IMG/VR virus record: IMGVR_UViG_3300044984_001537
Span: 1-55,334 of that record
DNA length: 55,334 bases
Source: a virus
Reading direction: 5' to 3' (one strand)
Below, piece after piece: positions 1 to 55,334 of the stretch. A program made the position numbers and the translations under genes. The notes below the pieces were generated by a model that saw only the letters and a list, made by a program, of their open reading frames with translations, was not told where the DNA came from and searched no databases. The first letter of the stretch is position 1. The number at the start of each line of letters is the position of its first letter.

Positions 1-1
1 G

Positions 2-601
2 ACAATGTTCATGGATCGTTATGTAACAACTGATACTGGTACCGGTGTAACCCGTCAATATGAGGGTAAGACCTGGTGGTTGAAGAAGGGTAAAGCTCCT
101 TCGGCAGCTCCAGATCCAACTGGCCTTAAGGGTTCTAACCATGGTTGGGGCCTTGCTATTGACCTTGGTTATGACCAGGGCGGCAAGACTGCTTCGTTTG
201 GTGTGAACGTTCCTGCATTCCAGTGGATGTGCGCTAACGCTCCCAAGTATGGTTTCTACCTTCAGGGTAATAACCCTTCCTCTAAAGAGTTTGAAGCTTG
301 GCACTGGCAGTACGCTCTCGGTGATGCTTCTCCTGATGGTTCAGTACAGGCCGCCCCAGCAGCAGCTCCAGCCGCTCCAGCACCCGCTGGCGGTGGAATG
401 AAATTTGATTACCCAGGTGCTCCAGTAGGTCTTGGCTCAAAAGGCGCTGCTGCCTCGCTAGTTCAGGCAATCATTGGAGCAAAAGCAGATGGTGATTTTG
501 GCCCCAAGTCTGTTGCTTCACTTAAGGCTTGGCAAACTGCTAATGGTCTAACTGCGGACGGCTCTGTTGGTCCTGTAACATGGAAGAAGATGTTCGGCTG
601 A
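2..601 (+). CDS. Endolysin, M15 peptidase plus PG-binding domain (5' partial)
   Basis: Probable endolysin that cuts the peptide part of host peptidoglycan at lysis. An M15 (VanY/D-Ala-D-Ala carboxypeptidase-like) domain is shown by SNHGWGLAIDLG (metal ligands H and D) and the later EAWHWQY motif. After an Ala/Pro-rich linker, the last 65 or so residues form a PG_binding_1 domain (DGDFGPKSV..LKAWQ, DGSVGPVTW). The frame is open to the left edge. The first visible residues (MFMDRY) align with MFTDRY inside the M15 domain of the tape measure at 19611-22619, where more domain lies upstream, so the ATG at 5 is internal and the true start is outside the window. Family assignment is secure. The role as endolysin rather than a virion enzyme is inferred from the wall-binding module. 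Confidence 0.85.
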   Translation, partial: TMFMDRYVTTDTGTGVTRQYEGKTWWLKKGKAPSAAPDPTGLKGSNHGWGLAIDLGYDQGGKTASFGVNVPAFQWMCANAPKYGFYLQGNNPSSKEFEAWHWQYALGDASPDGSVQAAPAAAPAAPAPAGGGMKFDYPGAPVGLGSKGAAASLVQAIIGAKADGDFGPKSVASLKAWQTANGLTADGSVGPVTWKKMFG

Positions 602-615
602 TAAGGAGCCTTTAA

Positions 616-1212
616 ATGGCTGTTAAAATTCAATTAAGGCGTGGCGCTACTGGTGACTGGCCGGGTTCCCTAGTACTAGATGCTGGTGAAGTAGGAGTTG
701 ACACTACTACTAAACAGTACAAAGTTGGCGATGGTACAACCACATGGAGTGTTCTGCCATATTGGGGTTCAGGCACTATTACTCAAATTACAGCTGGTAC
801 TGGTCTTAAATTAAACACTGTTGCTGCAGCAACCTCTACTGGAGGTACTGTTACCCTAGATGTTGACACAGCTGTAGTAATGACAAGATCCATTGTAAGT
901 GCAAAAGGGCAAGTAGTAGTTGGTGGAGGCGCTAGCTCACCTGTTGCACTACCAGCGTCTGGAACTAATAACTTTGTACTGGTTGCTGACTCTACTGATG
1001 CAACTTACGGAGTTAAATGGGCACCTATTACAACTGACAACGTTACAAGCGCCACATTTGTAAACGCCGATATTGCTACTGGAGCTAATATTTCTGCAGC
1101 AAAACTTGCTGGTGTGATGGTTAACGGTGCAGGTACAGCAAACGCAACAATCACTATTTCAACTGCTGCACCTTCTGGTGGCACAGCGGGAGATATCTGG
1201 TTTAAGTACTAA
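616..1212 (+). CDS. Tail fibre-like structural protein
   Basis: 198 residues. The N-terminus (IQLRRGATGDWPGSLVLDAG, then EVGVDTTTKQYKVGDGTTTW) matches the short repeat domain at the start of many phage tail fibres and hyaluronidase-type tail proteins (LRRGT..W...vL..GEiG.dt....kvGDGtT.W). The rest is low-complexity, Thr/Ala/Gly-rich and beta-prone, as in fibre shafts. A ribosome-binding site (AAGGAG) precedes the ATG by 8 bases. The stop overlaps the ATG of the next gene (TAATG), so the pair is probably translationally coupled. Likely part of the host-binding apparatus; the receptor cannot be guessed. Confidence 0.7.
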   Translation: MAVKIQLRRGATGDWPGSLVLDAGEVGVDTTTKQYKVGDGTTTWSVLPYWGSGTITQITAGTGLKLNTVAAATSTGGTVTLDVDTAVVMTRSIVSAKGQVVVGGGASSPVALPASGTNNFVLVADSTDATYGVKWAPITTDNVTSATFVNADIATGANISAAKLAGVMVNGAGTANATITISTAAPSGGTAGDIWFKY

Positions 1213-2870
1213 TGCCTACTTACGTACATAACGGTACAGCATTTCAAGAGTTAACCGGTACTGACCAGCCATTCGTTAATGTTGCTGGTACTTTTCAAGG
1301 TGTCAAAAATGTGTATGTATACGCATCTGGTGCATGGAGAACAGTTTACGAATACGATATAACAGCTCCAACAATTCCAACTCCTACTGTAGTTAACGCA
1401 ACTACATCTCACACTGTTTCATGGACTGCCCTTAGTGATAATGCTTCTGGTGCAGTTTCTGCAACTCTCTATCAACGCTTTGTTGGTTCAACATCAGGAA
1501 ATGTTGCTGGTAGTTCATATGTACTTCCCTCTTTTGGTGCTAGCAGCACTTCCCTTAGCGTTCCTTTGAACCGTAGAAAACAAGGAGCAGGTGAGTCATG
1601 GTCAGCGTACTACTATATTGTTGCTACTGACGCCGCAGGTAACACTGGTACTGGTTCTAACTCCGCAAGTATGGCTACAACACCATATGACATAGTTAAC
1701 CCAACTATCGCATCATTGTCTGCCGCTGATACAACTGGTGCATATAAAACCGATTCTGGTATGCAGAGAGTTACTTGGGGTGCTATTGCAGATGACAACA
1801 CGGGGGTTGCTTCAGCAACACTTCAGAGATGGTTCTATGACTCAAATGGTACATGGCAAGGTGCCGACACATATAATATTGGTGGTTCATTAGGTGGCTC
1901 ATATCTTGACTTGAGCGTTCCTACTAGCCGCCGTAAACAGGGTTCTGGGGTTACTTGGTATGCCTATTACCGTGTTACCGTTGTAGATAACGCTGGTAAT
2001 ACCGCAACTGCAGATGCTGGTGGTTACCAGACCGCAGCATACGACGTAGTTGCCCCAACTGTGCCTAAGCCCACAGTAACTTCAGGTGGTTCAAGCGATA
2101 CAATTTCATGGACTGCTGTAACTGATGATAATACTGGCGTTGCTTCAGCTACTCTATACCAAGCCGTTTATAACGTAACTGCTAATACTTATACCAATAA
2201 GTATGCGTCTGTTTCTATTGGTACTGGCGGGGCTAGCAACACTACTATGTCTATTCCTACTGGAATTCGTAACACCCCAACAGGTGATCATTACCAAGTT
2301 TATTATTGGATTAGTGCAACAGACAACGCTGGCAACACAGTTAATGGTGACCAAAACGGGCAGTTCTCTGCATTTGTTAACACGAAACCTCTCGGTACAT
2401 ACTTATTTGGTCCCAGTAGTGCTAACACACGCAACATTGGTAACACAGCTTGGCTTAACCCAGGTGAAGGTATGGTTGGTGTATCAACTACTAGACTATA
2501 TGGTTGCTGGTTCTATGGCGATAACACAATTAAAAATGCCTGTAAGGGCTGGGACGCCAATAGTGGCACTATTTTTATTAAACGCCCAGCGACACCAGAC
2601 GTTAACCGAGGTAACACCGGAACATTCTCCTTGATGACTCACAACCTAGGTAGTGCAGGAGCAACTGGAGCCACGTTTGGCGGAACCGTGTTAGAACAGT
2701 ATCTAAGTGGTGAAGGTGCAAGCGCATACAAAGCATTAGACGCCACAGCAATTTCAAGATTACGTTCAGGAGATGGTCAAGGATTTGGTCTACATAGTCA
2801 CAGTAACGCACCAGGTTTCCTTCTTGGTCAGAGTGCTTACTCAGGACTAATTACACTAGTTTATAACTAA
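1212..2870 (+). CDS. Tail protein with three Ig/FnIII-like repeats
   Basis: 552 residues. Three repeats of about 115 residues lie at roughly 45-390. Each starts with a YD(I/V)..PT motif, has SWT/TWG near the first third, a shared VSATL or VASATL strand and RRKQG..W..YY in two copies, and ends with a D.AGNT turn. This is a beta-sandwich (fibronectin III/Ig-like) pattern common in phage adhesion proteins. The C-terminal ~150 residues (GTYLFGPSS...LITLVYN) differ and may be the receptor-binding or trimerising tip. It overlaps the preceding fibre gene by one base. Likely a virion surface or tail-fibre component; repeat family inferred from pattern only. Confidence 0.65.
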   Translation: MPTYVHNGTAFQELTGTDQPFVNVAGTFQGVKNVYVYASGAWRTVYEYDITAPTIPTPTVVNATTSHTVSWTALSDNASGAVSATLYQRFVGSTSGNVAGSSYVLPSFGASSTSLSVPLNRRKQGAGESWSAYYYIVATDAAGNTGTGSNSASMATTPYDIVNPTIASLSAADTTGAYKTDSGMQRVTWGAIADDNTGVASATLQRWFYDSNGTWQGADTYNIGGSLGGSYLDLSVPTSRRKQGSGVTWYAYYRVTVVDNAGNTATADAGGYQTAAYDVVAPTVPKPTVTSGGSSDTISWTAVTDDNTGVASATLYQAVYNVTANTYTNKYASVSIGTGGASNTTMSIPTGIRNTPTGDHYQVYYWISATDNAGNTVNGDQNGQFSAFVNTKPLGTYLFGPSSANTRNIGNTAWLNPGEGMVGVSTTRLYGCWFYGDNTIKNACKGWDANSGTIFIKRPATPDVNRGNTGTFSLMTHNLGSAGATGATFGGTVLEQYLSGEGASAYKALDATAISRLRSGDGQGFGLHSHSNAPGFLLGQSAYSGLITLVYN

Positions 2871-2885
2871 AAGAGGTAACACAAA

Positions 2886-3608
2886 ATGGCAATGGACCCA
2901 GATATTGCGGCAAGACTAGCTCGATACGCAAAAGAACGTAGAACAAGAAGTTATCTAGATGATGAACCCCTAGAGGGCACTGGTTGGACTAAAGAACTAG
3001 ATGAAATGCGTGAACTTGAGTTTGACCCAAATGACGCTCCCGACTATGACTGGGAAAACGACGTTGAAGTAACTGACGACAACTACACCAAAGATGAAAA
3101 ACAACGCATCCAAAAACTATGTGAAGAACTGGCAGCAAAAGTAAAAACAAAATTAAATGAAGTTACGTCAGTTGCGTACAACCCAGAAGGTTATGAAGGC
3201 CTGGGTTCTAGTAGTAGAGTTACAGCATTTAGATTTCAACCAAACAAGGGATTCAGTTGTTCTGACATTAAAAAACTAGATAATTATGTAGAATTAGTTG
3301 AGTCCGGGGATGTAGAATCTGTAATAAGCGCTATTAAAGATGATGAATCCCTAGAAGGTGTTGTTTGGGTAAAGTTTTATAAGCATGGTACAGAAGTTGA
3401 TTATGGTACAAACGGTAATCTTACTTACAAAACTTTTGAGTTTTTTAAAGAAGGAGGATCACTTGGAAGTTATGGTAATGCTGTTAGAACAGTATTAGAG
3501 CCTTTTGGGTATACTGTAGCTTACGGTAGCCCAGGTCAAGCTAATCAAGAGACGTATACAGAATTAAGAGATATGGTTTCACAATCAGGAGTTAACCCTG
3601 ATGACTAG
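2886..3608 (+). CDS. Hypothetical acidic protein
   Basis: 240 residues, not recognised. The first 80 residues are very acidic and charged (DDEPLEGTGW, DPNDAPDYDWENDVEVTDD). The remainder looks globular, with alternating strand and helix character. No signal peptide, membrane segment or cysteine pattern is evident. AGAGG lies 11 bases before the ATG. It sits between tail-fibre genes and small pre-terminase genes in the same orientation, so a structural or accessory role is possible, but nothing in the sequence decides it. Confidence 0.55.
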   Translation: MAMDPDIAARLARYAKERRTRSYLDDEPLEGTGWTKELDEMRELEFDPNDAPDYDWENDVEVTDDNYTKDEKQRIQKLCEELAAKVKTKLNEVTSVAYNPEGYEGLGSSSRVTAFRFQPNKGFSCSDIKKLDNYVELVESGDVESVISAIKDDESLEGVVWVKFYKHGTEVDYGTNGNLTYKTFEFFKEGGSLGSYGNAVRTVLEPFGYTVAYGSPGQANQETYTELRDMVSQSGVNPDD

Positions 3609-3626
3609 AGATTGAAAGACGTTTAG

Positions 3627-3959
3627 ATGTTTATAATAAGTTTATGTATTTTAATGATAATAATAGGGTCATACTTCCTGTTTAGGAACACACTAAATAA
3701 ACTGCAATATTTAGGTCCTATTTATTGGATTACAAGAGATAACACCAGCTTAACGGCCCCTTTTATATCTATCGGTTTTATGCGCCAGATTGCCCCACCT
3801 TGGAAAATAGGTAAAGGTATTCAAGTTTCGTACAAAAACTATTCATTTCAAGTAGGATTTTGTCGTAAGTCCACCCATACTGATGAAACATCAGGTATCC
3901 TAGGGGCATTAGGTGGAAGATACCTAGATGATGGTGCTGATACAATCCGAAAGTGGTAA
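3627..3959 (+). CDS. Small membrane-anchored hypothetical protein
   Basis: 110 residues. Residues 1-19 (MFIISLCILMIIIGSYFLF) form a clear hydrophobic segment, a signal anchor or uncleaved signal peptide, followed by a polar domain with several Gly/Tyr/Trp. There is no lipobox cysteine. Function unknown. A membrane-anchored phage protein next to lysis and fibre genes could act in lysis or superinfection control, but this is conjecture. No strong ribosome-binding site is visible, so the start is moderately certain. Confidence 0.5.
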   Translation: MFIISLCILMIIIGSYFLFRNTLNKLQYLGPIYWITRDNTSLTAPFISIGFMRQIAPPWKIGKGIQVSYKNYSFQVGFCRKSTHTDETSGILGALGGRYLDDGADTIRKW

Positions 3960-3961
3960 CA

Positions 3962-4183
3962 ATGTTTTTTAAAAAAGCAGATGAGCCAATTAAGAAGATC
4001 AAAAGAATTGAGCGTTCTGACACTCCAACACTCATTAATTGGATGGATGCTACTATTATGGGGCTAGGTAAATCATTTGATGATTGGCGTTTTAAGGATC
4101 TGCCTGAATCAGAAGTAACTCAGCATATAGATATTTTAAAGTCACTATGGACTGAAATATCAGAACGTATGACAGAAAAGTAG
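3962..4183 (+). CDS. Small hypothetical protein
   Basis: 73 residues from the ATG at 3962 (MFFKKADEPIKK). An in-frame GTG nine bases upstream (3953) would add MVT but overlaps the previous gene more. Lys/Glu-rich and probably helical. The only recognisable feature is a KSLWTEISERM helix near the C-terminus. No family recognised. Same-strand neighbours with a tiny spacing suggest one transcript leading to terminase. Confidence 0.45.
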   Translation: MFFKKADEPIKKIKRIERSDTPTLINWMDATIMGLGKSFDDWRFKDLPESEVTQHIDILKSLWTEISERMTEK

Positions 4184-4191
4184 GTAATGAA

Positions 4192-4488
4192 ATGCACAAG
4201 CCAAATATGGATAAAGGTAATTTAAACCCTTCACGTAAGGCTATTTTGCGTAGTAACACCAGAGATAACTCATACTTAAATGAGTTAGTGGACCACCTTA
4301 ACCATTTGGGTTACGACTTTGGATGTGTATCTAGCATTATTTCCAGCACTCCTGATATGTCTACTTACCTTGTAAGTCTTCCTGACCTGTTCTACTTAGT
4401 AGATAGAATCAATGAATCACTTGGAATGCCCAAGAAACCTCTTGAAGTACCTGATCAAGGCGTATTGTTTACTGACGATGCTCTATAA
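4192..4488 (+). CDS. Small hypothetical protein upstream of terminase
   Basis: 98 residues, not recognised. Mixed polar protein with a central predicted helix pair (YLNELVDHLNHLGYDF; LPDLFYLVDRINESLG). It lies directly before terminase large subunit, a place often taken by a small terminase subunit, but no helix-turn-helix is evident, so that identity is not claimed. The stop codon lies inside a perfect hairpin that also covers the terminase start. Confidence 0.45.
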   Translation: MHKPNMDKGNLNPSRKAILRSNTRDNSYLNELVDHLNHLGYDFGCVSSIISSTPDMSTYLVSLPDLFYLVDRINESLGMPKKPLEVPDQGVLFTDDAL

Positions 4489-4497
4489 TTAGAGCAT
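4478..4497 (+). promoter_or_regulatory. Hairpin covering the terminase start codon
   Basis: Perfect 8-bp inverted repeat ATGCTCTA/TAGAGCAT with a 4-base loop. It joins the last codons of the upstream gene to the first two bases of the terminase ATG at 4496. No good ribosome-binding site exists for terminase, so translation probably depends on ribosomes coming from the upstream gene and melting this stem. The arms resemble those of the hairpin at 6530-6553. Regulatory role inferred. Confidence 0.4.
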
Positions 4498-6055
4498 GCA
4501 GGAACTACTAGAAGATGGGTCCACGCCTGAAGACATTCAGGCAGTTGAACTAGACGAAACATCACAAGAATTTATTGACCAGCTTGTTTTAAAGCTTATT
4601 CTTTTTACGGAAGAATTCTGTAACGTAACCTTCTTCCCCTATCAGGTTCCTATTGCTTACCGAGTAATTGAGTCAATAGTTATTGGTGATGGTGAAGAAT
4701 TGACTTTGGTAGCTACTCGACAGTCTGGTAAGTCAGAAGTCCTATCTAATGTTTTAGCATCAATGATGGTTATCCTTCCTAAGCTTTCAAAGGTCTATCC
4801 AACCTGGTTAGGTAAGTTTGAAAAGGGGTTTTGGTGTGGTGTTTTTGCCCCGGTTGAAGATCAGGCCGACACCGTGTTTAGCCGAATTGTCAACAAGCTC
4901 ACTAGTGAACACGCTATGGACTTCCTTCTTGACCCAGAAATTGACGATAAAGCTACGTCAGGTGGTTCACGAGGTAAAGGTAGAATCATCAGTCTTAAGC
5001 ACTCTGGTTCCCTTTGCCGTATGCAGACCTGTAACCCTAAAGCAAAGATTGAGTCTAAGACCTACCACTTTGTACTTATTGACGAAGCTCAAGAAGCTGA
5101 TGAGTACATGATTGCAAAATCAATTAAACCCATGTTGGCGTTCAATAACGGGTCTATTGCACTAACTGGTACGGCTACTCGTAACAAGTCATACTTTTAT
5201 AAAATGATTCAATTTAATAAACGCAGAGATGTAAATAGTAAACGTAATCATAGGCAATGCCATTTTGAGTACGACTGGCGAACCGCTGCAAAGTATAACG
5301 AAAACTATGCTAAGTTTATAGGTAAAGAGAAGGTAAGAATCGGAGAAGATTCCGACGAATTCCAGATGTCCTACTGTAACAAGTGGGTCCTTGAAAAAGG
5401 TATGTTTGTTAGTGATGACCGACTTTCTCGTATGTACGACGTTTCAATGGGACTTGTTAAACAGTGGTGGCGTACACCAGTAGTTGTAGGAATTGACGTA
5501 GCTCGTTCAAATGACTCTACTGTTGTTACAGTCTGCTGGGTTGACTGGGATCGCCCTGATGGGTTTGGCTTTTACGAGCATAGAATTCTTAATTGGTTAG
5601 AAATTAACAATGAAGAATGGGAATCTCAGTATTTTGAAATTATTGATTTCTTAAGAAACTATAATGTATACCGTATTGGTGTGGATTCCCAGGGTGTTGG
5701 TGGAGCAGTTGCAGAACGCTTACAAATACTTATGCCTAAGATTGATGTAGTAGCTGTTACTTCTGACGCTAAGACTCAAAATGATCGTTGGGTACATTTA
5801 ACTGAGTTAATCCAACGTGATCAACTAGTTATTCCTGGCCACTCTAAGGCACGGCGTACACGAAGTTGGAAGCGTTTTAACCAACAAATGTCTGACCTTG
5901 AAAAGGTGTACAGAGGACCATACATGTTGGCTGCTGCACCTGAAGAAAAAGGTGCTTTTGATGACTTCCCAGACAGCCTAGCAATAGCTTGCGCTATGTC
6001 AGTATTAGACACAATGCCAATGGTTAGTGTCTCTGATAACCCATTCTTCAGATAA
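4496..6055 (+). CDS. terL: Terminase large subunit
   Basis: 519 residues. ATPase-nuclease motor that packages DNA into the prohead. The ATPase domain has an upstream Gln motif (FFPYQ, Q50), Walker A ATRQSGKS (73-80), Walker B HFVLIDEAQE (191-200) and the coupling motif LTGTATR (223-229). The RNase H-like nuclease domain shows the expected acidic residues D334 (VGIDVAR), D397 (GVDSQG) and D490/D493 (FDDFPDSLAIA). Length is normal for T4-like/SPP1-like large terminases. The start is fixed by an in-frame stop just upstream (TAG at 4490) and by lack of later Met before Walker A. Translation is probably coupled to the upstream gene. Confidence 0.95.
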   Translation: MQELLEDGSTPEDIQAVELDETSQEFIDQLVLKLILFTEEFCNVTFFPYQVPIAYRVIESIVIGDGEELTLVATRQSGKSEVLSNVLASMMVILPKLSKVYPTWLGKFEKGFWCGVFAPVEDQADTVFSRIVNKLTSEHAMDFLLDPEIDDKATSGGSRGKGRIISLKHSGSLCRMQTCNPKAKIESKTYHFVLIDEAQEADEYMIAKSIKPMLAFNNGSIALTGTATRNKSYFYKMIQFNKRRDVNSKRNHRQCHFEYDWRTAAKYNENYAKFIGKEKVRIGEDSDEFQMSYCNKWVLEKGMFVSDDRLSRMYDVSMGLVKQWWRTPVVVGIDVARSNDSTVVTVCWVDWDRPDGFGFYEHRILNWLEINNEEWESQYFEIIDFLRNYNVYRIGVDSQGVGGAVAERLQILMPKIDVVAVTSDAKTQNDRWVHLTELIQRDQLVIPGHSKARRTRSWKRFNQQMSDLEKVYRGPYMLAAAPEEKGAFDDFPDSLAIACAMSVLDTMPMVSVSDNPFFR

Positions 6056-6113
6056 TCATGCCAAAACGTGGTAATCTAAATATACAAACTTCCATTCCAC
6101 TAGGAGGAAAACT

Positions 6114-6515
6114 ATGGCTGTAGGCCCCACCCCCATGTTCCCTGAAAAGCACTCTCCAATGTTTGAGCGTTCAATGGCTGCAAGCATTCCTGGCAACCGC
6201 GGACCACTTCGTTTTGAAGAAGGTATTGCAACTGACACTGACGTTCCGTATGAATTTGGTGTAGGTGCTTATGAAGATACTGCTCCGTCTCCTGGTCGTG
6301 AAAATCACACCAATCCTGAGATGTTCTTCAAGTACCCAGAAGAAACCATGCGTGAGCGTGCTCATGTTGGTTCAGCTTCTTGGGTTGAAGCTCCTCAGCA
6401 CCTTCAGGAGTTTGTTCAGGGTAGCATGGCCGGCGACAGTATGCCGCAATTTGAATTCTCCTATAACACGGGTGGCAAGATGAATCTGCCAAACCCGACT
6501 GTTGTTTCTGGCTGA
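6114..6515 (+). CDS. Hypothetical protein
   Basis: 133 residues with strong ribosome-binding site AGGAGG 6 bases before the ATG. Rich in Pro, Glu, Met and Gly, with little hydrophobic core, suggesting a largely extended protein (MAVGPTPMFPEKHSPMFERS; SMAGDSMPQFEFSYNTGGKM). Not recognised. Style is similar to the small proteins at 52077-53574. Lies between terminase and the HTH/portal genes. A virion minor protein is possible. Confidence 0.5.
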   Translation: MAVGPTPMFPEKHSPMFERSMAASIPGNRGPLRFEEGIATDTDVPYEFGVGAYEDTAPSPGRENHTNPEMFFKYPEETMRERAHVGSASWVEAPQHLQEFVQGSMAGDSMPQFEFSYNTGGKMNLPNPTVVSG

Positions 6516-6529
6516 GATCTGGTAGAGTA

Positions 6530-6553
6530 GATGCTCCGCACTTAAGGAGCATC
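6530..6553 (+). promoter_or_regulatory. Hairpin sequestering a ribosome-binding site
   Basis: Perfect 8-bp stem GATGCTCC/GGAGCATC with an 8-base loop. The 3' arm contains the GGAG ribosome-binding site of the 53-residue gene starting at 6555, so folding would hide it. No T-run follows, which argues against a simple terminator. Its arms share GATGCTC/GAGCAT with the hairpin at 4478-4497. Confidence 0.45.
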
Positions 6554-6554
6554 A

Positions 6555-6716
6555 ATGACCCCTCATCAACTAGATCTACTTTCAAAGTACCTTCAGCGAG
6601 TTGTCGCTAGAGGAACAGAAGAAGAACAAGAATTGTATTCATTAATACAATCAGTAACACGCTTGTCAAACTCCTGCAATAATGTGTATACTAAAGAAGG
6701 CAAAACAGCCGCATAA
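6555..6716 (+). CDS. Small hypothetical protein, 53 aa
   Basis: Begins MTPHQLDLLSKYLQRVVA and ends EGKTAA. Amphipathic helical N-terminus, acidic centre (GTEEEQELY). AAGGAG precedes the ATG by a few bases. The coding sequence overlaps a good promoter-like sequence at 6663-6692. Not recognised. Its ribosome-binding site lies in a hairpin, which suggests translational control. Confidence 0.5.
   Translation: MTPHQLDLLSKYLQRVVARGTEEEQELYSLIQSVTRLSNSCNNVYTKEGKTAA
6663..6692 (+). promoter_or_regulatory. Sigma70-type promoter candidate
   Basis: TTGTCA (6663-6668), 18-base spacer, TATACT (6687-6692): each hexamer is 5/6 to the bacterial housekeeping consensus. Transcription would start near 6699 and give a ~60-base leader before the HTH gene at 6758. 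It lies at the end of the 53-residue gene. It could drive the HTH-metallophosphoesterase-portal block. Confidence 0.45.
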
Positions 6717-6757
6717 CAACTGCTGGTATTCCAGTGGGGTAACACAAGGAGTATCAC

Positions 6758-7033
6758 ATGTCCGATTCCTCAAGTCTAATTGCAGACTTAACGGAGCGAC
6801 AAGCGAATGCACTTCGTCAAAAGTGCTCGTTTACTCGCATAAAAGAAAGCATGACTCCAGACGAGCATGCTGCAGTAAACAAAGCTGAAGAAGAAATCAA
6901 AGTAGATACTGGGAATGGCAGAGCAAAGACTTACTCCTGTTCCTGGTTATCTGAAGTTCTTACAAAAAATGGTTATCCAGTAAGCTCTAGCACCATCTCC
7001 CGTCATATGAACGGTCGGTGTGGCTGTGAGTAA
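6758..7033 (+). CDS. Small helix-turn-helix-like protein
   Basis: 91 residues, with ribosome-binding site AAGGAG. The C-terminal third (SWLSEVLTKNGYPVSSSTIS, then RHMNGRCGCE) has a helix-turn-helix pattern in which the second helix begins at VSSSTISRH, and it ends in a Cys-Gly-Cys pair. The N-terminal half is a charged helix. Likely DNA-binding. It could be a small terminase subunit given the position between TerL and portal, or a repressor-type regulator. It overlaps the metallophosphoesterase gene by 14 bases. Confidence 0.5.
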   Translation: MSDSSSLIADLTERQANALRQKCSFTRIKESMTPDEHAAVNKAEEEIKVDTGNGRAKTYSCSWLSEVLTKNGYPVSSSTISRHMNGRCGCE

Positions 7034-8018
7034 TCTGGTATCTGCTTTGTCAACTAGTTCATCAAACAGACCTGAATGGCCTTTAGTACAACCTGGTCCT
7101 TCAGTAAAAATGCCAACAATTAAAGTTAAGCCTTCATCAAACGCCTCAGGTTACCAAACTTGCGTAGTCCTTCCGGATATGCAGATTGGTTATTTCCGTG
7201 CCCGTAACGGTGAATTAGAGGCCACTCATGACGAACACGCCATTGAGATGGCTTTAGCTATCACAAAATCACTTAATCCAGACATGATTGTTCTAGTTGG
7301 AGACAACCTGGACTTCCCTGAATTTGGTAAATACCGCCTTAGTAGTGCTTATGCACTAACTACACAAGCGTCTATTGACCGTGCTACAACCCTTGGAGCA
7401 CAGCTGCGGACGTATGCTCCTAACGCTAAGATTGTATGGCTAGCTGGAAACCATGAAGAAAGATTGGTGAACTTTGTACTCGATAACGCGAAAGCTGCTT
7501 TTGGGATTCGTAAAGGTAATACGCCAGAGTCCTGGCCTGTGCTTAGCATTCCTTATCTCTGTCGTTTCGACGATTACGGGATACATTATGTACCGGGCTA
7601 TCCAGCTGGACAATTTTGGATCAATGAAAAACTCCGCGTCATCCACGGCACAAAAGTACGCAGTAACGGGTCGACAGCGCATGCCTACCTCAACACAGAA
7701 AAAACATCAGTCCTATATGGTCACATCCACCGGCGTGAATGGGCTGAACGGTCCCGTGACGATTGGGATGGTGCAAAGACCATCATGGCCGCATCCCCTG
7801 GTACGTTGGCAAGATGCGACGGCACCGTCCCATCTACCAAAGGATCAATCGACCTGGACGGTAGACCTATGACCATTGTAGAAGACTGGCAGCAAGGTAT
7901 TGGAATAGTCACCTTTGAACCAGGCGATGGTGCGTTTTGGTATGAACAAGTGCCGTTTCATAACGGGTCGGCCTTTTTTAGAGGGAAGTTTTATAATGCA
8001 GAGAAAAAAGAAAGTTGA
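7020..8018 (+). CDS. Calcineurin-like metallophosphoesterase
   Basis: 332 residues, probable two-metal phosphoesterase acting on nucleotides, DNA or phosphoproteins in the infected cell. Motifs in order: LPDMQ (D53, Q55), VGDNLD (94-98), AGNHE (142-146), VIHG (H209) and YGHIHR (H235, H237). The first motif has Gln where classical enzymes have His (DxH). The GTG at 7020 is the first possible start and overlaps the HTH gene; a second GTG lies at 7026. Known phage relatives exist between terminase and capsid genes, with unclear role. Substrate cannot be read from sequence. Confidence 0.85.
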   Translation: MAVSNLVSALSTSSSNRPEWPLVQPGPSVKMPTIKVKPSSNASGYQTCVVLPDMQIGYFRARNGELEATHDEHAIEMALAITKSLNPDMIVLVGDNLDFPEFGKYRLSSAYALTTQASIDRATTLGAQLRTYAPNAKIVWLAGNHEERLVNFVLDNAKAAFGIRKGNTPESWPVLSIPYLCRFDDYGIHYVPGYPAGQFWINEKLRVIHGTKVRSNGSTAHAYLNTEKTSVLYGHIHRREWAERSRDDWDGAKTIMAASPGTLARCDGTVPSTKGSIDLDGRPMTIVEDWQQGIGIVTFEPGDGAFWYEQVPFHNGSAFFRGKFYNAEKKES

Positions 8019-8355
8019 TAGTCCAATAACTCCACAGTTAGCTATTGTTACTTGGCTAGATGCGTTTGACGGACCAACAGGTTGGATGGACCCCAAGTCC
8101 TACAAACCTAACCCAATACGACCAATAAGTATTGGTTGGGTTATTCCAGATTTCTTAGATGACTATATAACCCTTGCCGGAACATTCCTTGTTGATACTA
8201 ACGAAGAAAACAAAGAATCTAAAGCGGAATATTATAGCAATCCTGCTCATATCCCACTTAAAATGGTACAATCAATAACATACATTGATGCACCTATTGA
8301 CATAGTTGCCTTAATGTTGTCCGATTTTAACACCAGGGGTTTTAATGCCGATTGA
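7996..8355 (+). CDS. Hypothetical protein before portal
   Basis: 119 residues from the ATG at 7996 (MQRKKKVDSPITPQLAIVTW), chosen because GAGGGAAG lies just before it. A longer frame from 7915 would overlap the metallophosphoesterase by 100 bases. Compact mixed alpha/beta-looking protein with Trp and Pro, possibly an Sm-like or OB fold (SIGWVIPDFLDDYITLAGTF), but no family is recognised. It overlaps the portal gene by 11 bases. Confidence 0.55.
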   Translation: MQRKKKVDSPITPQLAIVTWLDAFDGPTGWMDPKSYKPNPIRPISIGWVIPDFLDDYITLAGTFLVDTNEENKESKAEYYSNPAHIPLKMVQSITYIDAPIDIVALMLSDFNTRGFNAD

Positions 8356-10039
8356 TTTTTGGTCACCAAGTTATAGAGCTTCCTCTAGTGACCTAACTGT
8401 TGCTATTTCCCCACTTGGTTTAGTAGAACTTGCAGATGAAGAGTTTGAAGTTCATGGTCCACGACTTAACCGTTACAGTGCTTGCTGGGCCTGGTACCTT
8501 GGTCACCACTGGTCTTACAAGCGTGAACAGGGTGAACAAAACATTACCCTTAACTACACCCGTACTTTGGCAGATTACATTACCAACTTCTGTTTTGGTA
8601 AGGGCGTTCAATGGAAAGTTCCTGAACAGAACGGTGCAATTATCCCCCAATTGCTACACCGTGTATGGGAACAAGACAACTCAAAGCATAATGTCCTTTG
8701 GGAAATGGGTCAACTTGCTGGAGTAACTGGTGACTGTTTTGTAAAAGTAGCTTATGAAGACCCTTATGTTGACCCAATTGGGGTAACAAATGAAGGACGT
8801 ATTCGTGTTATTGCCTTGAACCCAGCACACTGTTTTCCTGAATACCACCCTCATGACCGTGATCGTTTGTTGCGTTTTAAATTAAAATACCGCTTTTGGG
8901 GTACTAGCCCTGAAGGTACTCGTCAGGTCTACACCTTTACTGAAATCTTGACTGATGACTCTATTGAGCAATATATTAATGATGAGCTAGTTGATCAATA
9001 CCCCAATCCAATTGGTCATATTCCAATTGTGCATATTCCCAACATGACCATCTCTTCATCCCCTTGGGGACAAGCTGATATTTGGGATATTATTCCTCTC
9101 AACCGTGAGCTAAACGAAAAGATGACTGAAGTATCAGACATCATTAACTATCATGCTGCTCCAGTAACAATTATTACTGGAGCTAAGGCAAGCCAGTTGG
9201 AACGTGGTCCTAAGAAAGTTTGGGCAGGTCTTCCTAAGGAAGCTAGTGTATTTAACCTTGAATCTAGCGGAAACATGGCTGGAGCTTTAGAGTATATTAC
9301 GTTCCTTAAAAGAGCTATGCATGAACTTACAGGTGTACCCGAAACAGCTCTTGGACAGTTTCAGCCAGTATCTAACACTTCTGGTGTAGCTCTTGCTATT
9401 CAATATCAGCCTTTGATGAATCGCTTTAACATGAAGCGTATTCACTTTACTAAAGGCCTTGAAAAGATTAATGAACTGATCATTAGAACAGCAGCAATCT
9501 TTACTCCTGAAGCTCTTATCTATAACCCTGCTACTACAGAATCACCTGAAGTGGATCAACTTACACAGCTTGATCCTATGGACCCCTTGACTTACCGCAC
9601 GCAAGTTCACTGGCCTGAACCCCTGCCAATTGACGTGCTTATTAAACTTAACGAAGCCCAAGCTAAAATGGCTATGGGTCTTGAATCTAAAGAAGGCGCT
9701 ATGCGCATGCTTGGTGAGGAGTTCCCACGGGAGAAACTTGCTGAGATATTTGAAGAACTCCGTGATGATGCTATTGACCAGGGTGCGCTTGATATGTTGC
9801 GCGCTCAAATCAATCAAGCTGTCATGATGGCAACAGGCTTGTTACCCGGACCAGATGGCACCAGCACGGTACCCTCTGGAAATGGTAATGTAACAAGTGC
9901 AGGTTCACCACAAGGACAAGGGGGCCCCTTACCGGGCACTCAAGTTATGGGTGGTCCTGTAGAAGGAATGGTAAACAATATCGTTGCAAAGGCATACGGA
10001 GCTAGGTTATCCCAGCGTCGTGTTCCTGATGAAGAATAA
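8345..10039 (+). CDS. Portal protein
   Basis: 564 residues, forming the dodecameric portal at the unique capsid vertex through which DNA is packaged. Typical features: a Tyr/Trp-rich N-terminal wing (YSACWAWYLGHHWSYKREQG), the central NRELNEKMTEVSDIINYHAA helix region, a GVPETALG.. segment (residues ~334-346) and a Pro/Gly-rich low-complexity tail. Length and place (TerL - portal - scaffold - capsid) match portal proteins of tailed phages. The motif evidence is weaker than for terminase, but order and family look are convincing. Confidence 0.85.
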   Translation: MPIDFWSPSYRASSSDLTVAISPLGLVELADEEFEVHGPRLNRYSACWAWYLGHHWSYKREQGEQNITLNYTRTLADYITNFCFGKGVQWKVPEQNGAIIPQLLHRVWEQDNSKHNVLWEMGQLAGVTGDCFVKVAYEDPYVDPIGVTNEGRIRVIALNPAHCFPEYHPHDRDRLLRFKLKYRFWGTSPEGTRQVYTFTEILTDDSIEQYINDELVDQYPNPIGHIPIVHIPNMTISSSPWGQADIWDIIPLNRELNEKMTEVSDIINYHAAPVTIITGAKASQLERGPKKVWAGLPKEASVFNLESSGNMAGALEYITFLKRAMHELTGVPETALGQFQPVSNTSGVALAIQYQPLMNRFNMKRIHFTKGLEKINELIIRTAAIFTPEALIYNPATTESPEVDQLTQLDPMDPLTYRTQVHWPEPLPIDVLIKLNEAQAKMAMGLESKEGAMRMLGEEFPREKLAEIFEELRDDAIDQGALDMLRAQINQAVMMATGLLPGPDGTSTVPSGNGNVTSAGSPQGQGGPLPGTQVMGGPVEGMVNNIVAKAYGARLSQRRVPDEE

Positions 10040-10089
10040 ATTGTAGTTTTAACTCAGCTATTAACAGCCCAACTAAAAGAGGTTAACTT

Positions 10090-10860
10090 ATGTCAAAATT
10101 TGAAGATGGTATTCAGGTACCTGTAGATCCGGAAGAAACTCCGGCTCCAAAGGTACAGGAAGAAAAGTATTTCTCTGAAGAGGACATTCAAAAAGTCCGT
10201 CAGCAGGAGAAGGACAAGATGTACAAGCGTCTTGAAGACGCCGATCATCGTGTCAAATCAATGGAAGAGCAGCTATCGGTGCTTAGTACTGATCGTGAGC
10301 AAGCCATTAAAGAAGCATCAAATCGCGCTAAGAAAGAAGCAGAGCTTACTCGTCAGCGTGAAATAGAAGAGCTTTCTGCAAAGGATCTTCTTTCAAAAAG
10401 AGAAGATGAATTCAATCAGCGTATTAACCAGGTTGAGCAAGAGTGGGGTCAGAAGTTTTCCGAATTGGAAAAGCAACGCCAAGCCACTGATGCAATGCTT
10501 GAAAAAGAACGTTACCTCCAGCAACTAGAATCGTATCGTCAACGACGTATCCAGTCTGAGACTGACACGATTATTCCTGAACTACGAGATCTTGTAGCAG
10601 GTAATAGTGAAGAAGAGATTGAACATAGCATTACAGTACTTCGTGATCGAAGTACTGCTATAATTGAATCAATCCAGCAAGCGAGCCCCCCTCGCTTGAA
10701 AGGGACCACCACTACGGCGCCCCCCTCTGGACCACTGGACAACCAAACGGACTACCAAACGGTCAGCGCGGAAGATATCCGTAATATGCCGATGGATCAA
10801 TACGTAAAAATGCGTGAAAGACTTATGTCAGCAACACGGGCTCCTAGAGGCCGTTACTAG
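10090..10860 (+). CDS. Scaffold-like coiled-coil protein
   Basis: 256 residues. A long charged heptad-rich region (about residues 28-185, e.g. QQEKDKMYKRLEDADHRVKS, EELSAKDLLSKREDEFNQRI) predicts an extended coiled coil. A Pro/Thr-rich linker and a basic C-terminus (MRERLMSATRAPRGRY) follow. Capsid scaffolds of this type sit between portal and major capsid genes, interact with capsid protein by the basic tail and leave or are cleaved before packaging. No protease domain is seen here, so it is a pure scaffold by inference. AGAGG precedes the ATG. Confidence 0.75.
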   Translation: MSKFEDGIQVPVDPEETPAPKVQEEKYFSEEDIQKVRQQEKDKMYKRLEDADHRVKSMEEQLSVLSTDREQAIKEASNRAKKEAELTRQREIEELSAKDLLSKREDEFNQRINQVEQEWGQKFSELEKQRQATDAMLEKERYLQQLESYRQRRIQSETDTIIPELRDLVAGNSEEEIEHSITVLRDRSTAIIESIQQASPPRLKGTTTTAPPSGPLDNQTDYQTVSAEDIRNMPMDQYVKMRERLMSATRAPRGRY

Positions 10861-10899
10861 TAATTAAACCCAACAACCTATCCATCGGAGGATATTAAA

Positions 10900-12024
10900 A
10901 TGGCATTACCCGCACCCGCAGGTGGAGCAATTACCGGAACAGGTACTTATACTGGTGGCTCAGGCAACCAAGTAACAGGATACACTGACGGTAGTTCGGC
11001 TCTATCTCCCGCAATCCAGCAAATTTGGTCAAAGGAAATCCTTTTCCAGGCTATGCCGGTTCTACGCTTTGAACAGTTCGCTGTGAAGAAGACGGAACTC
11101 GGTGTTATGCCAGGTTTGACCATCAACTTCATGCGCTACAACAACCTTACGGTTGATGAATCAGCTGGAGCTAACTTGACTGAAGGTTCACGTATGGAAC
11201 CGTCAGCTTTGTCAGCTAGCCAGATTCAGATCACCGTGTCAGAACAGGGTAAGGCTGTTGCCGTTACCGAATTGTTGCTCAATGCATCATTCGATGACGT
11301 CATGGCTTCGTCCTCGCGTCTGCTTGGTCGTCACATGGCACAGAGCATGGACATTCAGGCTCGTAATACCCTCTACAAGAACGGTATCCCGTTCGGTGGT
11401 GGATCGGCTGTTCCTCCGAGCGTTGTGTTCGGTCGTACCGCAGCTTCTACTCGTGGCGCAATCAGCCCGTACGATGCAGGTAACCTTGGTACCGCTTCAT
11501 CGCCTGGTTACTTGAGCCCCGCATCCATCAAGGACGCAGTTGAAGTCCTCGCTGGTCAGAACATCCCGCGTTTGGGCGACACCTACGTGTGCTTCGTTCA
11601 CCCGTCGCAGAGCCGTTCGCTCCGTGACTGGCCGGAATTCATCGAAGTCACCAAGTACGCTGCTCCGGGCAACTTCATGCTCGGTGAAATTGGCCGCTTG
11701 TATGACGTCGTGTTCATTGAAACCACCCAGGTTAAGAAGGGCTTGGATGCTACTGCAACCACTGCTCCTCTGTACGGTATGGGTTCAACCCTTGACACCA
11801 GTGCTACTGCTGGCTTCCAGGAAAATGCCGATTCTTACAACGCCATCATGATTGGTGACAACTCCTTTGGTCACGCCATCAGCCTTCCGGTTGAATTGCG
11901 TGACGGTGGTGTCATTGACTTTGGTCGTGAGCATGGTCTTGCCTGGTACGCCATCTGGGGCTTTGGTGTAATCACACACGAGTCGCGTGTTATTCTCAAC
12001 ACGCTTGGTGGCGCCATTTCCTGA
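10900..12024 (+). CDS. Major capsid protein
   Basis: 374 residues, with GGAGG ribosome-binding site. Gly/Thr-rich N-arm followed by an HK97-fold-like core: SKEILFQAMPVLRFEQFAV, LTEGSRMEPSALSASQIQIT, then a long helix (LGRHMAQSMDIQARNTLYKN) and a C-terminal P-domain (YVCFVHPSQSRSLRDWPEFI, DYGREHGLAWYAIWG-like end). Position after portal/scaffold fits. Base use differs from neighbours, with more C- and G-ending codons over most of the gene, consistent with codon optimisation of the most abundant virion protein. A strong GC hairpin follows at 12076. Confidence 0.9.
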   Translation: MALPAPAGGAITGTGTYTGGSGNQVTGYTDGSSALSPAIQQIWSKEILFQAMPVLRFEQFAVKKTELGVMPGLTINFMRYNNLTVDESAGANLTEGSRMEPSALSASQIQITVSEQGKAVAVTELLLNASFDDVMASSSRLLGRHMAQSMDIQARNTLYKNGIPFGGGSAVPPSVVFGRTAASTRGAISPYDAGNLGTASSPGYLSPASIKDAVEVLAGQNIPRLGDTYVCFVHPSQSRSLRDWPEFIEVTKYAAPGNFMLGEIGRLYDVVFIETTQVKKGLDATATTAPLYGMGSTLDTSATAGFQENADSYNAIMIGDNSFGHAISLPVELRDGGVIDFGREHGLAWYAIWGFGVITHESRVILNTLGGAIS

Positions 12025-12064
12025 ACCTAAAAAGGTAAGGAATCGTAACCCATTTAAGGGTACG

Positions 12065-12110
12065 AATGGTGTAATATGGGTGGGGGCAGAAACCCCCACC
12101 CATTACCATT
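12065..12110 (+). terminator. GC-rich hairpin after the capsid gene
   Basis: Core stem ATGGGTGGGGG (12076-12086) pairs perfectly with CCCCCACCCAT (12093-12103), loop CAGAAA. An outer 6-bp stem AATGGT/ACCATT (12065-12070/12105-12110) extends it. It starts ~40 bases after the capsid stop. No T-tract follows, so it may be a weak terminator, a transcription pause or an mRNA 3'-end protector that raises capsid mRNA over downstream genes. Confidence 0.65.
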
Positions 12111-12138
12111 TATAAGCACATAACTACAAGGAGATATC

Positions 12139-12387
12139 ATGGCTCGCAAGATTACGACCACCACAAATTGGGCAGAACCAGTAGAACACGATGAAGTAGT
12201 CATTGACAAACCCGTCATTGTTTCTTCGTCTGACCCTAATTTTGTAAAAGCAAGAGTTAAGGGAACATGGGTTATGTTCTGGGGTCAAGACAAGTTTGAT
12301 TTTGTTGACGGAAAGAGTTACAAGTTGCCAAAAGACTTGTTTAACTACCTCCGTAATAACGGTAATATTTACGACACTATGGCCTGA
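12139..12387 (+). CDS. Small post-capsid protein
   Basis: 82 residues, ribosome-binding site AAGGAG. Beta-looking protein (VKARVKGTWVMFWGQDKFDF, then VDGKSYKLPKDLFNYLRNNG). Its compact size and place right after the capsid gene would fit a head decoration or connector component, but no family is recognised. It lies after the capsid hairpin, so its expression may be lower than that of capsid. Confidence 0.55.
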   Translation: MARKITTTTNWAEPVEHDEVVIDKPVIVSSSDPNFVKARVKGTWVMFWGQDKFDFVDGKSYKLPKDLFNYLRNNGNIYDTMA

Positions 12388-12394
12388 GGTATAC

Positions 12395-13828
12395 ATGCCC
12401 TTCATAATCCCTAACGCTACTGATATTCCAGATAGCAACAGTCATTTTATTAGCCTAGACCAGGCTGAGCCGGATTCTCTTGATTTTCAAATATTGGGAG
12501 ACCGGTCAACTGGTGTAGTTACTGGCTGTAAAGTGAGTGTTGCTACTGGTCAATATAAAGTTCAAATTGAATCGGGATGGGTTTGCATAAGGGGAGAAAT
12601 ATATTCAGTAACTGGTATTCCTCAAAAAGATTTACCGTCAGTTCCAACGTCAACTTCAAATAGATTTGACTTAGTTGTTGCACGTTTAAACATAACGACT
12701 AATGTTGTTTCAATTGTTTCTTTAGCTGGTATTGAAAGTTCTAGTAACCCTACTTTTCCAAAATCAGCAGACAGACTAAACACTCCAACTGGATCATACA
12801 TTGACTCTACAACGGATGTTGTTTTAGCTGCTATTTACCGAAGTGGTGCTTCAGCAATATCTGATTCATGTATAGTAGATAAACGTGTAAACATCTCATC
12901 AAGTATTAGTTTTAGGGGTAGTGCAAACCCTAGTGACAGTGTTGGTATTGACGGTGATTTTTACTACAGATACACCACAGTAGCTGGTAGTTCAGGTACA
13001 TTTATCAAAAAAGATGGCAAGTGGATAGAGCTATTACTACAGACTGAATCTGGGTCTGTAACTCCGATTGGTTCAATAATTATGTGGCCAAGCAATGTTA
13101 CAACTCCAAACCCTGCTGGTAAAACATTTTGGTTTGAATGTAATGGGCAAGATATAGCTAAATCAGACTATGCTGTTTTGTATAACTTATTAGGTACCAC
13201 TTACGGAACTTCTAATACTAATACACTTTTTAAATTGCCAGATTTATCAAATAAGTTCATTCAAGGATCAAGTACCCCAGGTACTATTGGTGGAGCAGCA
13301 ACAGTCACTTTGAGTGAGGGTAATCTACCTGCACATGCTCATAGTTCACCTGTGCACACTCATGGGGTTGGCAACCACACACACCCTATAAAGCATACCC
13401 ATGCCCAACAAAACACTAACTCTGGTGGGGTGCATAGTCACTTAGGTACAAAGACCCAAGATGGACTATCTGGAGATTTTGCTACAAGACTTAACGTTTT
13501 TATACCCGGAACAGCTGATGGTTTGGGTGGTAATATTGGATTTGTAGCTCCGTTTTCATTTACTGCAGATGGTGTAGCTGATGGTCTTAACACATTCTTT
13601 AATGCAAACATAAGTGGTATGCAAATGCACTGGTCGGCAGAAACTGCTGATGCCCCTTCACACCAACACCCTATTGTGTTCCCAGAGCATGTAGGTGTTA
13701 GTGAATCTAGTACTGGAAACACTACAGAAAATGTAGCTGCACAAACTGGTGGTGGTGCTGGTGCTAGTACTGCTATCAGTGTTATTCCTCCTAACATAAC
13801 CATGCGTTGGTTTATACGCGCTTTATGA
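12395..13828 (+). CDS. Tail-collar fibre protein, His-rich
   Basis: 477 residues from the ATG at 12395 (MPFIIPNATDIPDSN); the frame is open further left but lacks coding character there and overlaps the previous gene. Residues ~223-300 carry a phage tail-collar domain (PIGSIIMWPS, FECNGQDIAKSDYAVLYNLL, FKLPDLSNKFIQG). A His-rich segment follows (~311-348: HAHSS, HTHG, HTHP, HTHAQ, HSHLG) with repeated HxH motifs, which in T4 gp37-type fibres bind iron. Likely a receptor-binding or short-fibre protein. Its location between capsid and neck genes is unusual. It overlaps the next small gene (ATGA). Confidence 0.75.
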   Translation: MPFIIPNATDIPDSNSHFISLDQAEPDSLDFQILGDRSTGVVTGCKVSVATGQYKVQIESGWVCIRGEIYSVTGIPQKDLPSVPTSTSNRFDLVVARLNITTNVVSIVSLAGIESSSNPTFPKSADRLNTPTGSYIDSTTDVVLAAIYRSGASAISDSCIVDKRVNISSSISFRGSANPSDSVGIDGDFYYRYTTVAGSSGTFIKKDGKWIELLLQTESGSVTPIGSIIMWPSNVTTPNPAGKTFWFECNGQDIAKSDYAVLYNLLGTTYGTSNTNTLFKLPDLSNKFIQGSSTPGTIGGAATVTLSEGNLPAHAHSSPVHTHGVGNHTHPIKHTHAQQNTNSGGVHSHLGTKTQDGLSGDFATRLNVFIPGTADGLGGNIGFVAPFSFTADGVADGLNTFFNANISGMQMHWSAETADAPSHQHPIVFPEHVGVSESSTGNTTENVAAQTGGGAGASTAISVIPPNITMRWFIRAL

Positions 13829-13980
13829 TAGAAAAGCTTCCTAATCCAACTGGTACTCCTGACGAAATAAGAATTAGGCGTATAACAAGTGTTGGCGCAA
13901 TGCGCCCAGAACAACCAGCTGTAAACCAACCAATGCAGAAGACTGTGCCAGGTAAAGACTCCGCTGACACCCCTACTTGA
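13825..13980 (+). CDS. Small hypothetical protein, 51 aa
   Basis: Starts in an ATGA overlap with the tail-collar gene and ends 14 bases before the next gene. Begins MIEKLPNPTGTPDEIRIRRI and is Pro-rich and basic/acidic mixed, ending SADTPT. No family recognised. The overlap and the preserved frame over the whole gap favour a real gene, perhaps a small connector or fibre-linked peptide. Confidence 0.5.
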   Translation: MIEKLPNPTGTPDEIRIRRITSVGAMRPEQPAVNQPMQKTVPGKDSADTPT

Positions 13981-13994
13981 GATAGACTGGTTAT

Positions 13995-14795
13995 ATGGCA
14001 ACACAAGCAGATATTGAAACTATTGCAAGGACCTATCTCAGGGATTTTCCTAAGTTCTTTCAAACATCTTTTGATGTTGTTGGACGTACCTATGAATTAG
14101 ACCATATTAATATTGACTCTGAATCTTTGTGGGTAGCTGTATACACATCTAACTCCGGAGCAGCATCGGTATTGGCAGCTTCCCAATATAGTGTTGATGA
14201 ACGTAATGGTATTTTAAGACTTTCCGGAAATTATTCAAGTAGCACTAAAGTTATGGTTGAGGGTTACTATTATGAGTGGGTTACCCCTACTGACTTATCT
14301 TTTTATGCTAAAAGAGCACTAGAAAAGCACTTACATACCATTAACCTGTCTATTGAACAATTGTCAGATGTAGTTATTAATGCCATTGGTATAGCTGCTA
14401 TCTGTGAGTCTTTGTGGGCTTTAATGACTGAGTACAGTCGTGATATTGATGTTATTACTTCTGAGTCTGTACATATTCCAGCTAGTCAACGTTTTAGAAT
14501 GGTGCAATCTTTACTTTCCCAGTGGGAGGGTGAATACAGGCGTCACGCTACATCACTTAATATTGGTTTTGACAGACTAGAGGTCTTTAATCTTCGCCGT
14601 ACTTCTAGAACTACCAATCGCCTTGTGCCACTATACAAGTCTAAAGAACTTGGAGATTTCTCACCCTTGGAACGTCAGTGGCCTGAAATTGATGAAGGTA
14701 TTGTTAGCCCAGAAACTAAGGGAGATAAGCTACGTGAAGACGTGTATATAGACACTAACCCACCATCGGGTGCTACTACGAATTCATTTTACTAA
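13995..14795 (+). CDS. Putative neck/connector protein
   Basis: 266 residues, not recognised by motif. Mixed alpha/beta with a beta-rich N-terminus (FQTSFDVVGRTYELDHINID), a central helical segment (LSFYAKRALEKHLHTINLSI) and a charged C-terminus. Its place after the capsid region and before the head-completion genes suggests a head-tail connector. The stop overlaps the next ATG (TAATG), indicating coupling. Function inferred only from order. Confidence 0.5.
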   Translation: MATQADIETIARTYLRDFPKFFQTSFDVVGRTYELDHINIDSESLWVAVYTSNSGAASVLAASQYSVDERNGILRLSGNYSSSTKVMVEGYYYEWVTPTDLSFYAKRALEKHLHTINLSIEQLSDVVINAIGIAAICESLWALMTEYSRDIDVITSESVHIPASQRFRMVQSLLSQWEGEYRRHATSLNIGFDRLEVFNLRRTSRTTNRLVPLYKSKELGDFSPLERQWPEIDEGIVSPETKGDKLREDVYIDTNPPSGATTNSFY

Positions 14796-15337
14796 TGAAC
14801 CTTCATACTGAATTATCCTTAATTAATAAGCACTTTAGTAAAAGACACAAAGACTCAGGTTCGGAATACTTAGTTTGGTATGAATTTATACCATTAGGAA
14901 CTAGCGCCAGCGTTACCAGTGTTTATGATGATGTGTATGACGAATCACCTTATGGTACGGGTGGTCGTAAGTACAAACCTGGTGTTGTTCTTCCTGCTCT
15001 ACTTGCTGCAGAAACAGAAGACCAAAGAAGATCTATTCCTGAGGGTAGATTAACTTTAGAAACAATGAATCTATTTGTACCTGTTAATGCCATGCGAAAT
15101 GCCGGAATTGAAACGGTATGGGAATATAGAAACCATCTTAATGACGTATTTTTGTATGATGGTAGATTCTTTTCTGTGTATAGTTATACAGTTAGAGGTC
15201 GCGTAAAAGGTGAAGTTTTTGTACTTATTGAAGGTCAAGAACTTTATGTTGACCAAGAATTTGTAAACGACAATAACTTTCCTGAGCTGTCGTCTAATAA
15301 CCTCCCATGGCCTGCAACCCTACCTCAAATAGGCTAA
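14795..15337 (+). CDS. Putative head-closure/neck protein
   Basis: 180 residues. Contains a loop with DDVYDESPYGTGGRKYKPG and a C-terminal beta-rich part (YDGRFFSVYSYTVRGRVKGE) that looks like the small head-closure proteins (gp16/SPP1-type) following the connector in tailed phages. No catalytic motifs. The next gene is separated by a 60-base structured spacer. Confidence 0.5.
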   Translation: MNLHTELSLINKHFSKRHKDSGSEYLVWYEFIPLGTSASVTSVYDDVYDESPYGTGGRKYKPGVVLPALLAAETEDQRRSIPEGRLTLETMNLFVPVNAMRNAGIETVWEYRNHLNDVFLYDGRFFSVYSYTVRGRVKGEVFVLIEGQELYVDQEFVNDNNFPELSSNNLPWPATLPQIG

Positions 15338-15341
15338 AATT

Positions 15342-15383
15342 GTTCTAGTTGCAACGTGCGTTGTAACCTTCAACGCCTAGAAC
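15342..15383 (+). promoter_or_regulatory. Structured intergenic RNA element
   Basis: Outer arms GTTCTAG (15342-15348) and CTAGAAC (15377-15383) are perfect complements. Between them GTTGCAAC (15348-15355) and GTTGTAAC (15360-15367) can pair as an 8-bp stem with one G-U and loop GTGC. They compete at one base with the outer stem. Only 16 bases separate it from the ATG at 15398. Could protect or regulate mRNA; no T-tract. Confidence 0.4.
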
Positions 15384-15397
15384 TGTAAGGGGTCCCA

Positions 15398-15772
15398 ATG
15401 ACTGGGAAAACTGCATCAACTTCTTCTTACCGTTCTAAAGTTAAGCCAAGCACCCCTTATGCAGTTAACAACTTAATTACTAGTTTAAATAAAGTTGAAA
15501 AGGCAATAAAAGCTGCAGTTAGAAAGTACCAGACAAAGGTACGTAAAGAGGCCAAAGATTCTTGGGGTGAAGCTGCTAAAACTATTAATGTAACTTTTGA
15601 TTATGACAATATGGTTGTACATATTACATCAAATCATCCAGATGCTGATATGCTAGAACATGGTTCTGATGAATTCCCACCCAGCCCTGTTATTAGAATG
15701 GCGGCAATAAAAGCACAAGAAGAACTTATTCCGTTAATTAAAACACAACTTATAAAAATAGGTCTTAAATAA
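15398..15772 (+). CDS. Putative tail-completion (HK97 gp10-like) protein
   Basis: 124 residues. A long basic helix (LNKVEKAIKAAVRKYQTKVR KEAKD...) precedes a beta hairpin (VTFDYDNMVVHITSNHPDAD) and the phrase LEHGSDEFPPSPVIRMA, which resembles the YVEFGT..mpA.Pfl.pA loop of HK97 gp10-type neck proteins. Ribosome-binding site AAGGGG. The stop overlaps the next ATG (TAATG). Role: joining tail to head, inferred. Confidence 0.6.
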   Translation: MTGKTASTSSYRSKVKPSTPYAVNNLITSLNKVEKAIKAAVRKYQTKVRKEAKDSWGEAAKTINVTFDYDNMVVHITSNHPDADMLEHGSDEFPPSPVIRMAAIKAQEELIPLIKTQLIKIGLK

Positions 15773-16470
15773 TGTCTAATAAGGGATTCCTTCTTGCAGA
15801 AGATGCTGCTGTAAAGAATAGGTTTAGTAACCTAACTGTTTCTGATGACCGCAACCAAGAGAGATTAGTACAAGTATTTTTCAGGTATCCAGAAGGTGAA
15901 ACTGAAAAAGCTTACCCATTTATAACTGTGGAAATGATTGGCATGTCGCATGACACTAGGCGCCAGCTTTCAGAAACTACTTATTACTACAGTAACTCTG
16001 CCTCAGCTTCCAATAGCCCTGCATATATTAATTATTATCCCTCAGAGTTAACTGCATCCGAGCTTGCTGCTCAGGTTACAAACACCTCTGGTCTTAAAGT
16101 GCATTCCTTCATTCCAGTTACTTTAGTGTACCAAGTAACCACCTATACCAGAACTGCCCTACATGATCGACAGTTATCTAGTAAAATATTAAGACGAGTA
16201 GTACCATTTAGACAAGGATTTATTGAAATCCCAGAAGATGGTACAATTCGAAGATTTGATCTTCTGTCATGGAATCCCTCGGACCTCCTTGATAGAGAAG
16301 CAGGATACCGAAAACGTATCTTTAGAAAAGTGTTTACAATACAAATGAATGCTGAAATAGCTGACACGGATCTTACTGTGTTTAAGAAAGTTGCTTCAGT
16401 TGAAGGTGCTTTAGCTGTAGATAACAATGATAATTTTCCGTCAATAACCGACATTTTAGAGGAGTTTTAA
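15772..16470 (+). CDS. Putative tail terminator protein
   Basis: 232 residues. The segment QERLVQVFFRYPEGETEKAY, then PFITVEMIGM resembles the strand-rich core of phage tail terminators, which cap the sheath/tube and attach the tail to the head. Position directly before sheath fits. There is an insertion with SNSASASNSPAYINYYPSEL. No motif gives certainty. It ends immediately before the sheath start, and its last codons provide GAGGAG as ribosome-binding site. Confidence 0.55.
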   Translation: MSNKGFLLAEDAAVKNRFSNLTVSDDRNQERLVQVFFRYPEGETEKAYPFITVEMIGMSHDTRRQLSETTYYYSNSASASNSPAYINYYPSELTASELAAQVTNTSGLKVHSFIPVTLVYQVTTYTRTALHDRQLSSKILRRVVPFRQGFIEIPEDGTIRRFDLLSWNPSDLLDREAGYRKRIFRKVFTIQMNAEIADTDLTVFKKVASVEGALAVDNNDNFPSITDILEEF

Positions 16471-18015
16471 ATGCCCACTTACCAAAACCCTGGTGTGTAC
16501 GTAACAGAGTCAGCTTTTGTATCAAAGCCAAGACAAGCTAGTACCTCTCGTTCAACCGCAGTTTTCTTTGGAGAATCCTCACGAGGACCTTCTAACGCTA
16601 CCTTGATTAGTTCTTGGTCAGAGTACCGTACTCTTTATGGTGAACTAAGCCAGGAATACGATCTTGGCTTTGCTGTTTATCATTATTTTGCAAACGGTGG
16701 TAAAGATGCTTATATTGTAAGAATTAACTCGTCTAATGCTGTTGCTGCAACTGTAACGGTTCCTTATTTCCCCAATGTTGGTGGCGCTGCATCAACGACC
16801 GCAACCTTGTTTACTGCTTCTGCAATGAGCAAAGGAACTTGGGGTAATAACCTTACTTTAGAATTTAGCAATGGTAATACCACAGCTACCTCTACAGTTA
16901 TGCCATCATTTAACTTGGTTGTTAAGCTTAATGGTGTTGAAGTTGAACGTTGGAATGACCTTTCTCCTGATGTATCAGCTAACCGTTATTTTGTAACTAT
17001 TTTGAATACCTATTCACAATACATTGATAATGTGGTTATTGGTAACCCAGTCCCTGTTGCAACAACCTCTACTGGAACTAGTTCAGCTTTTGCTTATACA
17101 GGAAGTGCTGTTTCTTATGCAAGTGGCTCTGCGGGGTCATCAGTACAAGATTCAGACTATGTTTCGGCTTTAACAAAACTTGATGTCGTTGAAGGCGTAT
17201 TGCTATTAAATGCTGTAAACAAAACTTCAGCACAAATTATTAACCCGTTTATTGCTAAGGCTGAGGGCCGTGGTGATAGCTTTGTTATTATTGACCCGGC
17301 AATGAGTGAAACCAATGTTTCAACAATTGGTGGAAACATTGGAGGATACACAATTTCAAACTACGCGGCTGTGTACTACCCACACTTGTTAATGATTGAC
17401 CCTTCAAAAACTGGTCCTGGAGCAGTAAAAGCAACTGCACCTGGTGGAGCTATTGCTGGTGCTTACATTAGAACAGAAATTGAAAAGGGAGTTGCTAAGA
17501 CGCCTGCAGGACTTAACGTAGGAATTAGAAACGCAATTGGTCTTGGAACAAACTTTACGGCATCTGAAACCGGAACTTTGTATGGTAACTACAACATTAA
17601 TACACTCAAAGCAATCCCTGGTGGTGGAGTAGTTGTTAATGGTGGTCGCACCCTAGATAAGACCGCTCCAGGAAAGTTCATTTCTTCACGCCGTACTTTG
17701 AACTACTTGAAGCAGGCTCTTAAAGATGGAACAGCTTATGCTGTATTTGAGCCCAATGATTCAAGATTGTGGAGTCAACTTACTCTTGGCATTTCATCCA
17801 TGCTTGCTGAGTTTTGGCGCCAAGGTAACTTGAAGGGTGAAACCGCAGCTGAAGCTTTCTACGTAACTTGTAGTTCAGCAAACAACACGTCCGTAAGCAT
17901 AGATAACGGAGAAGTAAGAATTGAAGTTGGTGTTGCTCTGCAATACCCAGCTGAATTTATAGTAATTAACCTGTCCCAGTGGACCGGTGGTTCAAACGCA
18001 ATCGAAAACATCTAA
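16471..18015 (+). CDS. Tail sheath protein
   Basis: 514 residues. Contractile sheath subunit. Recognised from the N-terminus (PTYQNPGVYVTE, then AVFFGESSRGP, TLYGELSQEYDLGFAVYHYF, GGKDAYIVRI) and the C-terminal domain (SSRRTLNYLKQALKDGTAYA, LWSQLTLGISSMLAEFWRQG, VEVGVALQYPAEFIVI-like). Insertion domain is Ser/Thr/Ala-rich and beta. Length is typical. Together with the tube gene this defines a myovirus-type tail. Confidence 0.93.
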   Translation: MPTYQNPGVYVTESAFVSKPRQASTSRSTAVFFGESSRGPSNATLISSWSEYRTLYGELSQEYDLGFAVYHYFANGGKDAYIVRINSSNAVAATVTVPYFPNVGGAASTTATLFTASAMSKGTWGNNLTLEFSNGNTTATSTVMPSFNLVVKLNGVEVERWNDLSPDVSANRYFVTILNTYSQYIDNVVIGNPVPVATTSTGTSSAFAYTGSAVSYASGSAGSSVQDSDYVSALTKLDVVEGVLLLNAVNKTSAQIINPFIAKAEGRGDSFVIIDPAMSETNVSTIGGNIGGYTISNYAAVYYPHLLMIDPSKTGPGAVKATAPGGAIAGAYIRTEIEKGVAKTPAGLNVGIRNAIGLGTNFTASETGTLYGNYNINTLKAIPGGGVVVNGGRTLDKTAPGKFISSRRTLNYLKQALKDGTAYAVFEPNDSRLWSQLTLGISSMLAEFWRQGNLKGETAAEAFYVTCSSANNTSVSIDNGEVRIEVGVALQYPAEFIVINLSQWTGGSNAIENI

Positions 18016-18030
18016 CAAGGAGAATGCATA

Positions 18031-18645
18031 ATGGCACGTTCAGCCGCTACAGACCCAGTACGTAACTTTAAATTTCAAGTAACTATCCAACCTACTGCTA
18101 ATAGTACTTTAGCAACAGTTCTTAATGGTATTGGTGACTTGGGGTTTGCTGCTATGACTGGTGTTTCAGTACAGCACCAAATGGTAGGTTACCGTGAAGG
18201 TGGAATGAATACCCATACCCATAAGCTAGTTGGTCAGTCTGACTTTGGCCCCATTACGTTTAGTCGTGGTGTTATTGCAGAACAAAGCCATTTGTGGAAA
18301 TGGTCTGAGTTTCTTCACTCATGGAACACTGCTACAGTAGGTGGTTCCGATTCTAATATTACTGGTGGTAATGACTACCGTTGTAACATTATGGTTAAAG
18401 TTTTTGATCATCCCCACTCAGTTGGTACCTACCAAGAATCAGGTACAACTAGTTCGGCAGCAAATAACTTGGGTAAAGTTCGCCTAGGTATTAAAATGTT
18501 TGATTGCTGGCCTGGTGCTTACACTTTGAGTGACCTTTCAGCGGGAGACTCTGGTATTATTGTGCAACAACTTACGGTACACCATGAAGGATTTAAGTTA
18601 GCATGGAATGCAACTGACATTTCAAACTTAGAAGCGTTAAACTAA
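18031..18645 (+). CDS. Tail tube protein (gp19-like)
   Basis: 204 residues, ribosome-binding site AAGGAG. The start RSAATDPVRNFKFQVTIQPT, the core VSVQHQMVGYREGGMNTHTH KL.. followed by FGPITFSRGV, and the end VQQLTVHHEGFKLAWN match the T4 gp19/phage tube family (P...F.V.i......Fs.v.G......e.re.G...........i.l.rG). Follows the sheath as in most contractile phages. Forms the inner tube. Confidence 0.92.
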   Translation: MARSAATDPVRNFKFQVTIQPTANSTLATVLNGIGDLGFAAMTGVSVQHQMVGYREGGMNTHTHKLVGQSDFGPITFSRGVIAEQSHLWKWSEFLHSWNTATVGGSDSNITGGNDYRCNIMVKVFDHPHSVGTYQESGTTSSAANNLGKVRLGIKMFDCWPGAYTLSDLSAGDSGIIVQQLTVHHEGFKLAWNATDISNLEALN

Positions 18646-18668
18646 ACCAAACATACAAGGAGTAAACA

Positions 18669-19463
18669 ATGAGTAATACAACTGAAGTTGAGTCTATGGA
18701 CGAAATGTTCAAAGACCCAGCCCCTGTTATTGCTGCCCCAGAATCTGTAATTGTAGAATTGCAAAGAGGCCTACTTAACCCTGTAACGGGTCAATGGCAA
18801 ACTACGGCAGAGGTTAGGGAGCTTAATGGTAAGGATGAAGAATTCTTAGCATCATTAGAAGGTAACAAAAACATTACTTATGCAATGTATGTTGGTACTT
18901 TGGTTAGTCGTGCAACTGTTCGTATTGGTGACACTCTTGTTAAAAACAACAAGAGTGTCATTGAAGAGTTGATTACGGGGGATAGAGACACTTTGTTAGT
19001 TGCTATCCTCAGAGCAACCTATGGTCCAGAGCGTACGTTTAAGTACCCTTGTAGTGCTTGTAAAACATCAAATGATGTAACTATCAACATTGAAGAAGAT
19101 TTTCCAATTCAAACAACCACGTTTAACTTGCGTGAACCCTTCAATGTCACCCTTAAAAATGGGGAAGCAATGAAGTTCAAGCTTCCTGTAGGTTCAGACA
19201 ACATTGCTATGTCAAAAGGTGAAAGTCTTGCTCAACAGAGCACTTTGCTTATTAGTCGTTGTGTAGTTTGGAAAGAACACAAGGATAGTTTGTATAGTGA
19301 AGAGTGGGCAAAAAACCTTGGTCTTCAAGACCGAAATGCTATCCTCTCAGCAATTTTAGGTCCCAAAGTAGGACCCAAGCTTGGGGAGGTGAATACCCAG
19401 TGCGCTACTTGTGGCGCTGATATTGTGATAAATGTAGACTGGGTATCCCTTCTACTTGCCTGA
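18669..19463 (+). CDS. Gp26-like baseplate/tape-measure chaperone
   Basis: 264 residues. Matches in outline the T4 gp26-type baseplate hub/tail chaperone family lying between tube and tape measure: conserved N-terminal RELNGKDEEFLAS, helical middle, and two Cys pairs (C128/C131 in CSAC; C245/C248 in CATC) that can hold a zinc ribbon. The stop UGA is in the context GCC-UGA-C. A +1-frame coding extension continues to the tape-measure start, suggesting a longer frameshifted product as in other phage tail chaperones. Confidence 0.7.
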   Translation: MSNTTEVESMDEMFKDPAPVIAAPESVIVELQRGLLNPVTGQWQTTAEVRELNGKDEEFLASLEGNKNITYAMYVGTLVSRATVRIGDTLVKNNKSVIEELITGDRDTLLVAILRATYGPERTFKYPCSACKTSNDVTINIEEDFPIQTTTFNLREPFNVTLKNGEAMKFKLPVGSDNIAMSKGESLAQQSTLLISRCVVWKEHKDSLYSEEWAKNLGLQDRNAILSAILGPKVGPKLGEVNTQCATCGADIVINVDWVSLLLA

Positions 19464-19611
19464 CCTAAAAAGTATATACTGGGAGTACGAAGGCGTAGCT
19501 ACTGTTTACAAAGGGTTTAGTTTAGATGATATACGGAGTATGACAATACGCCAAAGAGACTTTTGGTTCCGTATGGCTAAATGGAGAATATCTGATGGAG
19601 GCAGTAGCTAA
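19438..19611 (+). CDS. Overlapping +1-frame extension (gp51/chaperone-like)
   Basis: The +1 frame (equivalently -2) is open from 19438 to a TAA overlapping the tape-measure ATG. It encodes ...LPDLKSIYWEYEGVATVYKG, then FSLDDIRSMTIRQRDFWFRM and AKWRISDGGSS. This resembles the short C-terminal pieces (F...D...M...R..f...) after gp26-type proteins in other myophages. No ribosome-binding site precedes a possible TTG start at 19456. Expression is therefore most likely by frameshift near the UGA-C stop, or by reinitiation. Span given is the whole open frame; the joining point is unknown. Confidence 0.6.
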   Translation, partial: TGYPFYLPDLKSIYWEYEGVATVYKGFSLDDIRSMTIRQRDFWFRMAKWRISDGGSS

Positions 19612-22600
19612 TGACCGAAGATGAAATTAACAAATCAGTTTCCAAAGAAGCAGGGGCAATGGTCTCTTCTTCTGTTGGTATTAACGCTGATCTTTCATCT
19701 CTTAAGGGTCTTAAAGAGAGTATAAAAGGAATTAAGGAAGAAACTAAGGCGTTAGTTGACACACTGACAGAAGCCAGAAACATCCTTAAAGAGATGTATG
19801 AAAAGTATAATTTTTCTGCTACTTATGAAGTACACCAGGCTGGTTCTCAAGGTGGACAGTTTTCTACTGGTTCAACAACCCAAGCAGCTGGTACTAAAAC
19901 TGTAGGGACCTCACCTGGTAGGTCTCCTGACGTTCAACCTGCCCCTGATTCAGTATCTGCTGCTTTATCTGGGCAAAATGCTTTAGCTCAAGGCCGAGGG
20001 CAAGGTGGAGGTGGTGGGTTTTTTCAAAGAATAGCAGGGGGTGTTAATGCTGCCCCTGGTTATGAAAGTTTTAAAGGTGGTAGTGGTGCTATAGGTGGAA
20101 TACAACAGCTTACTGCTGGTGGTTTTTCAAAAGCTGGTAATTTTGCAAGCATGGCTGGTACTTTAGCCAAGACAGCAGTACAAGCTATTGATAACCGTGT
20201 AGAAGCCGGAAGAGACTACGCGCTTAATGCAGATAGATCTACACTCCAGATGCAGCAGTTAACAGGTATGAGCCAAGGTCAGGTAATGACTAACCTTAGA
20301 ATGCCCTTAACTGACTATAAGCTTGGTACTAATGGTATTAACCAGTTGATGGCCTTACAAGCCCGTACAGGTATCAATGCTGCCCAACAGGCATCAAGTG
20401 TTGAGATGATGAGAACCATTAGTGGATTCTCTATGGGAGCAGAAGGAGCCTCCAGTATCATTGAAAACCTTGCTGCTCCGGAAACAGTAAACAAGATGTT
20501 TATGATGACCGGTATGAGCCTTATTGGTCCAGGTGGGCAACAGAACAGTACTAAAGATATCATCCAAAATATTGCTAGAAAAGCTGGGTTAAATGATCCA
20601 GGTCTTGCAAAAACCGCCTCAGCTCCTGGATCTGTTACTAGAGCAACACTATCTTCTATGGGTGTTTCTGGGGACTTACAAGATCAAGTAATCCAGTACG
20701 CTCAATCTAATGTTGCCTTTAAGGGTAAGGGTGGCAAAGGGATGTACGATCCAACAAAAGAAGAAGATCGTAAACGCATGGGTATTGATGACACTTTTGC
20801 TATGGAAGCAGAAGAGACTGAACGCAAACGTGGAAAAAGAGATGAGCAGTTCTACCGAGACCAAGCTGGCTCATACGCAAAATTAGAACGACAGACCCAA
20901 CAGGTAACTGAAGCACTAGGAAAATTTGAACATGCACTTAAAGGCATTATTGGTGCAAGAACTGGTAACCGCATTGGTCAAAAGTTGCTCGGTGGTGCCT
21001 TAGGTTTTGCTGGTGCTGGAATAAGTATGCTTTCATTTGGTGCAGCAGCACCTATTGGCTTTGGCATGATGGCTGCCGGAGCAGCAATGGCTGGTGACCC
21101 AGTTTTGGATGAGTCAAGTCCCTTCTCTAGAAAGTCTGGGTTCTATGGGTTTGCTAGTACAACCCCTTCAATAGCTGGTAAGAGTGCTCCAAATATCACT
21201 CCTTCTAACCCTCTTGCTACTGACCCAGCTGTTCCGCAAGGTAAAGAGTTCTTTTTTCCTGAAAATTACGTCCCAGGAACTTTTGTTTTAGAAGGTACAG
21301 TAAGTAGTCATCAAACAGAAACTAAAATGGCTACTACAAACAAGTTTGCAAGTGAGAATCTAAACCCTGGTCTTAAAACATCTGTTGAAAACATGGCAAC
21401 AAAAGCTATGGAAGAAGCTGGCCTAGATCTAAAATTAAGCCCAGGTGGTGGGCGCAGAGACTTTTACCAACAGGCTAAAATGTTTACTGACCGTTACACA
21501 GACAAAGTTCCAGCAGGTACAACTACGTTTGTAGATAAATATGATGGTAAAACACGTAAGGTTATTAACTGGGGTGGTAAAAAATGGATGAAAAAAACAA
21601 ATGATAGCAACCCACCTGCAGCCCCTCCGGGTGAATCTCTTCATGAAATTGGTATGGCCGCTGACTTAGACCTATCTGACCCCAAAGTTAAAGCATGGGT
21701 TAAGCAGAACTTGTATAGGTTTGGTCTTACTACAGGTGAAGGTGAGGACCACCACGTTCAACTTGCCTGGACTAAGGGTATGAATGTACAAAAGTTCTTA
21801 GGAGAAACAGGGCTAAGTTTAGAGGAAGCATCAAAAAATGTTAGAGGTCGGGGTGTAAACTGGAACCAAAATATAAACCCTAGTTTTGGTGTTGACACTA
21901 GTGACTTCTCAGAAAAACTTTTAAAGAAATTTGGAACAAACATAACAACAGAAAAGTTGATGTGGTTAAGGGCCTGGACTAAAAAAGAAGGTGGAGGAGG
22001 TATGTACAACCCCTTCAACGTAGTATCTGGTAACAACCGCCGTACTATTGCTGGGCTTGATAGATCTGAAACTAACTACAACCAAAATGGTAACTATCCT
22101 GTTCAAAACTTTGATACCCTTGAACAAGGTCTTAACTACACTGCGCACCACTTAACGCGACATCAAACAGGTTTAATGAAAGTTATGATGCAACCAAATC
22201 CAACTATTGCTGATTTTAAGTCAGTAGCTAGTAGAAGTACTAGTGCTTCTAGTAGGGGTCTGATGTCAGTTATTGATAGTGTTGTTAACGAATATAACAC
22301 CGCAATAAAAAACAAAGACCTTCAAGGGTTATACCGTAACTATGGGAATTACTTTGGAGGAACTGCTATAACAGGCGACCCACAGCCAGAGGTGTCTCCT
22401 ATGAGTATCCCATCTTCCCCTATGGTTACATCAGGAGGGGGTTCACTTGGAGGAACTACTGTACATGAAGGTAGTACCATTACAATTGCCCCAGTTATTC
22501 ACATGACTGCATCTGGTTCTGGTGGGTCAATTAGTGAGTATGATTTAAGAACAATGGCTAAGCGTATATCTAAGTTAATTGAGCAAGAAACCAACATTAA

Positions 22601-22619
22601 TAAAATTAGGAGTATGTAA
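19611..22619 (+). CDS. Tape measure protein with two cell-wall hydrolase domains
   Basis: 1002 residues. Sets tail length and travels in the tube lumen. N-terminal coiled coil (~20-65), Gly/Ala/Gln-rich region, a hydrophobic segment at ~456-495 (GGALGFAGAGISML SFGAAAP..), then two lytic domains. First, an M15 peptidase domain (~590-720; RRDFYQQAKMFTDRY, SLHEIGMAADLD ~676, DHHVQL ~713). Second, a lysozyme/transglycosylase-like domain (~783-905; MWLRAWTKKEGGGGMYNPFN, FDTLEQGLNYTAHHL). These probably open the wall during DNA injection. The M15 domain is homologous to that of the lysin at 2-601. Catalytic activity of the second domain is inferred from resemblance to actinophage tape measures. Confidence 0.88.
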   Translation: MTEDEINKSVSKEAGAMVSSSVGINADLSSLKGLKESIKGIKEETKALVDTLTEARNILKEMYEKYNFSATYEVHQAGSQGGQFSTGSTTQAAGTKTVGTSPGRSPDVQPAPDSVSAALSGQNALAQGRGQGGGGGFFQRIAGGVNAAPGYESFKGGSGAIGGIQQLTAGGFSKAGNFASMAGTLAKTAVQAIDNRVEAGRDYALNADRSTLQMQQLTGMSQGQVMTNLRMPLTDYKLGTNGINQLMALQARTGINAAQQASSVEMMRTISGFSMGAEGASSIIENLAAPETVNKMFMMTGMSLIGPGGQQNSTKDIIQNIARKAGLNDPGLAKTASAPGSVTRATLSSMGVSGDLQDQVIQYAQSNVAFKGKGGKGMYDPTKEEDRKRMGIDDTFAMEAEETERKRGKRDEQFYRDQAGSYAKLERQTQQVTEALGKFEHALKGIIGARTGNRIGQKLLGGALGFAGAGISMLSFGAAAPIGFGMMAAGAAMAGDPVLDESSPFSRKSGFYGFASTTPSIAGKSAPNITPSNPLATDPAVPQGKEFFFPENYVPGTFVLEGTVSSHQTETKMATTNKFASENLNPGLKTSVENMATKAMEEAGLDLKLSPGGGRRDFYQQAKMFTDRYTDKVPAGTTTFVDKYDGKTRKVINWGGKKWMKKTNDSNPPAAPPGESLHEIGMAADLDLSDPKVKAWVKQNLYRFGLTTGEGEDHHVQLAWTKGMNVQKFLGETGLSLEEASKNVRGRGVNWNQNINPSFGVDTSDFSEKLLKKFGTNITTEKLMWLRAWTKKEGGGGMYNPFNVVSGNNRRTIAGLDRSETNYNQNGNYPVQNFDTLEQGLNYTAHHLTRHQTGLMKVMMQPNPTIADFKSVASRSTSASSRGLMSVIDSVVNEYNTAIKNKDLQGLYRNYGNYFGGTAITGDPQPEVSPMSIPSSPMVTSGGGSLGGTTVHEGSTITIAPVIHMTASGSGGSISEYDLRTMAKRISKLIEQETNINKIRSM

Positions 22620-24874
22620 TGACCTCATATAAAGATTATGCCGATTTATATGATTTTCTAGAACAAACTTCACCAGGTACTTCTAGGGGTGTTGGAGATA
22701 AGAAAGATGATGTATTAAATAAACCTTTTGCTTTTGATCCAAACCTTGTACGAACAGGCACTGTAAGAGTTGATAGTTCATTTGAAACTACTAATAGCAC
22801 AACAAGACTAACTCGTGGATTTATCCGAAACCTTATAACTGATCAAGGTGAAGGTCGAACAAGATTTCCAAACATGCGATGTAGGTTTCAGTTTAACCCA
22901 CAAGATATTGAACATGCAATTGAAGCACGTAAAGATATGTACTTACCAATCCTTCAAGACCCAAAGCAACTCACTCAACCTATGGCTGGAAATGCATCGT
23001 TTGCTTTTGAATTAATTTTTGATAGAACTACTGAAGTCAACAGTTCAACATCCCTTAGCTTTAAAGAAGATAACGCTGATGTACCAGATCAATCAAGCCC
23101 CCAGACTGTTGGGGTTTTTCATGACTTAAGAGTTTTGTATTCAATAATTGGGCAAGGGTTAAGTGCAGAGTTAATGAAAGCTCAAGAAGAAAAAACTAGA
23201 TCAGATATTGCGTACTACGCAAGTAGAAACTACTCTGAGTTAAATATACAAGTAGATGCAAGTACTGGTACAACTGAATATAATGGCGTAACCAAAGTTA
23301 ACGCAGAGGGTGACATTGAGACAGACACTAACTCTGCAAATTTAGCAGCATTTTTAAATGATATAAACAACCCATCTGGTGATGCAGCAACAAATTTAAG
23401 TTTTATGTCTAACATAAACATTGGAAACTCCGCTTTCCTAATACCTCAACCATGTCGGGTTATATTTTCTCCAATGTTTATGGTTGATGGTTTTGTAATG
23501 AACACACGAGTTTTATTTACAAAGTTTAGTGCAAAAATGATTCCAATACAATGCAAAGTATTTATACAGATGCAAGCAGTTTATCTTGGTTTTGCAAAAA
23601 ACAAAACATTTATTTCTCAACAACTTGCAGACACCGCTGCTGCAAACACGGATGGTCAACAATTTGCAGATTCTTCAAATTTTGAGATTACAAAAATTCT
23701 TGCTAAAAATTTAACAGCAATAAACGTTGGATATAGTAGTGACAAAAGAATTCTTGGTGACAATTCTGAAGCAACTTCTGAGTGGGCGTTAAGTACTGGT
23801 ACTAATAAAGAGGGTAGTAACAAGGCTGATTCAGGTCTTGTTTACCAACCAATATGGCTTTATGGAACTAAAAACTTTTGGTATAGACGACCTTATATTG
23901 TAGCTGAATCAGCAAGTATAAAAGACCCCACATTATCTTATGACCCTTCATATCGCATATCTTATGCCAACTCAATTACCACACCAAACTTTATGCCAGG
24001 CTTAACAGTTACTCTTGTTAGTAGTAAAAAAGAAAAAGATGAAATATCTAAAAAAGTGTTTGAAGCTTACGACAAAGAGACTCCAACTATTAAAATAAAT
24101 ATAGGTGCAAGAATTTACGGGCCATTTGCTACAAGTGCAGAGGCTACTTCTTTTAAAGTAAACAAACTTGGTGTGACACCTGGTGCTTATCCAGGTACAA
24201 ATGACTATCCAACAGGGGTAAAGTTACTTGGTAACTATTTTGTTGGAGCCAACATTGCTAGCAAAGAAGCATGGGAAGATTTTGCTGATGGCCCTCATGA
24301 CTTCCTGCTATCTTCAACCTCTCCTAATTCTAACTTCTTTAATGATTCTAACCAAGCTGCCAACCCAATTACCCCATCAACTACTAACAGCTCTAATGTT
24401 TCTGCTTTTAGTTCGATAGTTAGCTCTATTAGTACATATGTGAGTGGGTTGACTGGTACTGCTACTCAAAAAAGTAATGACACAACACAGTTAACAAGAC
24501 TGTATCGTGCTTCTTATGCTTCTCCTCAAGAGAACACTAACCCAAGATGGGATAGTACTCTTGATGGTACTAATGTTACTTATGGTTCCAGTACATTTCC
24601 AGCAGGAACGTATAACACACTACCGGACTCATTACTATCGGTAGCTAATACCGTACATGGTTTAAATAACAAATATTTTGTGGTAGTTACTGAAACATCC
24701 TTAGAAATAAAAGTACTAACTGTAGCTAATGCTGGCACTATACCCTTTTCATTAGTTACCACTAGGGTGGCTGATGTACTACAAGGGTCAACTATTAATT
24801 ATGTAGCGTCAGCTAGACAAGTCTACCCGTCTGCACAGGGTCTTTTGGCTGGACCAATTGGATCTGTAATATGA
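22619..24874 (+). CDS. Tail/baseplate hub-proximal protein
   Basis: 751 residues. Residues ~85-145 (MRCRFQFNPQDIEHAIEARK; ASFAFELIFDRTTEVNSS) resemble the N-terminal part of contractile-injection tube-initiator proteins (F.FNP..., ...f.L.FDrt). The rest is long, Asn/Ser/Thr-rich and beta-like, with no catalytic motif. The following gene is a LysM protein, as in XkdP-type modules where both parts are fused. ATG overlaps the tape-measure stop (TAATG). Likely a baseplate structural protein linking tube and hub. Confidence 0.6.
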   Translation: MTSYKDYADLYDFLEQTSPGTSRGVGDKKDDVLNKPFAFDPNLVRTGTVRVDSSFETTNSTTRLTRGFIRNLITDQGEGRTRFPNMRCRFQFNPQDIEHAIEARKDMYLPILQDPKQLTQPMAGNASFAFELIFDRTTEVNSSTSLSFKEDNADVPDQSSPQTVGVFHDLRVLYSIIGQGLSAELMKAQEEKTRSDIAYYASRNYSELNIQVDASTGTTEYNGVTKVNAEGDIETDTNSANLAAFLNDINNPSGDAATNLSFMSNINIGNSAFLIPQPCRVIFSPMFMVDGFVMNTRVLFTKFSAKMIPIQCKVFIQMQAVYLGFAKNKTFISQQLADTAAANTDGQQFADSSNFEITKILAKNLTAINVGYSSDKRILGDNSEATSEWALSTGTNKEGSNKADSGLVYQPIWLYGTKNFWYRRPYIVAESASIKDPTLSYDPSYRISYANSITTPNFMPGLTVTLVSSKKEKDEISKKVFEAYDKETPTIKINIGARIYGPFATSAEATSFKVNKLGVTPGAYPGTNDYPTGVKLLGNYFVGANIASKEAWEDFADGPHDFLLSSTSPNSNFFNDSNQAANPITPSTTNSSNVSAFSSIVSSISTYVSGLTGTATQKSNDTTQLTRLYRASYASPQENTNPRWDSTLDGTNVTYGSSTFPAGTYNTLPDSLLSVANTVHGLNNKYFVVVTETSLEIKVLTVANAGTIPFSLVTTRVADVLQGSTINYVASARQVYPSAQGLLAGPIGSVI

Positions 24875-25116
24875 AAACTCAGTACCTATCAACAGATAGA
24901 TATAGCCTAGATGCTTCTGGTCAAACAGCTTCTAGAACAAGGTTTGCTAGTAGTCAGTATGTTGCGTATACCTCTCAACAGGGTGACACTTTCATGTCGC
25001 TTAGCATACGTTTTTTAAGCGACCAAACAAGATATTGGGAAATTGCAGATATTAACCCACAAGTTCAATGGCCTGACAACATACCGGTTGGTACACCCTT
25101 ACGGATACCCCTATGA
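24871..25116 (+). CDS. LysM baseplate protein (gp53-like)
   Basis: 81 residues. Residues ~30-80 are a LysM-type domain (YTSQQGDTFMSLSIRFLSDQ, then YWEIADINPQVQWPDNIPVG, TPLRIP). Single-LysM proteins near the tape measure and hub in contractile systems (T4 gp53, XkdP C-terminus) join wedges to the hub and usually do not bind the wall. ATGA overlaps on both sides, showing a tight operon. Confidence 0.82.
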   Translation: MKTQYLSTDRYSLDASGQTASRTRFASSQYVAYTSQQGDTFMSLSIRFLSDQTRYWEIADINPQVQWPDNIPVGTPLRIPL

Positions 25117-26273
25117 TAACAGCCTCTTCAAATTCGCTTGCTGGAGATTGCACCTTTGTTCTTTTTGGGTCTCCAGTTATGTACAACTCTATAACGGAGT
25201 ATGAGCTAACTTTATCAGAAAATAAACATGACATGCTAATAGTTACTATGGCTGGGATACCACCGTTAGCATTAACGGATTATATTGGTTCTCCAGTTCA
25301 ATTTTCTGTGGGGTCTTCACCTGGTAGAAGCCAAATATTTAATGGGTATGTTTCATACACTGAACCTGTTACACATAATAGGGATGGTGCAGTTAATGAT
25401 AGCCCTATACAGTTAGCTAGATTGCATTGCCTTGGAGCATCCTATGTGATGAAAGAGATTAACTCAAAAGTTTGGGATTATCCTACTTTAGAAGATATTG
25501 TAACTGAGATATCTAATCGTCATCGTTTTAGTATTGACTATCCAAAAGATGGGTATAGGCCAGTAAGACTAGTGCAGTCAATGGAAAGTGATTGGGTGTT
25601 TTTAAATAGAGTGTGTAAAACTTTTGGGTATTCTTTTAATGTACATGGAACTCATATTCACATTTGGGATAGGTTAAAAACATTTGGAAGATTCCCTTCT
25701 TACCATAGGGCACTAACCAGCAATAAAGTGCAGTCTAACCAACCATTTTCTGTCTTAAATTTTGAAGCAACTTTAGGTAGAATATCATCAAATTCTAATG
25801 CTAGTAAATCAGTTATTACTGTTTTAGATAATCAAAATAATGTGCATACAGTTACTTCTGATGGAACTGAATTTACTCCAGGAGCAAGTTCTTTAAACAA
25901 ACTTTTTAAAAAGCCACTTTACTATTCTGCAGCATCTTTAGAGGAGGGTTTAAGAACGGTAGATTCTCAAGATAAATATAGCCCTATATACAATGCAAAC
26001 ATGAAAGTTATGTATGGCGCGGGTGCTGTGCCAGGAGGTATTGTTGATCTACGTGGGTACTCTTCTGAGTTTGATGGTGCGTGGTATATCACTGAAGTTA
26101 AACATTCTGTTAAATCAGCAAACTATGTTACAGATTTACTTATATCAAAAGACACTAAATTTGAAGAATACCCAAGTGCTTCTAAGGTAACCGCTTTCTC
26201 TGCACCACCGGAAGCTAAACTTATGGGTGATAAATGGATAACAGCAACAATGAGGTCGGTAGAATATGCCTAG
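25113..26273 (+). CDS. Baseplate hub protein (gpD/gp27-like)
   Basis: 386 residues. Late-control-D/gp27/XkdQ-type hub. Evidence: beta-barrel N-terminus (YELTLSENKHDMLIVTMAGI; GSPVQFSVGSSPGRSQIFNG), the typical motif ...VTEISNRHRFSIDYP followed by RLVQSMESDWVFLNRVCKTF and GYSFNVHGTHIHIWD, and a C-terminal ...YSSEFDGAWYITEVKHSV. The VQ..ESDW.FL.R.....G......... signature is diagnostic of the family. It forms the platform for the spike encoded next. Confidence 0.87.
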   Translation: MITASSNSLAGDCTFVLFGSPVMYNSITEYELTLSENKHDMLIVTMAGIPPLALTDYIGSPVQFSVGSSPGRSQIFNGYVSYTEPVTHNRDGAVNDSPIQLARLHCLGASYVMKEINSKVWDYPTLEDIVTEISNRHRFSIDYPKDGYRPVRLVQSMESDWVFLNRVCKTFGYSFNVHGTHIHIWDRLKTFGRFPSYHRALTSNKVQSNQPFSVLNFEATLGRISSNSNASKSVITVLDNQNNVHTVTSDGTEFTPGASSLNKLFKKPLYYSAASLEEGLRTVDSQDKYSPIYNANMKVMYGAGAVPGGIVDLRGYSSEFDGAWYITEVKHSVKSANYVTDLLISKDTKFEEYPSASKVTAFSAPPEAKLMGDKWITATMRSVEYA

Positions 26274-26529
26274 TTCAGACATGACATTACATAGGGCCCT
26301 TGTGGTAAGGGCACTAGACCAAGAAGTACTTGTAAAAATACCTACAGTTCTTGGTGCAAATGAAGCTATTACTGTACATAAACCAAATGCTATTGGTGAC
26401 GAGTGGCCTCCTTCCGAAGGTGACCAGCTGTTGGTTGCCGTAGAGGGAGAAAACTTTAATAAAGTGTATGTAGTATGCAACATCACTGATACTTCTGTTA
26501 CAAAAAATATTAATGGTGGAAACGCATGA
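26266..26529 (+). CDS. Small OB-like spike/hub adaptor
   Basis: 87 residues. Strand-rich (ALVVRALDQEVLVKIPTVLG; WPPSEGDQLLVAVEGENFNK; VYVVCNITD). Pattern V.v..p.l.g......a.......W.p..Gd.vlva.e.g....vyvvG matches the N-terminal OB-fold of phage spike proteins (gp5/gpV/XkdR-like) without the beta-helix tip. The tip could be another gene. Overlaps the hub gene. Assigned from pattern and position. Confidence 0.65.
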   Translation: MPSSDMTLHRALVVRALDQEVLVKIPTVLGANEAITVHKPNAIGDEWPPSEGDQLLVAVEGENFNKVYVVCNITDTSVTKNINGGNA

Positions 26530-26542
26530 TTAGGAGAACACC

Positions 26543-26941
26543 ATGACATCAATTAAAACACCCTTTACTTTTGTTGGTGGAAAAGTAGCAGCAACTAAAG
26601 ATGTTGCTACTGTTATAAACCAAAAAATAGAAAATGTATTAAATACACAAAAGTTAGAAAGAATACTAAACCCAAGTTATGGAAGTACAGTTGCGTCATT
26701 AATTAATGAAATCCCAGATGAACTAATGCTGGTTGACGCTAAAATTGACGCTCTTATGGATCTTGAAGATGGTATAAAAAATGCGACTATACTAGATATG
26801 TGGTTTGATGCCTCGTCTATAACAAGTTCTGATCCTACACTTAACGTGTACATTACATATCGTCTTCCTCTGGGTGTTGTACAAAGAAGCAATATAAAGA
26901 TAGCTGTTCCTGGTTTAATTACTGAAGATACGATTGTGTAA
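26543..26941 (+). CDS. GpW/gp25-family baseplate wedge protein
   Basis: 132 residues, ribosome-binding site AGGAGA. Characteristic gp25 region: FVGGKVAATKDVATVINQKI, then ENVLNTQKLERILNPSYGST and VASLINEIPDEL (compare iL.T..GeR.m.P.fGs.l..l). Gp25-type proteins have a lysozyme-like fold and start sheath polymerisation in the wedge. Slightly longer C-terminus than T4 gp25. Confidence 0.85.
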   Translation: MTSIKTPFTFVGGKVAATKDVATVINQKIENVLNTQKLERILNPSYGSTVASLINEIPDELMLVDAKIDALMDLEDGIKNATILDMWFDASSITSSDPTLNVYITYRLPLGVVQRSNIKIAVPGLITEDTIV

Positions 26942-26949
26942 GGTGAAAA

Positions 26950-28422
26950 ATGGCAACTGAACAAACATTTAACTATGCGAGTAGAACATACTCAACTATC
27001 CGTCAAGATTTGTTGACTAGAGCAAATAAAGTAGCCCCAGAATGGACTGACCGAGATCCTTCTGACTTTGGTATGTTATTTGTAGACTTATGGTCTTATA
27101 TGGGGGATATCCTACATTATTATGTAGATAGAGCTGGTCGTGAATCTTTCATAAGCACTGCCACGCAAAGAGAAAGCCTTGTTGCATACGCAAATATGTT
27201 TGGGTATATTCCTAGTGGTCGAGCTTCCTCAATAGCAACTGTTTATATAGCAAACAGCTCGTCTGCAAGTTCATACAGTATCCCTGCAGGTACTAGATTT
27301 TCTGCAGTGTCAGACAATAAAACTTACTATTTTTATAACATTGATGATGCTACGGTTGGACCCAGTGTAAGTGCTGCAGTTACACTTTTTGAAGGAACTC
27401 AAGTTGTTGATGAAATACTGTCCACTTCAGCAAGCGGAGCCCCAAATCAATCATACATTCTTGGGTATTCCGACGCAGATATGAAAACAACATCAGTGTA
27501 TGTAACTGAAGATGGAGTTAAAACATTATGGTTAAGATACTCATCTGTACAAGAAATTCCTAAAAATGCTAGAGGGTTTGTTGTTTCGTTGGCCGCATCT
27601 GGAGATGTGCGTGTTACTTTTGGTAACCGTACAAATGGTTTTATTCCCCCTTCTGGATCAACTATTACAATTAACTACACTAGAAGTTCTGGATTAAATG
27701 GAAATATTGGTAGCAATCTAATTAGTAGTTTTGTTAGTAGTACCCCTTCATACATAACTATTACTAGTTCAACCTCAGCTACTGGTGGTAGCAATGGAGA
27801 AACCGCAGAGACTCTTAAAAATAATATTGTGTCGTATATGCGCACACAAGACAGAGCCGTAACGCTTGTTGATTACGCTGACATTACTAAATCGGTTAAT
27901 GGTGTTTACAAAGCTGTTGCAACATACACCCCAACAGCAGGTGCAAACGCTTCAGTAAACCTTTATGCACTCCCATACACCAGTGACTTTTTAACAATGA
28001 CTGGGTATTCAATAGCAGTTCCTACTACTTTGAGAACTTCAATATTATCATTTGTAACCCCAAGATCTATGCTGGGTGTTACGCCAGTTGCGGTATCCTC
28101 AATACCCGTAGTTAGATTAGATATAACAATAACTGTTACTGTGTCTGACGGTTTTGTAAGAAGTTGGGTTGAAACAAATGTAAAAAATGCAATTGATGGT
28201 TTGCTGGATTTTGATAACACAGACTTTGGTAAGCAACTTAGAAAATCAGAAGTATACAAAGCTATAATGGCACTAGATGGCATAGACTATATAGACATTA
28301 CTGGTTTTGAAATGAGAAGTTCTGATGCTGGTTCTGGGAATATAGTAACTACTTTAGATCCAGCTAGTCTTTTAAGAAAAGGAAATATAGGGTTAACTAT
28401 GCTTTCAGGAATGAGCGTGTAG
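26950..28422 (+). CDS. Baseplate J-like wedge protein (gp6-like)
   Basis: 490 residues. N-terminus (WTDRDPSDFGMLFVDLWSYM, then GDILHYYVDRAGRESFISTA, AYANMFGYIPSGRASS, YSIPAGTRFSA) is the standard start of baseplate J/gp6 proteins. The C-terminal half contains the duplicated alpha/beta part (DRAVTLVDYADITKSVNGVY; VVRLDITITVTVSDGFVRSW). Forms the wedge ring with the I-like protein encoded next. Confidence 0.92.
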   Translation: MATEQTFNYASRTYSTIRQDLLTRANKVAPEWTDRDPSDFGMLFVDLWSYMGDILHYYVDRAGRESFISTATQRESLVAYANMFGYIPSGRASSIATVYIANSSSASSYSIPAGTRFSAVSDNKTYYFYNIDDATVGPSVSAAVTLFEGTQVVDEILSTSASGAPNQSYILGYSDADMKTTSVYVTEDGVKTLWLRYSSVQEIPKNARGFVVSLAASGDVRVTFGNRTNGFIPPSGSTITINYTRSSGLNGNIGSNLISSFVSSTPSYITITSSTSATGGSNGETAETLKNNIVSYMRTQDRAVTLVDYADITKSVNGVYKAVATYTPTAGANASVNLYALPYTSDFLTMTGYSIAVPTTLRTSILSFVTPRSMLGVTPVAVSSIPVVRLDITITVTVSDGFVRSWVETNVKNAIDGLLDFDNTDFGKQLRKSEVYKAIMALDGIDYIDITGFEMRSSDAGSGNIVTTLDPASLLRKGNIGLTMLSGMSV

Positions 28423-28429
28423 TAAAAAA

Positions 28430-30430
28430 ATGACACGTAAATCCTTTATCCTAAGAGACACTGAATCATTTGGTGGTTCGTATGTACAATACGACTCAAC
28501 GTTATTTGGTGCGTCTACTTCTGGTGCTTCTGCTACCTATGTTAAGGGTGATGACGTACAGATAGCGCCAATTCTTGACACTCAGATAACAGCAGGTGGA
28601 AAGCTATCTAACGCTGCATTTTTTGAAGCATATGCGTATGATTACCAATCAGTAGTTATTAGTTGGGGACTTACACTATATGATGCTACATCACTCCCAA
28701 AACCATATTCTGTGCATATTGTGTATTCATCAACTGGATGCCCAGACACTATTGCTGAAGGAACAAGAATAGTAGATACAAGAACTATCGGTGAATTTAG
28801 ACATATTGGTATTGAAGATGACTGGGCATACTACACAATGTTTATTAGGTACCTATCAAATAGTGGTGATGACTACTATGAACAGGTTGCAAAATTAGAG
28901 GTGTTAATACCCAATGATTATGGTTCTACTGAGGATTTATACTCAAAAATTCCTGTGTATTATCAAAACCAAGATGAAAACAGTAGTGGAGATTTAAAAA
29001 AGTACCTATCAATATTTGGTTGGGAAGTTGACAAAGTTCGTACAACTCTAGATTTTAGTATGTCTATGAAAGACCCTTTTGTAGGCAACGAAGAAACTCT
29101 TAATTTTTTAGCTCAAGATATGGGGGTTCCTTTAACAACTAATGATTTGGGGTCGCAGAGACTACGGGAGTTGTTAAAAACAGTAAGCACTACAAGAAGA
29201 AACAATGGTTCACCAAGTTCTATTGAAAAGTATTTAGAGGCTATATGTGGTTCTAATGTGGATATTAATTCCACTAATAAGACTATAAAAGTTTACTCTG
29301 AAAGAGTAAACTTACTTAAGGACCCACGCTTTGCTAATGGGGTATCTGCTGGTATTGATGCAGGCTACCCATCCAGTAGCTACAGCGGGGTTATTTATGA
29401 TAACGGAAGCGCAAGCACTTCAGCTTTTACATCTCCACCACTAGATGGTGGAACCCCCAGTAGTGTTTTAACTTCTGCAACACCAACAACCCAAAGTTGG
29501 GTTAACTTTTCACCTGCAGGAAATACTGGTACTTCTATACTTGAAACAGGTGGGATTACTTATACTGTTAGTAATGCTGTGTATTCTTCTGCATCTGCTG
29601 GAACGTTCACTTACACAACTAGTGTTCCACACAACTTTACTAGTGGCGACCTAGTTGACATTACTGGAGTAACCCCAAACGGATACAACAAAGCTAAACA
29701 ATCTGTGATTGTATTAAGTACTACAAGTTTTAAAACAATTGCACAAGGGAGTACCCCTGGTACATTTTCAACAGCGGGTAAAGCTTCTAAGTCATATAAT
29801 TATGTAAATGTTATTGGTGGAGAAACTTTCTATTTTTCAACAAGTATTCCTGGGTCCGCATCTGGAGTAAAAGATGTTCAAGGAGCTATAAAGTCCGTTT
29901 CGTTTTACCCAACTGGTGGAGCAGGTGCTTCTTTGTCTACTGCTATTGTGACAGACACTGTTCCACAAGTATTTGGCTCAACCAACTTTTGGAGATTAGA
30001 GATACCCAGTAATATTACTACCTACACTCAGGCTACTCTTTCTATTGAGTACTATAATAGTTTTAAAGGACAAAGTATTTCTTATGATGACTTTGCTTAT
30101 ACACTATTAGAACGCGATTATATAGGAACATACTTTGATGGAAACACAGTTGAAGGTGGTTGGTTATTGAGCGGACTAAGCACGGGAAGTATTTCAGATT
30201 ACCGATGGCTTGGGGCAAAGAATAATTCATACTCTGTTTACAGCGCAAACTGGAAAAAAACACAACAAGTAGTTTCTAGGTTCCTTCAAAGTGTCTTGCC
30301 AGTACCAGAACTTTTAACATCTGGAACGTTGTATAGTAATGGTTACTATAAAGATACTAGTAATGTAATTTCAAAAACACCAATCTACAAGTATGCTGTT
30401 ACGTACGACGTAATACCAGGAGACACATGA
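28430..30430 (+). CDS. Tail I-like wedge/fibre-attachment protein
   Basis: 666 residues. Middle (~155-290: YSKIPVYYQNQDENSSGDLK, then DPFVGNEETLNFLAQDMGVP, LRELLKTVSTTRRNNGSPSS, IEKYLEAICGSNV) matches the P2 gpI-type wedge protein (L..LP..y, ..fl..la...G...). The long beta-rich C-terminal part (~300-660), Ser/Thr/Gly-rich, looks like carbohydrate-binding or fibre-anchoring domains. A fusion of wedge and adhesin parts is inferred. Ends in an ATGA overlap with the holin-like gene. Confidence 0.78.
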   Translation: MTRKSFILRDTESFGGSYVQYDSTLFGASTSGASATYVKGDDVQIAPILDTQITAGGKLSNAAFFEAYAYDYQSVVISWGLTLYDATSLPKPYSVHIVYSSTGCPDTIAEGTRIVDTRTIGEFRHIGIEDDWAYYTMFIRYLSNSGDDYYEQVAKLEVLIPNDYGSTEDLYSKIPVYYQNQDENSSGDLKKYLSIFGWEVDKVRTTLDFSMSMKDPFVGNEETLNFLAQDMGVPLTTNDLGSQRLRELLKTVSTTRRNNGSPSSIEKYLEAICGSNVDINSTNKTIKVYSERVNLLKDPRFANGVSAGIDAGYPSSSYSGVIYDNGSASTSAFTSPPLDGGTPSSVLTSATPTTQSWVNFSPAGNTGTSILETGGITYTVSNAVYSSASAGTFTYTTSVPHNFTSGDLVDITGVTPNGYNKAKQSVIVLSTTSFKTIAQGSTPGTFSTAGKASKSYNYVNVIGGETFYFSTSIPGSASGVKDVQGAIKSVSFYPTGGAGASLSTAIVTDTVPQVFGSTNFWRLEIPSNITTYTQATLSIEYYNSFKGQSISYDDFAYTLLERDYIGTYFDGNTVEGGWLLSGLSTGSISDYRWLGAKNNSYSVYSANWKKTQQVVSRFLQSVLPVPELLTSGTLYSNGYYKDTSNVISKTPIYKYAVTYDVIPGDT

Positions 30431-30681
30431 ATTTATTAATAGCTTCATTAGCTGTATATAAAGTGCTACAACTTATTGACTCGTTGCTCCCAAAAGAAGC
30501 AATGCCCTGGGTAAAGATTTTGGCCTCAATAGCCCTATCTTATTTAGTGTGCCTAGTTATTGACGTCGATAATATTCTTGTAGCCGGTGCTGCAATAGCA
30601 GCTTTATCTGGTACAGTGCATTCAGCACTCCGCCTGTTGACTCTTAGTGGGGATGCTGCACACCGCAAGAGTCTTCGATAG
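30427..30681 (+). CDS. Holin-like two-helix membrane protein
   Basis: 84 residues. Two hydrophobic helices (~residues 27-46, VKILASIALSYLVCLVID; ~48-70, ILVAGAAIAALSGTVHSALR) with a short polar turn and a charged C-terminus (GDAAHRKSLR). Size, topology and position at the end of the late operon fit a class II-type holin, which times lysis. An alternative is a tail-anchoring membrane protein. The lysin gene found here is ~30 kb away on the map, which is uncommon. Confidence 0.6.
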   Translation: MNLLIASLAVYKVLQLIDSLLPKEAMPWVKILASIALSYLVCLVIDVDNILVAGAAIAALSGTVHSALRLLTLSGDAAHRKSLR

Positions 30682-30688
30682 GAGTGTT

Positions 30689-31462
30689 ATGGTAAAGACA
30701 AATACATACGGAATTCTTGGCGGGGCCAGTGTTCCAAAAGAAGTAATTAACGCTTCGCTTAATGATATTGCAAAACACGCTTTTGTAATTCCCTGGTATG
30801 GCTCAAAGACAATTTCCCCATCAATGGAATGTGTCTATGACTGGATGCTAGACAACGAAATTGACTACGAAATAGTTGCTTCCTCAGAAGGTCGTCCACT
30901 CCCCAAGTCATTAAGCAACCATGCTTTAAATGTAACTTTGGTAGAAGATGTAGATTCCACAGTAATTGATCTACTAGTTGATTGTAAGCCTGGAATTGCA
31001 CTCATTATGTGGGATGAAACTAACCCTGAGCGTTCCTTGAACCTTGCTAGCAGCACAATTAACCGTGGCCTTGAATCATTAGAACTTACTAATGGGTTAT
31101 GCCCTATTGTGGTTGACCCACCAGAAAAAGAGGAAACCCTTGAGCTTTCTGTAACTACTTTATCTGAGGAAGACCATTTGGATAAGGTTCTTGACCTGGA
31201 TGTAACTAGCTTTGATAGAGAAACACTTGAAATTATGCCAGCTGCATCAGTAAAAAGAATGGCAGCTAACGCTGGGTTTCTTGTAAAGAACAAAGAAGAG
31301 GCAATTGATGCTCTGACTGGTTCAACCAAAGTTAAAGAAGACGTTGAAATTGGGTCAATACTGTTGTTGTTTAATGACGGTACTGAAATTGGCTTTGGAG
31401 TAAACAAAGATCTTTTAAAAAAGATTATGAATTTAGTTGTAGATAGTCAATCGGACGAGTAA
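30689..31462 (+). CDS. Hypothetical late protein
   Basis: 257 residues from the ATG at 30689 with GGAG four bases upstream; the frame is open 42 bases further left inside the previous gene. N-terminal part is a Rossmann-like alternation (TYGILGGASVPKEVINASLN, FVIPWYG, GIALIMWDE) followed by an acidic hinge and a C-terminal helical region. It resembles unassigned proteins found in other actinophages but no function is known. Last gene before the bidirectional terminator. Confidence 0.6.
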   Translation: MVKTNTYGILGGASVPKEVINASLNDIAKHAFVIPWYGSKTISPSMECVYDWMLDNEIDYEIVASSEGRPLPKSLSNHALNVTLVEDVDSTVIDLLVDCKPGIALIMWDETNPERSLNLASSTINRGLESLELTNGLCPIVVDPPEKEETLELSVTTLSEEDHLDKVLDLDVTSFDRETLEIMPAASVKRMAANAGFLVKNKEEAIDALTGSTKVKEDVEIGSILLLFNDGTEIGFGVNKDLLKKIMNLVVDSQSDE

Positions 31463-31495
31463 GATTGTCCTTCACATACGGTTCCCAAACCAAGC

Positions 31496-31521
31496 AAAAG
31501 GCCCCCGCAGGGGGGCCTTTT
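31496..31521. terminator. Bidirectional Rho-independent terminator
   Basis: Perfect 11-bp stem AAAAGGCCCCC/GGGGGCCTTTT with loop GCAG. It lies between converging genes (plus-strand stop at 31462, minus-strand stop at 31557). A-run on one side and T-run on the other make it work for both strands. This is the strongest terminator seen. Confidence 0.92.
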
Positions 31522-31556
31522 GTTATTCAGTAGTAACTACTACCAAGTTAGTGAGT

Positions 31557-31670
31557 TCACTTCTTCTTAGGAGCTGCCTTCTTTGCTGGAGCTGCCTTCT
31601 TCTTAGCGGGGCCCTTACCATAGCCGGGGTCCTTCTTATCCTTAATATCACATCCACATGCTGCGCACAT
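31557..31670 (-). CDS. Cys-rich lysine/alanine peptide, 37 aa
   Basis: Starts MCAACGCDIKDKKDPGYGKG and continues as a PAKKKAAPAKKAAPKKK tail. Three cysteines in CAACGC could bind zinc or another metal; the tail is like that of histone H1-type basic proteins and could bind DNA. A strong ribosome-binding site (GGGAGGT) lies 8 bases before the ATG, inside the upstream 13-residue frame. Similar short Cys-Lys peptides occur in other phages of aquatic bacteria, by general memory only. Confidence 0.6.
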   Translation of the reverse strand: MCAACGCDIKDKKDPGYGKGPAKKKAAPAKKAAPKKK

Positions 31671-31712
31671 TTATTTACCTCCCTTCCTATACTTGCTTGT
31701 CTTCTTAGACAT
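31671..31712 (-). CDS. Possible 13-residue basic peptide
   Basis: Tiny frame MSKKTSKYRKGGK. Its ATG overlaps the stop of the upstream gene (TGATG), and its TAA is directly followed by the next ATG. Such tight joints favour translation by coupling. It could also simply be a leader carrying the ribosome-binding site of the next gene. Very basic; function unknown. Confidence 0.3.
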   Translation of the reverse strand: MSKKTSKYRKGGK

Positions 31713-32011
31713 CAGCAGTCCCAAGCACGAAGAGATTTGTTAATACGGGAATCCGGATCGTTAGCAGTTTTAGATGAAGTGTTCTTCTTCTTCATGCCTT
31801 CCATACGAGCACAAAAAGAATCACGACGCGCTGCTGACTTCTCAGACTTAGCGGCCTGTTCTTTCTTTACCGGTGGCTTAAGGTCGCTGCCAGGATTTGC
31901 GCGCTCGTAAGACTTACGTCCTTTTTCGTTAAGACCACCCTTGGGGTCCTTGCCCTCGGCACGAGACCAAGCGGCTGTCTTTTTAGCTGGGGCTTTCTTT
32001 TTTTCTGCCAT
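31712..32011 (-). CDS. DUF6321-like small basic protein
   Basis: 99 residues. N-terminal Lys/Ala tail (MAEKKKAPAKKTAAWSRAEG) followed by KGGLNEKGRKSYERANPGSD, LKPPV and RRDSFCARMEGMKKKN, ending SLRAWDC. This set of phrases is characteristic of small proteins of phages and bacteria annotated as DUF6321. Their role is unknown. Ribosome-binding site AAGGAG; nine bases after the Dps gene stop, so in one transcript with Dps. High Lys/Arg suggests nucleic-acid contact. Confidence 0.65.
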   Translation of the reverse strand: MAEKKKAPAKKTAAWSRAEGKDPKGGLNEKGRKSYERANPGSDLKPPVKKEQAAKSEKSAARRDSFCARMEGMKKKNTSSKTANDPDSRINKSLRAWDC

Positions 32012-32020
32012 ATTGGCTCC

Positions 32021-32455
32021 TTACTTGGTTGAGGCTCGAAGTTGCCAAGCCCACTTTTGATGCATATCAATGCGCTCTGACAAGAAGTTAGCAATACCTT
32101 GTTCATCGGCTTTCATAGCTGCTTCAAAGGTATCTTTAAGAGATACAAGCAAAGAATCATTTGCTGTTAGCAATGACTTAGCCATTGCCTTAGGATTAGG
32201 TTGAACATCCTTAAAATCAATAGTTCTTAGATCAAGAAACTTTTGAAGACTAAAGGGAGCATAATCATCCAACTTACGAATGTTTTCAGCAATCAGGTCA
32301 ATTGAGCCATATGCATCTTCATAGATCTCCGAGAACAAGGAGTGGTACTGGTTGAAGTCTTGACCTTCCACATTCCAGTGATACCCATGTGCCATAAAGT
32401 AGAATGTAACTACGTCAGACACTAACACTTTGAGCGACTTGGCTAAATCTTTCAT
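32021..32455 (-). CDS. dps: Dps-like ferritin
   Basis: 144 residues; four-helix DNA-protecting ferritin that oxidises Fe(II) with peroxide and stores iron in a 12-mer. The full inter-subunit ferroxidase signature is present with canonical spacing: H26 (YHWNVEG), H38 (QYHSLFSEIYED), D53 and E57 (SIDLIAENIRKL). Slightly shorter than E. coli Dps and without a long Lys tail, which instead is seen in the downstream basic peptides. Ribosome-binding site AAGGAG. First gene of the minus-strand island, facing away from the replication operon. Confidence 0.92.
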   Translation of the reverse strand: MKDLAKSLKVLVSDVVTFYFMAHGYHWNVEGQDFNQYHSLFSEIYEDAYGSIDLIAENIRKLDDYAPFSLQKFLDLRTIDFKDVQPNPKAMAKSLLTANDSLLVSLKDTFEAAMKADEQGIANFLSERIDMHQKWAWQLRASTK

Positions 32456-32506
32456 AAAAACTCCTTGTTATTTGCCACCACAAATCGTATCATTTTTGAA
32501 GAGGGG

Positions 32507-32535
32507 TTGTGGGGGTGACTGGAGTGGGCTATGAT
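32507..32535 (+). promoter_or_regulatory. Possible promoter of the replication operon
   Basis: TTGTGG (32507-32512), 17-base spacer, TATGAT (32530-32535). The -10 is 5/6 to consensus but overlaps the ATG at 32531. Transcription would then begin near 32542, giving a leaderless start at the in-frame ATG 32546. Since GGAG lies before 32531, this site is only tentative. The 75-base divergent gap must hold promoters for both sides. Confidence 0.3.
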
Positions 32536-33796
32536 CACTAGTCCAATGGGAACCAGTAACGTTTTTGGTGGACGCTTTTTAGCAGTCCCTGAGTGGGCAG
32601 TGCCCCTCATTTTTAAGCATGGTCAACCACGCGATCTGCAGGTTTTAACATGCCTTGTTTCAATGATGCACATCCATAACAAATCTGTTTCGGCGTCTAT
32701 TCAAGAGATTGCTGATGCATCATACACTTCAAAAGAAACTGTAAAACGATCACTCAAATGGCTCTCAGAGCAACAAATAATCACAACAAAATTACGACAA
32801 AAACCAAAACCAAACACTTACATTATTAACTACACACAACCAGCAATAGGGTCACCCATGACCCTATCAACCACCAACAAAACACCCTTAATAGGGTCAC
32901 CCATGACCCTACCCACTATCCCCAATGGGGTCACCCATGACCCTATCAAAATGAACATAACACCAGCACAAGTAACAAAAGCGCTGATCTCTAGAGAAAT
33001 AGTAATAATAGAGAGTAATAGTAATAAAACCCTAAAGAAGGCCGATGGCCCTCGTGATAAGGTAGAGGATATGATTCTTGGCGCAGACGTAAACGAAAAA
33101 GCAAAGGTTGAAGAACCAGTAAAACGTAAACCTCGACCAGAGGTAAACGACTTGGCTAGTTACTTTGTGTACCATCCACGATCAGTAATGGTTTGTTCAT
33201 ACTCCTTTCAGGACATGAACATTCTTCGCAGAACAATCAAGCTTCTACTAGACGCTGGTGTTTCACGAACAACAGTTCGTCAAATGATTGACAAGTTCTT
33301 TAGCACCGACCGTATGCGTGGAGCAGAATCCCCAGTTCTTATGTTTTCTAGCAAAGGTGTTCAAGCATCCCTAATGGAAACACTTGACACAGTGTTAGAT
33401 AACACCAGTCCAATTCTGAGTTTGATGCTCAATGACTTTAATCGTGAGGGGCTGGATTTACCTTGGGATAAATCTTCTGATGAAGCCTTACGTAAGGTTA
33501 TTATTATCTCAGGAATGGACGTGTGCTATAGGTACCCAGAGCTAGTAGCACAAGTTATCGAGCTAGCTGATGATTTCTCATCATCATTGTTTAGAAACCA
33601 AATTAGTTCTTTAAACTCCCTGGTCAAGTGGCATATTGGAGAAGAAGAAGTAGACCTTAAAGAACTACAGGAAGATCTTGTGGGTATCACACTTCCAAAA
33701 GAACTGCTTGCAAAAACTCGTACTGCCCTCCGACCTGCTGCTGATACGATTGTCTCAGCGATTTACAACTATCGGAGAGTGACCCATGGAAATTGA
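32531..33796 (+). CDS. Replication initiator-like protein (lambda O-like)
   Basis: 421 residues. N-terminal winged helix (~15-95): VPLIFKHGQPRDLQVLTCLV, SVSASIQEIADASYTSKETV, KRSLKWLSEQQIITT. This is a HTH_36/Rep-type DNA-binding domain. A Pro/Thr-rich linker (~100-170) is encoded by three 18-bp inverted repeats and an AT-rich stretch. The C-terminal helical domain (~200-420) could contact the helicase or loader encoded next. Start at 32531 chosen from GGAG; 32546 also possible. First gene of an operon of helicase loader, DnaB and primase, the arrangement of lambda O-P. Function is inferred from domain and order. Confidence 0.7.
   Translation: MITSPMGTSNVFGGRFLAVPEWAVPLIFKHGQPRDLQVLTCLVSMMHIHNKSVSASIQEIADASYTSKETVKRSLKWLSEQQIITTKLRQKPKPNTYIINYTQPAIGSPMTLSTTNKTPLIGSPMTLPTIPNGVTHDPIKMNITPAQVTKALISREIVIIESNSNKTLKKADGPRDKVEDMILGADVNEKAKVEEPVKRKPRPEVNDLASYFVYHPRSVMVCSYSFQDMNILRRTIKLLLDAGVSRTTVRQMIDKFFSTDRMRGAESPVLMFSSKGVQASLMETLDTVLDNTSPILSLMLNDFNREGLDLPWDKSSDEALRKVIIISGMDVCYRYPELVAQVIELADDFSSSLFRNQISSLNSLVKWHIGEEEVDLKELQEDLVGITLPKELLAKTRTALRPAADTIVSAIYNYRRVTHGN
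32846..32946. repeat. Three iteron-like inverted repeats
   Basis: Three copies of AGGGTCACCCATGACCCT or GGGGTCACCCATGACCCT (arms AGGGTCA/TGACCCT, 4-base centre). The cores start at 32848, 32893 and 32927. In copies 1 and 2 the frame reads IGSPMTL; in copy 3 it is GVTHDPI, so the DNA, not the peptide, is conserved. Likely binding sites of the initiator in which they lie. Confidence 0.8.
32996..33035. other. AT-rich stretch, possible duplex-unwinding element
   Basis: About 40 bases dominated by A/T with repeated AGTAATA/AGTAATAG units, 50 bases after the third inverted repeat. This is the order iterons then AT-rich DNA seen in lambda-type origins. Coding continues through it. Role inferred. 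Confidence 0.45.
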
Positions 33797-34001
33797 TGGA
33801 GTGTTTGCATTTACGAATTTTGAAGAACTAATACGTTTTGTGAATTGGGTCACAACATCGTTTGAAACACACGAAGAGTTTGAAGAGTGGCTAGAGTTGC
33901 GCACCTCAGAAGCTTCAACTATTGACTCAGACTTTTGGAGCATAATTGAAAATGGCTACTACACGGAGAATCATGACACAGACATTCCAGGTTCCGACTG
34001 A
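33786..34001 (+). CDS. Small acidic hypothetical protein
   Basis: 71 residues, strongly acidic (TTSFETHEEFEEWLELRTSE; DSDFWSIIENG). Overlaps the initiator gene end and the start of the helicase-loader gene on both sides, so it belongs to the operon. Acidic small proteins here may mimic DNA or regulate the initiator, but no family is recognised. Confidence 0.5.
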   Translation: MEIDGVFAFTNFEELIRFVNWVTTSFETHEEFEEWLELRTSEASTIDSDFWSIIENGYYTENHDTDIPGSD

Positions 34002-34581
34002 TTGGAAATCAGAGAAGTGGTGGAGAAACCGCTCTGTTGAAGAGCGCTTATTTCATACACGAATTCCCACACGCTGGGCAGAATGGTCTTTAGAGTCACT
34101 TACGGTAAGTGATCGCTGTATTGAAGAAGTTACCAACTGGGTTAACAACTACCAGCAAGGTGACAGTTTGTTTTTGTACGGCAAGACTGGATCAGGAAAG
34201 AGTATTGTTGGTCAAGCAGTTCTTCAAGAACTTGTTTTGCGCAACGGTGCATCTGGCCGTTTTGTAAGCAGTGATCGCTACATAGATATGCACAAAGATA
34301 CATTTGAACAAGACGGTGGACTTCTTCCAGAGATGTACTCAATGCCCTACCTCCTTAAATACATTCAAGGAGTTTTTGATGTTGTGCTACTTGATGGAGT
34401 GGGACAAGAGCGTGAAACAGAATTCTCAACTCATGAAGTAGGTAGTCTTATACGCAGACGCTACGAAGACACCCGCTCAATGATCATCACTACAACCCTA
34501 GGAACCATGGACTTTAATCGTCGGTATGGTGATCGGGTAAAGGTATCCACAACAGAGATGACTGAAATAAGGGTTTCCTAA
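33952..34581 (+). CDS. DnaC-like AAA+ helicase loader
   Basis: 209 residues from the ATG at 33952 (MATTRRIMTQTFQV); a TTG six bases upstream is less likely. IstB/DnaC-like ATPase: Walker A GKTGSGKS (77-84), Walker B VVLLDGVG (D148), sensor-like stretch MIITTTLG, and RRRYEDTRS as possible Arg-finger region. Placed between the initiator and the DnaB-like helicase, the expected role is loading that helicase at the phage origin. No Zn domain is seen at the N-terminus. Confidence 0.85.
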   Translation: MATTRRIMTQTFQVPTDWKSEKWWRNRSVEERLFHTRIPTRWAEWSLESLTVSDRCIEEVTNWVNNYQQGDSLFLYGKTGSGKSIVGQAVLQELVLRNGASGRFVSSDRYIDMHKDTFEQDGGLLPEMYSMPYLLKYIQGVFDVVLLDGVGQERETEFSTHEVGSLIRRRYEDTRSMIITTTLGTMDFNRRYGDRVKVSTTEMTEIRVS

Positions 34582-35024
34582 TGGAACGTGGTGACATAGC
34601 AGAGTATTCCATCTTGGGGCAGTCCTGCATATGGGAGGGTGTCCTATCTGCACCCCCTGAAGGTGTTACAGCCAAGGCCAAGTACAAGTTTTATGAACGA
34701 GCAAATAATTGGGAAACTGCAATTCCAATGTGGAAACCAAATGATCTTGCTGTACGCTCCCTAGCTGACTGCGTTAATCGTTTGGGAATTGGTACTGATG
34801 TAATCACCTTCCTGCACCCTGAAGCAGTAGATCCAATTTACGAATGGTTACTACGTAAAGGAGTCCGCACTACAGTATTGTGGTACGACTCACCCAAAGA
34901 TTACGAAATAGATTTGCGATACAACAGAGGCATACGAACAGTGTATGTATCAACTGACGAAGAAGCGTTTACGATAGGGTTTAGAGCCCACGTTGTTAAA
35001 CCAAACACTGCATGGAGAATATGA
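34581..35024 (+). CDS. Hypothetical protein in the replication operon
   Basis: 147 residues. A polar N-terminus (IAEYSILGQSCIWEGVL) and a C-terminal half with alternating beta/alpha units (TDVITFLHPEAVDPIYEWLL, then VRTTVLWYDSPKD, RTVYVSTDEEAF) that suggest a Rossmann-like fold without nucleotide motifs. One-base overlap with the loader (TAATG) and overlap with helicase point to co-expression. Could be a helicase-associated factor; unproven. Confidence 0.5.
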   Translation: MERGDIAEYSILGQSCIWEGVLSAPPEGVTAKAKYKFYERANNWETAIPMWKPNDLAVRSLADCVNRLGIGTDVITFLHPEAVDPIYEWLLRKGVRTTVLWYDSPKDYEIDLRYNRGIRTVYVSTDEEAFTIGFRAHVVKPNTAWRI

Positions 35025-36277
35025 TGGCTTCCAGCGAGCTATACCTAGTTTCAAAAATCATTCAAGAAAAAGACCTGAATACCCCAATCAAAGCCGGTTT
35101 GAAAGTTGAGCACTTCACTGGTTCATGGCCCGAGATATGGTCATGGTTATTGGAGTTCAACCGTGTCCATGGTGCAGTTCCTACCGAACGTGTGTTCAAC
35201 CAAGAATTTGGAGATGTCACATTAGAGGATGCATCTGGAGAAACTTTCTCTAGGTTGATTGAAGAAGTGGTAGCAGGGTTTAGAAGAAGAACCATCATGG
35301 ATTCTTTGTCTCATGCAATTCCTGCGATTGACGCAAACAACCTTGAAGAGGCAATGGCCGCTCTATCGGTAGGTTTACAAAAAGCATCTGTTGATGCTGC
35401 CCGCCTTAGAGACATTGACATTATTCAAAACTGGGAAAACAGAATGGCCCGCTATGAGGTAATGCGGAATACCCCAAACGCTCTTCGTGGTATTCCAACT
35501 GGCTTTCATGGTCTTGACAAGATTACACATGGTTTACGTCCACAGCAATTTATTGTGTTTGCTGGCGAACCAAAGCGTGGAAAGTCTTTGTTTGCTTTGA
35601 TCCTTGCCAACTCTGCACACATCCACGGAAAGCGCCCACTCTTTGTTTCTTTTGAAATGAGCATTGAAGAACAAGAAGCACGGTATGACTCATTGATTTC
35701 CAAAGTACCGTATACCCGCATCTTGTCAGGTGACTTAAACAACGATGACATGATAAAGATCCGCAAAGCCTTGAGCATTCGTAAGAACATGCATCCATTT
35801 GTTTTTAGTGAAGACACTTCCTCACTTACAACAGTTACAGCTCTTGCTGGGAAAGTTCAGGAATACCAACCTGACGTATTGTTTGTTGATGGTGTGTACT
35901 TGATGGATGACGAGGAGGGTGAAGCAAAAGGAAGTCCACAAGCCTTGACGAACATAACAAGATCTTTAAAAAGACTTGCACAGCGTTTTGACATTCCTGT
36001 AGTCGCAACTACTCAGGTTCTTTCTTGGAAGCTAGGCAACAAAAAGACTCGTGCGGTTACGGCAGATGCAATTGGTTACACCTCATCTTTTGCACAAGAC
36101 GCCGACTTGATTCTTGGTGTTGAGCGAAACCCAGATATGGAAGACCAAGCAATCATCAGAGTTGTATTAGCCCGTACAGCCCCTACTGGAGAAGTGCACG
36201 TTAAATGGGACTGGACTACTATGGAATTTGAGGAGGTATCAGATTATGACGACCACATCAACCCCTCATTCGACTAA
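35024..36277 (+). CDS. DnaB-like replicative helicase
   Basis: 417 residues from ATG 35024, six bases after GGAG; two other in-frame ATGs lie at 35012 and 35021. Hexameric 5'-3' helicase. N-terminal helical domain (1-130) is shorter than in E. coli DnaB. The RecA-like C-domain has GIPTGFHGLDKITHGL, Walker A GEPKRGKS (181-188), SFEMS with catalytic-type E211, and Walker B DVLFVDG (D289). Works with the loader (33952), primase (36246) and polymerase. Confidence 0.9.
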   Translation: MASSELYLVSKIIQEKDLNTPIKAGLKVEHFTGSWPEIWSWLLEFNRVHGAVPTERVFNQEFGDVTLEDASGETFSRLIEEVVAGFRRRTIMDSLSHAIPAIDANNLEEAMAALSVGLQKASVDAARLRDIDIIQNWENRMARYEVMRNTPNALRGIPTGFHGLDKITHGLRPQQFIVFAGEPKRGKSLFALILANSAHIHGKRPLFVSFEMSIEEQEARYDSLISKVPYTRILSGDLNNDDMIKIRKALSIRKNMHPFVFSEDTSSLTTVTALAGKVQEYQPDVLFVDGVYLMDDEEGEAKGSPQALTNITRSLKRLAQRFDIPVVATTQVLSWKLGNKKTRAVTADAIGYTSSFAQDADLILGVERNPDMEDQAIIRVVLARTAPTGEVHVKWDWTTMEFEEVSDYDDHINPSFD

Positions 36278-37163
36278 CTTGGCCCAAGTCCTAGAAACAC
36301 TAGGGGTAGAGGTTAAAAGAGTTGGAGACAAAGAAATAACTGGTAAGTGCCCAGTCCACATAAGAACGGTTGGCAAACCTGACAACTCTCCGTCTTGGAG
36401 CATGAACGCCACAACTGGGTTATGGATTTGTTTCTCATGTGGAGCACGTGGGTCACTCTCATCCCTCCTGTATGAGCTCTCAGGTGGTGACTCTGGGGTT
36501 GAAATACAGAAAATGCTTGTAGACGCAAGCTACAAGGTTTTGATAGAGGGGAAAGCCCCACAAGAAGATGTATTTGTAGACCGTGATGCCTTCTTTGGAT
36601 TTGACAGAGTTCCAGAACGGTTATGCAACTCTCGCAATCTAGACCCTGAGATAACCCACCGCTATGGTGTACGTTGGAATCCAAAGAACAAAGCTTGGGC
36701 CATACCTATCATGTCTGCTACTGGACGGTTAGATGGTTGGCAAGAAAAAAGATTAGGAAGTGTATTAAACTTTCCAACTGGGGTAAAGAAATCTAAGACA
36801 CTCTTTGGAGTTGAACGTTTCCGCAGCTCAACAGCAGTTATTGTGGAGTCACCATTAGATGTTATTAGATTTGCCAAGGTAACAGACAAGGCTCAAGCAC
36901 TTGGAACTTTTGGAGCATACGTATCCCAAGAGCAAATAGACCTTATACTGCATTTAGCTGATAAAGTTATAGTAGCAATGGATAACGACAAAGCTGGTGT
37001 AGAATCTAGTAAGAAGCTTTACCACGCACTTGGTACACCTCGTAAAGGTTTGTACTGGTGGAACTACAAAAATACTGATGCTAAAGATATAGGAGATATG
37101 ACGGACGTTGAAATTGAGGTTGGTTTAGAAACAGCCAAGATTATGCCCCCATGGATTGCTTAG
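36246..37163 (+). CDS. DNA primase (CHC2 zinc finger and Toprim)
   Basis: 305 residues from the ATG at 36246 (AGGAGG nine bases before), overlapping the helicase gene. Zinc finger C35-x2-H38 ... C62-x2-C65 (CPVH, CFSCG) recognises template, then a linker and a Toprim domain: VIVESPLDV (E201), VIVAMDNDKAG (D246, D248). Shorter than cellular DnaG because the C-terminal helicase-binding domain is missing; it may bind helicase by other means. Synthesises RNA primers. Confidence 0.88.
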   Translation: MTTTSTPHSTNLAQVLETLGVEVKRVGDKEITGKCPVHIRTVGKPDNSPSWSMNATTGLWICFSCGARGSLSSLLYELSGGDSGVEIQKMLVDASYKVLIEGKAPQEDVFVDRDAFFGFDRVPERLCNSRNLDPEITHRYGVRWNPKNKAWAIPIMSATGRLDGWQEKRLGSVLNFPTGVKKSKTLFGVERFRSSTAVIVESPLDVIRFAKVTDKAQALGTFGAYVSQEQIDLILHLADKVIVAMDNDKAGVESSKKLYHALGTPRKGLYWWNYKNTDAKDIGDMTDVEIEVGLETAKIMPPWIA

Positions 37164-38711
37164 ATGTTTACAGGTTCCCTTTATCCCTACCAAGAAGAAT
37201 CAGTTGAAAAGATGCTTGATCGTGGTCAGGTACTTCTTGGCCTTGTCATGGGAGCAGGCAAAACCGTTACAACTATCTCTTGTATAGAAACACTCTTAAC
37301 CAACAGAGACATTGACCGATGCCTGGTTGTTGTTCCAGCTTCGCTTAAATACCAATGGAAACGTGAAATACAAAGGTTTACAAATTCAAGAGTAACTGTT
37401 ATTGATGGTCCTGCCAAAGCGAGAGAAAAACTTTGGAAAGCATCTATTTCATCGCAGTATGTAATTGTCAATACTGAATGTTTAATCAGAGACTTGGAAT
37501 TCTTTAAACGCATCCCATGTCAAGCAATCGTAGTGGACGAAGCAACCATGCTTAAATCCCGTTCAAGTAAACGCTCTAAAATGGTAAAAAGAATATCTAA
37601 ACCAATGGTTTATAGGTATGCTCTGACCGGACAGCCAATTGAAAACCGTCCAGAAGAACTATTTTCTATCATGGAGTTTGTTGACCCAACGGTACTGGGC
37701 CCGTTTGATGCCTTTGATAGGACCTTCATAGTGCGTGATTACTATGGTAAACCAGTGCGCTACAGAAACTTAAACAACCTGCATGCTTCAATGGAAGACT
37801 GCATGATTAGAAAAACTAGAGAAGATATTGCTGACCAGCTTCCTGAAATAATCCACCAGTTAATCCCTGTACCGTTTGATACACATGGTGCAACTTTATA
37901 CCGAACCATTGCAACTGACCTTTTACACCAGCTCCAGCAAGCCATGTCTAAACACGGCGGGTCTTTTAATCTATGGAAGCACTACAACGACCCAGCTTCT
38001 AATGAAGCACAAGGACAAATAATGTCTAGATTGACAGTCCTTAGAATGCTATGTGACAACCCTCATTTGGTATCAAGATCCGCCGCAATATACGCAGACC
38101 CAAAACGTCCCAATGAAGGAAGTGCCTACGCATTTGATATTAACGCAAGAGGTTACCTTTCTAAAGCAATGGACACCCCCAAACTTAACGCGGTAGTTGA
38201 GTACATTGAAGAGGTACTTACTGCTGACCCTAAAAACAAAGTAGTCCTATTTTCCTTCTTTAAAGAAAATCTTAGATTAATTAAAGAAGCAACCTCTAAA
38301 GTAACAAAGAGTGTTTTGTTTATGGGAGGAATGTCAGCACAAGATCGTGATGATTCCAAACAACAGTTTGGCACAGACCCAGATACCCGCCTATTCCTAT
38401 CCTCCGACGCAGGTGGTTATGGTGTTGACTTACCTATGGCCAACTACCTAATTTCATATGACCTTCCATGGAGCAGTGGAAAGCTCGAACAAAGAGAAGC
38501 AAGAATTATTAGACTTTCCTCAGAATTTCCTCACGTTACTATTGCAACTTTTGTTATGCAGGGTAGTATTGAAGAACGCCAATACGAAATGCTTCAACAA
38601 AAACGGTCAATCAATGAAGCATTCGTGGATGGCAAACACCATGATGTTCGTGGTGGATTTGACATAACACTAGGAAGCCTCACGCAATTTCTGCGTGACT
38701 CACACGTATAG
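37164..38711 (+). CDS. SNF2-like helicase/translocase
   Basis: 515 residues. Superfamily 2, SWI2/SNF2 type: LYPYQEESVEKM (Q-like motif), LVMGAGKTVT (Walker A, 29-34), VVPASLKYQWKREI (Ia), AIVVDEATML (II, 124-127), YALTGQPIENRPEELFSIME (III), then the second RecA domain with KVVLFSFFKENL, LSSDAGGYGVDLPMANYLIS and REARIIRLSSEFPHV (VI). Likely dsDNA translocase acting in recombination or fork repair. It lies within the replication operon directly after primase, with no gap. Confidence 0.9.
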   Translation: MFTGSLYPYQEESVEKMLDRGQVLLGLVMGAGKTVTTISCIETLLTNRDIDRCLVVVPASLKYQWKREIQRFTNSRVTVIDGPAKAREKLWKASISSQYVIVNTECLIRDLEFFKRIPCQAIVVDEATMLKSRSSKRSKMVKRISKPMVYRYALTGQPIENRPEELFSIMEFVDPTVLGPFDAFDRTFIVRDYYGKPVRYRNLNNLHASMEDCMIRKTREDIADQLPEIIHQLIPVPFDTHGATLYRTIATDLLHQLQQAMSKHGGSFNLWKHYNDPASNEAQGQIMSRLTVLRMLCDNPHLVSRSAAIYADPKRPNEGSAYAFDINARGYLSKAMDTPKLNAVVEYIEEVLTADPKNKVVLFSFFKENLRLIKEATSKVTKSVLFMGGMSAQDRDDSKQQFGTDPDTRLFLSSDAGGYGVDLPMANYLISYDLPWSSGKLEQREARIIRLSSEFPHVTIATFVMQGSIEERQYEMLQQKRSINEAFVDGKHHDVRGGFDITLGSLTQFLRDSHV

Positions 38712-38718
38712 GAGCACC

Positions 38719-39147
38719 ATGAGTACTAATCCAAAGATCCATGAAGTTGACCTGGGACGAATAGTTACTGAATACGTAAACTTAAAGAGCCTTATTGACA
38801 AGTACCAAGAGCGCCTAGATCAGATTAAAAAAGAACTAAGCAGCCAAGTAGACTTCTATGGAGATGTTGATGATAAAGGACATAAGTGGCTTCCTGCAGG
38901 AGAGCATCAACTAAAAAGAGAACGTCGCGTCTCTATTAATTTGGATAACCGAACTGCAGAACAGTGGGCCAGAGCTAATAACATGTGGGAAGATGTCTCT
39001 GAAGAAGTAAGAGTGCTTAGCGAAGATAAGCTTTTAGGTAAAGTATGGGATAACCCAGAACTAAAACTTGAGCTTGATGAGCTTTATGTCAAAAAGGAAT
39101 CATGGGCATTTAAAGTCGTAGAAGGAAAGAGCTACGGAGACGAATGA
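38719..39147 (+). CDS. Coiled-coil hypothetical protein
   Basis: 142 residues from ATG 38719, with GGAG just before. Central heptad-like stretch (EYVNLKSLIDKYQERLDQIK, KELSSQ) followed by a conserved-looking GDVDDKGHKWLPAGEHQLKR. Similar unassigned proteins occur in actinophage replication regions by general memory. No enzymatic motif. A small perfect hairpin (38680-38698) lies in the preceding gene end. Likely accessory to DNA metabolism. Confidence 0.55.
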   Translation: MSTNPKIHEVDLGRIVTEYVNLKSLIDKYQERLDQIKKELSSQVDFYGDVDDKGHKWLPAGEHQLKRERRVSINLDNRTAEQWARANNMWEDVSEEVRVLSEDKLLGKVWDNPELKLELDELYVKKESWAFKVVEGKSYGDE

Positions 39148-39584
39148 TGCCCAGAGACCCATTAGACTTCTTCAACGATCTACCTGACTATCCTGGTAAA
39201 ACTCCTCCTAAAAATAGAGAAGGTGCCAAGAAAAAAGATTCAAGACTTGAAGATAGGCTAAATGGTGCACGTGGTAAAGTTTTCCATATGTCTGGAGAAG
39301 AACGTATGTTCTTTTCTGTAGGAGAACTTGCTAAAGCATTAGATAGAAAACCAGTGACCATTAGGATGTGGGAGCAACAAGGGTGGATACCTAGAGCCAC
39401 TTTTAGAACTCCCACACCACGTGGTCAACAAATTCCTGGAAAAACTTTGAAAGGTCGTAGACTTTACAGTTTGGAGCAGGTAGAGTTTCTGATTGACGCT
39501 GTTGATCAGTTTCAAATTTCCAACCCAGCAAAGGCCAACTGGGATGGATTTAGAAAACACATAAAACAAAAATGGCCCAACTAA
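39144..39584 (+). CDS. MerR-like HTH protein
   Basis: 146 residues (ATG 39144 or 39147; the first overlaps the previous stop). After a charged N-terminus, residues ~55-125 hold a MerR-type winged helix: FFSVGELAKALDRKPVTIRM, then WEQQGWIPRATFR, and RRLYSLEQVEFLIDAV. It lacks the typical effector-binding coiled coil. Probably a phage regulator or origin-binding protein, as in other phages with such a protein before SSB. Confidence 0.75.
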   Translation: MMPRDPLDFFNDLPDYPGKTPPKNREGAKKKDSRLEDRLNGARGKVFHMSGEERMFFSVGELAKALDRKPVTIRMWEQQGWIPRATFRTPTPRGQQIPGKTLKGRRLYSLEQVEFLIDAVDQFQISNPAKANWDGFRKHIKQKWPN

Positions 39585-39604
39585 CCAAAACAAAGGAAAA
39601 AATC

Positions 39605-40297
39605 ATGAGCAGATATGACGATGACGACGAAACAGAAATCATGGAAGAAGCGGCAAAGCCAACACGTGCAAGCCGCCAAACTGATGATGACGATGACAAG
39701 CCCGCTGTGGCTACCAAAGTAATCCGTAGTGGTTGGGGTGCTGTAGAGCAAGCCAAATCAGCAGATTCCCCATATGCACAAAGATTGCGTATTTCAGAAG
39801 ATACAACAATCATCAAGTTTCTTGAAGATGAGCCATACGCTACTTACCGCCAACACTGGGTAGAGCGTACTGGTCAGAAGTCCTTTACTTGCATTGCGGA
39901 CCTAGACCCCAAAGGTTGTCCTCTTTGTGATGCAGGTAGCCGACCCTCAACACGCTTTGCGTTTAACGTAGTGTTGCTGTCTTCAGATGCTGAACCAATG
40001 CACAAGTCCTATGAAGTTGGTCCAAGAGTTATTGACCAACTTAAGAACTTCCACATTGACCCACGACAGGGACCACTTTCCAAGCACTACTGGGCGGTTA
40101 GCCGTTCAGGTAAGGGTGCAACTTCCGCAACCAATCATCAGTTGGTTAAGGAACGAGATCTTGAAGAGTGGAACATTGACGGTCTTACCGAAGATGACTT
40201 GAAGGCTTTCCGCAAAGATGCCTACACCCCTGAAATTATCCAAATCCCAACCCGCAAGGACCTTACTCAGATTGCGCTAGAAGACTTGGCAGACTGA
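39605..40297 (+). CDS. Single-stranded DNA-binding protein
   Basis: 230 residues from ATG 39605. Acidic N-terminus (YDDDDETEIMEEA) that may play the role of an SSB tail, then an OB-like core with RISEDTTIIKFLEDEPYATY, RQHWVERTGQKSFTC, and Cys residues C96, C105, C108 (CIADLDPKGCPLCDAG) typical of zinc-containing phage SSBs, followed by STRFAFNVVLL and YWAVSRSGKG. Position between HTH and polymerase fits. Codon choice is C-rich like that of capsid, suggesting high expression, and a GC hairpin follows. Confidence 0.8.
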   Translation: MSRYDDDDETEIMEEAAKPTRASRQTDDDDDKPAVATKVIRSGWGAVEQAKSADSPYAQRLRISEDTTIIKFLEDEPYATYRQHWVERTGQKSFTCIADLDPKGCPLCDAGSRPSTRFAFNVVLLSSDAEPMHKSYEVGPRVIDQLKNFHIDPRQGPLSKHYWAVSRSGKGATSATNHQLVKERDLEEWNIDGLTEDDLKAFRKDAYTPEIIQIPTRKDLTQIALEDLAD

Positions 40298-40298
40298 T

Positions 40299-42386
40299 AT
40301 GAACCAGTTGAATGGTTGCATGGGGGGCTTAACGGCCCCCCATGTTGTATCCACAATAGAAGAGTTACGGGAGATTGTAGCTACAATTACTGAAGTAGGG
40401 GCGTTTGCATTTGACGTTGAAACCCGCGGTATTGTAGAACGGCATTCTGATGTTATGGCTTGGATTGACCAGGAATGGGAAACACACGCTACAACTATTA
40501 AAACAACTTCTGAAGATGTGATTGCCCGATCAAGAGAAATCCTTGTAAACAAATGGGCAAATACTCTTGCATTAGACCCAATGCGTAATGAAGTCTTTTG
40601 GCTTGGGCTTGCTACAGAGGGGCACTCATGGGCAATTCCAATGGGGCATCCCAACGGTGAAATTATCATCCCTGAAGAACGCGGTGATGGTTCTACGATT
40701 CCCCCAAGTGGTTACCGTAAACTCCTGGCTAATGGTAAGGAGTCAATGGCTAAGGGTAGGTATTATATCCCAGCAGTGTTTTCTCCTGCTCCGGAACAGC
40801 TGTCTCGAACTGAAGTTTTTAAGGAACTTGAACCCATATTCTTTGGTGATCTTGTTAAGGTTGGACATAACGTCAAATTTGACGCAAGATCTGTTCGTAA
40901 GTACTTTGACAATGAGTTACCAGAAGGTCCATTTATTGACACCATGATTGCTCAGCATATTCTGAACGAGAATCTATCAGAGTACAGTCTTGATAAGCTT
41001 ATAGCTCATAACTTTGGTGGGTTTAACCCCTACCATCAAGATGGCAAACTTGGTGCAATGATAACTTTGGTTCCTTTTTCAAAAGCAACAAAGTATGTGC
41101 ACTTAGATGCCAAATGGACCTGGCACTTATACAAGATCCTTTGGCAGAAGATTCAAAACAAAGAAGAACTATTGTCATGCTTACGCCAAGACATGGAAGT
41201 TATACGTGTCCTTATGGAAATGGAAGATACAGGTATACCTGTTGACTACAGATCTATGAAGAAATTAGGTGTTGAATTAGACAAAAACCTAAACAACCTG
41301 CTTCTAAACATGATGGACTATGCTCCCCCAGGATTCAACCCAGATAGCCCCAAGCACAAACAACAATTGTTGTTTACGAAGAAGCGGGAGGGGGGTCTTG
41401 GCCTAAAGCCCACCAAGTTTACAGAAAAGGGCTCAGCCTCAGTAGACGAAGAAGCTTTACACAACCTTGAGGCTAAGCACCCAATTGTTCCAATGCTTAT
41501 TGACTGGGCAGAAACAAAAAAGGTTAAGTCAACTTATGTTGATGGGCTTCTTACAAAGCTGAATAAAGGTTCTCTACATCCGTCATTCCACTTGCACAGA
41601 ACCGCCACTGGTCGTTTGTCCTCTAGTAACCCCAACCTACAAAACATCCCAAGAGACAGCAGTGTCCGTAGCTTGTTTGTGGCCACTCCAGGAAATGTCC
41701 TGCTAGTAGCTGACTATGACCAGATTGAGCTTCGTGTTATGTGCATGTTCTCAGGAGATAAGAAAATGAGTGAGTTCTTTCTCAATGGTGATGACATTCA
41801 TTCTGGAGCAGCTGCTCTTATCCTGGGCAAACCAGTTGAGGAAGTTACCTCAGAGGAACGGCAACTTGGAAAAGGTGTTAACTTCTTAACTGCTTATGGT
41901 GGAGGACCACAAAAACTGGCACGAACAACTGGCGTTGACGAAGAGCACGCACGGTTTGTTATTGACCAGTACTACAAACAGTTCTCAGGAATAACTAAAT
42001 GGAAGAAGTCCATTATTGACGAGGGGATAAAAATGGGGTATGTAAAAACCATCTCAGGTCGCCGCCGCAGACTACCTGACTTACGATCAGACGATTACAT
42101 GTTGCGTTCTAGAGCAGAACGTCAGGCCGTTAATGCGGTAGTTCAAGGATCAGCAGCTGATATCTGTAAGAAAGCTATGATTGATGTTTATGAAGTACTC
42201 AAAGACACAGACTCTAAGATACTTGTTCAGGTACATGACGAACTAGTAGCAATGGTTCCAGAGGACTCAGTGGACGTAATACAACCTTTATTTATAAATG
42301 CCATGGGTGATGGTAACATTATTAGTGGAATACCACTAAGAGTGTCTTGCCACTCAGCTTATAACTGGTCGGAGGCGAAAGGATGA
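40299..42386 (+). CDS. DNA polymerase, family A
   Basis: 695 residues. 3'-5' exonuclease domain: AFAFDVETRG (D39, E41), VGHNVKFDARSV, and YSLDKLIAHNFGG. Polymerase domain: LHRTATGRLSSSNPNLQNIP, motif A DYDQIELR (D472), motif B RQLGKGVNFLTAYGG (R521, K525, F529, Y533), motif C QVHDELV (H646, D647). F529 is equivalent to E. coli Pol I F762. No 5'-3' exonuclease domain. Start ATG 40299 is two bases after the SSB stop; ATG 40320 is in-frame and lies in a strong hairpin (40319-40344). Confidence 0.95.
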   Translation: MNQLNGCMGGLTAPHVVSTIEELREIVATITEVGAFAFDVETRGIVERHSDVMAWIDQEWETHATTIKTTSEDVIARSREILVNKWANTLALDPMRNEVFWLGLATEGHSWAIPMGHPNGEIIIPEERGDGSTIPPSGYRKLLANGKESMAKGRYYIPAVFSPAPEQLSRTEVFKELEPIFFGDLVKVGHNVKFDARSVRKYFDNELPEGPFIDTMIAQHILNENLSEYSLDKLIAHNFGGFNPYHQDGKLGAMITLVPFSKATKYVHLDAKWTWHLYKILWQKIQNKEELLSCLRQDMEVIRVLMEMEDTGIPVDYRSMKKLGVELDKNLNNLLLNMMDYAPPGFNPDSPKHKQQLLFTKKREGGLGLKPTKFTEKGSASVDEEALHNLEAKHPIVPMLIDWAETKKVKSTYVDGLLTKLNKGSLHPSFHLHRTATGRLSSSNPNLQNIPRDSSVRSLFVATPGNVLLVADYDQIELRVMCMFSGDKKMSEFFLNGDDIHSGAAALILGKPVEEVTSEERQLGKGVNFLTAYGGGPQKLARTTGVDEEHARFVIDQYYKQFSGITKWKKSIIDEGIKMGYVKTISGRRRRLPDLRSDDYMLRSRAERQAVNAVVQGSAADICKKAMIDVYEVLKDTDSKILVQVHDELVAMVPEDSVDVIQPLFINAMGDGNIISGIPLRVSCHSAYNWSEAKG
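40319..40344 (+). terminator. GC-rich hairpin in the polymerase leader
   Basis: Perfect 10-bp stem CATGGGGGGC/GCCCCCCATG with loop TTAACG, beginning 22 bases after the SSB stop codon and lying within the first codons of polymerase. Followed only by a few T. Very stable; it may attenuate transcription or ribosomes so that SSB is made in large excess over polymerase. Similar to the hairpin behind the capsid gene. Confidence 0.65.
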
Positions 42387-42850
42387 TCATGGCTTCAAGC
42401 CCAGTAGAAGAACGTAACTTCTATCTGACTCTATCTATATTGGAGGGTCAAAAGTTAGCTCACGCCGCTGGGTTCTCTGTTCCGTCTCCGGATGTTCAAG
42501 AACACGAGATTATAGACACTATGCAAAAGTGGTTTATATTATCTAATACAGGAGTACTACATCATTTAAAAGAATGTGCTTCATGGATGATAACAGTCCT
42601 TCGAGAGAACAATGACTTTGATGAAGTAACCCTAAAAGCAACTGAAAATATTATTACATCATTTGCAGTAGCTACCATTGCGCATCTAGTAGATCAAGAT
42701 ATAATATCTATTGATGAAGCCTTAACCCCTGATCCAGCTATGACTAAAACAATGGAATCTTTAGTTGAAATGATGCTTTCAGCGGCACTAGATGATCTAG
42801 ACTATGACGAAGACGATTACGAGGAGGAGGACGAAGAAGATGAGCAGTGA
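42383..42850 (+). CDS. Hypothetical helical protein with acidic tail
   Basis: 155 residues. Start in an ATGA overlap with polymerase. Mostly alpha-helical (HHLKECASWMITVLRENNDF; FAVATIAHLVDQDIISIDEA) and ends in a strongly acidic tail (DDLDYDEDDYEEEDEEDEQ). Such tails occur in DNA-mimic proteins and in SSB-like proteins for partner contact. Not recognised. It also encodes AGGAGGAGG, the ribosome-binding site for the next gene. Confidence 0.55.
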   Translation: MIMASSPVEERNFYLTLSILEGQKLAHAAGFSVPSPDVQEHEIIDTMQKWFILSNTGVLHHLKECASWMITVLRENNDFDEVTLKATENIITSFAVATIAHLVDQDIISIDEALTPDPAMTKTMESLVEMMLSAALDDLDYDEDDYEEEDEEDEQ

Positions 42851-43244
42851 CTGGTGGTCAAAAAAACTAAGTGGAGAAAAACCCGTTACATCTACCAATC
42901 GTAGCTTTAACCCAGTTATACCCCCTACCTCTGGTGCTATCAGATTCCCACAACCAATAATCCCTCAACAAGGCCCTGACGAACCACAACGAGTTTTACG
43001 CCCAGATTTAGATTCACAAGCACAAATTACAATGGGTGAAGCGTTAAGACTATGGAAGGGTGGGGAAGCTGCCAAGAAACAAGGGGATGTTACTTGCCCT
43101 GAATGTGGTAGTCCTAATGTATTTACACGTAGTTCTAGAGCAGCAAGTACAAGTATTCAAGGTAAGTCACCAGCACCAAGATGTTTTGAATGTGGCTGGA
43201 ATGGTATGTATGACCAAGCTTCCCAGAGTTCCTGGGGCGTCTAA
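42840..43244 (+). CDS. Zinc-ribbon protein
   Basis: 134 residues from the ATG at 42840 (MSSDWWSKKLSGEKP), preceded by AGGAGG. Pro-rich N-terminal half, then a four-Cys zinc ribbon: C86-x2-C89 (CPECGSPNVF) and C115-x2-C118 (CFECGWNG). Zinc ribbons of this type bind nucleic acid or protein partners. Between polymerase and RecA; likely a recombination or transcription factor, unproven. Confidence 0.65.
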   Translation: MSSDWWSKKLSGEKPVTSTNRSFNPVIPPTSGAIRFPQPIIPQQGPDEPQRVLRPDLDSQAQITMGEALRLWKGGEAAKKQGDVTCPECGSPNVFTRSSRAASTSIQGKSPAPRCFECGWNGMYDQASQSSWGV

Positions 43245-43258
43245 CAAAAAGGAAACAA

Positions 43259-44278
43259 ATGCGCATTGATGCAACACGCGAGAGTCTTGATTCAATCATC
43301 TCCGCAATCAATAAAAAGTACGGCGAAAACATAATTGTCCAAGGTAATCAAGTCAAAGAAGAAGTACCTCGTATTACTACAGGTATTCTTGCCTATGACT
43401 TAATGCTTGGAGGAGGCTGGCCAGCAAACCAGTGGTCTGAGATTATTGGGGATGAATCCTCAGGAAAGACTGCACTTGCTTACAAAACAATTGCGGCTAA
43501 CCAAGCACTAGATCCCGAGTGGGTAGCTATGTGGATTGCTGCTGAAGAGTTTGTACCGGATTATGCCAAAGCAATTGGTGTAGACCTTGACCGCCTTTGG
43601 GTGGTTGAAACCAACATCATGGAACAAGTTTATGATTTGATTATTCGTGCAATGGAAAACCGCGCGGTTGACTGCATCATCCTTGACTCCTTACCTGCAC
43701 TAGTACCAGGTGATGAGGCCGAAAAGATGATGGATGAGTTCACAATGGGCTTAGGTGCACGTCTTACAGGTAAGTTCTTCCGTAAAAGTAGCAAGGCACA
43801 GAAACGCTCAATGGTTGTAGAAGACCGTGGTTGTACAGGATTGATCATCAACCAATGGCGTGAAAAGATTGGTGTCATGTATGGTGACCCACGAACTACC
43901 CCAGGTGGTAAGGCCAAGAACTTCCACTATTTTGCCAGAGTAGAAGTTAAGCGTGACGAGTGGATTAAGGAAAAGGACGAACCAGTAGGTCAGACTATTC
44001 GTGCTCGCACCATGAAGAATAAAACATATCGCCCACAACAGGTTGCCGTCGTAGATTTCTACTTTTCAGAAGCAAACGGTTTTAAACTTGGGGAATTTGA
44101 CACAATAAAAGATATTGTTAACATCTGTATTTCGGTAGAAATCATTACACGAGGTGGGGCTTACTACAACTACAATGGTCAGAAATGGCAAGGTAAAGAA
44201 GCATTGCTTAATGCTGTGCGTGAAGACCTAGATATGCAAGCAGAACTACGACAGAAAGCTACGGAGTATTTCCTATGA
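43259..44278 (+). CDS. recA: RecA-like recombinase
   Basis: 339 residues. Strand-exchange ATPase. Motifs: RITTGILAYDLMLGGGWPAN, Walker A GDESSGKT (64-71), E97 in AAEEFVPDYA matching E96 of RecA, Walker B CIILDSLPAL (D143), and the L2-like GCTGLIINQWREKIGVMYGD stretch. The C-terminal region is shorter than in host RecA, as in other phage enzymes. Upstream AAGGAAA is a fair ribosome-binding site. Works with the nucleases encoded downstream. Confidence 0.9.
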   Translation: MRIDATRESLDSIISAINKKYGENIIVQGNQVKEEVPRITTGILAYDLMLGGGWPANQWSEIIGDESSGKTALAYKTIAANQALDPEWVAMWIAAEEFVPDYAKAIGVDLDRLWVVETNIMEQVYDLIIRAMENRAVDCIILDSLPALVPGDEAEKMMDEFTMGLGARLTGKFFRKSSKAQKRSMVVEDRGCTGLIINQWREKIGVMYGDPRTTPGGKAKNFHYFARVEVKRDEWIKEKDEPVGQTIRARTMKNKTYRPQQVAVVDFYFSEANGFKLGEFDTIKDIVNICISVEIITRGGAYYNYNGQKWQGKEALLNAVREDLDMQAELRQKATEYFL

Positions 44279-44601
44279 TGTTTGGTAGAGAAGAAAAGCG
44301 TTCAATAATGAAAGCTTCTAAGAAGCAAGAGAACCGTTCTGCAAAGATTTACAATGGAAGTCGTAATGCAGGATCAGGCTCTGGTTGGATGCGCAAGAAT
44401 GATGTGCGTACTCACGAAATGCTTATTGAAAACAAACTTACAAATAATGTTAAATCATATTCAGTTAAATCCCAAGAACTGGTAGAGTTAACACAACGTG
44501 CAGTACTAGAAGACAGACTGCCCGTCCTACAGTTTGACTTAGGTGGTCGGCACTATGTAGTTTTAAACGAAGCTGATTTCCAAATGCTTATTGGAGAGTA
44601 A
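44275..44601 (+). CDS. PD-(D/E)XK nuclease, resolvase-like
   Basis: 108 residues. Layout matches small Holliday-junction resolvase-type nucleases: E19 in the first helix, a glycine-rich turn (NGSRNAGSGSGWMRKNDV with D43) and E52-N-K54 (LIENKLT). The rest is VKSYSVKSQELVELTQRA followed by VLQFDLGGRHYVVL. Starts in an ATGA overlap with recA, supporting a joint recombination role. Target structure inferred from family resemblance only. Confidence 0.65.
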   Translation: MMFGREEKRSIMKASKKQENRSAKIYNGSRNAGSGSGWMRKNDVRTHEMLIENKLTNNVKSYSVKSQELVELTQRAVLEDRLPVLQFDLGGRHYVVLNEADFQMLIGE

Positions 44602-44777
44602 TGAACAGGTTTGAGTACTGGAGTTTAATAGAAGATATGTCATCTGAAGAAATTGAAAAACCAGACTGGCAAATTATTGCCAAAAACCTGTATAGTATTA
44701 TTCAGCAAGGTACCAAGATGCCTGTGCATATAGGTTTACAATACATAGAAGACTACCTTAAGGCAACCCGTGACTAA
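44601..44777 (+). CDS. Small hypothetical protein, 58 aa
   Basis: Starts in the stop of the previous gene (TAATG). MNRFEYWSLIEDMSSEEIEK, then a helical region ending YLKATRD. The whole frame is open and both ends overlap neighbours, typical of real phage genes. No family recognised. Confidence 0.55.
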   Translation: MNRFEYWSLIEDMSSEEIEKPDWQIIAKNLYSIIQQGTKMPVHIGLQYIEDYLKATRD

Positions 44778-44910
44778 CACACCCAATGAAACTGAAAAGC
44801 TACGTAGCGATTGCGCACACCTAGCAAGAATTATTGCATCAATGTACAACTGGAAAAACAAAAGCGTTGAAGATATCATCGCCGCTTTTCCAAAGGAAAC
44901 AAATGACTGA
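44770..44910 (+). CDS. Small hypothetical protein, 46 aa (GTG start)
   Basis: GTG start inside the previous gene end (GTGACTAA), ending in an overlap with the Cas4-like gene. VTNTPNETEKLRSDCAHLAR, then IIASMYNWKNKSVEDIIAAF. Helical and polar. No alternative gene covers this stretch, so it is probably real but unproven. Confidence 0.45.
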   Translation: MTNTPNETEKLRSDCAHLARIIASMYNWKNKSVEDIIAAFPKETND

Positions 44911-45772
44911 TACCCCGTGGTACACAAAGAACTACAAAGACCTAGCCAAAGTTAAGGGAAGAATCCTCCCAGCAATTCAAACTCAAGTGGCTCTTAATAG
45001 TAAAGAGCGCAATAGCACTAGAGACACAGAACACTTACACCCCTCAGAATTATCTAAAAAAGACTGGTGTGCTAGAGCCGCATGGTATAAAATTAAACAA
45101 CACCCTGCGGCAGATGAATCACTAGCTTTTAGCCGCCTTAATATATTTGAGGAGGGCCATGCGATACATGCAAAATGGCAAAAGTGGATTCAGCAAGCTG
45201 GCATTCTTGGTGGCACCTGGGAATGCGAGGCTTGCCATGAACGTTGGGAAGGCGTTTCTCCTAAGTGTTGTCCTGTGTGTTCTAGTGATGCCTTTCGCTA
45301 TCGGGAGGTACCTGTACGTAACGATGCACACAGAATACTCGGTCACGCGGATGGAGAAGTGGTGGATGCGGATGGTAGAGCCCTTATTGAGATAAAAAGC
45401 GTAGGGTTAGGAACTGTTAGATGGGATCACCCAACTCTCTTTAAAGCCTACTCAAGTGGAGAACTTACTCTTGATGGACTTTGGAAGAACATTAAAAAGC
45501 CGTTTGCTTCGCACGTTAGACAAGGCCATGTGTACATGTACTGCACAGGCCACGACAGCATTGTGTTTATCTACGAGTGGAAGCCCACACAAGAGGTAAA
45601 AGAGTTTACGGTAAATTACCAAGAAGAAATTATGCAGCCAATACTAGACAACTGTAAAACAGTTATGTACCATTTAGAGGAAGATACTCTGCCTGATACA
45701 CCAGATTGGGCTTATGACAAAAACTCTAACGGATGCAAGTTTTGTCCATATAAAAAGGAATGTTGGAAATGA
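44903..45772 (+). CDS. Cas4/AddB-like Fe-S nuclease with zinc ribbon
   Basis: 289 residues from ATG 44903 (MTDTPWYTKNYKDLAK). PD-(D/E)XK exonuclease of the RecB/Cas4 type: H87 (EGHAIHAKW), D150 (GHADGEV), E163-I-K165 (LIEIKSVG). Four cysteines fit an iron-sulphur cluster: C56 and C278, C281, C287 (CKFCPYKKECW). Between them is an extra zinc ribbon, C108/C111 and C123/C126 (CEACHERW, CCPVC). Probable 5'-end resection enzyme that prepares ssDNA for RecA. Not linked to any CRISPR array here. Confidence 0.85.
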   Translation: MTDTPWYTKNYKDLAKVKGRILPAIQTQVALNSKERNSTRDTEHLHPSELSKKDWCARAAWYKIKQHPAADESLAFSRLNIFEEGHAIHAKWQKWIQQAGILGGTWECEACHERWEGVSPKCCPVCSSDAFRYREVPVRNDAHRILGHADGEVVDADGRALIEIKSVGLGTVRWDHPTLFKAYSSGELTLDGLWKNIKKPFASHVRQGHVYMYCTGHDSIVFIYEWKPTQEVKEFTVNYQEEIMQPILDNCKTVMYHLEEDTLPDTPDWAYDKNSNGCKFCPYKKECWK

Positions 45773-46266
45773 GAGTAATACCTAAGGTTGAAGACGAGGG
45801 TCCAGCACTCACACGATTCAAAACTAAGTTTACGTTGCCTACGCGTCCTTCAGATTCCCCACCTGATCTTCCTAATGATTTGGATGACATGGATGATAGA
45901 GACCTTATGAATGTCTACACAGAGTTTATGGCATGGGTGTCATACCTTAAAGGCCAGCTAGTTCAAGCAGAGATTGAAGAAGACAGAGAGGGTAATCAAT
46001 GTCGGGTTACAGAAGCAAGAGTTTTAATAGAGCAATGGGGAGCAGATGCCAAGGGGGATCGCGTTACTATCGCAAAAGCAAAAAGAGATGTAGATTCCCG
46101 CGTCTTGTCCCAACAAGAGAAATACCAAGTTTCTAGAGCGTACAGAAAACTATTAGAAGCATTGTTTGATTCATGCGAACGTGGAGCACAGTTGCTTTCA
46201 CGTGAACTTAGTCGTAGAATTGGTTTACACAGTAAAGAACAACGCACATCAAGATTTGGAGCATGA
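45769..46266 (+). CDS. Hypothetical helical protein
   Basis: 165 residues from ATG 45769 (ATGA overlap with the nuclease). Begins MRVIPKVEDEGPALTRF, Pro/Asp-rich at 27-45, then helical (DRDLMNVYTEFMAWVSYLKG, QLVQAEIEEDREG) and basic at the C-terminus. Similar unassigned proteins follow Cas4-like genes in some actinophages. No motif for function. Confidence 0.55.
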   Translation: MRVIPKVEDEGPALTRFKTKFTLPTRPSDSPPDLPNDLDDMDDRDLMNVYTEFMAWVSYLKGQLVQAEIEEDREGNQCRVTEARVLIEQWGADAKGDRVTIAKAKRDVDSRVLSQQEKYQVSRAYRKLLEALFDSCERGAQLLSRELSRRIGLHSKEQRTSRFGA

Positions 46267-46267
46267 T

Positions 46268-46453
46268 ATGACAACGTGGGATGAACTTGGAGCTAAAGGC
46301 GCTAGAGAAGAAAATGAGCGTATGCGTCAAGCTGCAAACGCACGTGCGTCAGTTGCCCCTATTAACGGAGTTAATGAGACACTCAAAGAAATTAAAGCCC
46401 TTCTTATAGAAATTAGAAATGCAATAAAGGACACCAAGAATGTCAGCGGCTAA
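46268..46453 (+). CDS. Small hypothetical helical protein, 61 aa
   Basis: From ATG 46268 (MTTWDELGAKGAREENERMR), rather than upstream within the preceding gene. Two amphipathic helices; the second (LKEIKALLIEIRNAIKD) is a coiled-coil-like zipper. Overlaps the next nuclease gene by 14 bases. Not recognised. Confidence 0.5.
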   Translation: MTTWDELGAKGAREENERMRQAANARASVAPINGVNETLKEIKALLIEIRNAIKDTKNVSG

Positions 46454-46802
46454 ACAAAAAGGCACTTCTTTTGAAACAGCTATACGTAGATACCTGAACG
46501 ATAAGGGTTTCCCAAAGGCTTCCCGCACAGTCTTAAAAGGTGGAGAAGACACAGGGGATATCAATGGCATCCGCAATGAGGGGCAAGAACGAGAGCTTGC
46601 TATACAATGTAAAAACCAACGTAAGTTAAGCTTAAGTGGCTGGTTAGATGCTACAGTAGAGCAAGCTGCTAGATTAGGAAAGTCAATGCCTGCCTTAGTT
46701 GTTAAACGCGCTGGTAAAGGCGAAAAAGCATTGGGTGATACATATGTTGTGATGAGGTTAGATGACTTCGTTACACTGCTACAAGAGGGCGGTTACTCGT
46801 AA
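46440..46802 (+). CDS. Mrr/Hjc-like PD-(D/E)XK nuclease
   Basis: 120 residues. Nuclease-like pattern: KGTSFETAIRRYL (E12 in first helix), RTVLKGGEDTGDINGI (D37/D40) and LAIQCKNQ (Q56-C-K58). QxK in place of ExK is a known variant in Mrr-type enzymes. The following helix SLSGWLDATVEQAARLGKSM is typical of resolvases. Together with the protein at 44275 this gives the phage two compact candidates for Holliday-junction cleavage. Confidence 0.72.
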   Translation: MSAAKQKGTSFETAIRRYLNDKGFPKASRTVLKGGEDTGDINGIRNEGQERELAIQCKNQRKLSLSGWLDATVEQAARLGKSMPALVVKRAGKGEKALGDTYVVMRLDDFVTLLQEGGYS

Positions 46803-46804
46803 AA

Positions 46805-46830
46805 TTAAAGGGTTGATAATAACCCTTTAA
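46805..46830 (+). terminator. Perfect hairpin before the SpoVS gene
   Basis: TTAAAGGGTT/AACCCTTTAA, 10 bp with loop GATAAT, three bases after the upstream stop and 16 before the next ATG. Short of a classic T-tract. Either an operon-end terminator or a leader element of spoVS. Confidence 0.5.
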
Positions 46831-46846
46831 CCATATGGAGTAACTT

Positions 46847-47128
46847 ATGTCACAAGACAATGTAGACGATATTGTAAAAGTTTCCGGTAGTAGCAACCCA
46901 CAGAGTGTTGGATCTATCGTAGCCCGAGCAGTAATTGCCGGACAAAACCCAAAGATGCGTGCTATTGGCGCAAGCGCGGTAAACCAGGCTGTAAAAGCAT
47001 GCGCAATTGCACGTGGATTTGTTGCCCCACGAGGCGTAGATTTATGCTTTGTTATTGGGTTTGATGACATTGAAGGGGATAACGGAGAGACCATCTCAGC
47101 TATTGCCTTTAGACCTGTCCAACGATAA
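46847..47128 (+). CDS. spoVS: SpoVS family protein
   Basis: 93 residues. Very close in pattern to stage V sporulation protein S: VKVSGSSNPQSVGSIVARAV, then MRAIGASAVNQAVKACAIAR, GFVAPRGVDLCFVIGFDDIE, ISAIAFRPVQR. The core NQAVKA.AIARGFVAP.G.DL is the family hallmark. SpoVS has an Alba-like fold and in Bacillus affects septation and sporulation; its biochemical role is poorly known and nucleic-acid binding has been proposed. Own ribosome-binding site (TGGAG) and leader hairpin. End of the replication operon. Confidence 0.9.
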   Translation: MSQDNVDDIVKVSGSSNPQSVGSIVARAVIAGQNPKMRAIGASAVNQAVKACAIARGFVAPRGVDLCFVIGFDDIEGDNGETISAIAFRPVQR

Positions 47129-47154
47129 TAATCCTATATAAAGTGGTATTATTA
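47126..47154 (+). promoter_or_regulatory. Weak AT-rich hairpin before the giant gene
   Basis: TAATAAT/ATTATTA with a short inner CC/GG pairing; includes the spoVS stop. The 63-base gap to 47192 is AT-rich (TATATA at 47135-47140) and may hold a promoter, but no good -35 is seen. Confidence 0.25.
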
Positions 47155-47191
47155 AGTACCTCTAATTGCACATCCTGGGAGATAGTTAGCT

Positions 47192-50100
47192 ATGGCTGAA
47201 AAGAAACAACCTAAACTAAGTGCAGATGAACTAGATAAACTAGCACAACTTTCTGTAGATCAGCCAGGTGGTATGGCAAGTTTTTGGGATGACGAAGGTA
47301 AAGAAACTCCTTTAACTGAAACTTACGCAGCAGAATTTAAAAAGCTTTCACCGAAGCTTAAAAGGCTTGAAATTGCTAGAAAAGCAAATCAACGCAAAAC
47401 TGGTGCAGCTGAAAAAACAAGAGATACCCCTCCGGAAAAGCAACGTAAGCGTGGAGATACCAACACTGCTAAACGAACCCGCAGAAATACCTCGGTAGCC
47501 CGCACTGCAAGACAAGATACAACTGCAGAGCAAAACAGACAAGTTGTTGAAGAAACCGCAAGAAGAAGTCACTATAGTGAAGATGACATCATTAGGGAAG
47601 AAGACGCACGCGAAGCTGCCCGTCATGAAGCAGCTGCAAAAATGGGCATTGACATGCCCTCATTCCTTAAAACAATAGGTGGACGCACAACTGGACTTCG
47701 TTACGATCCTACCCACCCCAATGCGTATCGTGGTTATGTAAGTGCCAGTACTGACAAAAAGCCAACAGAAGCTGATGTTATTGCCAGCCTTTGGTATATG
47801 GGTGGTATCCCAGGTATAGATGCGAACGTTAGAGAAGAACTTGGCCCAGGTACAGCCCGTCCCTCAGGTAGTGGTGGATCACTTGGTGAAGATGCTTCAG
47901 GAGATCAAATCCCCAGTGACAATCCAGGTCTTGACACTGGTAAAACCATGCCTCCAAAAGAGGTTATTGAAACTGCTAAAGAAGCATATAACCCAGCAGC
48001 TGGTGGTGGGTCTGAAGTAGCTAGAGGTACTTTGCAAACCGCTGCTGAAATTGAATATGCTGCAACTGACGCCGTAAGACCACAGTCTGGTGATATATCA
48101 GCTGATGAACAAGCAGAACTTGATGCTAGAAGCTCCGGAATGATTGCTGGTACTGGTGGAACAATGGGTCCACAATTTGATGTATCAACACGTGAAGGTA
48201 GAAACGAAGCACGAAAAACTAGCGCAAGAAAGTTTATTGGCGCACAAGCAGGGCAAGTATCAGAACTCCGTAAAGCCGAACAGTCTCCAGATACAGATAT
48301 TGACCCTGCTACGTTTAAAGACATTGCCAGTGGTATTGAAGATGAACGAAAAACTCTTTCATTGCAAGATGCGCAAGCATGGATTGATGCCAATAGAGAC
48401 GCACTCGCTCCAGCATTCTCTGCAGTTAGAGAAGCAACTAGAGGACAAAAAGCAAGACTTACAGCAGAAAGTAATAAAATAGGTTCTCTTAAAACAGAAT
48501 ATGACGAAGCAAAAGCTCAAGGCACTATTGCTGGTAATACAACTTTTGAAAGTTGGAGACGAGATAAAGCAGCAACAAATAAAGATGAATATGGTATATC
48601 CTCTGATGAAACAGATGGTGACTACGAAGGTTTTATTGCAAAAGAAAAGAAAAGAGCAGCCAAAGAAGGCACCCCTCTTTCACTTACTGCTGCAGAAGTA
48701 GCCGATCCAAATTCAGAAATTCATGGAATCCTAGAAAAAGCAGGATTCAAATATGAACAAACTAGGTCTGTTGGAGAAGCTGGGGATGTTGACCCAATCA
48801 AATATAACTATGTTAAGGCCAACTCAACACGACAAGGTGTCAAAGTAGAAGATGGAAAAGATGAAGAAGGTAGATCAACAAAAAACATTACTGGTCTTGG
48901 CCTTATCAAAGAAGTAGTAGATGAGATAACAGGTCAGGGTGGAAAAGTAGTAAAGGTTGGAGCCGCGGGAGGTGGGTCTTACGTACAACGTAAGGTTACC
49001 CCAGGAAGACTTGATTACCTACTTGACCTACACGAAAATGAAACAGAAAGAGCTACACGGACAAACGCCGTCACTCGTAGCAATAAATCCAAACTTGGTA
49101 ATAGAGAAACAATGAAGCTATCTCAGATGGCTGAAGGTTCTGGTTCTGGTTCTTTGCTTGATTTAAGTACAGAAGAACGTAAAAAGCTTGCTGCAAGCAC
49201 CAAGACAAGTGAGTTTATTTCTGACCAAGGTGACCCAACACGTGCACCAGGTTTTGAAAATCTACCTATAAGAGAACAAGCAAAGATAACGCAAAAAGCA
49301 CGTCGCGAAGGGTTTCTTACTCCTCAAACTACCTCGCGCATCCGCAACCCACAGTTTGATATAACTAGACGGTTAGTTGAATCTCAGATTAAAGAGACTG
49401 GTCATACTGAAGAAGAACTAGCAAGCATGCCAGAATCTTCACTTGTTGCAACAAAAGTTGCTGCCGAAATGGCAAAGAGAAATGTTCCAAGAACTATTGT
49501 CGAAACTGAAAAAGTAAAAGATAAAGATGGTCGTTTAGTAGATAAAACTAACTCTAGAGGTAACCCTATAAAGGTTCAGCGTGATGCAACCGCAGCTCAG
49601 CCATGGGCTGTACGCCAATTAGGTGGACGTGCTCTAAATAGAACTTATACCGATCCTGTAGCCATTGGACCAGTTGGTAGACAGTTTGACGGATATGAGG
49701 GACTTGCGGCTAGAGCTATCCAGGCACGGATTTCACAAGCAAATACTGATGGTACGGATATTACTCAGCTTAAAACCCAACTTGGCCTTGCTCAAGAATC
49801 TCCTAACTCAAGCATGGCTCGTGGCGTACGTCAAGATCTTGTTGATGCAGACGTAGAGGCTGTAAAACGAGCGGTAGAAGTTCTAAACGTAAGAAAACCA
49901 CATGTTGAACAAGGTATTGTAGATGCCAGAGACATTGCAGCAAAACGACAAACAGCAGTAATGGAAACTAGAAAAGCCCTTGAAGAAGGTACGCATGTAA
50001 ATGCTAAGGGTGAATCAATTGCTATGCTTACCGAACTCCCAGCTAATGCTGATGACGCTCAAAAACGTGCTCATCAAGCTTTAAGAGCTGTTCATACTAA

Positions 50101-51775
50101 GGCCATAAGAGCTGCAGGTGACAAAGCAGTAAGAGAACACCTTGATATAATTGCTTCCCAAGGTTCTGTAAAACGCGATCTTCGTGGAAATATGGAGACT
50201 GAAGAAGTAGAACTTTCAGATGGCACGGTTATAGATCGTCCAGTATCTGCTGGTTCTGCGGGAGACACTGCACAAGCTGAAAAAGATAACGCAGTTCGTT
50301 TGCATGTTGCTCAATCTGTTTCTGGACTTCCAAAAGCAGGGGGCAAAGAGCGTACAATACGTAGGCGTAGACTGGTAAGTACCACTAACCCAGATGAAGC
50401 CTATACTAGGGGTGACTCTAGTGCTGACCCTGGTGTTAAATGGATTGACGCTATTGAGTATGGCTCAAAAGCAAAACAAACAGATAAGTACAAAGAAATT
50501 GAACTTGCACCAGTTAAAGATACATCAGCCGCCCCTTCAAGAAGAGCAAAATCTCCGCTTACTCTGAGTGAGCAAGTTCACAGTGCACTAGAAAGCTACA
50601 CAGATACTTCTGAAACTGGAGAAGTTTCTAGACCATTTGGTACTTTGCCAAACGGCATGACTCATGAAGCCCTGCATGACCTAGGTGTATCAGACAAATC
50701 CGGTGCTGTTAATATCCCAGAATCAACCGAAGAACGCCAACGCCTATCCATAGCAGTGCGTAAAAGAGGTTGGAATGTTACTGCTGGTACTGACCTTCCA
50801 TCAATTGGTAAAATTGAAATGGGAAGAAAAATTGGAGCAGAATCTGCGGCTCGAAAGGCAGCAGAAGGTACTTCACAGGTCAGCGAAACTGTAGAAACAA
50901 CCAGCACCAGCGACAGAATCCTACCAAAGTCTGCTGGTAAAGGTATTGTAGAACCAGCAGGTACTGTTTCTAGAGAGCTTGTTACTAGAACTGAACCAAG
51001 TCAACCTCCGGCAACCCCTTGGGCGCAAACACCCTCCACAAGATCTGCATCACTTCCCCCGCAGTCATCACGGCTTAGCTCACAATTTAATGTTCCAGAT
51101 AATGCTAATGCGTATACGCGTATGGCCTTAGAGGGACTTAAAAAAGCTGAGTTCATTAAAACTCCTATTGAAGGTGAAAATTTAGGTAAGGGTTCTCATC
51201 CAGAAGATCAACTTAAAAATGATGCTGGTGACGTTATTGGACTTATTATCACTTCACGTAACCCTCGTATGAGTAAGCCATTAAACGTTAATTCACCAAA
51301 TTCACCAGGAACTAACCTATCTCGTGGTAATTCGATTAGCCTATCTCGTGGTAATTCGGAATATGATTCAACATTTGTATCTTCTGGTATGAGCAACATA
51401 CCTCCAACTCCATCACGTCGAGAATCAGCAATGAACACCCGTCAACTTGGAGCTGGCGCTCATTTTGGTGAACGAGGACTAACACCAACTGATAGACCAC
51501 TTATGGATGGCGACGTTATGCCAACTGGTCGTTTGTTTAATGCTGGCCAATACGCAAAAGTTGCTCCAAAAAGAATGCGTCCACAAGAAGCTAGTGCAAC
51601 AGCACCAGCAGCAGTTGAAGACAACACTAGTGACTACGCATGGTCAGGAGTTCCAGCCAGTGCTCCCAATACCCATTTAAGTATGAAGCAAATGGGTAAT
51701 ACTACCAACCGTGTGTATGACCCTACCAAGGGCCCATCACGTATGGGTAGAGAAATAATTCCTCAGGGAATATAA
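47192..51775 (+). CDS. Giant hypothetical protein, 1527 aa
   Basis: Largest gene in the window; not recognised. GGGAG lies upstream. N-terminal ~120 residues are Lys/Arg/Thr-rich and probably disordered (RKANQRKTGAAEKTRDTPPE). Then long helical, Ala/Glu-rich segments with few aromatics (VVEETARRSHYSEDDIIREE), a beta-like piece (YVQRKVTPGRLDYLLDLHEN), more helices, and a Ser/Pro-rich C-terminus with a repeated LSRGNS. No signal peptide, membrane helix, catalytic motif or Cys pattern. It could be an internal virion protein ejected with DNA or a head-associated protein; order gives no proof. Confidence 0.6.
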   Translation: MAEKKQPKLSADELDKLAQLSVDQPGGMASFWDDEGKETPLTETYAAEFKKLSPKLKRLEIARKANQRKTGAAEKTRDTPPEKQRKRGDTNTAKRTRRNTSVARTARQDTTAEQNRQVVEETARRSHYSEDDIIREEDAREAARHEAAAKMGIDMPSFLKTIGGRTTGLRYDPTHPNAYRGYVSASTDKKPTEADVIASLWYMGGIPGIDANVREELGPGTARPSGSGGSLGEDASGDQIPSDNPGLDTGKTMPPKEVIETAKEAYNPAAGGGSEVARGTLQTAAEIEYAATDAVRPQSGDISADEQAELDARSSGMIAGTGGTMGPQFDVSTREGRNEARKTSARKFIGAQAGQVSELRKAEQSPDTDIDPATFKDIASGIEDERKTLSLQDAQAWIDANRDALAPAFSAVREATRGQKARLTAESNKIGSLKTEYDEAKAQGTIAGNTTFESWRRDKAATNKDEYGISSDETDGDYEGFIAKEKKRAAKEGTPLSLTAAEVADPNSEIHGILEKAGFKYEQTRSVGEAGDVDPIKYNYVKANSTRQGVKVEDGKDEEGRSTKNITGLGLIKEVVDEITGQGGKVVKVGAAGGGSYVQRKVTPGRLDYLLDLHENETERATRTNAVTRSNKSKLGNRETMKLSQMAEGSGSGSLLDLSTEERKKLAASTKTSEFISDQGDPTRAPGFENLPIREQAKITQKARREGFLTPQTTSRIRNPQFDITRRLVESQIKETGHTEEELASMPESSLVATKVAAEMAKRNVPRTIVETEKVKDKDGRLVDKTNSRGNPIKVQRDATAAQPWAVRQLGGRALNRTYTDPVAIGPVGRQFDGYEGLAARAIQARISQANTDGTDITQLKTQLGLAQESPNSSMARGVRQDLVDADVEAVKRAVEVLNVRKPHVEQGIVDARDIAAKRQTAVMETRKALEEGTHVNAKGESIAMLTELPANADDAQKRAHQALRAVHTKAIRAAGDKAVREHLDIIASQGSVKRDLRGNMETEEVELSDGTVIDRPVSAGSAGDTAQAEKDNAVRLHVAQSVSGLPKAGGKERTIRRRRLVSTTNPDEAYTRGDSSADPGVKWIDAIEYGSKAKQTDKYKEIELAPVKDTSAAPSRRAKSPLTLSEQVHSALESYTDTSETGEVSRPFGTLPNGMTHEALHDLGVSDKSGAVNIPESTEERQRLSIAVRKRGWNVTAGTDLPSIGKIEMGRKIGAESAARKAAEGTSQVSETVETTSTSDRILPKSAGKGIVEPAGTVSRELVTRTEPSQPPATPWAQTPSTRSASLPPQSSRLSSQFNVPDNANAYTRMALEGLKKAEFIKTPIEGENLGKGSHPEDQLKNDAGDVIGLIITSRNPRMSKPLNVNSPNSPGTNLSRGNSISLSRGNSEYDSTFVSSGMSNIPPTPSRRESAMNTRQLGAGAHFGERGLTPTDRPLMDGDVMPTGRLFNAGQYAKVAPKRMRPQEASATAPAAVEDNTSDYAWSGVPASAPNTHLSMKQMGNTTNRVYDPTKGPSRMGREIIPQGI
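51316..51358 (+). repeat. Short tandem repeat in giant gene
   Basis: Exact 19-base repeat CCTATCTCGTGGTAATTCG at 51316 and 51340, period 24 bases, giving LSRGNS twice eight residues apart. Recent slippage duplication in a disordered Ser/Pro-rich part. Confidence 0.8.
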
Positions 51776-51807
51776 GCAAATATAGGTATAAGGTGTAAAC
51801 TACTAAA

Positions 51808-51969
51808 ATGCGTAAGTATAATAATGACGATTGGCGCAAGCTAGCTAATTCACCACATTTAGATGATGAATTTGATGACATCTACGAAGAACAAGATAAG
51901 ATAGAACGCAAACAGAAACGTAAAGAAAAGGACCGTCATGGCCTCAAAGAAGACTTCTTCAACTTCTAA
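51808..51969 (+). CDS. Small charged protein, 53 aa
   Basis: MRKYNNDDWRKLANSPHLDD, an acidic stretch (EFDDIYEEQ) then a very basic one (KIERKQKRKEKDRHG), ending EDFFNF. Overlaps the next small gene by 32 bases in another frame. Upstream AAGGTG is a weak ribosome-binding site. Unknown. Confidence 0.5.
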   Translation: MRKYNNDDWRKLANSPHLDDEFDDIYEEQDKIERKQKRKEKDRHGLKEDFFNF

Positions 51970-52087
51970 GAAAAAGATTAATAAAAAAGTAGTTAAGAAG
52001 GTTGCTCCACGTCCTAAGCCAATTTCTAATGTTGGTGGAGGACAAGGTGGAATTCTTGGGGCATTTGGTGGAGTAAATGGCCGCTAG
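51938..52087 (+). CDS. Small Lys-rich protein, 49 aa
   Basis: MASKKTSSTSKKKINKKVVK followed by KVAPRPKPISN and a Gly-rich end (GGGQGGILGAFGG). The basic tail resembles DNA-binding peptides. It starts inside the previous gene and overlaps the next ATG by 11 bases; tight packing supports it. Unknown role. Confidence 0.5.
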   Translation: MASKKTSSTSKKKINKKVVKKVAPRPKPISNVGGGQGGILGAFGGVNGR

Positions 52088-52580
52088 CCCAAATCAGCAA
52101 ACGTTTACCGATTGGGGTGGAGGGTATGACCCTTATACCCCCGAAAGCCAACCTCTGTTAGGTCCAACTCCTACCTTTCGTAGTTCTAAAGACGCACAAC
52201 TTTCAGCATGGGGTGGCTCGCCAGATACCCAATACCCAGATGGGTACTTGGGTACTATGTCATCTAACCGACGACAAGATAAGATTTTAAATGCTGTACA
52301 ACGTACTAACTCCCGTCCATATACCCGTGGTGTACACAAGGGTGAGAGAATTAATGCCGGTGATTATGTATGGCCAGATGAATTTAACTTACAGACAGGA
52401 CTAGTGTTACAGTCACAGGGCCTCAAATTTGCCCCTCCAGGGGCTGAACCGGTAAGATTAACTAATGATGGTAAAGCTGGCCCCAGAGGCATTCCTAGGG
52501 GCCTAGACCGCCCTCAAGAAGAAGTTGTAGACATGCAACGAAGAAGTCTATTAAAGTCACTTGCTCCCCCGTGGAGATGA
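52077..52580 (+). CDS. Hypothetical protein of the orphan module
   Basis: 167 residues, Pro/Gly/Tyr-rich and likely extended (FTDWGGGYDPYTPESQPLLG; LSAWGGSPDTQYPDGYLGTM), with a basic centre (SSNRRQDKILNAVQRTNSRP). Similar low-complexity look to its neighbours. Possibly a minor virion component. No family recognised. Confidence 0.55.
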   Translation: MAASPNQQTFTDWGGGYDPYTPESQPLLGPTPTFRSSKDAQLSAWGGSPDTQYPDGYLGTMSSNRRQDKILNAVQRTNSRPYTRGVHKGERINAGDYVWPDEFNLQTGLVLQSQGLKFAPPGAEPVRLTNDGKAGPRGIPRGLDRPQEEVVDMQRRSLLKSLAPPWR

Positions 52581-52610
52581 TAAACTTGTGTATTAACAAA
52601 GGAGTAAATT

Positions 52611-53039
52611 ATGGCTATTAAAGACAGTATGCGAGGTGGCGGTAATGCTGGACGTGGAGATAATCCTCACACCCCTAGACTTGCACCTTCAGGTGATATG
52701 GGATACCCCGAACTTAACGCTAAAGTAAAAGCTGCTAAACCAATGCCTGCTGGAGGAACAGCTCCTGAGGGTACAAGTAAAGTTTTTCAAGCCCCCTCTA
52801 GTTTGCGTGGGTATGGTCAAGCAGCATATGCTGTTCCTAATGAAAACATGGCTGGGATTAAAGATCATTATAAAGACCTTAGAAGAGGTACAAACAACTC
52901 AGGTAATAACCCAGAAAATCAAACAATGGGTAGACAAGACGCTCGAGATGTTTCAATGGTCAAAGGTGGCGGTAAATCAACTATGATTCAAGATGCCTAC
53001 GCTAAGCCAACTACTAATAACCTCGGCGTCAGTTATTAA
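52611..53039 (+). CDS. Hypothetical Gly/Pro/Asn-rich protein
   Basis: 142 residues with AAGGAG before the ATG. GGGNAGRGDNPHTPRLAPSG, later LRGYGQAAYAVPNENMAGIK and RGTNNSGNNPENQTMGRQDA. Disordered-looking; no motif. Belongs to the same block as the giant and collagen-like genes. Confidence 0.5.
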   Translation: MAIKDSMRGGGNAGRGDNPHTPRLAPSGDMGYPELNAKVKAAKPMPAGGTAPEGTSKVFQAPSSLRGYGQAAYAVPNENMAGIKDHYKDLRRGTNNSGNNPENQTMGRQDARDVSMVKGGGKSTMIQDAYAKPTTNNLGVSY

Positions 53040-53064
53040 ATAAACACAACAAGGAGAACACAAT

Positions 53065-53262
53065 ATGATTAAGCCTCACATGACAATTGCTGAAGCTTGG
53101 TACAAGATTAACGTCGAAGGACTTAACCCAGGTCTTTCTTTAGAAGAAGCAATCAAAACTTCAGAAAAGATTAGTGAGCAATACAAAGATGTAATAGCTG
53201 CATCTACAAAAATGCAAAACAGTTTAGGTAACCGTAGAGGTTACCCAGGGTACACTGGGTAA
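53065..53262 (+). CDS. Small helical hypothetical protein
   Basis: 65 residues, AAGGAG before the ATG. MIKPHMTIAEAWYKINVEGL, then NPGLSLEEAIKTSEKISEQY; two helices with a hydrophobic face, ending with NRRGYPGYTG. Unlike neighbours it looks globular. Function unknown. Confidence 0.5.
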   Translation: MIKPHMTIAEAWYKINVEGLNPGLSLEEAIKTSEKISEQYKDVIAASTKMQNSLGNRRGYPGYTG

Positions 53263-53280
53263 CGTATTTAAAGGATAAGA

Positions 53281-53574
53281 ATGGCACGTCCATGGCAGTC
53301 ACGTCAGGAGTTTCTAGTGGATCAGGCCTTACAGGCCGCCATTAGCGACCCCGACACCATACGTGCAATTCGCCCCACTGTTCCTCAACAGCTTTTTCCA
53401 CAGACTCGTGGCTTTATTAAGCAGTCACCTAATCTTATGGACATTTTTAGTATGAGCCGATATGGTGTAGCCAATCGTTCGTGGATCTCAGGTATGCCGG
53501 TTATGCCAGAAATGAACACCGGTGAATTTGAAGGTACCGGAAGGTATTCAATGAACTCGTTAGGAAACGTATAG
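53281..53574 (+). CDS. Hypothetical protein
   Basis: 97 residues. MARPWQSRQEFLVDQALQAA followed by ISDPDTIRAIRPTVPQQLFP and a Met/Gly-rich C-terminus (WISGMPVMPEMNTGEFEGTG). Partly helical at the start. AAGGAT precedes the ATG. Unknown; the same module. Confidence 0.5.
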   Translation: MARPWQSRQEFLVDQALQAAISDPDTIRAIRPTVPQQLFPQTRGFIKQSPNLMDIFSMSRYGVANRSWISGMPVMPEMNTGEFEGTGRYSMNSLGNV

Positions 53575-53575
53575 T

Positions 53576-55334
53576 ATGCCTTTTAACGGAGATTTCTATA
53601 CACAAAATGATGGTAAAGCCCCTACGCATGACTTTTACTCGCAGAACCTAAGAAACAAAGGTACTCTTGAGGGATCTTGGCAAATGCGTCAAGCGTATTC
53701 TCAAGGTGGAGCACAGTCTTCTGGAGAAATGCGTGGGAATATCAACCCAGTACAGAGTGCTCCTGCCATGGGTAGTAATCCAGGAAGCCCTAGCTTTAAT
53801 AGTACCTACGCAAGAGACATTAACACTAGCTTAGGTAGTAACAGCAGAGTTGGTTATGAAGCAAGCAGCGCAACAGGCACTACCGGAGTACCTAATTCAG
53901 GTCCAAGCTATAATAGTAGAAGAGTCCCAGGTAGTGGTTCTAATGAAGAATCTACAATTAGAAAGTTCTTTGGAGGACCGGGCAAGATGAAAAAAGATAA
54001 AAAAGAAAAAAGTTCAGGATCGTCTGGGTCGGTTCAACCTCCCGTGACCACACAAAGTTCAGGAGGAGCCATGACGCAATCAGGCAACAACGCTGGTAGA
54101 GATAATATTGTAGGAAACAACACTGTGGGCGCTGGTGGTGTTATAGGCAGCGACAATGTTGTGAATAACGGTTCTGGAAACCAAAACGTAGGACCTGGAA
54201 CCCAAAATAACTTGGCAGCTTATGCAAGGCAAACTAACATAGCATTCCATGGTGTTGGTCCTGGTGGACCTGGTAATCCTGGTGGTCCTGGTGGAGGTGG
54301 GCCTGGTGGTCCTGGTGGACCTCCTCCCCCTCCCCCTCCCCCTGGTGGAGGTGGGCCTGGTGGTTTCCCTCCCCCGCCTCCTGGTGGTCCAAAAACCCCT
54401 AAGCCAAGAGCCCCTAGAAAACCAAAGGCACCTGTACCTGGTGGCCCTGGTGGCCCTGCTGGCCCTGCCGGTCCCGCTGGCCCTGCCGGTCCCGCTGGTG
54501 AACCTGGTAGTCCAGGTGGTCCTGGTGGGGGTGGACCTGGTGGTCCTGAAACTGGGTCTACTCCCAAAAAACCTGCTCCACGTAATGTAGATGTGTACAC
54601 AGCTACTGCTGAAAAAGGTATAGCAGATGCAAAAGCACGTGGTGCTGGAAATGGTGTTCCTGGTGCTGGATTTGTGCCTCCGGTTACCCCAGGCACAGCA
54701 CAACCCCCTACACAACCCGCAACTCCTGGAGTAAACAACAACCCACGTAATCTGGATGTATACTCCCAAACAGCTTTACAGGGACTAGAAGACGCAAAAG
54801 CACGTGGTTTTGATCCATCACAAAACAGAGGGGTAGGTAACACCCCAACCGCTGGCCAACCACAAGCACCACAGCCCCCTGCAACTACAGGATTACCCCC
54901 AACACAGGGGCAAGCCTTAGACACACCAGGTAGAACAATGGGTGTTAATGGTGATGGTAGTAACCCCGCAGGTGCTCCTATCCAGCAAACCACCCCACCA
55001 GGAGCTTATGGTGGACGTGGACCAGTTGGCAGAACTGCAAGACCAGGTGCTCTTCCAAGCAATGATGCATGGCAGGGTAAGATGAACGGCTATAATGCGT
55101 ATGCTATGCAACAATCACAGGCCATGGGGTTTGACCCATCACAAATGGCCCCAATGGGCCCACAACCAGGACGTCATGACATAAACCCACTCACTGGTGC
55201 AACACGTCCTGATTTTGGTGCTCCTGGCTATACTGGTGCTTCACGTCATCCAAAAGCACCAACACCTGATTTTACCTATGGAATGCAATCTGAAGTTGCA
55301 CCAATGATGCAAGGTATGGGTATGGCAGACATGG
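53576..55334 (+). CDS. Collagen-like Gly-X-Y protein (3' partial)
   Basis: The frame is open from ATG 53576 to the right edge (586 codons), so the end is outside the window. N-terminal part Ser/Asn/Gly-rich (GGAMTQSGNNAGRDNIVGNN), then from ~225 a Gly/Pro run with poly-Pro (~251-258), a basic PKTPKPRAPRKPKAP segment, and a collagen-like block (~289-325: GPAGPAGPAGPAGPAGEPGS). A duplicated unit of 22 residues, PRN(V/L)DVY...G..DAKARG, occurs at 335 and 390; a third partial echo (GFDPSQM) is near 510. Triple-helix fibre or virion-surface protein is likely. Antisense frames here are composition artefacts. Confidence 0.8.
   Translation, partial: MPFNGDFYTQNDGKAPTHDFYSQNLRNKGTLEGSWQMRQAYSQGGAQSSGEMRGNINPVQSAPAMGSNPGSPSFNSTYARDINTSLGSNSRVGYEASSATGTTGVPNSGPSYNSRRVPGSGSNEESTIRKFFGGPGKMKKDKKEKSSGSSGSVQPPVTTQSSGGAMTQSGNNAGRDNIVGNNTVGAGGVIGSDNVVNNGSGNQNVGPGTQNNLAAYARQTNIAFHGVGPGGPGNPGGPGGGGPGGPGGPPPPPPPPGGGGPGGFPPPPPGGPKTPKPRAPRKPKAPVPGGPGGPAGPAGPAGPAGPAGEPGSPGGPGGGGPGGPETGSTPKKPAPRNVDVYTATAEKGIADAKARGAGNGVPGAGFVPPVTPGTAQPPTQPATPGVNNNPRNLDVYSQTALQGLEDAKARGFDPSQNRGVGNTPTAGQPQAPQPPATTGLPPTQGQALDTPGRTMGVNGDGSNPAGAPIQQTTPPGAYGGRGPVGRTARPGALPSNDAWQGKMNGYNAYAMQQSQAMGFDPSQMAPMGPQPGRHDINPLTGATRPDFGAPGYTGASRHPKAPTPDFTYGMQSEVAPMMQGMGMADM
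54461..54496 (+). repeat. 18-bp tandem repeat in collagen-like block
   Basis: Two exact copies of GGCCCTGCCGGTCCCGCT (54461-54478 and 54479-54496) encode GPAGPA twice. Short tandem DNA repeats of this type allow length change of the triple-helical part by slippage. Confidence 0.85.

What the first reader, a model, noticed from the sequence alone, without database searches (positions are those of the whole stretch)
32846..33035. Iteron-like inverted repeats and AT-rich element inside the initiator gene (lambda O-like origin)
Three copies of AGGGTCA-CCCA-TGACCCT (third with a G at the first base) sit in the linker region of a winged-helix protein gene, starting at 32848, 32893 and 32927 (spacings 45 and 34 bp). 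Copies 1 and 2 are read in one frame (IGSPMTL) and copy 3 in another (GVTHDPI), so selection acts on DNA. An AT-rich stretch follows ~50 bp later, and helicase-loader, DnaB-like helicase and primase genes come next. Lambda O has the same plan: initiator with its own iterons in the linker, followed by AT-rich DNA. The repeat sequence itself does not match any iteron I know.
Basis: partly seen in the sequence, partly recalled or inferred. Interest (0 to 1): 0.85.

Follow-up and report, generated by a model that had tools for sequence, protein, structure and literature searches.

The report
Phage replication origin inside initiator gene
A phage appears to carry its replication start site inside the gene for the protein that recognises it, and comparison with many other phages suggests that one amino acid of that protein largely goes with one letter of the DNA repeat it reads.

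Summary
Observation confirmed: three 18-bp inverted repeats AGGGTCA-CCCA-TGACCCT (32848, 32893, 32927) lie in the probably disordered linker of a winged-helix (wHTH) initiator gene, followed by AT-rich DNA and DnaC-like loader, DnaB and primase genes. Relatives that reach the linker all carry an array (52 of 52 loci, many near-identical), in either orientation and two frames, so selection acts on DNA. A short hairpin about 95 bp past the last repeat is also conserved. Best reading: a lambda-O-like origin bound by its own wHTH (by architecture, not Pfam membership).

Beyond the finding: arrays of GTCA-N4-TGAC lie inside wHTH genes in 105 of 186 cases (control placements 2 of 347). The base 5' of GTCA tracks recognition-helix residue 72 (equivalent to FNR Ser212): Lys-G, Asp/Glu-C, Ile/Met/Val-T; 45 of 51 clustered entries obey (permuted mean 18.3, maximum 34), and residue 72 ranks first of 76 columns. 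Against: Lys-T and mixed Gln cases, one named phage with Asp-Arg but other repeats, and a tree-based test too weak for significance. Binding and origin activity are inferred, not shown.

The parts
32531..33796 (+). initiator gene, 421 aa: wHTH, low-confidence linker, all-helical C-terminal domain
   Evidence: weak PHROG replication-initiation / O-like hits
32579..32839 (+). codes the wHTH DNA-binding domain (residues 17-103), CRP-like fold
   Evidence: AF2 model; VIA-align Z about 9 to CRP chains, rmsd 1.6-3.0, 62-66 aligned, other wHTH families score alike; sequence alignment to CRP
32732..32770 (+). recognition helix (residues 68-80); K72 codon 32744-32746, R73 codon 32747-32749
   Evidence: residue 72 is the column most informative about the repeat's outer base
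32848..32865 (.). iteron 1, AGGGTCACCCATGACCCT
32893..32910 (.). iteron 2 (third place of the common four-site register 0/+22/+45/+79; the +22 place is empty here)
32927..32944 (.). iteron 3, GGGGTCACCCATGACCCT
32840..33130 (+). codes the low-confidence (probably disordered) linker that carries the origin DNA
   Evidence: pLDDT under 50 for residues 104-200
32970..33029 (.). AT-rich element (73% AT), probable unwinding element
   Evidence: the equivalent place (+26 to +36 after the last iteron) is the AT maximum of the gene in 19 of 20 homologous genes, the window's own gene being the exception
32993..33027 (.). two 16-nt direct repeats AGAG(A/T)AATAGTAATAA inside the AT-rich element
33040..33050 (.). 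hairpin GGCC-GAT-GGCC (only 4 bp here; 5-6 bp in 11 of 15 genes compared)
33140..33793 (+). codes the C-terminal helical domain, no Pfam match at E<=0.01 and no PDB Foldseek match with E<=0.001
33946..34581 (+). DnaC-like helicase loader (listed ORF start; true start not determined)
   Evidence: PHROG 50, E 1.9e-17; found in 23 of 23 loci examined
35012..36277 (+). DnaB-like replicative helicase
   Evidence: PF03796 E 4e-36; found in 22 of 23 loci, the missing one being the 4,085-base L162
36228..37163 (+). DnaG-type primase

Best explanation
The region is the phage's replication origin, embedded in its initiator gene. Dimers of the encoded wHTH protein bind the inverted repeats: in each half-site GGGTCA the near-invariant Arg73 (with residue 69) reads the G of GTCA and Lys72 reads the base 5' of it. 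Several dimers on sites set in steps of about 11 bp (22-23, 33-34, 45 bp) form a nucleoprotein complex, strain melts the AT-rich DNA about 30 bp beyond, and the DnaC-like loader places DnaB there; the hairpin after the AT-rich DNA may bound the bubble or mark the entry or priming site. Shown here: the sequence features, their conservation, and the residue-72/base association. Inferred: binding, dimers, melting, loading, the direct contact, and the hairpin's role.
For: Cluster only in this gene of the record. All 52 loci that reach the linker carry an array. The same protein family carries the array in either orientation and in alternating frames. Window and seven close relatives: 5 of 54 iteron columns vary vs 39 of 116 other linker columns, no synonymous difference in iterons. 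AT maximum at +26..+36 in 19 of 20 genes and hairpin of 5 bp or more in one 12-bp window at +96 in 11 of 15 genes vs mean 1.3 (sd 1.5) over windows. Loader and helicase in the same loci. Wider set: arrays inside wHTH genes 105 of 186, control placements 2 of 347. Residue 72 vs base: 45 of 51, permutation maximum 34 in 20,000; subset from the scan that did not choose the base: 19 of 22; residue 72 first of 76 columns; pairs under 20% identical share the base in 187 of 266 cases when the residue class is the same and 193 of 951 when different. Within the window's own family Lys->Ile goes with GGGTCA->GTGTCA (L091) and Lys->Gln with AGGTCA (L085/L087). FNR's Glu209, Ser212, Arg213, equivalent by alignment, make the major contacts with its site (passage of PMC4505428).
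Against: No binding or replication data. No GC-skew switch near 33 kb. Four Lys clusters go with T (all their rows have R or A, not E, at residue 69: post hoc); Gln goes with C, G or T; L038 (Asp) goes with G, though its array is outside the gene. In L085 the Gln change alters the next base out, not the base 5' of GTCA, so that among pairs 40-85% identical with different residue class the base is the same in 20 of 32. Arthrobacter phage Altadena has Asp-Arg in the helix but linker repeats without GTCA. The tree-based independent-pairs test gave only 2-3 pairs on supported branches: no significance. 67 of 186 arrays have no wHTH nearby by this profile, including all 29 distinct arrays first fetched by the AGTCA scan. 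The rule was formed on part of the data; Glu, Val and Leu were added after seeing the table, and the prospective scans were mixed (see full report).
Confidence: 0.8

Rival explanations
1. The sites are autoregulatory operators: the wHTH protein binds inside its own gene to repress early transcription, and the true origin is elsewhere.
For: Profile matches to solved structures are mostly CRP, a transcription factor; sites in a gene can block transcription (general knowledge).
Against: Sites are 317 bp inside the coding region with a conserved AT-rich stretch and hairpin behind them and helicase-loading genes next. The two roles are not exclusive.
Confidence: 0.1
2. The repeats are selected as protein: a repetitive linker peptide (GSPMT/GVTHDP), not as DNA.
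For: The repeats are in an open gene; spacings that are multiples of 3 are over-represented (64 of 124).
Against: Copies are read in two frames and, in relatives, from the opposite strand, giving unlike peptides (GSPMT, GVTHDP, GSRVT, GVMGDP); no synonymous difference in iterons; in L041, L038 and L046 the repeats are at or beyond the end of a short wHTH gene.
Confidence: 0.02
3. A host factor or another phage protein, not the encoded wHTH, binds the repeats.
For: Not excluded by position alone.
Against: Repeat sequence tracks residue 72 of the gene that contains it across very different proteins, which a host factor would not explain (inference).
Confidence: 0.04
4. A plasmid-type partition or copy-control site rather than the start site.
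For: Iterons also serve copy control in plasmids (general knowledge); a wHTH centromere-binding protein, AspA, is among the weak fold matches.
Against: AT-rich element, hairpin and loader/helicase neighbours; no ParA among the ten window proteins scanned by Pfam (the other genes were not scanned).
Confidence: 0.04

Closest known systems
Phage lambda ori inside gene O
   Same: Initiator with its own inverted-repeat iterons in mid-gene and AT-rich DNA next; lambda iterons are 18 bp at 39034, 39054, 39078, 39101, spacing 20-24 bp; each lambdoid iteron is an inverted repeat (passages of PMC7466680); a helicase-loading gene follows (P; role recalled). From recall only: lambda ori also has an inverted repeat beyond the AT-rich part.
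   Different: Iteron sequence, number and spacing differ; the protein does not match Pfam PF04492, which lambda O does; a DnaC-like loader and its own DnaB follow, whereas lambda uses P and host DnaB (recalled); lambda O matches my wHTH profile only weakly (E 8e-4 in a 22-sequence set).
CRP/FNR recognition helices
   Same: Aligned SkETvKRsLkWL over SRETVGRILKML of CRP, fold Z about 9; FNR Glu209, Ser212, Arg213 make the major contacts with TTGAT-N4-ATCAA (PMC4505428 passages), the equivalents of residues 69, 72, 73 here.
   Different: No CRP-type effector domain seen in the model; a probable replication initiator, not a transcription factor; in GTCA-N4-TGAC the key G is one base further from the dyad (by inspection).
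HTH_36-type O-like initiators of lambdoid and Vibrio phages (e.g. Escherichia phages mEp554 and mEp013)
   Same: wHTH gene with repeats in the linker; mEp554 helix SKSTAMRAV (Met at the equivalent of residue 72) with GTGTC half-sites fits the rule.
   Different: Half-site spacing differs (GTGTC-N5-GACAC), and four Vibrio relatives have the half-sites turned outward (GTGACA-N3-TGTCAC).

Membership tests
Lambda-type origin (by architecture) | clustered iterons inside the initiator gene | tested here: met
Lambda-type origin (by architecture) | AT-rich element on one side of the iterons | tested here: met
Lambda-type origin (by architecture) | helicase-loading genes directly downstream | tested here: met
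Lambda-type origin (by architecture) | initiator binds the iterons and the DNA melts (O-some) | not testable with these tools
   needs bench work
Pfam PF04492 Phage_rep_O | match to the family profile | tested here: not met
   no PF04492 among matches up to E 0.1; lambda O scores 123.4 bits
PHROG replication initiation / O-like families (270, 678, 391) | match to the profiles | tested here: inconclusive
   window E 7.5e-5 to 2.5e-3; 8 of 11 family members match PHROG 270 at E<=0.001, best 7.8e-12
CRP-like wHTH (PF13545 HTH_Crp_2) | match above the curated cut-off | tested here: inconclusive
   20.4 bits vs cut-off 27; fold and sequence alignment to CRP
HTH_36 (PF13730) | match to the profile | tested here: not met
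   window protein has no match up to E 0.1; of ten proteins, five more distant ones (L299, L161, L147, L127, L112) score above its cut-off, while the closer L085 and L091 do not match at E<=0.01

The most novel reading that the evidence does not exclude
CRP-type wHTH phage initiators follow a simple readable code: the residue before the near-invariant Arg of the recognition helix sets the base 5' of the GTCA half-site (Lys with Glu69: G; Asp/Glu: C; Ile/Met/Val/Phe: T), so the origin sequence of an unknown phage can be predicted from its initiator, and new origin specificities arise by paired changes of one codon and of the repeats that lie in the same gene some 100 bases away.
Probability: 0.55. 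Interest if true: 0.78.

Novelty: new variant of a known kind. Interest (0 to 1): 0.62.

Why it matters
An initiator and its binding sites in one gene are a self-contained system in which protein and DNA must change together. Many natural examples of such pairs, with one helix position dominating, give a ready-made test of how replication specificity evolves, a way to find origins in unannotated phage contigs, and a replication counterpart of the CRP/FNR specificity positions.

Tried and rejected
Rejected: peptide-level selection (frames, strands); origin read from GC skew. tblastn with the window's protein found no match in the phage collection at E<=0.01, its wHTH part alone only weak Mu-type hits (best E 0.8). 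BLASTN with the iteron cluster found nothing in phages and two plasmid hits at E 3. Exact iteron text in papers: 0 (open PMC library only). Genome collection, two-copy pattern: 2 stretches, Streptomyces toxytricini (L055, no wHTH recognised by eye among the ORFs printed) and Evansella vedderi (L056). Prospective C-scan was weak: 7 stretches, 2 already known; of 5 new, 2 had a wHTH hit (one Asp, one Gln), 3 none. A-scan (33 stretches): none of its 29 new distinct arrays has such a wHTH, so no residue for A emerged. Tree-based pair test underpowered. C-terminal domain: no Pfam match in 16 members, no PDB match with E<=0.001, one viral match with E<=0.001, a helix-turn-helix protein of an uncultured phage. 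Alignment to CRP rests on a profile match with E about 0.005. Literature: listings of searches and passages of PMC4505428, PMC7466680 and PMC2908626 (the last held nothing on recognition-helix residues) showed no report of this iteron or of a residue-base code for phage initiators; subscription journals are mostly not held.

Rows dropped: 8 of 119 wHTH rows before the clustered count (gapped helix or array 300 bp or more away); rows with no majority base were kept as 'n' in the counts and left out of the pair and tree tests (104 of 111 kept; then 77 and 91 after removing near-duplicates).

Full report
What is there. The gene at 32531-33796 codes a 421-residue protein. The model has a fairly confident wHTH (about 17-103), a low-confidence stretch 104-200 and a helical C-terminal part (mean pLDDT 68.7, pTM 0.36). 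The C-terminal part folded alone is more confident (85.9) but has no Pfam match at E<=0.01 and no PDB match with E<=0.001. A DnaC-like loader, DnaB and a DnaG-type primase follow.

Relatives. An alignment of 11 homologues found 55 loci in IMG/VR, many near-identical. Three are fragments that miss the linker (L088, L090, L110); the other 52 carry an array (49 by the script, which allowed up to 4 mismatches in 16; L085, L087 and L091 by inspection and repeat search). In L045, L047, L053 and others the same family carries the repeat in the opposite orientation, so that the peptide differs. In eight same-length genes (window and seven relatives) 5 of 54 iteron columns vary against 39 of 116 other linker columns (Fisher one-sided 4e-4) and 186 of 1,093 elsewhere; against all other columns together the difference is weaker (p 0.05); no iteron difference is synonymous. 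L008 and L009 give the same counts, so the sequences are not independent.

Origin anatomy. In 20 homologous genes the richest 60-mer in A+T begins 26-36 bp after the last iteron in 19; in the window that stretch is 73% AT but a 75% one lies upstream. In 15 genes a hairpin with a stem of 5 bp or more falls in one 12-bp window starting at +96 in 11, against a mean of 1.3 (sd 1.5) over windows; with 4 bp, 13 of 15 against 3.8. The stem sequences differ (GCCGC/GCGGC, GTCCCC/GGGGAC, GCTCCC/GGGAGC, GACCGC/GCGGTC, GGCTG/CAGCC, GTCGC/GCGAC), so pairing rather than sequence is kept. The window's own stem is 4 bp. L015, L019, L027 (same hairpin) and L092 instead have a 15-16 bp perfect stem at +60. The loader is found in 23 of 23 loci examined and DnaB in 22 of 23 (the exception, L162, is only 4,085 bases long); several of these loci are near-duplicates.

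A wider class. The exact 16-bp core occurs in 40 IMG/VR stretches, many of them in unlike wHTH genes, some of them single copies with no sign of an array. With the other scans this made 186 distinct arrays of two or more sites. A wHTH profile, first built from 12 sequences (alignment A2) and then iterated, finds a wHTH within 1.5 kb of 119; the array is inside the gene in 105; shifted control placements are inside in 2 of 347. The un-iterated profile gives 97 of 186 and 0 of 347. Some of these loci trained the profiles.

The residue-base association. Counting one entry per 70% cluster, residue and base (111 of 119 rows used): Asp C4 G1; Glu C5; Ile T11; Met T4; Val T1; Lys G20 T4; Leu undecided 1; Gln C3 G2 T7 and 2 undecided; others few. 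The rule acid-C, Lys-G, Ile/Met/Val/Leu-T holds in 45 of 51 (permuted mean 18.3, maximum 34, none of 20,000 reaching 45), and in 28 of 34 at 40% clustering (mean 11.1, maximum 24). Because chose the base, the subset matters: Asp C3, Glu C5, Ile T4, Met T1, Val T1, Leu undecided 1, Lys G5 T2, that is 19 of 22. A scan of 76 columns without any rule puts residue 72 first for this base (z 12.0, next residue 69 at 6.9), and first of 77 for the base beyond (6.7, next 3.8). Pairs under 20% identical share the base in 187 of 266 cases with the same residue class and 193 of 951 with another; at 20-30%, 163 of 232 and 262 of 1,116; at 30-40%, 56 of 66 and 28 of 127.

Results against. Among pairs 40-85% identical with different classes the base is the same in 20 of 32, largely because L085's Gln keeps G and changes the next base. 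The prospective part is mixed: I had noted beforehand that C arrays should have Asp and T arrays Ile or Met. In loci not printed when the rule was noted (L176-L296), T entries had Ile or Met in 10 of 20 (Lys in 3, Gln in 3), and C entries Asp in 2 of 7 (Glu 3, Gln 2); rule classes there obey in 17 of 20, but the T-scan chose its base, so this is not a clean test. The tree test had too few supported pairs to reach significance, though trait and base went the opposite way on average in 0.0 pairs. All ten Lys-T rows have Arg or Ala at residue 69, while 29 of 39 Lys-G rows have Glu there: a two-residue rule is possible but was seen after the fact.

Named phages. Of 21 phage records besides lambda, fetched by protein similarity and not by repeat, eight keep the Arg: mEp554 and mEp013 (Met; GTGTC), MW202738 (Phe; GTGTCA twice), Vibrio phages 431E46.1, D67 and 1.216.O (Met), 1.036.O (Ile), and Arthrobacter phage Altadena (Asp). 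The first three have T before GTC(A) as the rule says. In the four Vibrio phages the half-sites face outward, GTGACA-N3-TGTCAC or decayed forms, with T before GTCA in most half-sites; 431E46.1 has A on one side of most copies. Altadena does not fit: its repeats hold no GTCA. I read these by eye, so they are weaker evidence. The other 13 lack the Arg and do not test the rule.

Fold and mechanism. The profile aligns to E. coli CRP as SkETvKRsLkWL over SRETVGRILKML (E about 0.005), and the model's wHTH overlays CRP with Z near 9, as it does several other wHTH families. Residues 69, 72 and 73 thus correspond to CRP 181, 184, 185 and FNR 209, 212, 213 (numbering by alignment and recall); [quoted passage not shown] Lys-guanine, acid-cytosine and aliphatic-thymine contacts are chemically usual (general knowledge). 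Neighbouring sites in 65 cluster representatives are 21-25 bp apart in 75 of 124 cases up to 50 bp, 26-31 in 5, 32-37 in 15, 38-43 in 9, 44-49 in 20, which suggests steps of about 11 bp and a defined stacking of dimers (inference).

Judgement. The architecture is known from lambda; this lineage's iteron, the conserved hairpin and above all the residue-72 association are the new parts. I found no report of them in the searches listed, which cover open PMC text only.

Noticed in passing
window 33786-34001 (+): A 71-codon ORF lies between the initiator and the loader, its ATG inside the initiator's last codons (read); the overlap TGACCCAT (33780-33787) looks like one iteron half-site.
   Followed up: no
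window about 31711-31975: This stretch matches hypothetical-protein genes of Synechococcus phages such as S-RIM2 at 67-70% identity; the 20 rows shown of 222 all hit here.
   Followed up: no
L041 and L056 (same Evansella vedderi element): Short wHTH gene followed by two different repeat types, one of them GGGTCACCCATGACCCC-like three times, outside the gene.
   Followed up: partly
L015, L019, L027 and L092, about 60 bp after the last iteron: 15-16 bp perfect hairpin inside coding sequence, differing between L015-type and L092 with pairing kept.
   Followed up: partly
L114, L266-L295: Arrays of AGTCA-N4-TGACT are not near a wHTH of this kind; another initiator class may use them.
   Followed up: no
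L118, L126, L144, L166: The same unusual array (spacings 36 and 40 bp, half-site GCACCGTCA) recurs in four contigs without a detected wHTH.
   Followed up: no
L306, L311, L315, L316: Vibrio phage O-like genes with half-sites facing outward, GTGACA-N3-TGTCAC, unlike the inward GTCA-N4-TGAC.
   Followed up: partly
L055 about 7443-7483: Streptomyces toxytricini has two GGGTCACGGGTCACCC repeats 24 bp apart, with no wHTH recognised by eye beside them.
   Followed up: no
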